This document shows, piece by piece, positions 1 through 49,494 of a DNA stretch of 49,494 nt. The notes under the pieces were generated by a model, which made no database searches, had not been told where the DNA came from, and saw nothing but the letters and a program-made list of their open reading frames with translations. The position numbers were made by a program, and so were the translations under genes. This stretch comes from Deltaproteobacteria bacterium (lineage in GTDB: Bacteria > Desulfobacterota > Desulfobulbia > Desulfobulbales > Desulfurivibrionaceae), in NCBI GenBank assembly GCA_026388735.1, contig JAPLJG010000095.1, positions 1 to 49,494 of the forward strand, written 5' to 3'. Every line of letters begins with the position of its first letter. The first letter of the stretch is position 1.

Positions 1-41
1 AATCCTCTGCATTTTTCATCCAGCAACTGAAAAACAAAAAA

Positions 42-275
42 CTAGCGATGCTCTTCGTCTTTGGCCCGGCCTTGTGCAGCGTACATGGTGGTGCTGCCGC
101 TGGACCAGAAGGTCATCTTGCCTTCCTTTACCAGATCGTTGGCCGCATTCTTCACGTCACGGGGACCGGCTTCGGGATCACAAGCATAAAAATCTTTTAC
201 GTAGAGCTGAGCCTTGGGGCCAGTCATCGCTTTTTCAAGGATAGCTGCTTTTAACTCATCTTTAGTTAATGCCAT
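42..275 (-). CDS. dsrD: DsrD, dissimilatory sulfite reductase-associated protein
   Basis: This 77-residue protein is the small winged-helix protein encoded directly after dsrAB in sulfate reducers. Family knowledge is that DsrD is cytoplasmic and stimulates sulfite reduction by DsrAB. The N-terminus MALTKDELKAAILEK and the WSSGSTTMY segment are characteristic. I place the start at the ATG at 275, not at the longer open frame reaching 323, because AAGGAG lies at the right distance upstream and the extra 16 residues are Cys-rich and not DsrD-like. It is the third gene of the dsrABD operon, 120 bp after dsrB. Confidence 0.96.
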   Translation of the reverse strand: MALTKDELKAAILEKAMTGPKAQLYVKDFYACDPEAGPRDVKNAANDLVKEGKMTFWSSGSTTMYAAQGRAKDEEHR

Positions 276-395
276 GGTACTTACTCCTTTGAATAAGGGT
301 TTTACGCAAGCACAACAAAACAATCAAAAGAACAAGGTCAGCAGTTCAAAAGACACAAGAACTACTGACCCTGATTCTAGTGAAGACTGTTCACC

Positions 396-1526
396 TTACT
401 TGATATGGCTGGTGAACTTGAACTGAGTGGTAGTTCTCCAAGTATCATAGGCCAGACGATAATCGTCAACGGACTTGATGGTGAAGGGAATACCAGTCTT
501 TTCGAAGAATTTCTCCCAACCGATCCGAGCGGCCCACTCACCAACACGCTCGTACTTGCGGGCGTCCTTGGCGTAGGTTTCAAGGATATTCTTTACTGCG
601 GCAACGGTCTCAGGCCACCGGGGCGGAGTGTTGGGCAGGAAAGGAATAACGAGCTTGGAGAACATCGGCATGGACCTAGAGTTGGAAACCTTACCACCAA
701 CCAAGATCGCAATACCGTCACCATCCGGATCAGCCAAAGGCATAGCCGGGCACATGGTGTAGCAATTACCGCAGAACATGCAGCGCTCGGCGTTTACCTT
801 AACAGACTTGATTTCCTCACCCTTACTGTTCTTCGCAGTAGCAGGCTTTACCGCACCAAGAGGACAAGCGGATATAGCCAGGGGCAGCTCGCAAAGGCCG
901 CTGATCGCATCGTGGTCGATCATCGGCGGTTTCCGATGCACGCCGAGGATGGCGATGTCGGAAGCATGAACCGCGCCGCACATGTTCAGGCAGCAAGCCA
1001 AGGCAACACGAACCTGGGCCGGCAGCTTGTGGCTGACAAAGTAGTCGAACAACTCATCCATAACCGCCTTAACCACGCCGGAAGCGTCGGTAGCCGGGGT
1101 GTGGCAATGGATCCAGCCCTGGGTATGAACACAGTTGCTGACAGAAGCGCCGGTGCCGCCAACCGGAAAACGATTGCCGCGGCCCTTCAGATCATCCAAC
1201 AGGGGCTGAACTTTGGCCTTGGAGTCAACCATGAACTCAACGTTGTTCCGGGTGGTCCAACGGACGAAGCCATCGCAATGCGCATCGGCAACGTCACAGA
1301 TCTCGCGGATCAATTCAATACTGATGAGACGGGCAGCACCAACACGAACGGTGTAGCACTCATCGCCGCTTTCGCCCTTGTGCATCAAAACGCCGGGCTG
1401 AATGATCTCGTGGTACAGCCATTTGCCATAGTTCTTTTTAACTACCGGCGGAAAAAACTGCTCGTAATGTGGCGGACCGATGTCTGTGATTCTGTCGGCC
1501 ATCGGATTCGCTGGATCGTAACCCAT
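396..1526 (-). CDS. dsrB: DsrB, dissimilatory sulfite reductase beta subunit
   Basis: Beta subunit (376 residues, usual size) of the cytoplasmic siroheme sulfite reductase that reduces sulfite to the DsrC trisulfide. Visible features are the [10 protein letters not shown] segment near residue 132, the CCxxxC cysteine cluster at 178-183 that ligates the siroheme-coupled 4Fe-4S centre, and an inserted ferredoxin domain with CxxCxxCxxxCP at 249-260. It lies 66 bp downstream of dsrA on the same strand and is almost certainly cotranscribed. The ATG at 1526 has AAGGAGGAATT upstream. Confidence 0.98.
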
Positions 1527-1592
1527 GATAATTCCTCCTTATATCGTGAAATCAGATAAGTTCAATGTAGTATCTAACAACAGCCCCGCACC

Positions 1593-2873
1593 TTACTGGG
1601 CGTTACGCTTACGGAATTCAACAACATCACGCTCAAAACCGCCTTCAACCTCGTCTTCCTTCCAGAACACATAGGGATTGGAACGGGGCTCTTTGATATG
1701 CTGCGGCACAGGTGTAACGTCCATGACGGTCAAGAAGGTCGGCAGACCGATACGCTGAATGGTCTCACCAACGCGCTCGCGGTTTTTGCCGACTTCCATC
1801 CACCAATCCCAGATTTTCTCGATAACTTCGATAACCTCTGCATACTCGGTATCCTTGTTGACCTCGAGGAAGGGGATGGTCATGGTGGCAAACTGGGCGC
1901 CGTCAAGAATCGGGGCCTTGGCGCCGACACAGATGGTTGCACCCTGCTTGAGGCCGGGACGCAGTGCGCGGGGCATTACATTGAGACAATGCATGCAGCG
2001 CGTGCACTCGGAGTTGTCGATCTTAAGGGTGTCACCTTCCATCCACATACATTCGGTGGGGCAGAGGTCAAGAACCTCTTTCTTGATATCGAACTTGCCC
2101 CAGTCCTTGCCGGAGTGCGCGCCGGCGTTGGGAGCGAATTCGCCCTTGATGTAGCCCTTGACCGCAGCCTGATCGATGCGGATGTCGTCACGCCAGGTAC
2201 CGATAACAGCAAAGTCGGAACGGGCGATGGCAGCAACACAGTCGTTGGGACAACCGGAGAACTTGAATTTGAACTTGTAGGGGAAAGCCGGACGATGGAT
2301 CTCGTCCTGGTAATGCATGGTCAGGCTGTGGCAGAGATCCTGGGTGTCGTAACAACCCCACTCGCAACGAGCCCGACCGAGGCAACACTCAGGGGTACGC
2401 AGGTTGGAGCCGGAGCCGCCGAGATCCTGATTTAGATCATGGGTTAGTTCGTAGAACAGGGGCTCCAGGTTCGGGGTGGTGGTACCGAGAAGAACCAGGT
2501 CGCCGGTGGAACCGTGCATGTTGGTCATACCGGAACCATATTTCTCCCAGAGGTTACAAATGTCGCGAAGTTTCGCGGCGCTGTAAAACTTACTGGAAGG
2601 CTGGTTCAGACGTACGGTGTGAAAATGGGCCACGCCAGGGAACCTTTCCGGCACATCCGAATAACGGCCAACGATACCGCCGCCGTAGCCGAAAACACCA
2701 ACGATACCGCCGTGCTTCCAATGGGTAATCTTGTCCCTGTAGGACAGCTCAAGCTGACCCAAAATATCAAAACATTCGGGTTTTTTCTCCGCCTGACGCT
2801 TCAGGTCAGTGACGAAACTCGGCCACGGGCCTTTTTCGAGCTCGTCCAACAAAGGCGTATCATGCTTCGGCAT
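1593..2873 (-). CDS. dsrA: DsrA, dissimilatory sulfite reductase alpha subunit
   Basis: Alpha subunit (426 residues) of DsrAB, the terminal reductase of sulfate respiration. The siroheme/4Fe-4S motif is intact: a Cys-X5-Cys at 164/170, a further Cys at 174, and CPNDC at 208-212. A ferredoxin insertion follows, with cysteines at 271, 275, 290, 293 and 296. These residues indicate a functional reductive-type enzyme. It is the first gene of dsrABD, with a sigma-70-like promoter about 150 bp upstream. Whether the type is reductive or oxidative needs a tree, but the neighbouring dsrD and sat, and no visible dsrEFH, favour the reductive type. Confidence 0.98.
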   Translation of the reverse strand: MPKHDTPLLDELEKGPWPSFVTDLKRQAEKKPECFDILGQLELSYRDKITHWKHGGIVGVFGYGGGIVGRYSDVPERFPGVAHFHTVRLNQPSSKFYSAAKLRDICNLWEKYGSGMTNMHGSTGDLVLLGTTTPNLEPLFYELTHDLNQDLGGSGSNLRTPECCLGRARCEWGCYDTQDLCHSLTMHYQDEIHRPAFPYKFKFKFSGCPNDCVAAIARSDFAVIGTWRDDIRIDQAAVKGYIKGEFAPNAGAHSGKDWGKFDIKKEVLDLCPTECMWMEGDTLKIDNSECTRCMHCLNVMPRALRPGLKQGATICVGAKAPILDGAQFATMTIPFLEVNKDTEYAEVIEVIEKIWDWWMEVGKNRERVGETIQRIGLPTFLTVMDVTPVPQHIKEPRSNPYVFWKEDEVEGGFERDVVEFRKRNAQ

Positions 2874-3028
2874 TGTCGATTCCTCCCTTACTAAGGTAAA
2901 TTAATAGGTTTCCAATAAATAAACAGTTCGCCCCGCACCGGTATTTCCCACTCGCAGCACAGGAGGGGCTTTCGAGGCAGGGCGATTGTAACTACATGCA
3001 ACAATGTGAACAGTGATTCAGTCAGAGG

Positions 3029-3057
3029 ACCATAGCCAGTGCCGCACTCTTTGTCAA
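3029..3057 (-). promoter_or_regulatory. Sigma-70-like promoter of dsrABD
   Basis: On the minus strand, TTGACA (3052-3057) is followed after exactly 17 bp by TATGGT (3029-3034). The predicted start near 3022 leaves an untranslated leader of about 150 bases before dsrA. The rest of the 466-bp gap between dsrA and the gene at 3340 holds no convincing gene; open frames there are rich in Phe/Cys/Leu and look random. Confidence 0.6.
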
Positions 3058-3339
3058 TAAAAAATGACATGCTTTCAGCACCTGTTTTTACCTCTGCGAC
3101 TTTTTGTTATTTTCCCTTACCACACGGGCATTACCGGCCTGATCCCCAGAGACAATACAACGCTGGCGGCACCCTCTTTTGCTGCGATTTTTTTCTCCTA
3201 AACCGGCAAGCGCACGAAGGTGTTTATCTCCTCTTTTTTTTCCTGTACAGTGAAAGCCACTCCTTAAAACCAAGCCGCTCTTGTTATACAGACGACGCCA
3301 AGGTTATGTTGTTACGATGGCTTACCCGTAAGGAATCCT

Positions 3340-3645
3340 GTGCCGAGACCAAAGAAAATACGCCATTGCGAAGGCTCTAAATGCGGCAAGGCCTTCAAGC
3401 CCACCCGCATCCCCCTGGCAGAATTACAGCACATCCCTCTTCTTCAGGATGAGCTGGAAGCCTTACGCCTCTGCGACTTGCAGGGTTTGACCCAGGAACA
3501 AGCCGGGCGCAGCATGGGAATATCACGGGGAACAGTGCAGAGGATTCTGACCACGGCCCGGCGCAAGGTAGCCCAGGCCCTGGTGGAGGGCGCTGCCCTC
3601 ATCATCGAAGACAGCCCCGCGCTTCAGGAAGAAATCAAGGGCTGA
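3340..3645 (+). CDS. UPF0251/DUF134 family DNA-binding protein
   Basis: A 101-residue protein of the DUF134 (UPF0251) family: N-terminal MPRPKKIR, a central acidic/hydrophobic segment, then a sigma-70 region 4-like helix-turn-helix (GLTQEQAGRSMGISRGTVQR, residues 47-66). Family members are probable regulators often encoded beside NifX/NifB-type cofactor proteins, as here. The start is GTG at 3340 with AAGGA 6 bases upstream; no ATG fits. The gene converges with the NifX-like gene, with only 2 bp between stop codons. Target genes cannot be told from sequence. Confidence 0.85.
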   Translation: MPRPKKIRHCEGSKCGKAFKPTRIPLAELQHIPLLQDELEALRLCDLQGLTQEQAGRSMGISRGTVQRILTTARRKVAQALVEGAALIIEDSPALQEEIKG

Positions 3646-3647
3646 GT

Positions 3648-4052
3648 TCAGTGCCCCTCACCGTGGCAGTTACCACCCCCTTTGCAGGCCTGGGTGGGAT
3701 CCATCAGGATCAACTTATTTTCGACCATACCGGACACAACCTCGGCGACCGTTTCAAAGGCATGCCGGGCGGCAAAGTAGACCTCTATCCCGACCTGGGC
3801 GAAGCCCTGAAGCGGTCTCGCTCCCATCCCCGCCACAAGAATGGCGTGCACGCCATGCTCTTTCAGCACACCCACCGGTTCCATGCAACCACCAGCGCCA
3901 TGCGCGACGCTGGGAACCGTATTCACCCCAACCACCTTGCCGTTTTCCACATCGACCAGGGTGAACAGATCACAATGTCCGAAGTGCTCGGAACGTCCGC
4001 CTTCTAGTCCGCCAGGGTTGTTTGAAGGAACAGCTATCCGTTTTGTGCCCAT
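3648..4052 (-). CDS. NifX/NafY-like dinitrogenase iron-molybdenum cofactor domain protein
   Basis: 134 residues with the NifB/NifX cofactor-carrier fold: an N-terminal strand (KRIAVPSN), the GRSEHFGHCDLFTLVDV motif near residue 20, then AHGAGGCMEPVGVLKEHGV and ILVAGMGARPLQGF. The Cys/Gly/His-rich tail (ACKGGGNCHGEGH) could bind a metal. Stand-alone members are common in anaerobes lacking nitrogenase and are thought to bind Fe-S or Fe-Mo clusters; their role is mostly unknown. There are no nif genes here. It converges with the DUF134 gene and is followed upstream by the transporter gene. Confidence 0.85.
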   Translation of the reverse strand: MGTKRIAVPSNNPGGLEGGRSEHFGHCDLFTLVDVENGKVVGVNTVPSVAHGAGGCMEPVGVLKEHGVHAILVAGMGARPLQGFAQVGIEVYFAARHAFETVAEVVSGMVENKLILMDPTQACKGGGNCHGEGH

Positions 4053-4101
4053 GATATTTCTCCTTTCCGTTTTGCAACGTGTTTGCTTTTTGTTCGTTTT
4101 T

Positions 4102-5088
4102 TTACTCTGCGCTGGGCGCAGGTCCGAAAATCCTGTCGCTAAACTTCACATACCAGGCTGCGGACTGAACCTGGATAATATATGATACTGCGATAACCAG
4201 GGCGGCATCCGCACCCTTGCTCCCGAAGGCATTGATAGCGATGGCCAAGGCGATGGAAAGATTGCGCATCACCGTGCCGTAGACCAAGGCAATGGCGTCG
4301 CCGCGCTTAAAAAACATCCTGCCGACCACAGTGCTCAGGCCGAAATTCAAGCCATACATAATGAGCAGCGGCACCAAGATACCGCCCAGGATAGCCGGGT
4401 TCTCGGAGATCCCCCTTGCTTTCAGGGCGATGGCCACAAAGACAATCCCCAATACCCCCACCGTGGACAGGGAGGGAAAACGGGGCGCCCAAGTCTTCTT
4501 GAATTCCTGCGGTCCATATTTCTGCAAAAACGCCTGCCGGGTAAGATAGCCGAGAAACATGGGCAAAAAGACAATGATCATGATCTGTTTGGCCACCAAC
4601 ATCAGGTCAACATCCACCTTGGCTCCCATGAGCACCTGCACATAAAAAGGGGTGGCCAGTGAGCCTAAGGTGAGGCCGATAACGGTCATGTTGACGGCGG
4701 CGGCCAGATTGCCCTTGGCAAAACCGGTCCAGGAGATGGTCATGCCGCTGGTAGGGAGCAGAGAGGCAAGGAGCAGCCCCAGGGCCATGTACGGCTGATC
4801 CCGGAAGAAAACCAGCCCCAGACCATAGGCCACAAAGGGGACCACAAGAAAGTTGATACACTGGGCGGAAAGCTGCAACCGGACATTTTTGATCCCGTCC
4901 TGCAAGGCCTTGATGTTCAGGGTCACCATCATGGGGTAGACCATGAGAAAGGTGAACGGCAGGATCAGGGACTTGAGAATGCCCAGCGACGCCGGGGCAG
5001 CGCCAAGCCCGAACAGATAACCCGCCGCCATCATAGCCGGAATCACCACCACCAGCCGCTTGTTGATCTTGATCAAAAAATTCCACAT
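4102..5088 (-). CDS. BASS-family transporter (bile acid:sodium symporter / ACR3-related)
   Basis: 328 residues with about ten hydrophobic segments, matching bile acid:sodium symporter superfamily proteins, which include the ArsB/ACR3-type arsenite exporters. Typical segments are PFTFLMVYPMMVTL, LLPTSGMTISWTGFAKGN and YGTVMRNLSIALAIA. It is an inner-membrane carrier. The substrate is not clear: many such genes are annotated arsenic resistance, but no arsR, arsC or arsM is nearby, and the family also moves organic anions and sulfur compounds. It lies 54 bp after the DUF302 gene, probably in one transcript. Confidence 0.85.
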   Translation of the reverse strand: MWNFLIKINKRLVVVIPAMMAAGYLFGLGAAPASLGILKSLILPFTFLMVYPMMVTLNIKALQDGIKNVRLQLSAQCINFLVVPFVAYGLGLVFFRDQPYMALGLLLASLLPTSGMTISWTGFAKGNLAAAVNMTVIGLTLGSLATPFYVQVLMGAKVDVDLMLVAKQIMIIVFLPMFLGYLTRQAFLQKYGPQEFKKTWAPRFPSLSTVGVLGIVFVAIALKARGISENPAILGGILVPLLIMYGLNFGLSTVVGRMFFKRGDAIALVYGTVMRNLSIALAIAINAFGSKGADAALVIAVSYIIQVQSAAWYVKFSDRIFGPAPSAE

Positions 5089-5142
5089 GGGGATATTCCT
5101 CGCGATCTCGAATTTACAGAAAAAAACTTTAACCCCTTCCGA

Positions 5143-5553
5143 TTATCGTGCCTCGTCAATCATCTCGCGAATCTTCTGGAAGGATTGCGCCAGCGAACCG
5201 GGGAAGATCTCGTCGGCAACCACCGCACTAATATCCCCGCCATTGTAACTTAAAAAGCGCAGCTGGGTCTTACCGCCCTTGGAAAAAGCCATGACAAACT
5301 TGGGCATCAGGACAGCGCGCTCCGGATTGGCAGCCAGACTTTGTGCCGCCTTTTCCGGCTTGCAGATCTGGATCATGTGCAGATCAAAATCCGCCCCGGC
5401 TTCTGCCCCGTGCGCCCGAAAAATTTTACCCATATCCATGGTCTCGGCGTTATTAATGATAAAGCCGTATTTCCCGGCGACCCGGTCAAAATCCTGGGCA
5501 AAAACAGCCGGGGACTTGCTGGTCTCCGCAACGTACAGATCTTCCTGCTGCAT
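5143..5553 (-). CDS. DUF302 family protein
   Basis: 136 residues resembling DUF302, a small alpha/beta domain of unknown function. Family-like features are the N-terminal VAETSKSPAVFAQDFDRVAGKYGF, the HMIQICKPEKA motif with its conserved Cys, then LMPKFVMAFSKGG. There is no signal peptide or membrane segment. AAAGGAGTGAGTC precedes the ATG at 5553. It is the first gene of a likely two-gene unit with the BASS transporter. DUF302 genes often sit near sulfur- and metal-related genes, so a soluble helper for the transporter is a guess. Confidence 0.75.
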   Translation of the reverse strand: MQQEDLYVAETSKSPAVFAQDFDRVAGKYGFIINNAETMDMGKIFRAHGAEAGADFDLHMIQICKPEKAAQSLAANPERAVLMPKFVMAFSKGGKTQLRFLSYNGGDISAVVADEIFPGSLAQSFQKIREMIDEAR

Positions 5554-5631
5554 GACTCACTCCTTTTATTTCTTCCTTATTTTCATGAAATTGCGGCCAA
5601 CCACCCGCAACCCTATTCTGTGCATATGCCC

Positions 5632-5660
5632 ACAATAAACAAGGAGAAACCGGGTGTCAA
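5632..5660 (-). promoter_or_regulatory. Sigma-70-like promoter for the DUF302-transporter unit
   Basis: Minus-strand TTGACA (5655-5660), 17-bp spacer, TATTGT (5632-5637). The predicted start is about 70 bases before the DUF302 ATG. Confidence 0.5.
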
Positions 5661-5720
5661 GCTGGAAATTAAGTAAAAAAGAAAACATTTAAACAGCCAG
5701 CCAAAAAGTTGCCGAAAGGT

Positions 5721-5753
5721 TTGACAGAAGGGTTCAATCACGATAGGCTATCG
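5721..5753 (+). promoter_or_regulatory. Sigma-70-like promoter with palindrome over the -10 box
   Basis: Plus-strand TTGACA (5721-5726), 17-bp spacer, TAGGCT (5744-5749). The -10 box lies inside a perfect inverted repeat, CGATAG-G-CTATCG (5741-5753), a plausible operator. It drives the persulfide reductase-like gene at 5810. Confidence 0.5.
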
Positions 5754-5809
5754 CGCATTCAGCCGACATATTTATTGATTACTCACTTTTCATAATAAGG
5801 ACTGTTGCC

Positions 5810-7534
5810 ATGGGGAAAAAAATCGTGATCATCGGCGGGGTTGCCGCCGGACCTAAATCCGCCTGCCGGGTAAAACGCCTGATGCCCGATGCCGAAGTGA
5901 CCATCATCGACCAAGACAGCCTGATCTCCTACGGAGGATGCGGCATCCCCTACTTTGTTTCCGGCGATGTCTCCGATGAAAAAGAGCTGCGCAACACCAG
6001 CTTCCACATGACCCGGGACGAATCCTTCTTTCTCAAGGCCAAAGGGGTCACGGCCAGGACCAACACCCTGGTTCTGGCCATTGATCGCAAGAAAAAACTG
6101 GTGCTCGTTGAGGATCTCACCTCCGGCGCGCAGGAGTCCATCCCCTACGACAACCTGGTCCTCGCCACCGGCGCCAGGCCCAACGTCCTGCCCATTCCCG
6201 GCGCGGAGCTTGACGGAGTGTTCACCATCAGCGACCTGCACAAGGCCATTACCATCAAGGAACGGGTCGCCAAGGGCGAGGTAAGCAACGTGGTGGTCAT
6301 TGGCGGCGGCGCCATCGGCATTGAGATGGCCGAGGCCTTCACCGATCTGTGGGGAATCAAAACCACCATCCTTGAGTTCATGCCCCAAATTATGCCCCGC
6401 CTGGTTGACTGGGATTTCGCGAGAATGCTGGAGACGCACCTTCAGGAAAGCGGAGTAGAGGTGTTCACCGGCGAGGGCGCCTCGGCAATCGAGGGCAAAG
6501 ACGGCAAGGTCTGCCGGGTGGTCACCCCAAAACGGACTCTGGAAGCGGATCTGGTGGTGATGGCCGTGGGCGTTCGGGCAAGAAGCGAATTGGCCCAGGC
6601 GGCCGGACTGATCGTCTCCGCCATGGGCAACATCGTGGTCAACGAGAGGATGCAGACCTCGGACCCGAACATCTATGCGGCCGGGGACTGCATTGAGGTG
6701 AAAAACATCATCACCGGAAAGGGTTCCATCGCCCCCATGGGCTCATTGGCCAATCGCGAGGGCCGAATTGTGGGGGACAACATCGCTGGCATCCCCACCA
6801 AATACAAGGGTTGGATTGGCAGCTTCATCATGAAGGCCTTCGAGCGCAGCATCGCCGCCACCGGCCTTTCCCTGGACGCAGCCCTGGCCGAAGGCTTTGC
6901 CGCTGCGGCGGTGACCACGGCCCAATCCGACCGGGCCCATTTTTTCCCCACTCAGGCCGTGATCCCGCTGCGCCTTATTTTTGACACCAAGACCCACAAG
7001 GTGTTGGGCTGCCAGGGCTTCGGCCCCATGAGCGACGCGGTGCTGGCCCGGATCGATGCAGCCGCCGGCATCATTGGCCAGGGCGGCACCATCGATGACA
7101 TCAGCCAGCTGGAAATGGCCTATGCCCCGCCCTTTGCCACGGCCCTCGACGCCTTAAACGCCACGGCCAACGTGGCCGACAACCTGTGCGCCGGACGGCT
7201 GCGCTACGTGAGCACCAGGGAATTTCTCAACTGGATGGACGATTTTAGCGGCCAGCCGGACTGGGTGGCCCTTGATCTCCGCCACCCCAACGAGGCCGGA
7301 CCCTTTGTCGAAAAATACGGCAAGGGAAAATGGCTCTCCCTCCCCTACATCGAGATCCGGGACCGCCATCAGGAACTGCCCAAGAACAAAACCATGCTCA
7401 TCATCTGCGACGCAGGCACCCGCTCTTCCGAGATCCAGATCTTTTTGGACCATGTGGGGCTTGCCAACAACCTGGTACTGGGCGGCGGCTTCAACCTCAT
7501 CCGCCGGATGGGCGTGGCCTGGTGGCCCAGCTGA
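5810..7534 (+). CDS. CoA-disulfide/persulfide reductase with C-terminal rhodanese domain
   Basis: 574 residues of the CoADR-RHD (Npsr-like) class of FAD/NAD(P)H enzymes. An N-terminal FAD Rossmann motif (IIGGVAAGPKSA), the single redox-active Cys44 in SYGGCGIPY, an NAD(P)H motif (VVVIGGGAIGIEMAEAF, near 162) and the FAD-binding YAAGDCIE segment come first. A rhodanese domain follows from about residue 475, with an active-site Cys near 533 in CDAGTRS. Family enzymes reduce CoA disulfide, CoA persulfide or polysulfide, linking NAD(P)H to sulfane sulfur. In a sulfate reducer with dsr nearby, a role in sulfane-sulfur reduction or detoxification is likely. Confidence 0.93.
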   Translation: MGKKIVIIGGVAAGPKSACRVKRLMPDAEVTIIDQDSLISYGGCGIPYFVSGDVSDEKELRNTSFHMTRDESFFLKAKGVTARTNTLVLAIDRKKKLVLVEDLTSGAQESIPYDNLVLATGARPNVLPIPGAELDGVFTISDLHKAITIKERVAKGEVSNVVVIGGGAIGIEMAEAFTDLWGIKTTILEFMPQIMPRLVDWDFARMLETHLQESGVEVFTGEGASAIEGKDGKVCRVVTPKRTLEADLVVMAVGVRARSELAQAAGLIVSAMGNIVVNERMQTSDPNIYAAGDCIEVKNIITGKGSIAPMGSLANREGRIVGDNIAGIPTKYKGWIGSFIMKAFERSIAATGLSLDAALAEGFAAAAVTTAQSDRAHFFPTQAVIPLRLIFDTKTHKVLGCQGFGPMSDAVLARIDAAAGIIGQGGTIDDISQLEMAYAPPFATALDALNATANVADNLCAGRLRYVSTREFLNWMDDFSGQPDWVALDLRHPNEAGPFVEKYGKGKWLSLPYIEIRDRHQELPKNKTMLIICDAGTRSSEIQIFLDHVGLANNLVLGGGFNLIRRMGVAWWPS

Positions 7535-7560
7535 TTTCTTCAAATATTCCACCGTGGAGG

Positions 7561-8130
7561 ATGATCGCCCGCTCAATACCCTTGGCGGCCGTCCTCCTTC
7601 TCTGCCTGCTTGCCGCAGGCCCGGCTCCGGCGACCACCGCCGTGCCTGCGGCAAAAGTCAGGGCCCAACCCGGCACGGTCCGGGCCCTGACAGATGCGGC
7701 CTATGGCGACACTTTGGCCACGCTGATCAAAGGCGCGACCCAGCGTATCGATCTCGCCATGTTTCTTTTTAAGACAAGCCCGGCCAGAGACAACCAACCG
7801 GCAGGGCTTGTGAAAGACCTGGTGGCGGCCAAGCAACGGGGAGTGGCGGTGCGGGTTATCCTGGAATATTCCGACCATGACCCGGCCCTCAACCAGGCGA
7901 ACCAGGAAACGGCGCAAGCCTTAAGAAAAGGCGGGGTCGCGGTTTTTTTCGACTCGCCGGATCGGACCACCCATGCCAAGCTGGCGGTCATCGATCGCCG
8001 CTACTGTCTGGTGGGAAGCCACAACCTGACCCAGTCGGCCCTCAAGTACAACCATGAGCTTTCCCTGTTGCTTGACAACCCGACTCTGGCCGAAGAGATC
8101 CTGGCCTACATGGAGACCATCCTCAAGTAA
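7561..8130 (+). CDS. Secreted phospholipase D-like protein with one HKD motif (Nuc-like)
   Basis: 189 residues: a signal peptide (hydrophobic core LAAVLLLCLLAAG, processing after roughly residue 25), then one PLDc domain with an HAKLAVID catalytic motif and the usual GSHNLTQSA block. Single-HKD proteins of this size resemble the periplasmic nuclease Nuc, which works as a dimer. The substrate could be DNA or phosphodiester lipid. The open frame runs upstream into the reductase gene, but the ATG at 7561 directly yields the signal peptide; GGAGG abuts it rather closely, so the start is not fully certain. It lies 26 bp after the reductase gene and may be cotranscribed. Confidence 0.82.
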   Translation: MIARSIPLAAVLLLCLLAAGPAPATTAVPAAKVRAQPGTVRALTDAAYGDTLATLIKGATQRIDLAMFLFKTSPARDNQPAGLVKDLVAAKQRGVAVRVILEYSDHDPALNQANQETAQALRKGGVAVFFDSPDRTTHAKLAVIDRRYCLVGSHNLTQSALKYNHELSLLLDNPTLAEEILAYMETILK

Positions 8131-8155
8131 CATCCCGGCTGCCAACGGCTACTTT

Positions 8156-10843
8156 TCACGTCTTCCTCCTGACAATCCGAACCTTTTTCGTTGCCCCACC
8201 AGATCCCCCGCTTCCCGGAGCCACGCGACGCACCAGCACCTTCTTTTTCAGAGGCGCACCGACAGCAGGCCCCTGCTCCGCACCACCTGGCCCGGACAAA
8301 TTCCGGGTGAAGGTGCAGCCCGCTCTCGGGCAGCGCAGGGAAAGTCGGCCATCAAGATTCTTTTTTTCCACCAGAAACGGAGAATCACATACCTGACAAG
8401 CAATGGCATGGGGCTTGGACCAGGCCATGAATTCGCAATCCTGCTCGGGACAGACATAAAAAATCTTCCCGGTTGGCGTGTGCTTGGTCACCACGGTGCC
8501 AATCTGGCAGACCGGACAGAGCAATCCCTCCCCACCGTCTTTTTCATAGGATGCAGAGTATCGGCACTCGGGATGCCCCGAACAGTACCAATACTTGCCA
8601 AAACGATCTTCCTTCAGCAACAATACCCTGCCGCAGTCGGGACAGGACTTAACCGGCTCCGCCGCAGCGGGCCCTGATTTAACGGCAGGAGAAAGCGCCT
8701 TTGCCGTCGGAGGTGCAGGCTCTTCCATGGTGGTCGCGGCCTCGGCAAACATCTTTTCCGTGGCTGCGGCAAGCTCCGGAGAGGCAATCTGTTCCGCTGC
8801 CGCAGCTTCATCCAGGGCAATGGGCTCCTGTTCCTCCTTGCCTGGGCCGACCTCTTCACTCTTGATCTCGCCCGGTTCCGTTACGCCGCTTGCGGAATCA
8901 TCCTCTTGCGCCGATACGGCCTGCGCTGCCTCCTCCACTGCTGGCTCGACTACCGGTGCCGGGGCAGCTACCTCCTCCATACCCGTTTCCGGCGGCGGCG
9001 CAGCCGCCCCTGCCACCACAGGCGGCTCTGCAGCGGGGATATCCCGCCCCCCTTTCTCTGCCTGGACCGTTGCGGGCGCCCCTTCCTCCGGCAGCCTGAT
9101 AACGCTGCGCGAACTGATGCCCCGTTTCTGGGTGGCAACCGGCACCGCCATTTTCACCAACACCTCGCCCCGCATCATCATGGTCTGATCAAATTGCTGC
9201 AGGGCGAAGGTCAGAAGTTTTCTACCGCTCACCGCCTCCTCGATGGTCTGGGCCAGATAGGCGGAAAGCTGAATCCCCTTCATGGTCGGAAAGGCGCGGT
9301 TCATAACGCTGACAAGCTTGATGGTGTTCTCGGCACAGCGGAAAGACCCATCCGGCATCATCCGGAGATAATTGTTGTCGAGCATCTGCTGGAGCATGGC
9401 CACGGCCATAGGGTCGATCTCCAGGGCGAAATCGGCAAGATCGGTGGCCAAGCCCTCAAAGCTGTAATATTCGGGAGGAAGACCGGTATTTTTTTCCGGG
9501 ATGATCTGCACACAGCGTAGCGGCTGCCCAGGTTTCACCCCGGCCAAAGGAGAGGGTGGCGCCAGAAGTTCATGCTCCTGACAGCCAGGATAGATGGCAA
9601 GAAACCCTTTATCCGTCAACACCTTGGTGCTGCCCTGGAAGATGCAGTCTTCCCCGGCCTCCACCGTCACGGCAAGCAGCTCCCCTTGCGCCTCTTTCAT
9701 CTGGCTCGCCAGGGCTCTCGCCCAGACCAGCCGGTAGATCCTGTCTTCGGCCGGCCCCAGTTTCCCGGAAAGCTCCTCCGGGCCAAGCGCAGGCTCGGTG
9801 GGCAGGATCAGGCCCCTGGTATTTTCCGGACTGGTTTCCGACCCCAGACAGGCCGCGCCCAGCCTTTTGCCGACCTGTTCCCTGATCTTGGCAAACAAGG
9901 CGACCGAGGCATCCTGCTCCATCACCGGGGGAAGAAATGCGGTGACCAGCCCCAACCAGCGGCCATCCACCTGCACGCCGTAATAGAGATTACGAATCGC
10001 GGTCATTGCCGCCAGCGGCGAAAGGCCCCCCTGCGCAACCGCGTCCCGCAGCAGTTCCATGAAACGATACGGCTCCGGCGGGGCAACGGCCAAGGGAGAA
10101 CCCACCACTTCGCGGACCTGAAACGAGGCATTGTTAAACAGATTGACGGCGGTATGCACCTCTTTTTCGTTGCGCAAAAACCCGTCGTCCGTGACCCCGT
10201 ATGCCTCATGCAGACTGAGAATATAGTCCCCAGCCTCGCTGCTGATCTTGACCTTTATTTTCCATCTGGCGATCGGAGTGTACATCCGAATCTCGGTTTC
10301 CCTCTCCGCCAGCAAAAAAATGGTGGTGAGACTCGGATAAGTAAGCGGGAGGCCATTGGGACCGGTGCGGCTACCCAAGAGGCGTTGCAGATGTCTCCCC
10401 AGATAGGACTCGAACAACATCTTGACATAAGTCGCCGCGCCCTTCTCGTCGCTGACAGGCTCCACCCGCCGGAAAGATCCATGAAGCGCCTCTCCGGCCA
10501 GGCCCGTCAGCCCGAGCCTTTGGGGTTGTTTACTGCCGGGGGCGACCGTGGCCCAATAGCCGCTGATCAACCAAGCCCAGAACTCCCCCCGCCAATCGCC
10601 GTCAAGGGCAAGATATATTTCCCGGCCCTGGCAGGCCCGAAGCCTGTCCAAAAATATTTTTTCCTTGGCCTCCGGGGCAAAATCGAAATGCGGCTTTTCC
10701 CGATGCATATGGTCCTGGGGAGGGACATAGGTCGCCTTGGCCGGGGCCGCCTGCACCAGGATGGTTTCCACTTCTCCGCCAAGCTGATCTTCCAAGGTTT
10801 TAGCCTTGGCCGCCACCTCGACAATGACTACGGGCTTTGCCAT
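8156..10843 (-). CDS. Topoisomerase I-like protein lacking the catalytic tyrosine
   Basis: 895 residues, a divergent relative of type IA topoisomerase (TopA). A Toprim-like start (VVIVEVAAKAKTL, Glu9 kept) and an altered acidic motif DGDWRGE (81-87, against DxDREGE) are followed by an AERETEI block. The stretch from PPEPYRFMEL to the LYYGV segment then aligns with the TopA segment before the active site. Where TopA has GLITYMRTDS this protein has GLVTAF (298-303), so the cleaving Tyr is Ala302. A Pro/Ala/Glu-rich linker (about 610-745) leads to three C4 zinc ribbons and a basic tail. DNA binding without strand cleavage is likely. The start at 10843 has GGAGAG upstream. Confidence 0.8.
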   Translation of the reverse strand: MAKPVVIVEVAAKAKTLEDQLGGEVETILVQAAPAKATYVPPQDHMHREKPHFDFAPEAKEKIFLDRLRACQGREIYLALDGDWRGEFWAWLISGYWATVAPGSKQPQRLGLTGLAGEALHGSFRRVEPVSDEKGAATYVKMLFESYLGRHLQRLLGSRTGPNGLPLTYPSLTTIFLLAERETEIRMYTPIARWKIKVKISSEAGDYILSLHEAYGVTDDGFLRNEKEVHTAVNLFNNASFQVREVVGSPLAVAPPEPYRFMELLRDAVAQGGLSPLAAMTAIRNLYYGVQVDGRWLGLVTAFLPPVMEQDASVALFAKIREQVGKRLGAACLGSETSPENTRGLILPTEPALGPEELSGKLGPAEDRIYRLVWARALASQMKEAQGELLAVTVEAGEDCIFQGSTKVLTDKGFLAIYPGCQEHELLAPPSPLAGVKPGQPLRCVQIIPEKNTGLPPEYYSFEGLATDLADFALEIDPMAVAMLQQMLDNNYLRMMPDGSFRCAENTIKLVSVMNRAFPTMKGIQLSAYLAQTIEEAVSGRKLLTFALQQFDQTMMMRGEVLVKMAVPVATQKRGISSRSVIRLPEEGAPATVQAEKGGRDIPAAEPPVVAGAAAPPPETGMEEVAAPAPVVEPAVEEAAQAVSAQEDDSASGVTEPGEIKSEEVGPGKEEQEPIALDEAAAAEQIASPELAAATEKMFAEAATTMEEPAPPTAKALSPAVKSGPAAAEPVKSCPDCGRVLLLKEDRFGKYWYCSGHPECRYSASYEKDGGEGLLCPVCQIGTVVTKHTPTGKIFYVCPEQDCEFMAWSKPHAIACQVCDSPFLVEKKNLDGRLSLRCPRAGCTFTRNLSGPGGAEQGPAVGAPLKKKVLVRRVAPGSGGSGGATKKVRIVRRKT

Positions 10844-10901
10844 GTAGCTCTCTCCCCACGAATTTCCCAACGATAAAAAGACCTTGTCACACAAAAAAAC
10901 A

Positions 10902-10942
10902 GTGAAGGAATTCCGTTTCCTTCACGAAAAATAGCATATAAT
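10902..10942. promoter_or_regulatory. Inverted repeat and -10 box between divergent genes
   Basis: A perfect 9-bp inverted repeat, GTGAAGGAA/TTCCTTCAC with a 6-base spacer (10902-10925), lies just upstream of a consensus TATAAT (10937-10942) on the plus strand. There is no good -35 box, so the repeat could be an activator or repressor site for the acidic FGE-domain gene. Read on the minus strand, the hairpin is followed by a T-rich stretch and could instead be an attenuator before the topoisomerase-like gene. Confidence 0.4.
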
Positions 10943-11639
10943 CTGCAACGATTTTACACAATGAATTATGATGGCCTTGAGAAGAAGTCGCCACACCGGG
11001 AAAAACCGGCGTTCAGCCTTTCCGCAGCTATCCAACCCTTTGAACCGGAGCCCCCATGCCTTCCCTGTTCACTCTCCAAGGCATCGATGAAACCTTTGAC
11101 AACCTGGAACTGAAACCGGGGACCCTCAAGGCGGAGCTGGCAAAGGTTATCCGCTCATATTTCGTTGACGAGCTTTCTTTGCAGTCCATCACCAGCATCC
11201 CCACCGACGAGATCGTCCACAAAATTTGGGGGCCTTGCAAGGGCGACGAACTCAAAGCCAAAAAGAAAAATTTCAGCTCACTCAAGTCCGCACTCAATAA
11301 ATCCCTCAAGGAGCTCGACAAGGCAGGGAAAAATCAGGCAGGCATCATTCTCGGCCGGGACAATGTCTTCATTGTTTCCGAAGAACGCAAGGATGATCTC
11401 CTCAAACAGATGGGGATTTCGCCAAACTCCCCGCATCTGCTGCACGACATGTTCGCGGCCTTCAAAAAGTTCTTTTCCGAAAACATCAAGGATCAGGACA
11501 CCGAGGAGGTCAAAGATCTCCTGACGGAATTCGAAGAAACGCAAAAAAAATTACGCAAGATAGCCGGTCTTGAGCCGGAGACAGGCCCAGGGGGAGGTGC
11601 CCCTGGCGAAGGCCTGGGCGGCGAAAAAGGCGGGCCGGT

Positions 11640-12515
11640 AGAGGAAGAACTCACAGAAGAGGTTGAGGTTCTCGACGAGGAGGTGGAAATCCTCGAAGCC
11701 GATGAGCTAGAGGAGGTGCTTGAGGAAGAGGCGCCCCCTGGCGAAGGCTGGGCGCGGAAGAAGGCGGGCTGACAGCGGATGAGCTCACGGAGGAGGTTGA
11801 GGTTCTCGACGAGGACGCAATCGAAGAGGTCGTGGACGAAGGCCTGGATGACACCGAACTCCTTGAAGAGGAGGTGGAAATCATCGAAGCCAATGAGCTG
11901 GAGGAGGTACTTGAGGAAGAGGCGCCCCTTGGCGAAGGCCTGGGCGCGGAAGAAGGCGAACCGGCAGAGGATGAGTTCACCGAAGAGGTTGAGGTTCTCG
12001 ACGAGAACACGGTCGCAGAGGTCGTGGCTGAAAAGCCCGATGACACCGAGTTCCTTGACGAGGAGGTGGAGATCCTCGAAGCCGACGAATTGGAAGGTGG
12101 AGATCCTCGAAGCCGACGAATTGGAGGAAGTGCTTGCGGAAGAGGCTCCCCTTGGCGAAGAGCTGGGCGCGGAAGAAGGCGGACCGGCAGAGGATGAGTT
12201 CACCGAAGAGGTTGAGGTTCTCGACGAGGACACGGTCGAAGAGGTCGTGGCCGAAGAGCCCGATGAGACCGAGATCCTTGAAGAGGAGGTGGAGATTCTC
12301 GAAGCCGACGAACTGGAGAAGGTGCGTGAGGAAGAGGCTCCCCCTGGCGAAGGCCTGGGCGCGGAAGAAGGCGGGCTGGCAGAGGAAGAACTCACCGAAG
12401 AGGTTGAGGTTCTTAACGAGGACGCAATCGAAGAGATCGTGGCCGAAGAGCCCGACGACACCGAGTTCCTTGACGAAGATGTGGAAATCCTCGAAGAAGA
12501 AGATCTGGAAGAGGT
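11640..12515 (+). repeat. Acidic coding repeats of about 190 bp
   Basis: About four to five copies of a unit encoding TEEVEVLDE...VVAEEPD...FLDEEVEILEADELEEVLEEEAPLGEGLGAEEG-like sequence, with copies beginning near 11646, 11785, 11973, 12198 and 12390. The first unit is shorter. The near-identical DNA explains why slippage and duplication occur here. Unit borders are approximate, from reading. Confidence 0.85.
12064..12125 (+). repeat. Perfect 31-bp tandem duplication
   Basis: Two adjacent identical 31-bp copies (12064-12094 and 12095-12125). Since 31 is 3x10+1, the duplication moves the reading frame by +1 and exactly cancels the 1-base loss near 11748. Confidence 0.92.
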
Positions 12516-13458
12516 TGAAGAATCAGCGGAGCCAATAGAGGAAAAGCCCCACCCGCCAACCCCCCTAGAAGTTCTTTCAAAATACATCGAGGCGGAAGAA
12601 GCGGTGAACCAGGGGGACTTGCTCCGGGAAACCCAGGAGGAGTTTATCAACCAAATCCTGGAGCGGTTCATGCCGAAATTCATCAAGATTCCGGCTGGCG
12701 TCTATCTGGTGGGCAGCGCCAGCCCCAAAGGCCTGGAACAACCCCTGCGCAAGGCCACGCTCCATGATTTCTATCTTGGTCAAGCGCCCGTAACCAACGA
12801 CCTGTTCGACATGTTCGTTCGGGAAACAGGATACACCACCGATGCCGAGGAGGCTGGCTACGGCATTGTTTTCGAAGGCCGTTGCACCAACCGAACAGAC
12901 CCGGAAACCGGCAGGGAGATCTTCAGCCTGACCAGGGGAACCCTTGCCCGCCATGTGAGCGGGGCAAACTGGCGCCATCCTGCCGGGCCGGATAGCACCC
13001 TGGAAGGAAGGCACAACCACCCGGTGGTGCAGGTCAGCCACAACGACGCCATGGCCTTTGCCGCTTGGGCTGGCAAACGGTTGCCCACGGAAGAGGAATG
13101 GGAAGCTGCGGCCCGTGGGGCAAATGGCCAGCTCTTTCCCTGGGGCGATAGGTGGCTGGCCGATTTTGGCAATTTCGAAGCCGCCTGCTTCGGCGCCACA
13201 ACCTCCGTCGAGCATTATGGCCGCAAGGCTATGAGCCCCTTTGGCATCTATGATCTGCTGGGCAACGTTGCCGAGTGGACCTCCACCCCCCATGCCGAAC
13301 AGGCAGACTTGCAAACGGGCCGATCGGGGGAAAGGGTTTACATCCTCAAGGGCGGTTCCTGGATAACCGGCGGAACCGTGACTGCGGCCTGGCGGCAAAT
13401 CGAACGGGGGAAATACTGGACAAACACCATCGGCTTCCGCTGCGCGGTGTAAAAGCTG

Positions 13459-14538
13459 TCACCTGGCGCCCAAAACGCTATCAATCAGCTCTTCGCTCAC
13501 CGCATCGGTGATAACAACCTTGCCGATTTCTGTGGGCAGCACAAAAAATGGCCGCCCTCCCACGGTTTTTTTATCTGTCTTCAGGAAACTTTTGATCGGC
13601 TGCGGGGAGAATTCCGGTGGAATCTCCGTTGCAAGGCCGTAATCGGCAATGAGCCGGCACACTGCCTCTGCCTGGTTCTGGGCAAAAATCCCCTTGCCTA
13701 CCGCCAACCGACAGGCAGCCACCATCCCCAGGCCAACCGCCAACCCGTGGGCCATGGCATAGTTGGAGGCAGCCTCCACCGCATGCCCTAGGGTATGGCC
13801 AAAATTCAAGATACGCCGCAGGTCGGCCTCGCGCTCGTCCGCCGCCACCACCGCAGCCTTGATCTCGCAACAACGGGCAATCATCTCTTCGAGGACAGAC
13901 ACATCCCTATCCAGAATGGCCTGCCGCTGTTCGGCAAGAAAGCGGAAAAACTTCGCATCATAAATCACTCCATACTTTATCACCTCGGCCAGCCCGTTCA
14001 GCAGCTCGGCTGGCGGCAGCGACATGAGAACCTCGCTGTCGATGTACACACAGCGCGGCTGATAAAAGGCGCCAACCAGATTCTTGCCCTCCGGGATATC
14101 AACCCCGGTCTTGCCCCCCACCGAACTGTCCACCTGGGCCAGAAGGGTGGTGGGAATCTGAATAAACGGGATGCCCCGCATGTAGATGGCAGCGAGAAAT
14201 CCGGTGATATCTCCGGTCACTCCGCCGCCCAGGGCGATGAGCGCGTCTTTACGGTCCAGCCCCATCTGGGCAAGTTTGCTGGCCAGTTCGGCAACCGTGG
14301 CCAGATGCTTGCTTGCCTCGCCCCGGGAAAAGGTGATAATCTCCGCCGCAACACCTGCCGCAGCCAGGGAGGCCATGAGCCTGCCGCCCAGAAGTTCCGC
14401 GACATGGGAATCCGCCACGACCACATAACGCTTGGCTATGGCGCGTTGCTTGAGATCCGCACCAATTGAAGCCAACAGGCCGTTCTCGATCAAGATATCA
14501 TAAGCCCTGTCGCCAAGACCAACCCGAATTGTCCGCAT
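13459..14538 (-). CDS. aroB: 3-dehydroquinate synthase
   Basis: 359 residues, full length. AroB converts DAHP to 3-dehydroquinate, the second step of the shikimate pathway, in the cytosol with NAD and a divalent metal. Diagnostic blocks are GGGVTGDITGF, PTTLLAQVDSSVGGKTGVD, a metal-ligand Glu in LNGLAEVIKYG, and the metal-binding NFGHTLGHAVEA. The ATG at 14538 opens on MRTIRVGLGDRAY, the usual N-terminus. It converges on the acidic FGE-domain gene, with 6 bp between stop codons, and is not linked here to other aro genes. Confidence 0.97.
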   Translation of the reverse strand: MRTIRVGLGDRAYDILIENGLLASIGADLKQRAIAKRYVVVADSHVAELLGGRLMASLAAAGVAAEIITFSRGEASKHLATVAELASKLAQMGLDRKDALIALGGGVTGDITGFLAAIYMRGIPFIQIPTTLLAQVDSSVGGKTGVDIPEGKNLVGAFYQPRCVYIDSEVLMSLPPAELLNGLAEVIKYGVIYDAKFFRFLAEQRQAILDRDVSVLEEMIARCCEIKAAVVAADEREADLRRILNFGHTLGHAVEAASNYAMAHGLAVGLGMVAACRLAVGKGIFAQNQAEAVCRLIADYGLATEIPPEFSPQPIKSFLKTDKKTVGGRPFFVLPTEIGKVVITDAVSEELIDSVLGAR

Positions 14539-14544
14539 ATCCTT

Positions 14545-14605
14545 CCGCCTTTCGGAGTCTCGACTCCGTTTCGCTTACCTGGAGCCTTGACTCCGCCTTC
14601 GCTCG
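14545..14605. repeat. Imperfect tandem repeat with hairpin upstream of aroB
   Basis: Two imperfect copies of a unit of about 30 bp (GGAGTCTCGACTCCG... and GGAGCCTTGACTCCG..., each followed by a TTCGCT-like stretch). The first copy contains a perfect inverted repeat CGGAGT/ACTCCG. It is located in the aroB leader and could be a REP-like remnant or a leader structure. Confidence 0.4.
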
Positions 14606-14682
14606 CCTACTGCTATGTTAACCTTGAGCCTCGAACCGTCCGCCTTTTCATTTATAAAGAATCGCGCAATATTGCAACCTTC

Positions 14683-14710
14683 TTGACAACTCCTACGAGA
14701 TCGCTAGACT
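14683..14710 (+). promoter_or_regulatory. Sigma-70-like promoter for the DUF2582 gene
   Basis: TTGACA (14683-14688), 16-bp spacer, TAGACT (14705-14710). The start would be about 45 bases before the ATG at 14762. Confidence 0.55.
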
Positions 14711-14761
14711 AAATAGCAGAGACGCTCCAATAATGGACCACACATCATGCAGGAGGGAACC

Positions 14762-15232
14762 ATGGCAGCGAAGAAAGACAAATCAGCATTGAACGCAGCA
14801 GGAAGGAAGGTGGGCAAAGCCCTAGCCCGGTCTGGTCACTCGGTGGAAGAAACCGGACAGAAGATGAAGAAGGTTGGGAAAAAACTCGTGAAGGATGCGG
14901 CGAAAAAGGCAGAAAAAACCGTAAAATCCGCCATCAGCACGATTAAAAAAGAAGTGAGCGAACTCACCCATAAGAAAACGGCCTGCGCGGCGCCGGAAAA
15001 ATCCCCTCTGTTTAAGCCAGGCAACGGCATGACCGTGGAGGGCCAGATCGGTTTCCTGGCCGGAGACCTCCTCGAATACCTTAGCGAAAATGGCACGACC
15101 CCAGTGGCAAAAATCGCCAGTGTCATGAAAAACCGGGGTAGCCTGCCACTCCTTGGCGCAGCGCTAGGCTGGCTGGCACGGGAGGCAAAAATCACATTCT
15201 CCAAGGACGAGGCAAAGGTTTCCATCCTCTGA
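14762..15232 (+). CDS. Lysine-rich protein with C-terminal DUF2582 winged-helix-like domain
   Basis: 156 residues in two parts. Residues 1-70 are Lys/Ala-rich and helical, like histone H1 or HU-tail sequences (KKVGKKLVKDAAKKAEK). Residues about 88-156 match DUF2582, a small winged-helix-like domain (GMTVEGQIGFLAGDLLEYL and GAALGWLAREAKI). The composition suggests a nucleoid- or DNA-associated protein, but this is inference. I use the second ATG (14762), because AGGAGG lies between the first ATG (14747) and it. A strong promoter precedes the gene and a bidirectional terminator follows it. It faces sat. Confidence 0.8.
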   Translation: MAAKKDKSALNAAGRKVGKALARSGHSVEETGQKMKKVGKKLVKDAAKKAEKTVKSAISTIKKEVSELTHKKTACAAPEKSPLFKPGNGMTVEGQIGFLAGDLLEYLSENGTTPVAKIASVMKNRGSLPLLGAALGWLAREAKITFSKDEAKVSIL

Positions 15233-15240
15233 GCAGCCCG

Positions 15241-15297
15241 CAAAAAAAAAAAAAAAAAGGGGGGGAGATACCTTTCGGCATCTCCCCCCTTTTTTTA
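15241..15297. terminator. Bidirectional rho-independent terminator
   Basis: A GC-rich hairpin (GGGGGGAGATACC/GGCATCTCCCCCC, tetraloop-sized loop, about 15259-15289) is flanked by a 17-base A run on the left and a 7-base T run on the right, so it can end transcripts from both the DUF2582 gene and sat. Confidence 0.92.
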
Positions 15298-15323
15298 CAT
15301 CCTAAAACTCAGGTACAGCAATA

Positions 15324-16601
15324 TTACATTGCGGAACCGGAAGCAGCGCCCTGCATCTTGACCTCAACCTTCTCGGTCAAAGTGGCATAGTATGCGCGCA
15401 GGATAACCAGAACCTCTTCACGGCCAAAGTGGTCAACAACCTCTTTGCCCTCGGAAAGAGCCTTACGCAGCTTGGTGCCGGAAAGGATAACGCGGTCATC
15501 CTTGGTGTGCGGGCAGGTACGCAGAGAAGCCATACCATCGCACTTGGTGCAGTAGAAGGTCCAGTCGATCTTCAGCGGCATGCACTTCAACGCCTTGCCT
15601 TCGGCCAGGTTGGTCGGGATGCGGTCAAAGATTTCCTGCGCCTCGAACAGGCCGTAGAAGTCGCCAACGCCAGCATGGTCACGACCAATGATCATCTTGG
15701 TGATGCCGTAGTTCTGACGGAAGGTTGCATGGAGCAACGCTTCACGGGGACCGGCGTAACGCATATCCAGGGGGTAACCGGCCTGGATGACGTTGTCTTT
15801 TACAAAGTAGTTCTCAACCAAGCAATCGATGGCCTTAACGCGAACCTCGGCAGGAATATCGCCAGCCTTCAGGTTGCCGATCAAAGAGTGGATCAGGACG
15901 CCGTCACATACTTCGATGGCGATCTTGGCCAGGAACTCATGGGAGCGATGCATGGGGTTACGCAGCTGCAGGGCAGCAACGTCGGACCACTTACGCTCTT
16001 CGAACATGGCGCGGGTCTCGGCAGGGGTCAGGTACACGCCCTTGTACTTAGCGGGGTACTCGCCTTCGGAGAGGACCTTAACCGGACCGGCCAGGTTTAC
16101 TTCTTTCTGCTTCATAACCATCTGAACGCCGGGATGATCCTTGAGCGCGATATCCCAGAACTTGTCATCGGCAGACTCTTCGCCCTGACCCTTGAATACC
16201 TTCTCACACTCCCACTTCTTGTCAGCGTCGGTCATTTCGAACTTCTCGCTGACCTTCATGGTGGCGTAAACCTCGCCATCAGACTCAAGGGCGATCTCGT
16301 CGCCAACCTTGATCGCATCGGCATCGGCCTTGGAAACATCCAAGGTAATGGGCAGGGGCCAGAAAGTGCCGTCAGCCATGGTGAAATTCTCAACAACGCC
16401 CTTCCAATCGGCCTTGCCCATGAAGCCATTCAGCGGAGAAAAACCGCCGATGCCCATCATGATCAGGTCGCCTTTGGCGCGGTCGCTGATCTTGATCTTC
16501 TTGAGGCCTTTGGCCTTATCCTGCTCAGCGGTACGCTCACTGCCGTGCAGCAGGCAGCATACCAGACCTTTTCCACCATGGGGAGCGACTAACTTAGACA
16601 T
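15324..16601 (-). CDS. sat: ATP sulfurylase (sulfate adenylyltransferase), dissimilatory type
   Basis: 425 residues of the homo-oligomeric Sat family, which activates sulfate to APS before reduction by AprAB. Active-site motifs are intact: [12 protein letters not shown] (QxRNPxHxxH), [15 protein letters not shown], and [12 protein letters not shown] near the C-terminus. It also has the zinc-type cysteine segment [16 protein letters not shown]. The start at 16601 is chosen over an upstream in-frame ATG (16622) because AAGGAG precedes it and MSKLV is the usual opening. It stands alone here, without aprBA or qmo. Confidence 0.98.
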
Positions 16602-16677
16602 GATCGAGTCTCCTTGTTTCAATTAATGAGGATTGGAATATATGGTAAAGTTGAACACACATTCAGTTTGCCGATCA

Positions 16678-16706
16678 GGTATACGAGAGGCCCAAATAAT
16701 TGTCAA
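16678..16706 (-). promoter_or_regulatory. Sigma-70-like promoter of sat
   Basis: Minus-strand TTGACA (16701-16706), 17-bp spacer, TATACC (16678-16683), giving a leader of about 70 bases. The remaining 230 bp toward flaG hold no gene I can support. A GCGCC/GGCGC hairpin with T run at 16736-16776 is a weak terminator candidate. Confidence 0.6.
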
Positions 16707-16938
16707 GAAAAAAGTCGCCCACCTAAAAACCAAAGGCGCCTTTCCGCCATTATCCTGGCCTGGGGGCGCTTTTTTATTTTGTGGGAAAGCTATGACTTGG
16801 GGAAAAAAGGAGGGGAAAAAAACCAGACTATCCACAACACGTGGACGCATCTCCAGCGTCCACTACCGACCAAACTATTTTTTTTGCATCGGCAGCGCAT
16901 GAACAAGACATAAAAACGATCAGGATCGGAACGACGCG

Positions 16939-17349
16939 TTACGCCTTCTCGTCAAAAAGCAGGCCGGTCAATTCCTGGAGCTTTACCTGAAGCGCGAGAG
17001 CATCTTCCGAAGGAAACTGCCTTACCAGCTTGCCGCTCTTGCTGTCAGTGATCTGCACCACGACCTCGTTTGGTTTTTCAAGCACCCGAAAATTCAGCTT
17101 GGTATTGCCCAGAGAATCGAGACGCTGCTGCATCTCCTCCACCGCCTTGGCAAGTTCCTTGGCGTCGACAGGCTTCGGCTGCGCCTGTACCTTGGGATGC
17201 AGCTCTTTTTCTCCCAATGCAGACTGGGATGACTCACCGCCCTTGGCCACCGGAGCGATCTGGGATTTCACCCGATCTTCCCTTGCCACGGCGGGCGTCA
17301 CCGTTGTTACGCCAACTCCTTTGATCTCGGTATTTACGCTGGCATCCAT
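16939..17349 (-). CDS. flaG: FlaG family flagellar protein
   Basis: 136 residues: a Ser/Lys/Val-rich disordered N-terminal half, then the FlaG domain (about 62-136) with AVEEMQQRLDSLGNTKLNFRV, ITDSKSGKLVRQFPSEDAL and a C-terminal LTGLLFDEKA. FlaG proteins affect filament length or assembly near FliD; the mechanism is poorly known. It is the last gene of the fliD-fliS-chaperone-flaG set, 32 bp after the chaperone gene. GGGAGG lies upstream of the ATG. Confidence 0.87.
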   Translation of the reverse strand: MDASVNTEIKGVGVTTVTPAVAREDRVKSQIAPVAKGGESSQSALGEKELHPKVQAQPKPVDAKELAKAVEEMQQRLDSLGNTKLNFRVLEKPNEVVVQITDSKSGKLVRQFPSEDALALQVKLQELTGLLFDEKA

Positions 17350-17381
17350 GACATACGTCCTCCCGGTTGTTCAAATTTCCC

Positions 17382-17810
17382 CTACAGTTTGTTGCTGAGA
17401 TAGCTAGGCCGGGGAACCAGGCCCTTGTTAATATTGTACCCCTGCAAGACCTCTTTTCCCTTGCGCATTGCCAGGAGCTGTTCCTGCACTTCCAACTGCC
17501 GGGCCATGATGAGCTTTTGCAGCACATCCTCCTTAGCCAACAGTTCTTCCATAATTTTCTGAGCCCGGACGATACACTCCTTATTATCTTCCCCACAAGC
17601 AACTACTCTCTCAAGTGTCTGCGCAAGACTCTTGAAGGCCATCTCCCTGCTCTGCTGCCAAGGCAAAAGGTCGTTACAGTTTTCGGCGAGAAGCGCGGCC
17701 TGATGCTCCTGCTGCATGGCGGCAAAATCATCCGCCGCCCGGATAAAATCCTCGGACAGGCTATGAGCAAGCACATCACCCATTATTTCGGTCGAAGCCG
17801 AGATCTTCAT
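17382..17810 (-). CDS. FliT/FlgN-like flagellar export chaperone (probable)
   Basis: 142 residues, almost all helical and Gln/Glu/Leu-rich, with the C-terminal LLAMRKGKEVLQGYN segment seen in FlgN/FliT-type chaperones of many Proteobacteria. Position between fliS and flaG supports a role in guarding FliD or another export substrate. There is no signal peptide or membrane segment. Similarity in this class is weak, so the assignment rests on length, helix pattern, the Gly-Tyr tail and context. Confidence 0.65.
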   Translation of the reverse strand: MKISASTEIMGDVLAHSLSEDFIRAADDFAAMQQEHQAALLAENCNDLLPWQQSREMAFKSLAQTLERVVACGEDNKECIVRAQKIMEELLAKEDVLQKLIMARQLEVQEQLLAMRKGKEVLQGYNINKGLVPRPSYLSNKL

Positions 17811-17836
17811 CGCGTCCCTTTTTTTACTGATGCCCT

Positions 17837-18376
17837 TTAAATGGAAACAGAGAGTCCGCCCATCGCCATATGGGGCTGACAGTCCTCATATTCTGCCCGT
17901 TTTTTTCCACGAGGGGCAGCAGCACTCACCGGGCTCACCGCTGGAGGCCCATCCTCGATGCACGCCTCTACGGTTTTTACAGAAATCAGCTCTGCGCCCG
18001 ACTCCCGCATGGCAGTTTCCTCCCAGATTCTCTTGAGTCGTTCCAGATAGGTGCGGGCCTGACGCAGCATCTTTACATCCTGGGTCACCGAGACCCTGGG
18101 AAGTTCCACTAGGATTGCCCCATACAACCCACGCAAAAACTGGGCAGCCTCGGAATGGTCCTCGGACTTGATGGAGGCTTGCAGCTCGGTGATAATGGCA
18201 ATGGCCTTACCCAGATTCTCCCCGCGTTTCTTGGGGGTCTGTTCCCGGATTCCTTCCTCGGCGAGCTCGAGATGCACCAGCACCCTTTCATACAACATAT
18301 GGATCAGCTTCACCGGCTGAATCTCCGCCTGCTTTTCTGTTGTCCGATAGGCATCCAGCACTTTTTGCCCCACCAT
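17837..18376 (-). CDS. fliS: Flagellin export chaperone FliS
   Basis: 179 residues. The first about 125 residues match FliS: an AYRTTEKQAEIQPVKLIHMLYERVL helix and a LRGLYGAILVELPRV segment. The C-terminal about 50 residues are a non-conserved extension. FliS binds the flagellin C-terminus in the cytosol and prevents early polymerisation. I choose the ATG at 18376 rather than the GTG at 18382 because GAGGAGG would be too close to the latter. It is 52 bp after fliD and is the likely partner for the giant flagellin. Confidence 0.92.
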   Translation of the reverse strand: MVGQKVLDAYRTTEKQAEIQPVKLIHMLYERVLVHLELAEEGIREQTPKKRGENLGKAIAIITELQASIKSEDHSEAAQFLRGLYGAILVELPRVSVTQDVKMLRQARTYLERLKRIWEETAMRESGAELISVKTVEACIEDGPPAVSPVSAAAPRGKKRAEYEDCQPHMAMGGLSVSI

Positions 18377-18428
18377 GTGCACTTCCTCCTCATCAGGCTG
18401 AAATTGTTACAGAACTACCCCGGTTTCC

Positions 18429-19820
18429 CTAGTTGCTTGAACTTCCAGACTGCGTGCCATTCAGGCTGTTAAACTGTCCGGTCAGATAGGTGCCCATTGA
18501 CTTCATCTGGCTCATGTACTGATCCAGGGCAACGAACTGCTTGGTCAACATGTCATAGCGCTTGTCGAGCCGCGCCGTCATGTCTTCAATCTGCAATTGC
18601 ATATCATCGATTCTGGTCTGGGCTGCAGTCTTCTCCGCCTTGATCTGCCCGGTGTCGCTGGTCACCTCCCGGAGATAATTATTGACCTTGTCCCCTAGCC
18701 CGGTGATCCCCGCCGCACTGTCCCCAAGAAACAAAGCGGAAACACTGTCCGGCGAAGCCGAGATGGCGGCAGATAATTTTGTCGTGTCGATGGAGATGGT
18801 CCCGTCCCGATTAAACGCCATGCCCAGATCGAACATGTTGGTGACCAGACCTTTGCTGTCCGCCTTCACTTGCGAAGTCATCAGATTCTCAAGGGCATAC
18901 GGCAAATCCCGCAGGGTGCTTCTCGCCAGGATGCCAAAATCCTTGGTGTCATTATTGTACGCGGTGTTTTTGGAAACCTCCTGCACTGCGTCGTTATACG
19001 CCGCCACAAAATCCACGACTTTTTTTGTGACGGCATCATTGTTATTGGCCACCGAAACCGTGGAAATCCCCGCACCCTGCAGGTTCAGGGTGACCCCAGA
19101 AAGCACATCGTTTATGGCGTTGCCCTGGCGCTGGTAGCTCACGCCGTCAATGGTGACCTGGGCGTTGAGGTTCACCCCGGTCTGCCCCTGCACAGACATG
19201 GCAAGGTCCGGCAGCTGGGCTGTCATCTGGGTGATTTCCTGGTTACTGCCGGTCGCCTTCGTTTGCAGCACCAGCTTGTACGGAGTCACTGCGGAACCAT
19301 CATTGATCAGCGAAGCAGTAACCCCGGGATTGTCCGTATCATTGTTGACCAGATCCACAAGCCCGCTCAAAGTGGTACCATTAGCCACCGCCACGGTGAT
19401 GTCCGTCCCACCCACCCGGTAACTAAAGTTCTGGCTGCTGCCGGTGGTGTTAACGCTGGTGGTGGCAGCGGCCTTGCCAGCCGACATCCAGATGCTCTTG
19501 GTGGCCAGCCGGTTCACCGTGACCGACGTGCTCTGGGCGGCGGTGCCGTCGGCCACAGTGGCGGTGAACACGCTGGGGCTGGAACTGGTCACGGTCCTGG
19601 ATAAAAAAGTGGTGGAGAGGGAAAGATCAAGGGCGCTGCTCTTCATGGTCAACAGCTTGTTGTTGACCACAGTGAACTCGTCCATCTGGGACTTGGTGGT
19701 GGCGATCGTATTCTTCTTGGTGGTGATGACCTGATCATCCACAGCACGCAACTTATCAAGCATGCCGTTCAGGTCAAGCCCGGAGCCAACACCAAGTGAT
19801 GAAATTGTGCCTGTTGCCAT
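18429..19820 (-). CDS. fliD: Flagellar filament cap protein FliD (HAP2)
   Basis: 463 residues with a FliD N-terminal domain (TISSLGVGSGLDLNGMLDKL, residues 4-23), a middle domain rich in Ser/Thr/Val, a flagellin-IN-like segment (VTIDGVSYQRQGNAINDV), and the FliD C-terminal helices (QLQIEDMTARLDKRYDMLTK). FliD caps the filament and guides insertion of flagellin subunits. A sigma-28-like promoter lies about 60 bp upstream. It heads fliD-fliS-chaperone-flaG. Confidence 0.96.
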   Translation of the reverse strand: MATGTISSLGVGSGLDLNGMLDKLRAVDDQVITTKKNTIATTKSQMDEFTVVNNKLLTMKSSALDLSLSTTFLSRTVTSSSPSVFTATVADGTAAQSTSVTVNRLATKSIWMSAGKAAATTSVNTTGSSQNFSYRVGGTDITVAVANGTTLSGLVDLVNNDTDNPGVTASLINDGSAVTPYKLVLQTKATGSNQEITQMTAQLPDLAMSVQGQTGVNLNAQVTIDGVSYQRQGNAINDVLSGVTLNLQGAGISTVSVANNNDAVTKKVVDFVAAYNDAVQEVSKNTAYNNDTKDFGILARSTLRDLPYALENLMTSQVKADSKGLVTNMFDLGMAFNRDGTISIDTTKLSAAISASPDSVSALFLGDSAAGITGLGDKVNNYLREVTSDTGQIKAEKTAAQTRIDDMQLQIEDMTARLDKRYDMLTKQFVALDQYMSQMKSMGTYLTGQFNSLNGTQSGSSSN

Positions 19821-19876
19821 GGAGACCCCCTTGAATACCTCATTGCTGGCGAAGCGATCTTCCTCACCTAATTTTC

Positions 19877-19903
19877 ATATCGGCATTTCCCTTACGCTCT
19901 TGA
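19877..19903 (-). promoter_or_regulatory. Sigma-28 (FliA)-like promoter of fliD
   Basis: Minus-strand TCAAGAGC (19896-19903), 11-bp spacer, GCCGATAT (19877-19884). The -10 box matches 7 of 8 bases of GCCGATAA; the -35 box is weaker. Confidence 0.6.
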
Positions 19904-19910
19904 ATATTTT

Positions 19911-20025
19911 TACAAAAAAAGGGCGGCAGCCGTTTCCAGCTCCCGCCCCCTGTTGAGGTTATATGTTCGCCAACACCGATCCTCGGTGTTCAGCCCTTGC
20001 AACTTTCAGCTCGGGCCTTTCACCT
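19911..20025 (-). repeat. Copy A of duplicated flagellin 3' module with terminator
   Basis: About 115 bp nearly identical to copy B (20367-20485). It contains an almost exact 46-bp stretch ending in GGGCCTTTCACCT and the CCCCTGTTGAGGTTATATGTT block. A GC-rich hairpin (19921-19950) with a T run on the minus strand forms a rho-independent terminator. Confidence 0.85.
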
Positions 20026-20037
20026 TCTCATCCCCCA

Positions 20038-20235
20038 TCAGTCGCCCATCTGTATCAGGGAGGCAAGTTCGGCCAACGGAATGACCTCGATATCACTGGC
20101 GATACGGTATCGCTCCTTGCCTGGATACACTGGATACACCACATACTTGCGACTGGGGGCCAAATCTTCACAGGCAGCATGGAAGCCGCGCTCCGGTTTG
20201 GGACTCAGGCTGCGCTTGATTATCCTTGCAATCAT
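20038..20235 (-). pseudogene. C-terminal remnant of a DUF4143 AAA ATPase
   Basis: The frame encodes IKRSLSPKPERGFHAACEDL, then RKYVVYP...GKERYRIASDIEVIPL. This matches the last about 60 residues of the AAA-14/DUF4143 ATPases (normally about 380-400 residues). Nothing of the ATPase domain remains upstream. A 9-bp tandem duplication turns YVVYPG into YVVYPVYPG. There is no clear ribosome site. It sits alone between the two copies of the terminator module and looks like debris of a mobile or accessory gene. Confidence 0.7.
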
Positions 20236-20366
20236 GGAGTTACAGCACCTTAAATACAATGATATATTCAACTATTTTACAAAATTCTTCCTCGCTGCTC
20301 CGCTCTTCCCCGCGACAAGACGATTGACCTGCCCAGCAGATCACCTGGAAGTCTTCGCTTCATCTC

Positions 20367-20485
20367 TATAAAAAAAGGGGGGCGACAGCCTGTTACAGCC
20401 ATCGCCCCCTGTTGAGGTTATATGTTCCACCAAGATCGGTCCTCGGTGTCCAGCCCTTGCAACTTTCAGCTCGGGCCTTTCACCT
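20367..20485 (-). repeat. Copy B of duplicated flagellin 3' module with terminator
   Basis: It starts 18 bp after the flagellin stop codon. Tandem CCTTTCA-type motifs are followed by a hairpin (GGGGGCGA...TCGCCCCC, 20376-20409) and a T run on the minus strand, forming the flagellin transcript terminator. It matches copy A at 19911-20025. Confidence 0.88.
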
Positions 20486-20503
20486 CGGACCTTTCAGCCC
20501 TTC

Positions 20504-23401
20504 TTAGCCCTGCAGCAGGCTCAGAACAGTCTTGGAGCTTGCATTGGCCTGGGCCATAGCAAAAGAGCCGGCCTGGTTGAGGATCTGCATCTTGGAGAAG
20601 TTTGCAGCTTCCTCGGCAAAGTCAACGTCACGGATGCTGGATTCAGCAGACGCGATATTAACCTTGGTGGCGCTCAGGTTGGCAATAGTGGAGGTCAGCT
20701 GGTTCTGCACAGAACCGAGGTCAGACCGCACCTTATCCAGATCCTTCAGAGCGGAGTCGGCAACCGAGATCCCTACCTGAGCCCCTGCCTGGGTCAAAAC
20801 ATTGACCTCGGAAAGACGGGTCATGCTGGAGGTGCCAACCGTGCCGATAGCAGAACCGCTACCAGAGGTATTGGCGGCCAGGATGGTCCCGGCATCCAAT
20901 ACCGAACCGCCCTTCACATCCTGGGCATTGGTCATGGTGGTGTCGCCGGCCAAGGTAACAGCCAGATCCAACGTGTCCCCGGCAGCATGAGTAGTACCAT
21001 CGGTGCCGGTGATGGAGTTGGTCAACACGGTACCCTGAGCAAAGACACTACCCGCCTTCACCACAGAAGTAGCCGCCAGATTCATGGTGGAACCTGTGGC
21101 AACGGTTTCCGCCTGCCTCAAGGTGATACTCACCCCGAAATTGGAACCAGTGGACAGGGCCGAGTTGGCCGCCATACGGGAACCGATCGCCAAGGTCTGG
21201 GTCCTGCTGATGGCTGCGTTAGCAGACAGGGTCAGATCATTGGAGTAGGACACCGAACCATTGCCCAACGTGGAGTCAGCGGCAACTACAGTACCGGACA
21301 GCACGGTCATGGCAGCAGTCAGGGTAGCATCGCTATTCAAGATGATAGCATCATCCGAAGCCACCGATTGGGACGCCAAAGTAGAGCCTACGGCGACAAC
21401 GGAGCCTCCGGTTAACGTCATACTTGCGGTCAGGACAGCATCCCGTGACAAACCGATCGCATCGGCCACGGCCAACGATCCAGCGGCCACAATCGACCCG
21501 CTCTGCACTAGGGCAGTCGCCGCCATACTCATGGACCCACCTGTGACACTGTAGGCATTGGTAGACCCCATTTGAGCATTGTCGATGTGGCTGCCAGCGG
21601 TAAAGGTAGCGCCAGTAATCAAAGAAGAGGTCGCGGCCAGGTTGAGGGTGTCAGATGTCAAGGTATAGCCGGCAGTAAGCCCCGTACCAGCTGCGGTAAC
21701 AATACCAGAGGCGTCGAAGGTAAGCCCATTTTGTCCTGAAACAGCAATTGCGTCAGCAATTGACAATTTTGAGCCAACAGCAAAGATAGTGGCTGTTATC
21801 AATTGTGTTCCAGCCGTAAGCGTACCGCCAGCAGCACCGACAGTGATGGTACCAGAGGTGACCAGGGAGCCACCGGTCAAAACAGTGCCGGAGGACAACG
21901 TACTATGAGCGGCAAGGATTGAACCACTACCCAAGGTCAAAGCACCGGTGGTGGTAAGACCGGACGTCATGACCGATGTAGTAATGGCGGTATTGGCAGC
22001 CAGAGTTGTCCCAGAGCTCAGGATGGAATTGGTAGCCGCAACCAGGGTTTTAGCTGCGGTGACGGTGGTCGCGCCAATCGCCACACTCGAGGTGATGGAG
22101 GTGCCGGAGGCAAGCGACGTGGTGGCCTTCAGAGTAGAGCCAGCGCCAAGGACCGTTGCCGAAGCCGTGGAGGTTGTAAAAGTCGCAACCTGCATGGCAT
22201 TGGTGATGGCCGTGCCGGAGTTGAGCACCGAACCACTGGCCAGGGTGGAACCCGCAGCAAGGGAAGTGACCGCAGTGGTGACGGCGGTCAAGGCATTCAG
22301 CTCCATCGGATTCACCGTGGCCACTGCCAGGCCGGCAGTGCCGGCGTTAGACACCTGAACCTCGGCGGAACCGGTCTGGGTCAGGTTGATCACGCCCAGG
22401 GTGTTCATATCGGTTTGACCGAAAACCTTGTTGGTTCCGGCATTGGTACCATTCGTGATGCTGGTGCCCGTAACTTGAATGGCACGGCCATCGTTGGAGG
22501 TCAGGGTCAGTTTACCGGCCGCATCCACACTGGCAAAAACGCCATGCTCGGAGTACTTGCCGTTGATGGCCTTAACCAAGGAGCCGTCACTATCATTGGC
22601 CGCAACATTAACCTGACCGATGGCGATTCCGTTAATCTTAAAATCAGCATCAGTGGTTCCGGCAGCGACAGCCGCGCCAGTGGTTGTTTTCACCACGGCT
22701 TGTGCCGAAACCCCCAATACGTCACTCAGCTTGTTGATGGCGTCAGCCACCGCGCCCAGGCTGTTCTCGCGCTTATTATTGTTCTGGATGTCAATGCTGT
22801 TGAGGTTATAGGTTTGGTTTTGCAGGTTGCTGTACAAGGACAGCTGTGCCGTGCCGGTTCCACCAAAGGACAACTGCGAGGACGTAACATGCCCGACTTT
22901 GGTTGACTCTGCAGAGGCGATGGAGATACTTACCGTTTCCTGCGAGTAAGCACCAATCTGGAACTTTTTGTTGGTAAAATTGCCGGACAGCAGCTTCTGG
23001 CCGTTGAAGGCCGTGGTCTTTGCAATAGCATCAAGCTCTTCCAAGAGCTTGGTGATATCTGACTGAATGGCCTTTCTGGAGTCCGTGGTCTGCCCGTCCT
23101 GAGCAGCCTGGATGGACTTGGTCTTGATGGTGTTGACGATCTTGATGGATTCGTCCAAGGCGCCATCTGCGGTCTGCACCATGGAGATACCATCGTTGGC
23201 GTTTCTGACCGCCTGACCAAGGCCAAGGGATTGGGATTTCAGCGAGTCGGCGATAGACATACCCGACGCATCATCCGCCGCCCGATTGATACGCAGACCG
23301 GAAGACAATTTTTCCAGGGATGACGACAGATTGTTGTCGTTTCTGATCATATTGTTGTGCGCGGTCAATGCTGCAATATTGGTGTTAATTCTTAATGACA
23401 T
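20504..23401 (-). CDS. fliC: Giant flagellin with repeat-filled central domain
   Basis: 965 residues, about twice the usual size. The N-terminal D0/D1 region (1-170; MSLRINTNIAALTAHN, KLSSGLRINRAADDASGM) and C-terminal D1/D0 region (last about 90; SSIRDVDFAEEAANFSKMQI, ending LSLLQG) are canonical. A flagellin-IN-like segment (ADFKINGIAIGQV) lies near 255. Residues about 370-880 are low-complexity Ala/Ser/Thr/Gly/Val repeats of the type GSTLxxxTxLxSGTxI, suggesting a beta-solenoid surface domain. The many Ser/Thr are candidate sites for the pseudaminic acid made by the adjacent genes. AGGAGG precedes the ATG, and a sigma-28 promoter lies about 195 bp upstream. Confidence 0.95.
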   Translation of the reverse strand: MSLRINTNIAALTAHNNMIRNDNNLSSSLEKLSSGLRINRAADDASGMSIADSLKSQSLGLGQAVRNANDGISMVQTADGALDESIKIVNTIKTKSIQAAQDGQTTDSRKAIQSDITKLLEELDAIAKTTAFNGQKLLSGNFTNKKFQIGAYSQETVSISIASAESTKVGHVTSSQLSFGGTGTAQLSLYSNLQNQTYNLNSIDIQNNNKRENSLGAVADAINKLSDVLGVSAQAVVKTTTGAAVAAGTTDADFKINGIAIGQVNVAANDSDGSLVKAINGKYSEHGVFASVDAAGKLTLTSNDGRAIQVTGTSITNGTNAGTNKVFGQTDMNTLGVINLTQTGSAEVQVSNAGTAGLAVATVNPMELNALTAVTTAVTSLAAGSTLASGSVLNSGTAITNAMQVATFTTSTASATVLGAGSTLKATTSLASGTSITSSVAIGATTVTAAKTLVAATNSILSSGTTLAANTAITTSVMTSGLTTTGALTLGSGSILAAHSTLSSGTVLTGGSLVTSGTITVGAAGGTLTAGTQLITATIFAVGSKLSIADAIAVSGQNGLTFDASGIVTAAGTGLTAGYTLTSDTLNLAATSSLITGATFTAGSHIDNAQMGSTNAYSVTGGSMSMAATALVQSGSIVAAGSLAVADAIGLSRDAVLTASMTLTGGSVVAVGSTLASQSVASDDAIILNSDATLTAAMTVLSGTVVAADSTLGNGSVSYSNDLTLSANAAISRTQTLAIGSRMAANSALSTGSNFGVSITLRQAETVATGSTMNLAATSVVKAGSVFAQGTVLTNSITGTDGTTHAAGDTLDLAVTLAGDTTMTNAQDVKGGSVLDAGTILAANTSGSGSAIGTVGTSSMTRLSEVNVLTQAGAQVGISVADSALKDLDKVRSDLGSVQNQLTSTIANLSATKVNIASAESSIRDVDFAEEAANFSKMQILNQAGSFAMAQANASSKTVLSLLQG
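20890..22290 (-). repeat. Short-period coding repeats in the flagellin central domain
   Basis: Codons here encode repeated short units such as GSTLASGSVL, GTTLAANTAI and GSILAAHSTL with periods near 10-15 residues; the copies are degenerate at the DNA level. Borders are approximate. Confidence 0.8.
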
Positions 23402-23597
23402 GATTACTTCCTCCGTCCATGGTTGTGTTTGTTTGCCGGGAGAATCCTTTCCCCCGAAGTGTCACTCGGTCTTACCTTTTTTATCCTCGTTGTCTCATGC
23501 GCGCCCGGATGCCATCACCTCCTCGTTTCTTTTGCGGTTACGGGGGGAAAAAACATACCTACACACACCGATTAGGTTTTCCTCCCATCCATAGCTC

Positions 23598-23624
23598 GTA
23601 TCGGCGACTGCAGAAAAAGCTTAA
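23598..23624 (-). promoter_or_regulatory. Sigma-28 (FliA)-like promoter of the flagellin gene
   Basis: Minus-strand TTAAGCTT (23617-23624), exact 11-bp spacer, GCCGATAC (23598-23605). This is close to the TAAAGTTT-N11-GCCGATAA consensus. It leaves a leader of about 190 bases before the start codon. Confidence 0.8.
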
Positions 23625-23641
23625 TTTTTTTTTGCTGACCC

Positions 23642-23684
23642 ACAAAAAAAAAGGGCGACAGAGCTGAAATATCTTCCGCCCTTA
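23642..23684 (-). terminator. Terminator after the Maf-like gene
   Basis: AAGGGCG...CGCCCTT hairpin overlapping the Maf-gene stop codon, with a 10-base T run on the minus strand. It separates the glycosylation genes from the sigma-28 flagellin promoter. Confidence 0.8.
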
Positions 23685-26492
23685 TGACGACCCCACGGCC
23701 AGATAACAATCAGCGATCTTCCGGAGTAACCCCACTTCCTCTGGCAAAGCCTGGAAACACTTCTCATAGGCCAGGGCCGCATCCGCAGGCTGGCCAGCAG
23801 TCAGCAGGGTGTCCCCGATATCTTCCCAATATTTCGCATAACTACGATCCAAAGCGACGGCCCGGTCAAGGGCGGAAAGCCCGGCGGGATAATCATCCAT
23901 GGCAAAAGCAGCATCAGCCAGGAGGAGACAGAGTTGCGGATTCTTTGGGGTGAGGGCAAGGGCGAGGGTAAAAGCCTGCGCAGCTTCGCTGAATGCCTCC
24001 TGGGTGAGCAGGGCACTGCCGTGCAGACGATGGAGGATGGCGACCTGTTCCGGCCCAAGAATTTTGCCCAGGTTGAGGTTTGCCGTTAATTCCATACTCC
24101 AGGCGGCCAAGATATCGGCCAGATCCACCGAGGTGGTCTCCTGCCCTGCAACGGTTTCGTCCTTGGCCATTACCAGGGCCACTTCAGCGGCGAGGGTCTG
24201 CCGCAACGCCTGATGATCCGTGGTGTAACGGGCAGCCTTAAATAGCATGCGCAAAGCGACCACCTGGTCGTTCCGCTGCCACTCATGGTAAAAGCCAAGA
24301 TATTGAGTGGCAAGGCGCTCACGGCATTCGGCAATACGCTCAGTCCAAGAAGGATCAATATCCTCAATCCTGGCAAAATAGCGTTCCATTACCGCAAACT
24401 GGCATCGGTGGGCAGCGATGACGCCAAGATACAAGGAAAGTTCCGCCGATTGGGCAGGCTCAGGGCAATGAGCCGCGATGGTCTTCTCCAGCAGCACATG
24501 ATCGCCGTTTTCAAAATAGAGCCGCAGCAGTTCCAGCACAGTTTCCCTGTCGTCGCCCTTTTGCTTGGCGAGTTTCTTGAGCAAAAAATCCTCCCGCTGG
24601 AGATGGCTGTGCAGATGTTTCAAGCGTTGGGCAAACGGGGCTAACACCTGCCGACGAAACTGGCTGATCACGACAAAGCGGTTGATTGCTCTGCCCAACC
24701 ATTCGAGATACTGCTCGGACTGATCGGCAAGCTGCTTGATCTCATGATTCAGGCGCTCACTCTGACGCAATCCTTCCATGGTGACTTCGTCCAGCAAGGC
24801 CCAGACTTTAGCCTTATCCAGCTTGGCGTTCAAGGCATCCACCTCCAGGAGTTGCCGTTGCAGGGCCACGGGAAGTGTCTCAAATTTCTGATAGCTTGTG
24901 CCCTGCTCCTGCAACTTGCTGATCTCCTTGCTAAGCTTTGCAGCCAGCACATCTAGGCTGGCCATGTCCTTTTCGACCCCGGCAATGGCTTTGGTCATGC
25001 GGGCAAATTCGTCGATCATTTGGCGCCGACCGGGCATTCTGGCATGGTCCTCCGCCTCACGGATCATGGCCGCGACATCCATCTCCCGTCGGCAATGACG
25101 GCTAAGCACCTCCTGCAATGGCAGTTCTTCTGTCCCTTCCAGACGCACTCCGCCCTCGGTGGCGTTGATGAATTGCCGGTCCTTAATCCCCGCCATAGCC
25201 TGTTCGAAATGATGTTTGAAGCCGAGATAGGCCCGATAGGTCGGGACCTTGCCGCCACCATAGCCATCGACCCAGAGGATTTCTTCCCTGGCCAAAAGAC
25301 CTTTCAGCTCGTCCTTGCTCGTCAGCGAGGTATGCTTGGCATGGCTCTCCTGCTCGACGAAGGCCAGGTCCTGGCCGACAAAAATAATGGGCGAACAGCC
25401 CAGCAAGTATGCGGCAATAAAATTCAGTTGAGCAACGGTACCGGCCCCGGTGGTGAGAACCTTCCCATCCAGGAGATTATTGAGCCACGTTTCCATGTTT
25501 TTGGCGGTGAAAGACCAGTACACCTGCCGAGCCGGGAAATTTTTTGCCACCGTGGGCGCCAGCCAGGAGGAACAGACCAGGGAGGTTTCACCGGCATCAA
25601 CAGCAACATCGATGATTTTTTCCAGGGTAATATCCTGCATGTCGATACAGGAGGTGAAATCCGGGGTCACTCCATGGGCCAGCAGCGCTGGCAGCACGGT
25701 ATCCGCAGCGATGATCACCGCCCTGCCCTTGGCTTGGGAAAGCAGATGAATATTCTTATTCAGCGAGGGGCCGCCTGCCACGATGATGGCCGGGATACCG
25801 ACAAAGGCATCCTTGAGATGTTCGAGCAACTGCTGATGGTGAATGGCGCTCAGGTGTCGAAGTCGGTTGTCGATAAATTTATCGCCGTACGCTGAAGTGG
25901 TATTGCCGCCGACATTATAGGCATTGCCATGCTTGTATATCTCATCGTGCATGCTGGTATAGATTTCCGGGGCAATCCGGAAACAGGGATTATGCTGGAG
26001 AATATAAAGGCTCTCCAACTGCAATGCGCGGGACATGGAAGCCAGGAGGGCGGGCACATTGATATCCTGGCCAGTAGCGATGGTCACTCGGTAATCGGTG
26101 AGGAGGCTGGATAGGTCCAAGGCATGTAGAGCTTGAATGAAAAGCCCAGTTTCCGGCTCCAATATCAGCAAATGACGGAGTTGATTGCGGCTTGCCAGCA
26201 TAGCTGGCGGGGCATAGCCCAGGCCCATGCCGACGAATACCACCACGCCGGTGACGTTTTCCGGCACCAGATTGTAATACTCGGCCAATTCAGAAAGAGG
26301 CGCCTTTGGCTCATGGAGAAAGATTTCCTCCCCATCTTCTTTACGGACCAGTAAATTAGGATTGCCGTCTTCGGCGGGCTGAAGCTCACCCAACGGTTCA
26401 CCGGCATAATCGAGCACCGCCTGCCAAACCAGCGGATGATGCTCCTGTAGCAGAGCCAGATTTTCCTGAAAATAATCGTGAGCTAGCACCAT
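23682..26492 (-). CDS. Maf-type flagellin glycosyltransferase (DUF115) with C-terminal TPR
   Basis: 936 residues. The N-terminal part (GVVVFVGMGLGYAPPAML) and the central DUF115/6-HMPK-like domain (about 210-400: IPAIIVAGGPSLNKNI, IIAADTVLPALLAHGVTPDF, FVGQDLAF) mark it as a motility-associated factor. Maf proteins transfer nonulosonic acids such as pseudaminic acid to flagellin Ser/Thr in the cytosol before export. The C-terminal about 300 residues are helical with TPR-like units (ALALTPKNPQLCLLLADAAF), perhaps for flagellin binding. Position between the pse operon and the flagellin gene supports this. AGGA lies about 10 bases before the ATG at 26492. Confidence 0.9.
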   Translation of the reverse strand: MVLAHDYFQENLALLQEHHPLVWQAVLDYAGEPLGELQPAEDGNPNLLVRKEDGEEIFLHEPKAPLSELAEYYNLVPENVTGVVVFVGMGLGYAPPAMLASRNQLRHLLILEPETGLFIQALHALDLSSLLTDYRVTIATGQDINVPALLASMSRALQLESLYILQHNPCFRIAPEIYTSMHDEIYKHGNAYNVGGNTTSAYGDKFIDNRLRHLSAIHHQQLLEHLKDAFVGIPAIIVAGGPSLNKNIHLLSQAKGRAVIIAADTVLPALLAHGVTPDFTSCIDMQDITLEKIIDVAVDAGETSLVCSSWLAPTVAKNFPARQVYWSFTAKNMETWLNNLLDGKVLTTGAGTVAQLNFIAAYLLGCSPIIFVGQDLAFVEQESHAKHTSLTSKDELKGLLAREEILWVDGYGGGKVPTYRAYLGFKHHFEQAMAGIKDRQFINATEGGVRLEGTEELPLQEVLSRHCRREMDVAAMIREAEDHARMPGRRQMIDEFARMTKAIAGVEKDMASLDVLAAKLSKEISKLQEQGTSYQKFETLPVALQRQLLEVDALNAKLDKAKVWALLDEVTMEGLRQSERLNHEIKQLADQSEQYLEWLGRAINRFVVISQFRRQVLAPFAQRLKHLHSHLQREDFLLKKLAKQKGDDRETVLELLRLYFENGDHVLLEKTIAAHCPEPAQSAELSLYLGVIAAHRCQFAVMERYFARIEDIDPSWTERIAECRERLATQYLGFYHEWQRNDQVVALRMLFKAARYTTDHQALRQTLAAEVALVMAKDETVAGQETTSVDLADILAAWSMELTANLNLGKILGPEQVAILHRLHGSALLTQEAFSEAAQAFTLALALTPKNPQLCLLLADAAFAMDDYPAGLSALDRAVALDRSYAKYWEDIGDTLLTAGQPADAALAYEKCFQALPEEVGLLRKIADCYLAVGSS

Positions 26493-26564
26493 GGCACCGT
26501 ATCCTCTATGATCATACTTTTCCCAGGTTACTCTGAAAAAATGCTATGACTGTTTTGCCGAACA

Positions 26565-27200
26565 TCATTTTTCAAACAACCACCAGTTGAGATCATCAAA
26601 GATCTTAAATTCCCGCTGCCAAAGGAAACCGTAATCGACAATCTTCAGGGTCGGGTGACGATCCAGATAGAATGAACCGAAATCTCTTTTGAATAGAAGC
26701 CCATCCTGGCCATGGTAGGACTTTTCCTCTGGAGTAGTAGAAAAGTATTCGCTACAGAGAATGTATTTTTTTGAAACCCGAACGATCTCGTCCGTGATAC
26801 GGACTAAGTCGTCAGGGGCGATGTGGATCAAGACGCCATTGGTCAAGACAAGATCAACAGAGGCATCCGGCAAGGGGAGATGAAATCCGTCACAATTCCA
26901 TGCTTGAGCCAAGTTAATCTTGTTGGCCATGAGTCGGCCATAGGCCTTCTTGTTCGGCTCCACAGCGTGCAGTTTGACCTTGCCGTTGAACAGGGTGTCG
27001 ATGAAGACAAGATTGAGACCGATATTGCTCCCCACCTCCAAAATCGAATCCAGCTTAAGATCGCCGATCATCCGGCGAAAGGCTTCAACCCCGGGAGCAA
27101 GTTTCCATTCCTCAAACTCGTTGCGCTCCACATAGTCGTTGCCGAATTGTGAGCCCCATTCCTGTAACTGTTTTGTCGGTTTTTTGATATCTTGCACCAT
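26565..27200 (-). CDS. Pseudaminic acid biosynthesis-associated methylase
   Basis: 211 residues, class I SAM methyltransferase. The N-terminal QLQEWGSQFGNDYVERN matches the W-x-x-x-FG-x-x-Y-x-x-RN signature of methylases found in pseudaminic acid clusters. The SAM motif is ILEVGSNIGLNL (near 56), and LTNGVLIHI is motif IV-like. The substrate is probably a nonulosonic acid or its precursor; this is from family and context. The true start is the ATG at 27200 (GAGGAC upstream), not the longer frame to 27419, which overlaps the neighbour and is Trp/Cys-rich. Confidence 0.85.
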   Translation of the reverse strand: MVQDIKKPTKQLQEWGSQFGNDYVERNEFEEWKLAPGVEAFRRMIGDLKLDSILEVGSNIGLNLVFIDTLFNGKVKLHAVEPNKKAYGRLMANKINLAQAWNCDGFHLPLPDASVDLVLTNGVLIHIAPDDLVRITDEIVRVSKKYILCSEYFSTTPEEKSYHGQDGLLFKRDFGSFYLDRHPTLKIVDYGFLWQREFKIFDDLNWWLFEK

Positions 27201-27270
27201 AATGTCCTCAATTTTTTCAAACCACATTGAATGATCCGGCAACCAGCAACAACAACTCAAACAGAAGCAG

Positions 27271-28311
27271 TTATGGCTGATCCTGTTTCCGGGCCACAAG
27301 CCACATATGGGAAGAGAGCTGGTGCTCCGCCAGAAATTGCTGGAAATCACCGCCCAATCGCTCCCACTCATCCACCAGAACACGCTGTAGAAAAGGCTGA
27401 CCGGAAACGTTGTACTCATCTTTTACAATGGCATCATGGACAAACTCGGCATCAAGCCTTCCCGGGGTATTCACCTCCAGCACTTCAAATCCACACGAGC
27501 GGACAAGCACTCCCAGTGAGGCCGGATTGAACAGATTAACATGCTCCGCGTCCACCGCCTTGGAACCTGGACCAAGAACGGCAACATCAAATCCCTCCCC
27601 GTTGGGGCAGGAGAGCACTAGCAGCCCTCCTGGCCGAAGCACCGCATACAGACTAGACAGAAGGCGGGAAGGTTCAAAGAGATGCTCAATCACCTCGAAA
27701 GCAACCACTACATCGGCATCGGCGACCTCATTGCATAAATCTTCAACCCTTTTTTCAAACACGACCATGCCGCGCCGCCGACAAGCCTCGGCCAGTTCAG
27801 GGGTAGGCTCTATCGCCACCACCCGCTTGAATACTTTCTGCTCAATGGCCAAGGAAGAAAAGGTGCCGAAGCCGGGACCGATCTCGACCATGGTACCCCG
27901 TTCTATGCAGTATTGATCACAATAAGCAACGACCCGCGCCAGCCAGGGTTTGTGGATCTTCTCCCGACGGATGTCTTCCGAGGCGGGGAAGATATGCTTA
28001 GCCCAATAAGCATAATTTTCGGAATTGCGATAATAGTCGGCCATCACCTCTTCCGATGGCCGGGGCGACATATAGAGTGTCGCGCAAGAACCACACCTGA
28101 GAAAAGTAAATCCATATTTTTCAAAAGCATTCTTCCTCAGCGCACTGCCGCAAGCCGGGCAATCCACCTCGACAAATTCAGCACTCCTCTGGTGCAACCG
28201 CTCCACATCACGAGCAAACGCCGCCTCCTGTTCCGAAAGCAACTCTGCCGGGCGGATCTCGTTCTCACGCAGACGCTCCGCTACTTTGTCATATCTTTTC
28301 GCCTCTGTCAT
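27271..28311 (-). CDS. SAM-dependent methyltransferase with N-terminal zinc ribbon
   Basis: 346 residues. A CPAC...CGSC zinc-ribbon (about 60-90) precedes a class I SAM-methyltransferase domain with MVEIGPGFGTFSSL (motif I) and VVVAFEVIEHLFEPSRLLSS. The architecture resembles sugar C- or O-methyltransferases from surface polysaccharide clusters. A role in trimming the flagellar sugar is inferred from the operon position. The start at 28311 is favoured by AGGGG 8 bases upstream; the gene then lies 5 bp after the stop of the amidotransferase fusion. Confidence 0.82.
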   Translation of the reverse strand: MTEAKRYDKVAERLRENEIRPAELLSEQEAAFARDVERLHQRSAEFVEVDCPACGSALRKNAFEKYGFTFLRCGSCATLYMSPRPSEEVMADYYRNSENYAYWAKHIFPASEDIRREKIHKPWLARVVAYCDQYCIERGTMVEIGPGFGTFSSLAIEQKVFKRVVAIEPTPELAEACRRRGMVVFEKRVEDLCNEVADADVVVAFEVIEHLFEPSRLLSSLYAVLRPGGLLVLSCPNGEGFDVAVLGPGSKAVDAEHVNLFNPASLGVLVRSCGFEVLEVNTPGRLDAEFVHDAIVKDEYNVSGQPFLQRVLVDEWERLGGDFQQFLAEHQLSSHMWLVARKQDQP

Positions 28312-28316
28312 ACCAG

Positions 28317-30425
28317 TCACCCCTTTTGCAATTCCTGACGCCGCCAGCGCCCGTTTTCCATGGTCCACACCCTGGGGTCGCGGAAGGTATCGGCAATGCG
28401 GTCAAATTCATCTTCCGTCATGCCGACATACTGCAACCAACGCTGGAGATCTTTCGGCTTCACCGGATCATAACGGTTGACCAGCTCAATCGCCTGGTCA
28501 CGGCTCAGCAGGCCGGCCCGAATGTCCTTGCAGGCGTGGTCGGTGCAACGCCCATAACCGAATTTGATATACTTCAAATAGTCATGCGCGCCGTTTTCGT
28601 GCATGTCGTCCAGATTGGACATGGTGCGGTAGGTACGATCAAAGGGTTCATTGCTTACTTCAAAACCGTAACGATCAACCACCAACTTGATATGTTCGTT
28701 CGCTTCCCAACGCACATAATTCCCCAGGAATATCCCCCGCAGACCCAGATCAAAAATCTGCTGGTCGGTCGGGTACTTCCAAGGCATGAAATCCTGTTCA
28801 GTCAATCCTTCCCGACCGACGAAGTAAGTCCATTCGTACCCCCGCCCATAATGTTCAAGACGGTTCCGATAGGCAACCTCGGGGAAATCGTCCATTGAAA
28901 ATTGCCCACACAGGTCCAGGTAGCCATGTTCGCCATAAAAAACCAAGGGGACCCCATACTGAACACCCACCCGCATCGGGGTAGTCATAATCCCGATATG
29001 AGCATGCCAGTTCATATCGCCCATGACAATAAAGCCAAGCCGGTTCAGTTTTTTCAGGACATTAACGGATGGCGAGACCAGCAGGTGATCGACGTCAAAG
29101 GCCTCCTTCATGTGCAGCATGTTGCGCCAGCCGACCTCGGTCCAGTTGTTACCGTTGTATGTCACTAGCAACGGATTCAGTTTCAGCTCGTTTTTGATGA
29201 TATGGGTCTGAAAATAACTGTCTTTGCCGCCGCTGACGGCAATCACGCAATCATAGCGAGAACCGTCCCGACAACGGTAGCGCTCAGCCATCTCCTTGAG
29301 CACTTCCCAACGACGGGTCCATTCGGTTTCGGGAATGTGCTGCTTCACCTCTGCCATCCGGCAGCCGGAGCAGATGCCTTGCTCGTCAAATTCCATGGGC
29401 GCGGCACTGATTCCCGGATACACACATTTGCTGCACCACCGCACTTCCTGTTTTTTTGCCTGCGCCGCCGAATGAGTCCCCGAATAATCCGATACTTCAG
29501 CACAACGCAAGCGTGACTGAATACGGGCATCCTCTCTTGTCTGGTTATATACTGGCTCACGGGGCAAAAAACGGGATCCGAGTCCAATTGGCCGCAGGGG
29601 CAAGCCAACATCCAGACAAGCCTGCTTGGCATGGGAATAGCTCAGTTCAAAAAAATGGAAAATATTGGCGGCAGCCATGGCTGAAGCATGACCCTGTTGG
29701 ATGGCTGCCGGGAAATGCTCATATCGACCGACACCGCCAAGCGCCACCACGGGAATAGAAACGGCCGCACTGACCGCACCAATCAATTCCACATCGTAGC
29801 CTAAACCAGAACCGTCCCGATCTATCGAATTCAACAAAATTTCCCCGGCCCCCAGACGCTCCACCTCCCGTGCCCACTCCTCCGGTTTGCGGCCTGTTCG
29901 CATCCGTCCCCCGTCGCCCCAAACCTCATACTCTTTTGCTTGGCGACGCACATCTATGGATACAACAATACACTGGCTTCCAAATCGCCGAGATGCCTGA
30001 GTAATAAAATCAGGGTTCTGTAGGGCTGCTGTATTCAAGGTGACTTTATCGGCTCCCGCTGCCAGCCGCACGGAGATGTCATCCAGCGTTCGGATACGAC
30101 CGCCGAAGGTCAACGGCATGAAACAGACCTCAGTGATGGCGCGCAGAACATCCAACGCCGATTTGCCCATATAGTTTTGCTGAAGATCGTCACGGCGCAG
30201 ATCGTGAAAGTCCTCATCTCGGCTAATGTCGAGGACGACCAGCTCATCAACATTCCAGTCGGAAAACCTTTCCACGGTACTCATGGGATTACCGATAGCC
30301 TGATGAACCTTGAAAAGCTGGCTCCGCATAATAAGACCATGCTTCAACAGGAGACATGGAATAAGTCGAGGGCGGACGCCTTCTGATCGAAGAACACCCT
30401 CGTTTGCGGCATAATTAGCTGGCAT
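28317..30425 (-). CDS. HisF2-like cyclase fused to WbpG/PseA-like N-acetyl sugar amidotransferase
   Basis: 702 residues, two enzymes in one chain. Residues 1-265 are a HisF paralogue ([12 protein letters not shown]; the HisF Asp11 position is Leu, SIDVRR is kept), typical of HisF2 proteins of LPS clusters rather than histidine synthesis. Residues about 325-702 are an N-acetyl sugar amidotransferase with a Cys zinc site (CSKCVYPG...CSGC) and a PP-loop ([12 protein letters not shown]). In relatives HisH2/HisF2 make ammonia for WbpG, which turns an acetamido group into acetamidino. The fusion would channel ammonia directly. The start codon overlaps hisH by 11 bp; AAGGAA lies upstream. Confidence 0.9.
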
Positions 30426-31050
30426 GACAAGATTCCTTTTTCACATACGTCACGAATGCTTCAAGAACACCAAGCCCGGCATCCTGACTTTTTTCCGGAT
30501 GGAACTGGACCCCGAAAATATTCCCTCGTTCTACCGCAACAGTGACTGGTTCATGACCAAAGTCAATAACAGCGACAGAATTTTCCCGATTATTGCAAAG
30601 GAAATGGTAGCTGTGGACAAAATAGAAGGCAGTTCCTGCGGTAATATCGCAAAAAATACTTGAGTCTCCTGCTGGATAGACATCACACCAACCGATATTG
30701 GGAACCCGTTCTCCAGATTTTGGCGCAAGCCGTACAACACGACCAGGAATCAGTCCCAAGCCTTTATGGTTTCCGAACTCTTCACTCTCTTCAGCCAGTA
30801 ATTGCATCCCGAGACAGATGCCAAGAATCGGCTTACCCTTTGCCGCAGCGGAACGAATTGGCCCATCTAAACCCAGGCGCTGCAAACTCTCCATGCCGTC
30901 CGCAAAAGCACCCACCCCCGGTAGCACTAACCCTTCAGCGGAAGCAACGATATCGGGATCATCAGAAATAGTTACCGCTTCCCCAAGATGTCGAAAAGCA
31001 GCGACCACCGACCCCAAGTTTGCTATTTTACTGTCAATAATGACAATCAT
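30415..31050 (-). CDS. hisH2: HisH2-like glutamine amidotransferase
   Basis: 211 residues, class I glutaminase of the HisH family: GICLGMQLL carries the catalytic Cys, and VQFHPEKSQ carries the His and Glu. It would release ammonia from glutamine and pass it to the HisF2 partner encoded next, whose start it overlaps. Placed in a sugar cluster without other his genes, it should serve the sugar amidotransferase and not histidine synthesis. GGAGG lies upstream of the ATG at 31050. Confidence 0.9.
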   Translation of the reverse strand: MIVIIDSKIANLGSVVAAFRHLGEAVTISDDPDIVASAEGLVLPGVGAFADGMESLQRLGLDGPIRSAAAKGKPILGICLGMQLLAEESEEFGNHKGLGLIPGRVVRLAPKSGERVPNIGWCDVYPAGDSSIFCDITAGTAFYFVHSYHFLCNNRENSVAVIDFGHEPVTVAVERGNIFGVQFHPEKSQDAGLGVLEAFVTYVKKESCHAS

Positions 31051-31093
31051 ACATACAGCCTCCGTCGAGATTCAACTATGCTCACTTGCACGA

Positions 31094-31801
31094 TCAGCTC
31101 TCGTCAATTCTTCCTTGCAGACGCAAAGCTGCGAACATCGCTTCCGCCGTCAGCCAGTCTTCCATGGTATCGATATCCTGCACCAGTCGGCGAGGCAACA
31201 CCACCGGCCGCGCGTCGGACGCGTATATCCTCTTCTCCTGCCGGAAGCGGGCAACCTCGAGCCAATAGAACTGGCCGGCGTCATGGTACGCCTCGGGCAG
31301 GTCGTTGGAGCGAGTCAGCTCGTGTTCAGGCCATAACATGGTCAGCCTACCGTCCGGGTCGATGGTTAGAGCGCGGAATGGCGAGGCCGGGTAACTGGCA
31401 ACCGGAAACACCGAGGCTGCTCCGGTCTGGCGCAACAATTCGTACCCCTGACACAAAAAACTGGACCGGACAAAGGGAGCTGTGGCATAGAGACAGCAAA
31501 CCAACTCCGGCTTCTGCCCCTGACCATCCAGCCACTCCAGGGCATGGAGCACCACATCCGCAGTGGGGGTGAAGTCATCGGCCAGTCCGGCCGGTCGGAT
31601 AAAAGGAGTCTCCGCCCCGTACTTCCTTGCCACTGTGGCAATCTCTTCCGAATCGGTGGAGACGATGATTCTGGAAAAAAGACCCGAGGATTCGGCAGCC
31701 TGGATGGACCAAGCAATCATCGGCTGACCTGCAAATGACCTAATGTTTTTTCCCGGAATTCGCTTGCTGCCACCTCGGGCCGGGATAATCGCAATATTCA
31801 T
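31094..31801 (-). CDS. pseF: Pseudaminate cytidylyltransferase PseF
   Basis: 235 residues of the CMP-sugar nucleotidyltransferase family: IAIIPARGGSKRIPGKNI at the N-terminus (the CTP-binding loop), then STDSEEIATVARKYGAE and the ADDFTPTADVV segment. PseF activates pseudaminic acid as CMP-Pse. The start codon overlaps the pseI stop (ATGA), and GGAGG is 7 bases upstream. The choice of pseudaminate over sialate or legionaminate follows from pseBCGHI next to it. Confidence 0.93.
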   Translation of the reverse strand: MNIAIIPARGGSKRIPGKNIRSFAGQPMIAWSIQAAESSGLFSRIIVSTDSEEIATVARKYGAETPFIRPAGLADDFTPTADVVLHALEWLDGQGQKPELVCCLYATAPFVRSSFLCQGYELLRQTGAASVFPVASYPASPFRALTIDPDGRLTMLWPEHELTRSNDLPEAYHDAGQFYWLEVARFRQEKRIYASDARPVVLPRRLVQDIDTMEDWLTAEAMFAALRLQGRIDES

Positions 31802-32853
31802 GGTAAACCTCCGACCATCTCCCAGCCGAGCGGCGTTCCTCTGCGGATGGCCCGACTTGACCGCCGGCCGAGCACTTGCCCCAGATACTTGGGCGCCAGT
31901 CCGTAACCGGGCCGGATGGAGCGGATGTTCTCCGAGGTCAGAACCTCACCGGCCAGGACGTCTTCCACCACGAACAGCGACCGCCGAAAGGCTCTGCTCT
32001 TCTCTTCAGCAGCGGACGACTCATAACAGACTCGGCCCAGGGCCTGCTCGGTCTCGCGCACCGCCGCCACCATGGCAGCGAACTCATGCGGCTCCAAAGA
32101 AAAGGCGCTGTCCGGGCCACCGGCCGCCCGGCCCAAAGTGAAATGCTTCTCGATGATCGCCGCCCCAAGCGCCACCGCAGCCACCGGCGCGGCAAGCCCG
32201 GTGGTGTGATCGGACAGCCCGGCCACTACCCCGAAGGTCTCGGCCAGATGGGGTATGGTGCATAGGTTCATGTCCGCCGCCTGCGCCGGATAGGCACTGG
32301 TGCACTTAAGCAGTCCAATTCCGCCTGCCCCGGCACGCCGCAGGGTGGCTACCGCCTCATCGATTTCGGCTAGACTGGCCATGCCGGTAGACATAATCAC
32401 CGGTTTTCCCGTAGCCCCGATTCGTTCCAGCAGTGCCAGATCCACCAGCTCAAAAGAAGCGACCTTGTGAGCCGGCACATCCATACCCTCCAGGAATTCC
32501 ACCGCCGTAACATCAAATGGGGTGGAGAAAAGGATAATCCCAAGCCGGTCGGCAATCTCCTTGAGTTGCGGCTGCCATTCCCAAGGAGTATAGGCCTCCC
32601 CGTAGAGATCGTAGAGGGGGCGGCCCTCCCAGATGGTCCCCTTGATCCGAAAATATTCGTTATCACAGGCAATGGTCAGGGTGTCCGGGGTATAGGTCTG
32701 GAGCTTCACCGCATCAGCGCCAGCCTCCTTAGCCGCCTCGATAATCCGTGCCGCCTGGTCGAAGTCCTGCCCGTGGTTGGCACTCATCTCGGCAATGATG
32801 TAAACGGGATGACCCGATCCGATTACCCGATCGTTGATGGTGATCTCATTCAT
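31798..32853 (-). CDS. pseI: Pseudaminic acid synthase PseI
   Basis: 351 residues, NeuB family: a TIM-barrel domain (VYIIAEMSANHGQDFD, AVKLQTYTPDTLT, IIEKHFTLGR) and a C-terminal SAF antifreeze-like domain (about 290-350, RSLFVVEDVLAGEVLTSENI). It condenses a 2,4-diacetamido-trideoxy-altropyranose with PEP. The start at 32853 has AAAGGAA upstream and gives the normal N-terminus; the longer frame to 32937 lies within pseG/H. It overlaps pseG/H by 8 bp and pseF by 4 bp. Confidence 0.95.
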   Translation of the reverse strand: MNEITINDRVIGSGHPVYIIAEMSANHGQDFDQAARIIEAAKEAGADAVKLQTYTPDTLTIACDNEYFRIKGTIWEGRPLYDLYGEAYTPWEWQPQLKEIADRLGIILFSTPFDVTAVEFLEGMDVPAHKVASFELVDLALLERIGATGKPVIMSTGMASLAEIDEAVATLRRAGAGGIGLLKCTSAYPAQAADMNLCTIPHLAETFGVVAGLSDHTTGLAAPVAAVALGAAIIEKHFTLGRAAGGPDSAFSLEPHEFAAMVAAVRETEQALGRVCYESSAAEEKSRAFRRSLFVVEDVLAGEVLTSENIRSIRPGYGLAPKYLGQVLGRRSSRAIRRGTPLGWEMVGGLP

Positions 32854-34369
32854 GTTGATTCCTTTCCAACCCCAATAACACCGCCTGGACCCCGAACCGT
32901 TCTGTCTCGCCCGCCACGATGAACCCGGACTTGGCAAAAGATCTTAACGAGGCTTGGTTATCCGTCTTGACCAGTGCGGTAATCCGCCCAACCCCCTGTT
33001 CCTCCCGAAACAGTCGGGAGCAGGCCGAGCTAATCAATACGCTTCCCAACCCCTGTCCACGCAGGCCTGGGGACAGGTTCATCGAAATTTCCGCCATACC
33101 CTCGCCCAGATTAAAGCGCACTAGGCCCATCGGGGTACCATCCGAAAGTGTAGCCCGCCACAGACGGCAATCCTGGGCAGCGAGTTTCGCGACAAGCCAC
33201 TGTTCATGGCCCTCCGAGCTAATAGTCTCAGAGCGGAAAGAATTCTTCCGGGTCATAGGGTCGTTGGCCCATTGGAGCAACACATCTTTGTCCGACCAGC
33301 GGACCGGAGACAGTGTTAGCCCCCTTGCCAACAGAGCAATGACCACCCGACTGGCGCCACGGCCATCCACCAGCCCGCAACCCATTGCGGCCTGAGCCTG
33401 ACCTTGCACGCCATCGTGCAAAAATTCCCGTAACCGTCTGGCCAGCACATCCGAACCAAGGGCGTCATACCAACCCAGCACTATGGCCACCCCCTGGCGG
33501 GCAAGTTGGTTGGCGTTCTCCTCCTGGTTGCCCGCCGTGATCAGAGCCACAAACGGCGTCCCCACACAGGCCAGCTCATAGGTGGTGGTCCCGGCCGCAG
33601 TCACAGCAACATCCGCCCAATGCATCAGGGTGGCCATGTCAACCACGTCACGCGCCAGCTCGCACCGGAACGGCAACCCTGCCACCAGCTCAGCAAGTAC
33701 CCCGGCGTACGGATTGGCCGCCCCCACCACTGCCTTTACCTCTAAACCGTCGATACCGCTGGCCGCAAGGGCGGACAACACTCGGCCGGTCACGTTGTGT
33801 TGATCCGCTCCACCCATGGTGACCAGCACCCGCCTGGCTATCGGCGGCAAAAAACGCTCTTTGCCGCCGAACTTACAGAACTCCCGTCGCAACAGAGCGT
33901 AACACGGCCCCAACATCATGGTTGCCTCTGGAGGACAATTATAGGAAATATTGGGGGCATAGAGGTTCTGGTTGATTAGCGCATCGCAATGATAGTCAGC
34001 CAGTTGCCCCAGGTCGTCAATTGCCAGTAGCTGCCAACCGGCCTCCCGCATAGCCTGTTGGTAGACAGCGTCAAAATGGTAGCCGTCCAGCACCAGCCAG
34101 CCCAGGGGGGCATGCTGACACAATTGCTCCACCGCCAGCCGGTGCATGGAAACAAGATCTGCCGGGTCCGGGTAACGGCCTGCCAAATCAACCAAACCAG
34201 CCCCTTCCAATTCTATCCGTCGACGCAACGCTTCCGGCTCGATCCTGCCCGCAAAGAGCACCTCACCACCCCGGTCGCGCCAGACTTCGGCCAGTGCCAA
34301 GCAACGCATGACATGGCCGGTGCCCATAACGCCATCCGCATCGGCCCGGATCACCAGCCTGCCGATCAT
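32846..34369 (-). CDS. pseG: PseG-PseH fusion: UDP-sugar hydrolase plus N-acetyltransferase
   Basis: 507 residues. Residues 1-340 are PseG, a GT-B-like UDP-2,4-diacetamido-trideoxy-altropyranose hydrolase (RADADGVMGTGHVMRCLALA, LVTMGGADQHN, TAAGTTTYELACVG). Residues about 350-505 are a GNAT domain matching PseH (LSPVRWSDKDVLLQWANDP, LRGQGLGSVL). The order of reactions is PseC, PseH, PseG, so the chain couples two consecutive steps. The start overlaps the pseC stop by 4 bp. Confidence 0.92.
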   Translation of the reverse strand: MIGRLVIRADADGVMGTGHVMRCLALAEVWRDRGGEVLFAGRIEPEALRRRIELEGAGLVDLAGRYPDPADLVSMHRLAVEQLCQHAPLGWLVLDGYHFDAVYQQAMREAGWQLLAIDDLGQLADYHCDALINQNLYAPNISYNCPPEATMMLGPCYALLRREFCKFGGKERFLPPIARRVLVTMGGADQHNVTGRVLSALAASGIDGLEVKAVVGAANPYAGVLAELVAGLPFRCELARDVVDMATLMHWADVAVTAAGTTTYELACVGTPFVALITAGNQEENANQLARQGVAIVLGWYDALGSDVLARRLREFLHDGVQGQAQAAMGCGLVDGRGASRVVIALLARGLTLSPVRWSDKDVLLQWANDPMTRKNSFRSETISSEGHEQWLVAKLAAQDCRLWRATLSDGTPMGLVRFNLGEGMAEISMNLSPGLRGQGLGSVLISSACSRLFREEQGVGRITALVKTDNQASLRSFAKSGFIVAGETERFGVQAVLLGLERNQHE

Positions 34370-35529
34370 CCCCCCAGCTCCTGCCGTAGGACATGCACCA
34401 CCCTGGTCACATCGTTCTCGTCCATGCCTTGATGCAAGGGAAGGGTCAGAATGGTCTCATAAGCAGCCTCGGCACAGGGACAGAGTCCCGGCAGGGTGCG
34501 GAATGTCTCCTGGTAATAGGGATGCAGATGCACCGGCAGGTAGTGGACATTGGCTCCGATGCCCTGTTGCCGCAACCCGGCGAAGATCTGACCACGCACG
34601 CCACTGTCGACAAGCCGCACGACATAAAGGTGATAGGCATGTTCGTTCCCCGGTCGCACGGCCAGCGATTTCACCGCCGCAACATTGCCCAAGGCCGCAT
34701 CATAGACGGCGGCCAGCTTACGCCGTTTTTTCAGCCAGCCCGGCAGCTTGGCCAGTTGACTCGTTCCCAGGGCCGCCTGTAGGTCGGTGAGCCGGTAGTT
34801 ATAACCCAGCTCCACCATCTGGTAGGCCCAGGTACCAGCCACTTCGCGCTGGCGGTGGTCAGTGTCGATCCCGTGGTTGCGGAAACGCCGCATCCGTGCG
34901 GCCAGTTCGGGATTATCAGTGACCACCATGCCCCCCTCGCCAGTGGTGATGTGCTTAACCGGGTGGAAGCTGAACACGGTGAGGTCAGCCAAGGTCCCTA
35001 CTCGCCTGCCTTTGTACGCCCCCCCCAGACTGTGGCAAGCATCCGCCACCAGGGCAAGACCGTGTCTCTGGGCAAGATCGTATAGTGCGTCATAATCGCA
35101 AGGCTGACCAGCATAATCGACAGCAATAATAGCCTGCGTATTCGCGGTGATCCTACGCGCAACGTCGACTGGGTCGATAAGCAGGGTCTCCGGGCCCACG
35201 TCGGCGAACACCGGAGTGCCGCCTTGGTAGACCACGCAGTTGGCTGTGGCCGCGAAGGTCATGGCCGGCACGATCACCTCATCTCCAGGCCCGATACCTA
35301 GGGCATGCATGGCCGCATGCAGCGCAGCAGTGCCGCTCGAGACCGCCACACCGTACTGCGCACCAGTAAAAGCGCAAACCGCCGACTCGAACTCACTCAC
35401 CCTGGGGCCGGTGGTCAACCAGTCGGAACGGAGCGCCGCCACCACCGCCGCAATGTCATCTTCCTCAATTCGCTGCCTGCCGTAAGGCAGAAAGGCGGAC
35501 GAATCCTCAGATGGGGGAGAAGTGATCAT
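34366..35529 (-). CDS. pseC: PseC, UDP-4-amino-4,6-dideoxy-N-acetyl-beta-L-altrosamine transaminase
   Basis: 387 residues, DegT/DnrJ/EryC1 PLP-dependent sugar aminotransferase: AVSSGTAALHAAMHALG, VADACHSLGG, and the PLP lysine in FSFHPVKHITTGEGG. It aminates the 4-keto sugar made by PseB. I prefer the ATG at 35529 (AGGA 5 bases upstream) over 35550, which lacks a ribosome site; the difference is 7 residues. It is 44 bp after pseB. Confidence 0.94.
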   Translation of the reverse strand: MITSPPSEDSSAFLPYGRQRIEEDDIAAVVAALRSDWLTTGPRVSEFESAVCAFTGAQYGVAVSSGTAALHAAMHALGIGPGDEVIVPAMTFAATANCVVYQGGTPVFADVGPETLLIDPVDVARRITANTQAIIAVDYAGQPCDYDALYDLAQRHGLALVADACHSLGGAYKGRRVGTLADLTVFSFHPVKHITTGEGGMVVTDNPELAARMRRFRNHGIDTDHRQREVAGTWAYQMVELGYNYRLTDLQAALGTSQLAKLPGWLKKRRKLAAVYDAALGNVAAVKSLAVRPGNEHAYHLYVVRLVDSGVRGQIFAGLRQQGIGANVHYLPVHLHPYYQETFRTLPGLCPCAEAAYETILTLPLHQGMDENDVTRVVHVLRQELGG

Positions 35530-35572
35530 AGTATCCTGTCGTTGTTTCATCGAAATGTTCAGAATCCGGATC

Positions 35573-36850
35573 TCACGCCACCGCCCGCACCGGAGCTTCG
35601 TGACCTACGGCCACCGCCGGATCTTTGCTTCCATCCGCCTCACCGAACACGATGCTGCGCAGCTCATCCACCGTAATCCATTCTTCGTTGGCATCACTGG
35701 TGTAAACAAATCCCTCGGGCATTTTTACTGCCTCAACATAATTCTTCCGCTGCCACCATGAATGACTGGGCATGACCACATACATCCCCTTATACTTGTA
35801 TGTATTACGACCTTCGTCCTCGCCGGTGAGCGCCTCATGCAGCTTTTCGCCATCCCGAATACCGATATGCTTGACATCGCATTCTGGAGCAATGGCTTCG
35901 GCCAAGTCCATAATCCGCATGCTGGGGATATTCGGCACAAAAATTTCCCCCCCTTCCATGTATCGGAACCCCTGAAGAACCAATTCCACGGCATGATCAA
36001 GAGTGATCCAGAAACGTGTCATCCGCTCATCAGTAATGGTGATCGTACCACTTTCCTTCTGTTGCAGAAAAAGAGGGATGACGCTCCCCCGGCTGCCGAT
36101 AACATTACCGTAGCGCACACAGGCAAAGCGAGTACCGTCGAGACCAGCATAAGCATTACCTTGAACAAAGAGCTTGTCGGAACAGAGTTTAGTAGCACCG
36201 TACAAATTAACCGGATTGACCGCCTTATCCGTAGACAGGGCGATCACCTTTTTGACCCCGGCATCAATGGCCGCATTAATCACATTCTGGGCACCGTGGA
36301 CATTGGTCTTCACCGCTTCAAAGGGATTGTACTCGCAGGCTGGCACCTGTTTGAGCGCGGCGGCATGAACCACCATGTCTACCCCGCGCATGGCGCGGAG
36401 CAACCGCTCCCCGTCACGAACATCTCCGATGAGAAAACGCAGCCGCGCATCGTCCTTGAACTCAATGCGCATCTCATGCTGTTTGAGCTCGTCGCGGCTG
36501 TATATTCGTATGGCCTTGGGATTGAGCCGATCCAGAAGATAATGGCAGAAATATTTGCCAAAAGAGCCGGTGCCGCCGGTAACCAGAATCGTCTTGTCCG
36601 ACCAGTCGATGGCCGGACGATCGGATTTCCCCCCCTTGAGGATTTCCCTGACGGACTCAATGCTTCGCTTTTGCTTATACACATACTCCTTAACCTGCAA
36701 AAACTTTTCGACATCCTGCTGCGAGTAGCGCCGTTGCCCGCCATCTGTCTTTTCCGGAGTTATAAAATCCGCAAATTCCTTCTGCCAATATCTGATGGTG
36801 GACACAGGAACCCCCAACTCCAGACCGATCTCCTTAATTCTGTATTTCAT
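35573..36850 (-). CDS. pseB: PseB with fused N-terminal MerR-type DNA-binding domain
   Basis: 425 residues. Residues 1-72 are a MerR-family helix-turn-helix (KEIGLELGVPVSTIRYW, GQRRYSQQDVEKFLQVK) with a short following helix. From about residue 84 comes a complete UDP-GlcNAc 4,6-dehydratase (inverting) of the SDR family: TILVTGGTGSFGKYF, and STDKAVNPVNLYGATK with the Asp-Lys and Tyr catalytic residues. PseB usually begins at the TGGTG strand. No in-frame ATG, GTG or TTG occurs between the two domains that could give a free enzyme. GAGG lies 7 bases before the ATG at 36850. It is the first gene of the glycosylation operon. Confidence 0.93.
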   Translation of the reverse strand: MKYRIKEIGLELGVPVSTIRYWQKEFADFITPEKTDGGQRRYSQQDVEKFLQVKEYVYKQKRSIESVREILKGGKSDRPAIDWSDKTILVTGGTGSFGKYFCHYLLDRLNPKAIRIYSRDELKQHEMRIEFKDDARLRFLIGDVRDGERLLRAMRGVDMVVHAAALKQVPACEYNPFEAVKTNVHGAQNVINAAIDAGVKKVIALSTDKAVNPVNLYGATKLCSDKLFVQGNAYAGLDGTRFACVRYGNVIGSRGSVIPLFLQQKESGTITITDERMTRFWITLDHAVELVLQGFRYMEGGEIFVPNIPSMRIMDLAEAIAPECDVKHIGIRDGEKLHEALTGEDEGRNTYKYKGMYVVMPSHSWWQRKNYVEAVKMPEGFVYTSDANEEWITVDELRSIVFGEADGSKDPAVAVGHEAPVRAVA

Positions 36851-36918
36851 GGCATGCCTCTTTTATTTTGGAGAAACAGATTCGATGGCCAACTGGCATT
36901 GTTTCCCTTGTGTTGATC

Positions 36919-36945
36919 ATATCGACCGACCGACAAAAAAGATAA
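36919..36945 (-). promoter_or_regulatory. Possible sigma-28-like promoter before pseB
   Basis: Minus-strand TTATCTTT (36938-36945), 11-bp spacer, GTCGATAT (36919-36926). The -10 box matches 6 of 8 bases, the -35 box about half. The spacer holds a CGAC-CGAC-type short tandem repeat. The rest of the 433-bp gap to 37284 holds the promoter at 37183 and no other gene I support. Confidence 0.35.
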
Positions 36946-37182
36946 ACTAAAATCTTTAGCAAACTTCACGTTTTCACTTAAGCAAAAAAGATGCCACCAA
37001 AATAAGGAAAATATTTCCCATGGCGAATCAACGATAACCATGACTTTCTTCTGCGCGACAGAGCCTTGATGGCGACAGAGCCATGGCTCAAACAAGGGGA
37101 AGGTCAACATCTTGACAGGATTACAAACATCCCAACGCAACAGAAAAGCAGGGAAATTTCAGGCAACCACCTTGCTTCACGC

Positions 37183-37211
37183 TGGACAAATGGTTATAAA
37201 TTTGAGATAAT
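37183..37211 (+). promoter_or_regulatory. Sigma-70-like promoter for the small coiled-coil gene
   Basis: Plus-strand TGGACA (37183-37188), 17-bp spacer, GATAAT (37206-37211). Confidence 0.5.
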
Positions 37212-37283
37212 AAAAATGAGGAACTTAAGGGGATTGAACAGCTAGGCACATCTTCCACCATCCGCGTTGGGAGGGAGGGCAAT

Positions 37284-37601
37284 ATGGCTCCGGAAATCAT
37301 CTCTGCGATACAGACAAGTCCACCATCAGCCACCACTACGGGTTTCTCCAGAACCAACACCTCGGAAAGTCAGAGAGCTTCACAGAATTTACGGCAGGCA
37401 CAGAAAGAACGACAGGATGCAGCGCAAAGAACCCAGGATGCTCAGACGGATGAGCAGCAGGCCCAGAAAACCCTACAGGCAGCCCAGGCGGAAGAACAGC
37501 GAGCAGCAGAGAAAGTAAACTCAGCCCAAGCTGAGCAACAGAAGGCCACCCGCCCGACACCCCCCCAGACAAGCGGGAAGGTAATCAACGTTCTGGTTTG
37601 A
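37284..37601 (+). CDS. Small Gln/Ala-rich coiled-coil protein of unknown function
   Basis: 105 residues. I do not recognise the family. Residues about 28-88 form a continuous, highly charged Gln/Ala/Glu coiled coil (QAQKERQDAAQRTQDAQ, LQAAQAEEQRAAEKV); both ends look disordered, and it closes with SGKVINVLV. There is no signal peptide. A strong ribosome site (GGGAGGGAGGG) and a sigma-70-like promoter support translation. It is divergent from pseB. The hydrophobic end and Thr/Ser-rich N-terminus would fit a small cytoplasmic partner protein, but nothing more can be said. Confidence 0.65.
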   Translation: MAPEIISAIQTSPPSATTTGFSRTNTSESQRASQNLRQAQKERQDAAQRTQDAQTDEQQAQKTLQAAQAEEQRAAEKVNSAQAEQQKATRPTPPQTSGKVINVLV

Positions 37602-37660
37602 ATTGTTACGGCTCTTTCGCGGCCACCGAATTCGCTACCATCGCCTGGTGTCCGTAGCGC

Positions 37661-38430
37661 TTACTCTACCACATCCCCAGCCTTCACGGTTTTGCCAAAC
37701 CCAGCCAGCCTCTTCCTGCCCAGCAACCAGACCGCACCTATACTCACCTCGTAGAGCGCAATCAGAGGGAAGGCCATGAGACACTGATTTATCACGTCCG
37801 GGGTGGGAGTAAGGATGGCGGCAATAACAAAGGCAAGCAGGATGGCATACTTGCGGTGCCTGTTCAGGAAGGCCGCGTTCACCATGCCCATCTTGGCTAG
37901 CAGCACCATAAATATGGGAAGCTCGAAGATAACGCCAAAGGCTATGAGCAGACGCAGACAGAGGGAAAAATATTCCTTTACCGTGGGCATGGGGCTTAAA
38001 AAATCGTTGGAGTAGCCAAGCAGGAACTTGAAGGCCGGAGGGAAAACTACGAAATAGCCAAAGGCAGCGCCGCCAAAAAAGAAAAGCGAGGAGAGCAGAC
38101 TGAAAGGCAGAATCACCCGTTTTTCATGCTGATACAGGCCTGGGGCGACAAACCGCCAAATCTGATAAAAGATCACCGGGCTGGCCAGGAGAAGCCCGGA
38201 AACCAGGGAAAGCTTTAGATAAAAAAAAACCCTTCCTGGTACGAGGTAAAGATCAGACTAGAGCCTTCAGGCATGGCCTCGTACAGGGGCTTGAACAGCA
38301 ACTGACCAAGCTCCTTGCTGTAGGAATAGCACAGGGCAAATCCTGCCACCGTGGCGAGCAATGAATAGATCAGGCACTTGCGCAACTCCGTGAGATGTTC
38401 CGTAAGAGCCTGTTTTTGAAAATCATCCAT
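37661..38430 (-). CDS. tatC: Sec-independent translocase subunit TatC, split by a frameshift
   Basis: Two frames together give a complete TatC of about 255 residues. The N-terminal part (38215-38430) holds LTEHLTELRKCLIYSLLA and transmembrane segment 1. The rest (reading to 37661) holds FYQIWRFVAPGLYQHEKR, FELPIFMVLLAKMG and RKYAILLAFVIAAILTPTPD. The break is at a run of nine T (minus strand; 38221-38229). Ten T would join EGFFFYLKLSLVSG in one frame. TatC is the receptor of the twin-arginine export system. tatA/B are not in the window. The cause may be sequencing error, mutation or slippage. Confidence 0.88.
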
Positions 38431-38507
38431 ATCCGCACCAAAACTATTTTATTAGTTAAGATATAAAACCAGCCCTACTACCACTTCTCCCAAACCGGTC
38501 AAGACCT

Positions 38508-39212
38508 TCACTCTGCTTTCTCCGCCACCGCACTCAAGGCATCCTTAATTTGCATGCTCATTTTCCACAGCGGGGTGATTTTGCGGATCCTTTTCGGCGG
38601 CAACAGATCCCACAAAATCTTCTGGTCAGCATGGCCGTCTGGATTATTAAGGGCAATGCCATCAGGAGTTATGAAACCATTGAGACGGATATCCCAGGCA
38701 CCGCGCACGATTTCCTGGTCAAGAAGCTGCTCCTGCTCTCCCAGTGCGTATGCCTCCACGTCGGGGGTAAGGCCGTGCAACTCAGCGAGAATGGCGACCG
38801 CGAGATCAAAAAAACCCATGCCCTCGCCGACAAAATATCCAGCCGGGTCCACGGCCAGACAATCGGTGACCAACAAGCCGACAGGCGCTTGGCACAGCTC
38901 CTCCACTGCAACCCGGCGGCCGTACTGAACCAGCCCCTTGTACCCCACGGCATAGCTCAAATGCTTGAATGGGATTTCATACGGCACCAGAAGATAGAAC
39001 CCTTCCTTCAGGCCGGGAGCGGGTACCACCAGCTCTTTGCCATCGGTCAGGGCGTTGATCCTGACCTGTTGCAACCTTGCAGTCGGCCCGACAAATACCC
39101 TTTTGGCATCCCGGTACCTCTCCAGACGCCGCACCAACTCCGCAGATTTGCCAGAAGCTTTTCCCTCCGGCGCATCCGGAAAAGCTGCCCTTACCTCTTC
39201 TTTCGTAATCAT
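38508..39212 (-). CDS. 5-formyltetrahydrofolate cyclo-ligase-like protein
   Basis: 234 residues with the MTHFS/NagB-like fold of 5-FTHF cyclo-ligase relatives: a basic N-terminal helix with RRLERYRDAKRVFVGP, LVVPAPGLKEGFYL, and a glycine motif VGEGMGFFDLAVAIL that corresponds to the G-x-G-x-G-Y-Y-D motif of true ligases. The motif is altered (Phe in place of Tyr, no GGG run), and the protein is longer than the usual 180-200 residues. A related but different reaction is possible. It lies 78 bp upstream of tatC on the same strand. Confidence 0.7.
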   Translation of the reverse strand: MITKEEVRAAFPDAPEGKASGKSAELVRRLERYRDAKRVFVGPTARLQQVRINALTDGKELVVPAPGLKEGFYLLVPYEIPFKHLSYAVGYKGLVQYGRRVAVEELCQAPVGLLVTDCLAVDPAGYFVGEGMGFFDLAVAILAELHGLTPDVEAYALGEQEQLLDQEIVRGAWDIRLNGFITPDGIALNNPDGHADQKILWDLLPPKRIRKITPLWKMSMQIKDALSAVAEKAE

Positions 39213-39234
39213 GGTTCCACACTGCTGCTTTCAA

Positions 39235-39270
39235 CAAAAAAAGCCGCCAGGCTGATTCCTGTCGGCTTTC
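39235..39270 (-). terminator. Rho-independent terminator after the D,D-carboxypeptidase gene
   Basis: Minus-strand hairpin AAGCCGaCAGG/CCTGgCGGCTT followed by seven T. It insulates dacA-like transcription from the cyclo-ligase-like gene, whose start is 23 bp further on. Confidence 0.9.
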
Positions 39271-39348
39271 GTCCTGTTCTGACTGTCATTATTACGACTT
39301 GGTTTTTTTCCCTTTATCCGCTCAACATGACGCACTGAAGATATTTCT

Positions 39349-40404
39349 TTATCGTATCATGCTCTTCGGGTTGGCCAAAGAAACCCGCACGCCGCCGGAG
39401 GTGTTATCCGCTGGCAATCGCGAGGCCATTTCCTGTTTGGCGAATCCGTGCTCGACCAAGGTAGCGATATCATCCCACATGGACGCGCTGCCCATCAACG
39501 AAACAATAATGGACTGCCCACCCCGCTGAAATTTCCCAACATAGGTTTTACCTGCTGCCACCGTATAGCCGGTTTTTCCGCCAACCGCGCCATCCAAGGT
39601 CCACAACGCCTTGTTATGACTGCGTAAAATCTTTCCATCGCTGGTCCGGGTCTCGGCAATGGCCATACGCTCAGCAAACTCAGGGTTATGCATGGCCCGA
39701 TTAAAAACCGTGGCCAAATCACGAGCCGTGGTCTGCTGGCCTTCCTTGGTCAAGCCATTGGCACTTTTACAGATGGTATTTTGTGCACCGAGAGCCTCGG
39801 CCTTTTTGGTCATCAATCTGGCAAAGGCCTGCTCGGAACCGGCAACCTTTTCCGCCAAAGCCACGCTGGCATCATTTGCCGAAGCAAGCAACACAGCATT
39901 AATTAAATCGGTGGCCTGATAGGAATCGCCTTTTTTCAAATAAACCTTCGAGGCGGGCATGTTCGCGGCGTAGGCGCTGGTGCGCACCATTTCCTTGCCA
40001 TTAAAACTTTCAACAGCAATGAGCCCGGTGATGATTTTAATGGTACTGGCAGGCTGACCAGGCCGATCCGCGCTGCGATCGAACAAGACTCTGCCGGTTT
40101 TAGCATCCATGATATAAGCGCTACGGCAGGTGAGTTTTCCATGCAACTCCGAGGAAGCCTCGGATGCGACATTCAGCGGTTCCGCAACTTTTCGCTTCAA
40201 CTCTTCTGCGGGAACAAGCTTGACTACCTCCGCACACTTTTCCTGCTTTGCCGCGATGTTCCCCTGCTCAGGCGCAAACTTGTGTAAAGAATGCAAAGAG
40301 ACAACTTTTGCATTCTTTACATGATGTTGCGCACCTGCCGGAGAAGCGAGCAGAAAAATAAGCAAGGCAACAGAGAGAATATATCGGCAAGAAAAAGAAC
40401 CCAT
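39349..40404 (-). CDS. D-alanyl-D-alanine carboxypeptidase (peptidase S11, PBP5/6-like)
   Basis: 351 residues, exported: signal peptide MGSFSCRYILSVALLIFLL with AGA before the likely cut. The S11 catalytic motifs are complete: STIK (SxxK), SAND (SxN) and KTGYT (KTG). It trims the terminal D-Ala of peptidoglycan stem peptides in the periplasm. The about 60 residues between the signal peptide and the domain are His/Lys/Glu-rich and not conserved. The C-terminus is short and lacks the usual PBP5 amphipathic anchor domain. Confidence 0.92.
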   Translation of the reverse strand: MGSFSCRYILSVALLIFLLASPAGAQHHVKNAKVVSLHSLHKFAPEQGNIAAKQEKCAEVVKLVPAEELKRKVAEPLNVASEASSELHGKLTCRSAYIMDAKTGRVLFDRSADRPGQPASTIKIITGLIAVESFNGKEMVRTSAYAANMPASKVYLKKGDSYQATDLINAVLLASANDASVALAEKVAGSEQAFARLMTKKAEALGAQNTICKSANGLTKEGQQTTARDLATVFNRAMHNPEFAERMAIAETRTSDGKILRSHNKALWTLDGAVGGKTGYTVAAGKTYVGKFQRGGQSIIVSLMGSASMWDDIATLVEHGFAKQEMASRLPADNTSGGVRVSLANPKSMIR

Positions 40405-40668
40405 AGTTTGTCCACATTCCGGTTGAAATTTTTTTTTAGAAAAAGGCTTATAATTTCAAATTACTAGATCTATATTTAGCTATAATTTATACTTGCCTAC
40501 AAAATCAAGTTTTTTTTGAGGTTATTGTTCTATCTTGTTGATTTATTGTTTTTCCCGCCACAAAAAAACTCTCAAGCCGTAGAGAAAATGGTTCTTATTA
40601 CCTTTCTTATCGAGCGTTGCTGCCTTTCCCATTAAACATGACGACCTAATCTCCCCGTGAGAACGACT

Positions 40669-41211
40669 ATGCCATCCCCATCGGTTCAATGTCTCGCCTT
40701 CGCTTTCAAGGAAATAAGCGGCCAGGTTATTTGCCTCGACGATTTCCCAGCCCATCTCACCTTCTCACCAGAAAGACATGCAACAGCTAAACAGTGGCTT
40801 GAAAAACACCTCGGCGTCGCATGCATAACAGACAGCACTGACCGCCATTATTTTGCTGATCTTCTTGTGGAATTCTTCGAGGGACGTCGGCAAAATTTTC
40901 CGTCACCGGCCAGATCGCCATTTGTGGAAAAGGGCACCGAGTTCCAAAGGCACGTCTGGGATTGTATTGCCAAAATTCCCTATGGAGAAACGAAAACCTA
41001 CGGGGAGTTGGCTCAAGCCTTGGGCAAACCTGGCGCTGCCCGGGCGGTGGGACAGGCCTGCAACGCCAATCCCCTGGCGCTTATTGTGCCCTGCCATCGG
41101 GTGACAGGCTCTTGCGGATTGGGAGGGTTTGCCGGAGGAACCGAGGCGAAGAAATACTTGCTGGATTTGGAACAACTGACCATGATGCGAAAAATTAAAA
41201 ACCGGCTGTAG
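40669..41211 (+). CDS. ogt: Methylated-DNA-protein-cysteine S-methyltransferase (Ogt/MGMT)
   Basis: 180 residues. The C-terminal DNA-binding domain (about 90-170) has FQRHVWDCIAKIPYGETKTYGELA, CNANPLALIVPCHRV with the acceptor Cys in PCHRV, and GGFAGGTEAKKYLLDLE. It repairs O6-alkylguanine by self-alkylation, a single-use reaction. The N-terminal half is the usual weakly conserved ribonuclease-like domain. The start is either the GTG at 40657 or the ATG at 40669; neither has a strong ribosome site. It converges with cheB with 10 bp between the stops. Confidence 0.92.
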   Translation: MPSPSVQCLAFAFKEISGQVICLDDFPAHLTFSPERHATAKQWLEKHLGVACITDSTDRHYFADLLVEFFEGRRQNFPSPARSPFVEKGTEFQRHVWDCIAKIPYGETKTYGELAQALGKPGAARAVGQACNANPLALIVPCHRVTGSCGLGGFAGGTEAKKYLLDLEQLTMMRKIKNRL

Positions 41212-41221
41212 CCCCAAAGGA

Positions 41222-42316
<1,095 letters not shown>

Positions 42317-42775
42317 CTACGCGTGTGTTCCGACAACCCAGAGAATCCCGAATTCGGTATTAAACATGCACAGCCCAGACACGCCAAGCAGGGTTTCCGG
42401 AGAAAACTCGGCAAGCAAACGGGCTTGCGGAATAGCCAGCGAGGCCGTGCCCCCAGGATCCAGTTTGCCCAGCAAACTGCCGATGGCCATGTTGGCCGTT
42501 TCCGCCGCCGTGTCTATGATCTGGCTGTCCGACGCCTCATCCTCATCAACCCCGAGAAAATTCACGGTGATGTTCTTGCCAAGCTCCCAGGGGAAACAAA
42601 AAATGAACCTGCCATTACAGCCACCGGAATAACCGATCGTGGCCTCAATAAACTTGCCGCAAGCGAGTTCCTCTTTTCCTGGTGCCTCTTCAAGCGGCTC
42701 CAGAAAGGTGAAAAACATAGTCTCAAAGACCTCTGAAAAAGTTGCAAATATAACCCGCCGCAAATCCTCATCCAT
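42317..42775 (-). CDS. CheX-like chemotaxis phosphatase domain protein
   Basis: 152 residues with the CheX/CheC-type fold: ATFSEVFETMFFTFLEP (helix 1), IGYSGGCNGRFIFCFPWELGKNITVNFLG, and an AAETANMAIGSLLGKL helix that resembles the E-x-x-N phosphatase signature of CheX (Glu and Asn both seen). Family members dephosphorylate CheY. Sequence similarity in the family is low; the neighbouring cheY, cheD and cheB favour this role over others. Confidence 0.8.
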   Translation of the reverse strand: MDEDLRRVIFATFSEVFETMFFTFLEPLEEAPGKEELACGKFIEATIGYSGGCNGRFIFCFPWELGKNITVNFLGVDEDEASDSQIIDTAAETANMAIGSLLGKLDPGGTASLAIPQARLLAEFSPETLLGVSGLCMFNTEFGILWVVGTHA

Positions 42776-42924
42776 TCAGCCATCCTCCCCGACTCTTTCC
42801 CAATCCTTAATCATCTGCAACCTGCGTGGCGCCCAGCCCCCATGAGGCACTTTCCCTAGGCCGCTTGCCGCAAAATAACATTGTCATTCAAAGACTAAAC
42901 AGACACACCTACCCGAGACAACTA

Positions 42925-43362
42925 CTAAAAATCGCTTTCTTCACCAGCCTCTTCGTCCGGCTTCTCTTCCAGCCTGTGCGCATAGGCCTTTTCCAACACC
43001 TCATAGAGGATTGCCTTGATGGCCTCAGGTTGAAACGGTTTTTTCACATAGCCCGCAACCCCAAGCTTTCGCGCCTCTTCCTGGCGGGCATCGCTGGCCT
43101 CCGTGGTAATGAAGATCAGGGGAATTTTCCTAAGATCCTCATCTTCGCTGACCTTTTTCAAGAGCTCCATCCCGCCCATTTCCGGCATATTGATGTCTGA
43201 CAAAATGACATCAATCCAGGTTTCCGCCAAGACGGCCAGAGCCTCTTTACCATTAGCCGCCTCGTGAAACTCCCCGACAGGCACCCCGGACATGCTCACG
43301 GTTTTCTTAATCACGGCCCGCATGGTTTCAGAGTCGTCTGTCACCAAAATATTGAAAGCCAT
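42925..43362 (-). CDS. cheY: CheY-type response regulator
   Basis: 145 residues: a single receiver domain with the acid pair in LVTDDSETMR, phospho-acceptor Asp in VILSDINMPEMGG, Thr in IFITTEAS and Lys in YVKKPF. It has no output domain, but a short Glu-rich tail (EEKPDEEAGEESDF) follows. It probably carries the CheA signal to the flagellar switch. A 149-bp gap separates it from the cheX-like gene, and 196 bp from the HDOD gene. Confidence 0.93.
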   Translation of the reverse strand: MAFNILVTDDSETMRAVIKKTVSMSGVPVGEFHEAANGKEALAVLAETWIDVILSDINMPEMGGMELLKKVSEDEDLRKIPLIFITTEASDARQEEARKLGVAGYVKKPFQPEAIKAILYEVLEKAYAHRLEEKPDEEAGEESDF

Positions 43363-43558
43363 CGCCCTCTCTCCCGCTTCCTTAAATTATTCCATCTTGG
43401 ACATTCGCCGCTTTCCGCGCTGCCCTGTTCCCCAGTCTTACAGACCAACTCAACAGATTGTCGAAGAATCCGGGGATAAATCTACTCCTGCTCAGTCTTT
43501 GCAACAAAACAACCACATCATAAAAAATGGCAAAAACGGCATAAAGAGCCGTAACGTC

Positions 43559-44404
43559 CTAAATATTAAAAAGCTCCTGAGCCCGGTCAAGCTCCATAAA
43601 AAGATTAGCCATACACATTTCAAGGTGCATGGGGGTAATGCCAAACCTTTTCAAGCCTCCGCCCTGCATTTTCACTGACAAGCCATCAGCACCGACCCCA
43701 ATTCCCATACTGATAACCAGGGCATTGGCCAAGGTCACGATCGCGGTAAGAGGGTCCTTTTCCAGGGCATCCGGGTCATGATGCTGCAAAACAGCCAGCT
43801 CTATGTCCTTGGGAAAATCCCACTGGCTCATAATCATTCCGCCAAGCTCGGCATGAGATGCCCCCACCAACTCCTTCTCTGCCTCGACAAAAGAACAACC
43901 GTCCTGAACCACCTTCATCATGATCTTATTAAAATCATCGGCGACAAAACTGCTCAAAAAACGCTTGCCGATGTCATGCAGCAACCCTGCCGTAAAGGCG
44001 CTTCCCGGCTCCACACCCTTAACATATTTAACCAGTTCCTTGGCCATTATGCCAACGGCAATGGAATGTTTCCACAGCTCGCCCTGGTCCAGCTTATAGC
44101 CTTCTCCGGCAGCGCCTTTATAAAAACGGGCGCTGCTGCTGGTAACAATAATATCCTTGAGTGTGTCATTGCCAACGATAACCAAGGCCTCATCCAAGGA
44201 GGACACCTTACGGGGCAGACCAAAATAGGCGGCGTTGCAAATCTTTAACACATTGGCCGTAATCACCTGATCGTATTGAATAACCTCGGCCAGAGCAGTG
44301 GCGCTCACCTCCGGGTCGTTCAACATCTCAGAAACCCGCTGGGCCACCTTGGGAAAGGGCGGGACATGCTTTACCAGAGAAAGTATCTCATCCAGACGGC
44401 TCAT
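43559..44404 (-). CDS. HDOD domain protein
   Basis: 281 residues, mostly one HDOD domain (about 5-205): LVKHVPPFPKVAQRVSEML at the start, NVLKICNAAYFGLPRKVSSL, and TAGLLHDIGKRFLSSFV, which retains an HDIGK segment. HDOD proteins are non-catalytic or weakly catalytic relatives of HD phosphohydrolases and often sit in chemotaxis and signalling clusters. The start overlaps the cheD stop by 4 bp, so the two are translationally coupled. Confidence 0.9.
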   Translation of the reverse strand: MSRLDEILSLVKHVPPFPKVAQRVSEMLNDPEVSATALAEVIQYDQVITANVLKICNAAYFGLPRKVSSLDEALVIVGNDTLKDIIVTSSSARFYKGAAGEGYKLDQGELWKHSIAVGIMAKELVKYVKGVEPGSAFTAGLLHDIGKRFLSSFVADDFNKIMMKVVQDGCSFVEAEKELVGASHAELGGMIMSQWDFPKDIELAVLQHHDPDALEKDPLTAIVTLANALVISMGIGVGADGLSVKMQGGGLKRFGITPMHLEMCMANLFMELDRAQELFNI

Positions 44405-44880
44405 AACTCAAACTCCCCTCTTCCCGAAACCTTCAAGTGGGTAATCCCTGTCCCAATTTCCAAACTCACCGTACGGTTCCCTGTGCCACCGACATCTTCC
44501 TTGGCCAGCATGATCTGGTTTTTCCAAAACATTTTCCGCACAACCGCTTGATTTCTCTTGCCGATATTAAAGATCCCAGCGTTATCCATGATTTGCGACC
44601 CGCCAACCACTTTGACGATCAAACGATTTTTAATGGCTCCGAACTTGTACGTTTCCTTAAACAACCGGGGGATGCCGGTATCCGCAAACATGAAGGGCTT
44701 GGCCTCTGCCTTATCCTTATCAAGGGAAGAATCCGGCAGCATATAATGCAGCATCCCTCCAACCTTGGCCACCGGGTCCCAAATCACCACCCCGATACAG
44801 GAGCCAAGGGAATAGGTAATCAGGACGTCATCTGGCTTGTTGCTGACTTTCATGTCTGAAATGCCAACGATTATCTTCAT
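44401..44880 (-). CDS. cheD: Chemoreceptor glutamine deamidase CheD
   Basis: 159 residues. Catalytic Cys in YSLGSCIGVVIWDP and His in GGMLHYMLPDSS, followed by KVVGGSQIMD and the NIGKRN motif. CheD deamidates receptor Gln residues and in other bacteria is regulated by CheC/CheX-type partners, one of which is encoded nearby. It is coupled with the HDOD gene. Confidence 0.94.
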   Translation of the reverse strand: MKIIVGISDMKVSNKPDDVLITYSLGSCIGVVIWDPVAKVGGMLHYMLPDSSLDKDKAEAKPFMFADTGIPRLFKETYKFGAIKNRLIVKVVGGSQIMDNAGIFNIGKRNQAVVRKMFWKNQIMLAKEDVGGTGNRTVSLEIGTGITHLKVSGRGEFEL

Positions 44881-44937
44881 GCGCTCTCTGTCCTGTAACC
44901 GTCATTGCCCCAGGTCCTTCACCCCAGGCAACGGACT

Positions 44938-45798
44938 TCATCGTTTCAGATATGCGGTCGCATCAATCTGGCTAAAACTATGCTTCAAACCGCTGATGCT
45001 TTCGGAATGACCGATAAAAAGATACCCGCCCGGGGTAAGGGCCTGGTAAAATTTGCTCACCAACTCCTGCTGGGTTTCCCGGTTGAAATAGATCATGACG
45101 TTTCGGCAAAAAATCACAGCTATGGCCTCGCGCCAAGCGAAGTCGCCCATGATATTGAAATGGTCAAAGTGCACCATCTTCCGAAGGTCTTCCTTCACCT
45201 TCACAAAACCATCGGAACTGCCCACCCCTTTCTGGAAATATTTTTTCAAGAAGGCCTTTGGCACCTTTGCAATCCTTTCATCGGTGTAAACGCCCCGCTT
45301 TGCTTGCGCCAAAACCCGGGTGGAGATGTCCGTGGCCATGATGCGATAGCGCATCCCTGGATGCTGACAGACAAAATCATCCACCACCATGGCCATGGTG
45401 TATGGTTCCTCCCCGGATGAACTGGCAGAGGACCAGAAAAGAATATCCTTGTTTTTCCCTCGCCCTTCTTTGACAAAAGCGGGCAAAACAGTGGAGGTCA
45501 GTATCTCAAAATGGGAGTTTTCTCTAAAAAATGACGTGAAATTGGTGGAAACGCTGTCGATGAGCTGAACAAGCTCGTCCCCGGATTTGTCATGGATGAC
45601 ATACCCATAGTATTCTTTAAACGAGTCTATCCCGGTGGCCCGCAGCCGCTTGCCCAGGCGGGCGTTCAGCAGCTCTTTTTTTTCCGGTTTCAGAAAAATT
45701 CCGGTTTTCTCATACACCAAATCGCTGAATTTCTGAAACAACCCATCGCTGAGTTGCTGATAGTGAATACCGCTTGATCCGTCACTGTTCAATGCCAC
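44938..45798 (-). CDS. cheR: Chemotaxis methyltransferase CheR
   Basis: 286 residues: an all-alpha N-terminal domain (about 10-90) with a basic patch (KKELLNARLGKRLRATG) and a SAM-binding catalytic domain with TSFFRENSHFEIL, FWSSASSSGEEPYTMAM (motif I) and AVIFCRNVMIYFNRETQQEL. It methylates MCP glutamates, opposing CheB. It is 39 bp after cheW. Confidence 0.96.
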   Translation of the reverse strand: MALNSDGSSGIHYQQLSDGLFQKFSDLVYEKTGIFLKPEKKELLNARLGKRLRATGIDSFKEYYGYVIHDKSGDELVQLIDSVSTNFTSFFRENSHFEILTSTVLPAFVKEGRGKNKDILFWSSASSSGEEPYTMAMVVDDFVCQHPGMRYRIMATDISTRVLAQAKRGVYTDERIAKVPKAFLKKYFQKGVGSSDGFVKVKEDLRKMVHFDHFNIMGDFAWREAIAVIFCRNVMIYFNRETQQELVSKFYQALTPGGYLFIGHSESISGLKHSFSQIDATAYLKR

Positions 45799-45837
45799 AA
45801 AACCGCCCCCTTGGTATTCTGGCAGAAAATCTCCCTG

Positions 45838-46338
45838 CTAGGAGGCCAACTGCTGCAAAAGCCCTTCGCCAACAACCTTGTCCACATCAAGCAAAATTTT
45901 GACCTCGCCTTTCGCTTTCGCCATACCCAGAATATTCTCGGTTTCAGACGAAGACCCGAGGGAAGGCGGAGGCTCGATTTCACCGGCGGCAATATTCAGA
46001 ACTTCCGAAACCGAATCCACCACCATACCGACCTGCACCGGAGCCGTTTGCCCCTGCACCTCGACCACGATGATACAGGTTCTTTCGTCATATTCCTTAT
46101 GGTTCATGCTGAATTTAAGCCGCAGATCCAGCACGGGAATAACCTTGCCCCGCAGGTTGATTACCCCCCGGATATAAGGCGGGGTATGCGGCACCGCCGT
46201 AATCTCCATGACCCCAATGATCTCCCTGACGCTGAGGATTCCGACACCATACCCTTCATTTCCCAAGGAAAATGTGAGATATTTCCCGGCCAGTTCCGCC
46301 CCTTGACCCAAATTCTGCGCTACGTTTCCTGCTTCCAT
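45838..46338 (-). CDS. cheW: Chemotaxis coupling protein CheW
   Basis: 166 residues, one CheW SH3-like domain: KYLTFSLGNEGYGVGILSVREII, VPHTPPYIRGVINLRGKVIPVLDL and GMVVDSVSEVLNI. It couples CheA to MCPs. The second ATG (46338) is preferred, since AAGGAGG is 6 bases before it and directly touches the first ATG (46344). It lies 94 bp after cheA. Confidence 0.95.
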   Translation of the reverse strand: MEAGNVAQNLGQGAELAGKYLTFSLGNEGYGVGILSVREIIGVMEITAVPHTPPYIRGVINLRGKVIPVLDLRLKFSMNHKEYDERTCIIVVEVQGQTAPVQVGMVVDSVSEVLNIAAGEIEPPPSLGSSSETENILGMAKAKGEVKILLDVDKVVGEGLLQQLAS

Positions 46339-46432
46339 CAACATCCTCCTTTTTCATGAAAGACCCACAGGGCGACTCCTCTGCCCCTGGGGATGAAAAC
46401 ATTCCCCAATTTCCACCTGTTTGCGAAAAAAC

Positions 46433-48748
46433 TCAATCCGCCTTGTTGGCAATAACGCCAGCCAGATCAAGAATAAGACCAACCCTGCCATCACCGAGAA
46501 TGGTCCCCCCGGCAACGCCGGGCACATCAAGGCCGCCGAGGTTTTTGATAACAACCTCCTCCTTGCCCAAAAGTTCATCAACCATCAAGGCGCGACGCCT
46601 GCCCTCATTTTCCACCACCACGACAATGGCCTCACAGGGGTCGGTATTGGTGGATTCTACGCCGAAAATTTCATACAGCCTGATAATGGGCACCAGTTCG
46701 CCACGTACCAGCAGGTTCTCCCCACGGCCATGCACCGTGCTGTAGTTTGTTCGATCAGGACGCATGGACTCCTGTATAGCAATAGTCGGAATGATATACC
46801 GCTCAGTACCAACCCGGACAATGATTCCGTCGATGATCGCCAAGGTCAAGGGCAAACGGATCGTAAACAGGGAGCCCTTGCCCGGCTGGCTTTGCACATC
46901 TACCTTGCCCCGCAGCTTTTCCACCGCTTTTTTTACCACATCCATGCCCACGCCACGGCCGGAAACATCGGTAATCTTGTCCGCCGTGGAGAACCCTGGG
47001 AGAAAAATAAGGTTGTTCAGTTCAAAATCGGACAGATTATCAGCCTCGCTGACCAACCCGCGCTCAATGGCTTTTTTCCTGATCTTCTGGGTGTTCAGCC
47101 CCTCACCATCGTCCTCGATCTCGATCATCATGCTCCCGCCTTTCTGGTAGGCGCGGAGAAAAACAGTGCCTGTTTCTGACTTGCCGCATTTCTCCCGGTC
47201 AGCCGAGGGAGAGATTCCATGGTCCACCGAGTTTCGCATCATGTGGACAAGCGGATCATAGATGGATTCCACCATGTTGCGGTCAATCTCGGTATCGGCG
47301 CCCTCCATGATCAGATCAACCTTCTTCCCGGATTTTTTGGAAAGATCCCGAACCAGACGAATCATTTTGTCAAAGGTTTGCTTGATGGGAACCATGCGCA
47401 TGGACATGGCCGTGCGCTGCAATTCGGAGGTGATTCGGGTCAGCTGGGAGAAATCTTTGGTAAGCTTGGCATCGGCGATTCGGGAAACAAGCTTGTTCTG
47501 GCGGACCAACGATTGCATGATCACCAGTTCGCCCACCGCATTCACCAGGGCATCAAGTTTTTCCACATCAACCTTGATGGAGGCCCCGATTTTTTTCTGG
47601 CCCGAATCGGTAGATGGACGGGCCGCAGGGCTTGCCGGCTGCTGGGGCGCCCTGGAAGAGACTGCCCCCTGCGCGGCTCTGGCAATGGTTGGCATAGCCG
47701 GGGCCTCGGCTTCAGCCTCCTCGCTTGCCACCGGCTCAGCCTCTTCATCCGCTTCAGCCTCAGAAACTTCGGGCGACAAATCCGCTACTGGAGCAGCAAC
47801 AGGTTCAACCGGCGGGGCGACATTTCCTCCCTCTTGCAGCTGGGTGATGTTCACCAAAAAGCTGCTGATATCGGTATCCTTGTAGTTGGCAGGCCCATTC
47901 TGCAAAACATCCTTGATGTTTTCAACCATGGATTTGAGCGCGTCGCCAACGGTCAGGACGATATCAATGACGGCGGAATCCATGGCCCGCTTGCCGTTGC
48001 GCACATCATCCAGAAGATTTTCCGTGGCATGAGCAAGTCGGTTGATTGTTTTCAGGTTAAGAAAACCGGAAACGCCCTTGATTGTATGGAAAGGCCGGAA
48101 GATATTGTTAATGATATCCTGGTCGTCCGGGCTCTGTTCCAGCTCAAGCACGTTGACCTCGATGGATTCAAGATGCTCAAATGCTTCCTCAATAAACCCG
48201 GCCAGCAGGTCCGTATCCTGGAGAAAATCAGGCAGCGCCTCCTGGCCCGTCCCGCCCGCCGCAGGGGCTTGAACCTGGGTCGAGTCGCTCTGTGAAGAGG
48301 CGACGACGGATACCTCCTTGGCCGGAGCTTCCTCTGCAGCTTCGCTCATCCCGGCGGACGCCGCATCGGTATCTCCAAGAAGCGCCGATGGTTGCAACGA
48401 AACGCCGATCTTCCGCATGTTTTCGCAAAACTGCGCAAGAGTTTTCTCACCGGGCCGGCCTTCTTTCCGGGCCGATTCCTGCATCTCGGTAATACACTGG
48501 CCGAGAAAATCATAGTTTTCTGCGGAATCAGCCAGCTCTCCCATAATGAATTTTTCGAGAGCCCCCTTAAAAGCAGCGGCCATTCGCTGAATAACCATCG
48601 GCGTATCTGCGGCGGCCTGCCCAGGCAACAACTTCTCGGTCAGATCAAGCAACTCACCAACAATGGAAAGATCACCCGGCTCGATCATCAAAATCTTCAA
48701 GGCCATTTCATCCAGAAGATCGGACAATGGTTTATGACCAGCAGCCAT
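46433..48748 (-). CDS. cheA: Chemotaxis histidine kinase CheA
   Basis: 771 residues. An unusual N-terminal region of about 190 residues (helical, then Ala/Glu-rich) precedes the P1 HPt domain with phospho-His in IFRPFHTIKGVSGF. A Pro/Ala/Glu linker, a dimerisation domain (KIGASIKVDVEKLDALVNAV), a HATPase domain (HMMRNSVDHGI, DDGEGLN, GRGVGMDVV) and a CheW-like domain at the end follow. The start at 48748 is supported by AAGGAG upstream. It is the probable first gene of the cluster, downstream of the MCP gene. Confidence 0.96.
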   Translation of the reverse strand: MAAGHKPLSDLLDEMALKILMIEPGDLSIVGELLDLTEKLLPGQAAADTPMVIQRMAAAFKGALEKFIMGELADSAENYDFLGQCITEMQESARKEGRPGEKTLAQFCENMRKIGVSLQPSALLGDTDAASAGMSEAAEEAPAKEVSVVASSQSDSTQVQAPAAGGTGQEALPDFLQDTDLLAGFIEEAFEHLESIEVNVLELEQSPDDQDIINNIFRPFHTIKGVSGFLNLKTINRLAHATENLLDDVRNGKRAMDSAVIDIVLTVGDALKSMVENIKDVLQNGPANYKDTDISSFLVNITQLQEGGNVAPPVEPVAAPVADLSPEVSEAEADEEAEPVASEEAEAEAPAMPTIARAAQGAVSSRAPQQPASPAARPSTDSGQKKIGASIKVDVEKLDALVNAVGELVIMQSLVRQNKLVSRIADAKLTKDFSQLTRITSELQRTAMSMRMVPIKQTFDKMIRLVRDLSKKSGKKVDLIMEGADTEIDRNMVESIYDPLVHMMRNSVDHGISPSADREKCGKSETGTVFLRAYQKGGSMMIEIEDDGEGLNTQKIRKKAIERGLVSEADNLSDFELNNLIFLPGFSTADKITDVSGRGVGMDVVKKAVEKLRGKVDVQSQPGKGSLFTIRLPLTLAIIDGIIVRVGTERYIIPTIAIQESMRPDRTNYSTVHGRGENLLVRGELVPIIRLYEIFGVESTNTDPCEAIVVVVENEGRRRALMVDELLGKEEVVIKNLGGLDVPGVAGGTILGDGRVGLILDLAGVIANKAD

Positions 48749-48968
48749 ACATGCACTCCTTGGAAAACGAGAGAAGCCAAACCCCACGGCAAATGAAAAC
48801 ACACTTATATATTATGCTTCCATACTGCGCAAACATCAATAAATATTGCAAGTTTTTTCTTGCTGCGCCACCGCTGATGGCCAGGTAAAAAGTTTACGGC
48901 TACCTTCTGCTTACGACTTCCCCCTGTTTTTCCCAAGCCACTGACTCCAGAACAGGCCTAAATTATTC

Positions 48969-49494
48969 TTAAAAATCCTCAAAATCATCGCCCATGGGGA
49001 TAACATCCTCGGGCCTTGATCCCCTTGACGGTGCCTTCTTCGCCGCAGGAGGAAGGGCTTTTCTGGCCGGGGGCACGAGTTTTTTGGCGCTGGCACGCAT
49101 CGGAGTTGGGGGCCGTCTCAGTCTTCTGGTATCTTGCGGCGCATTTGCCTGGCCTTCCGCACCATCCACCATTGCCAGCAGCTCGCCCACCGATCCTTTC
49201 ATCATCTCCGCCTGGGCGTTCAGCTCTTCGGAGGCGGAAGCGGCTTCTTCCGCTGCCGCCGCGTTGCTCTGGGTCACGGCGTCGATCTCGTGGATGGCCT
49301 TGGTGACCTGGATGATGGCCTCGGCCTGCTGGCTTGCCGCCCCGGCCATCTCACTGATGATCGTGCCGATCCGGGTGGTGGATTGGGAGGCAACGTAGAA
49401 CGAATCGCTGGTTTCGCTGACCAAGGCATTGCCGGTGGTGATCTTCTGCACCGTGCCCTCGATGAGGTTGGAGGTGTTCTTCGCCGCCTCCGCC
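48969..49494 (-). CDS. Methyl-accepting chemotaxis protein, C-terminal part only
   Basis: The gene enters from the right edge, so the sensor, membrane and HAMP parts are outside. The visible 174 residues are the end of the MCP signalling coiled coil (TRIGTIISEMAGAASQQAEA, IDAVTQSNAAAAEEAASASE), then a Pro/Ala/Lys/Arg-rich tail and an acidic DDFEDF end. It lies 220 bp upstream of cheA. The C-terminus has no NWETF-type CheR/CheB tether. Confidence 0.93.
   Translation of the reverse strand, partial: AEAAKNTSNLIEGTVQKITTGNALVSETSDSFYVASQSTTRIGTIISEMAGAASQQAEAIIQVTKAIHEIDAVTQSNAAAAEEAASASEELNAQAEMMKGSVGELLAMVDGAEGQANAPQDTRRLRRPPTPMRASAKKLVPPARKALPPAAKKAPSRGSRPEDVIPMGDDFEDF

Follow-up and report, generated by a model that had tools for sequence, protein, structure and literature searches.

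The outer layer of the flagellar filament in a sulfate reducer of the Desulfobulbales very probably consists of hexapeptide-repeat solenoid rods of variable length, which are carried on the main flagellin and are probably glycosylated. The gene for this flagellin lies within the window, the 49,494-nucleotide stretch of DNA that was analyzed. The outer domains of flagellins vary enormously, and no fold is known for most of them. A class that is widespread in sediment bacteria that reduce sulfate or cycle sulfur, and that is built on a hexapeptide solenoid of the type found in enzymes, would offer a testable structural model with cultured strains and allows one to ask whether adding solenoid turns tunes filament thickness and stiffness.

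Domain organization of the flagellin

The flagellin and its parts are located as follows.
20504..23401, minus strand: large flagellin (FliC-type) coding sequence, 965 aa (open reading frame; Flagellin_N/C; PRK13588)
22973..23389, minus strand: D0/D1 N-terminal helical core, residues 5–143 (PF00669, Flagellin_N, 1.5e-46)
22367..22894, minus strand: D2-like region, residues ~170–345, common to the six-residue-repeat (hexad) class and without hexad periodicity
20867..22306, minus strand: predicted hexapeptide-repeat beta-solenoid outer domain, residues ~366–845 (period 6; profile matches of the left-handed beta-helix, or LbH, type; AlphaFold2 strands)
20867..21136, minus strand: conserved C-terminal solenoid end, residues ~756–845 (confident in AlphaFold2; diagnostic profile A4)
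20513..20767, minus strand: D1/D0 C-terminal helical core, residues 879–963 (PF00700, Flagellin_C, 7.9e-27)

The reading frame is intact and has both conserved ends, which the initial annotation had correctly described as normal. PF00669 and PF00700 each exceed their cut-offs at the two termini, as expected of a bacterial flagellin. The top NCBIfam model is PRK13588, flagellin B (2e-147), although its score of 492.3 falls slightly under the curated cut-off of 503 bits, and the nearest curated models belong to the FlaA/FlaB (flagellin A/B) group. Flagellin models reach 492 bits whereas FlgL models reach 68 bits, which identifies the protein as a flagellin and not as the hook-filament junction protein; FlgL is encoded separately in the same genome, on contig C20. 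Two further proteins of the genome carry Flagellin_N, a 299-aa open frame on C92 and an FlgL-like protein of 1236 aa on C20.

When the core was compared with solved structures by Foldseek, the Helicobacter pylori FlaB filament 9yh1 was the best match (E = 1.5e-19, 49% identity), and the full-length model recovered flagellin cores and nothing else. The FlaA/FlaB flagellins of Helicobacter and Campylobacter (PDB 9yh1, 9ygu, and 6x80) share a similar D0/D1 core and D2-like region, with 44–49% identity among the best Foldseek matches. However, their chains have 508–574 aa, whereas the present flagellin adds a hexad solenoid of ~480 residues. Residues 101–345 are 57–82% identical to those of 19 homologous flagellins. 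A conventional globular D2/D3 in place of repeats was not seen; the D2-like region is present and precedes the inserted hexad array.

Giant flagellins have been defined as those above 1000 aa (Thomson et al. 2018, PMC6248924), so that this protein, at 965 aa, is a large flagellin and not a giant one. The earlier description of a giant flagellin with about 500 residues of repeats thus holds for the array, which spans ~480–500 residues, but not for the size class. Relatives of this flagellin attain 1246, 1339, and at least 2007 aa. The giant flagellins of Bermanella and Oleibacter form polar filaments of at least 30 nm and likewise carry a large insert in the surface region, but that insert is made of duplicated DE domains and a DX insert, and no hexapeptide period was reported for it; in the same study, Desulfotalea psychrophila appears only as an example of size (PMC6248924). 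The flagellinolysins, or proteolytic flagellins, similarly accommodate a foreign fold in the hypervariable region, which in their case is a metalloprotease domain rather than a repeat rod (PMC7643111). In the same order, locus L058 (genome G034) encodes a 1158-aa flagellin without hexads and with five Flagellin_IN stretches, which represents a second route to giant size, independent of the first. Large and giant flagellins are thus already known, while an open-access literature search, outside which most subscription journals lie, returned no flagellin described with a hexapeptide, LbH, or beta-solenoid rod. For this rod type, we found no published description in that one collection, which is not proof of novelty.

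The outer domain repeats every six residues

The initial annotation had assigned the center degenerate repeats of 10–15 residues. Autocorrelation instead gave a period of 6, with echoes at 12, 18, and 36/37, and lags 10 and 15 were depleted, which excludes a repeat unit of 10–15 residues. For hydrophobic and aliphatic residues, the z scores were 8.3 at lag 6, 5.2 at lag 12, and 4.3 at lag 18, with negative values at lags 9–10 and 15–16, while residue identity recurred at lag 37 (z = 7.1). The windowed spectrum peaked at a period of 6.2 with a power of 5.95 (maximum of 60 shuffles, 2.6), and the center contains 29 consecutive hexad pairs, against 5.3 ± 2.3 (maximum 12) after shuffling. When 60 distinct related centers were pooled, the z scores rose to 44.5 at lag 6, 29.8 at lag 12, 20.8 at lag 36, and 17.5 at lag 37, with −11.8 at lag 10. 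The period runs through residues ~361–840 with a single dip near residues 529–550 and is not present in D1/D2.

The repeat unit is [LIVMF]-x-x-G-[ST]-x, with preferences for L/V/I/M/F, then G, then S/T/A. An aliphatic residue at i and a small residue at i+4 of a six-residue repeat are the hallmarks of LbH proteins, and on this pattern the unit is the hexapeptide repeat of that group, which in acyltransferases forms a stiff beta-helix rod of triangular cross-section. The superperiod of 36–37 residues is two turns of 18 residues.

No tandem array was found in the flagellin DNA (best TRF score, 39); the period is therefore a property of the protein sequence alone, not an artifact of assembly or slippage. 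The genome is a draft of 123 contigs, which leaves a vanishingly small chance that the long protein is a product of misassembly or of slippage in repeated DNA; the open frame with both conserved ends speaks against this reading, and the occurrence of a like architecture in dozens of independent genomes rules it out.

As initially described, the center is rich in Thr, Ala, Ser, and Gly (17.7, 17.2, 13.8, and 11.7%, respectively). Ser and Thr account for 161 of 497 residues, and charge is low (10 K/R and 19 D/E). This composition, together with poor AlphaFold2 confidence across much of the center, would also suit an unfolded, low-complexity Ser/Thr-rich stretch, disordered or mucin-like, that serves only as a glycan carrier. 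We regard this as improbable, given that the aliphatic period of 6 is maintained in 60 divergent centers and that shuffling abolishes the matches to hexapeptide families.

Fold of the outer domain

Sequence comparisons and models together indicate, with good confidence, that the outer domain is a hexapeptide-repeat beta-solenoid, in keeping with the beta-solenoid that had been predicted initially. Searched with phmmer against PDB sequences, the center of the 965-aa flagellin retrieved LbH proteins only, namely CAG1 (0.001), a hexapeptide transferase (0.22), and LpxA (0.85). A profile of 29 homologous centers matched 100 distinct PDB sequences at E ≤ 1, the best being GlmU (1.2e-8), followed by LpxD, LpxA, VioB, PglD, gamma-carbonic anhydrase, and eIF2B-epsilon; essentially all of the best 60 of the 100 were LbH proteins. 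In addition, Pfam Hexapep (PF00132) matched 16 of 20 homologs and exceeded its curated cut-off of 27 bits in L042 (40.3 bits), L048 (27.8 bits), and L117 (154.3 bits), the last being the best homolog with 13 stretches and an E value of 2e-46. Hexapep had zero matches in two composition-matched shuffles and in two flagellins without hexads. The center of the present protein itself stays below the Hexapep cut-off, and LbH_EIF2B alone matched it, at 0.0012 and also below cut-off, so its membership in the hexapeptide family rests on its homologs. The phmmer search, the 29-center profile, and the Hexapep matches in homologs jointly point to a hexapeptide beta-helix.

In both the full-length and the center models, AlphaFold2 placed strands of two residues throughout the domain, at intervals of about six residues. 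The conserved end at residues ~756–845 is confident, with pLDDT of 82–94 in the full model and 81–97 in the center model, and elsewhere the solenoid has pLDDT mostly of 40–75. By Foldseek, the center model had no significant match among solved structures (best, Ag43, E = 0.027), which gives too little confidence to name the handedness from the model, and handedness is not readable from the sequence. Right-handed beta-helices (Ag43, TibA, and the HK620 tailspike) are among its weak structural matches, as would be expected if the center were a right-handed or other triangular beta-solenoid of the bactofilin, Ag43, or tailspike kind, with the same function. However, the sequence profiles of the centers match LbH families but no right-handed families, most strands lie 6 residues apart, and the sole viral structural match below 1e-3 is an LpxD-like protein (3.4e-4), which makes such a fold unlikely. 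We infer, with moderate confidence, that the solenoid is left-handed.

The initial annotation had likened the repeats to adhesin or S-layer sequence, a likeness that sequence comparison did not support: among solved proteins, LbH acyltransferases and gamma-carbonic anhydrases are the closest in sequence, and Ag43 appears only at the E value given above. The self-associating autotransporters Ag43 and TibA also display an extracellular beta-solenoid, which in TibA is glycosylated, but they are right-handed and autotransporter-secreted, and their structural match to the present center is not significant.

The repeat [LIV]-x-x-[GN]-[STAV]-x of GlmU, LpxA, LpxD, PglD, and gamma-carbonic anhydrase (PF00132) resembles that of the present insert. 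Most LbH proteins are enzymes of the cytoplasm or of organelles that have fewer turns and possess catalytic residues; by comparison, the present insert is longer, apparently non-catalytic, and part of an exported filament protein. That LbH enzymes are its closest PDB sequence relatives, and that flagellins with a protease in the hypervariable region exist (PMC7643111), could suggest an acyltransferase- or carbonic anhydrase-like enzymatic solenoid. We consider this highly improbable: His makes up 0.6% of residues 350–880, and the near-invariant columns of A3 hold only Gly, Leu, Ser, Thr, Asn, and Val. A conserved catalytic or zinc-binding His was sought in A3 and not found, nor did A3 have a conserved Cys, Asp, or Glu. 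In the absence of a conserved His, the hexad solenoid is probably non-catalytic.

Promoter and neighboring genes

The surroundings of the flagellin gene contain the following features.
16939..17349, minus strand: FlaG (PF03646, 2.1e-20)
17837..18382, minus strand: FliS, flagellin export chaperone (PF02561, 2.9e-24)
18429..19820, minus strand: FliD, filament cap (PF07195, 2.3e-44; PF02465, 2.8e-15)
23598..23624, minus strand: sigma-28-like promoter, TTAAGCTT-N11-GCCGATAC (3 mismatches; mismatch-tolerant scan)
23682..26492, minus strand: Maf-type flagellin glycosyltransferase, PseD-like, MptE-like with TPR (NF050051, 2.8e-43, below cut-off; PF01973, 3.1e-36; PF20157, 3.8e-9)
26565..27419, minus strand: pseudaminic acid biosynthesis-associated methylase (TIGR03587, 1.9e-47, above cut-off)
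27271..28368, minus strand: methyltransferase (PF13489, 7.8e-19)
28317..30425, minus strand: HisF2/WbuZ-WbuX fusion, acetamidino sugar modification (TIGR03573, 6.5e-90; TIGR03572, 1.9e-77)
30415..31050, minus strand: HisH-like glutamine amidotransferase (TIGR01855, 1.9e-62)
31094..31801, minus strand: PseF, pseudaminic acid cytidylyltransferase (TIGR03584, 3.9e-94)
31798..32937, minus strand: PseI, pseudaminic acid synthase (TIGR03586, 2.9e-146)

A strict sigma-28 pattern search upstream of the flagellin gave no match; the site listed came from the tolerant scan, in which the best of 200 shuffles had 4 mismatches. A comparable site lies at about −180 to −245, at about equal distance, upstream of most related flagellin genes. 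Between the promoter and the upstream Maf gene, a hairpin followed by a T run occupies ~23644–23682.

FliD, FliS, and FlaG lie downstream of the flagellin; Maf is immediately upstream, and the pseudaminate and acetamidino genes lie beyond it, which agrees with the adjacency of Maf and Pse genes noted initially. A Maf gene beside the flagellin together with Pse biosynthesis genes is the genomic arrangement that marks a Maf/pseudaminate-glycosylated flagellin. Maf adjoins the flagellin in all five hexad-type relatives examined, against none of five non-hexad ones.

The 702-aa product of the fusion at 28317–30425 (minus strand) joins a HisF2/WbuZ-like domain to a WbuX-type N-acetyl sugar amidotransferase, and G014 also has a single long match to it. 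Between FlaG and FliS, a 142-aa reading frame (17382–17810, minus strand) has no Pfam or NCBIfam match; it was found in four hexad-type relatives examined (60–64%) but not in five non-hexad ones. It is possibly a FliT-like chaperone.

Model of the filament surface

The protein would be the main filament flagellin of this Desulfobulbales sulfate reducer. Its helical D0/D1 core would polymerize like Campylobacterota FlaA/FlaB, with the D2-like region next, and a beta-solenoid of ~480 residues, or ~26 turns of ~18 residues, would be inserted in the surface-exposed part. LbH helices rise by ~0.48 nm per turn, and a straight rod would measure ~12–13 nm per subunit. Rods on every subunit could pack into an outer layer that makes the filament thicker and stiffer. 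The thick filament and the glycosylated sheath put forward in the initial annotation are predictions of this same kind. Ser and Thr residues of the rod are probable acceptors of pseudaminate-type sugars, which the neighboring genes would make and Maf would transfer.

In a straight solenoid, ~12 nm would separate the two termini of the insert, and D1/D2 needs them close together. Because the insert has to leave and rejoin D1/D2 at neighboring points, the topology does not readily accommodate a straight rod, and a hinge or return strand is needed. The dip in periodicity near residues 529–550 could be such a hinge.

Distribution of the hexad class

Seven genomes of the same genus, the present one included, encode hexad flagellins (788 to 1246 aa). 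The initial annotation had treated ordinary flagellins in related strains as contrary to its reading. They do occur, in eight species of the genus (492–598 aa, no hexads; the comparison is between species, not strains), but they belong to other flagellin lineages, which indicates gene replacement and not an absence of repeats here. A D0/D1 tree divides them into two such lineages and needs only two changes for the hexad class. FliD of non-hexad relatives is ~43% identical at most, versus 57–76% in hexad-type ones, and FliS is likewise much more distant. Together with the missing Maf neighbor, this suggests an exchange of the flagellin cassette rather than in situ loss of the solenoid. A cassette swap between hexad and non-hexad species, in whichever direction, is one reading of these sequences.

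A pattern scan that covered 84,980 species genomes returned 78 loci, and every complete gene with both ends had hexads. These came from Desulfobulbaceae/Desulfurivibrio, Desulfobacteraceae, Desulfosudis, and Campylobacterota (Sulfurospirillum, Sulfurimonas, and Sulfuricurvum), with lengths mostly of ~800–1340 aa. Cultured species with hexad-class flagellins include Desulfospira joergensenii DSM 10085 (1121- and 1339-aa forms), Desulfobacter latus (1247 aa), and Desulfurivibrio sp. AMeS2 (about 1195 aa). Overall, members of the class are found in many Desulfobulbales and Desulfobacterales and in some Campylobacterota, and their lengths range from 785 to more than 2000 aa. With profile A4, the conserved solenoid end, as the diagnostic, 118 genomes sampled evenly across the phylum yielded a complete solenoid end with Flagellin_C in two besides the present genome; the class is thus patchy. 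In Desulfobacula, L117:4650-10670 encodes a flagellin whose length is at least 2007 aa and in which near-perfect LGSGTT-type hexads extend over several hundred residues.

Divergence and length of the rods

In the nearest core relative, L044, the core is 94% identical and the center 43%, and the length differs by 144 residues; across 28 pairs with cores above 90%, median center identity was 44%. The surface rod thus changes much faster than the core, and in the proposed model rod sequence and length would diverge fast while the core stays conserved. Fast-changing hypervariable regions are general among flagellins (PMC7018530).

In 32 related genomes, the open-frame length of FlgL followed flagellin length (Spearman 0.80, kinship ignored), with a median of 1004 beside large flagellins versus 663 beside small ones and with G002, G005, G028, and G032 as exceptions. 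The FlgL insert was examined for hexads and had none.

On a more speculative level, the number of turns may be an evolvable ruler for filament thickness in the hexad-class flagellins of Desulfobulbales, Desulfobacterales, and some Campylobacterota. Under this tentative proposal, a nearly constant core would bear rods of anywhere between ~340 and more than 1500 residues, FlgL would enlarge in step, and the exposed rod would outpace the core by far in diversification, a pattern expected from phage or surface selection.

A separate idea, that rods change in length by entire turns of 18 residues, was not supported across 764 gaps of ≥12 residues in related pairs: 158 of the 764 lay near multiples of a turn, about the number that we estimate for an even spread. 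Against the nearest relative alone, the gaps were 18, 18, 18, and 37.

Two adjacent hexad flagellins occur in L090, L100, L124, L132, L134, L141, and L052. The paired cores are 99% identical in L100 and 97% in L090, with centers 68 and 60% identical, respectively; near-identical cores with diverged centers suggest diversification after duplication.
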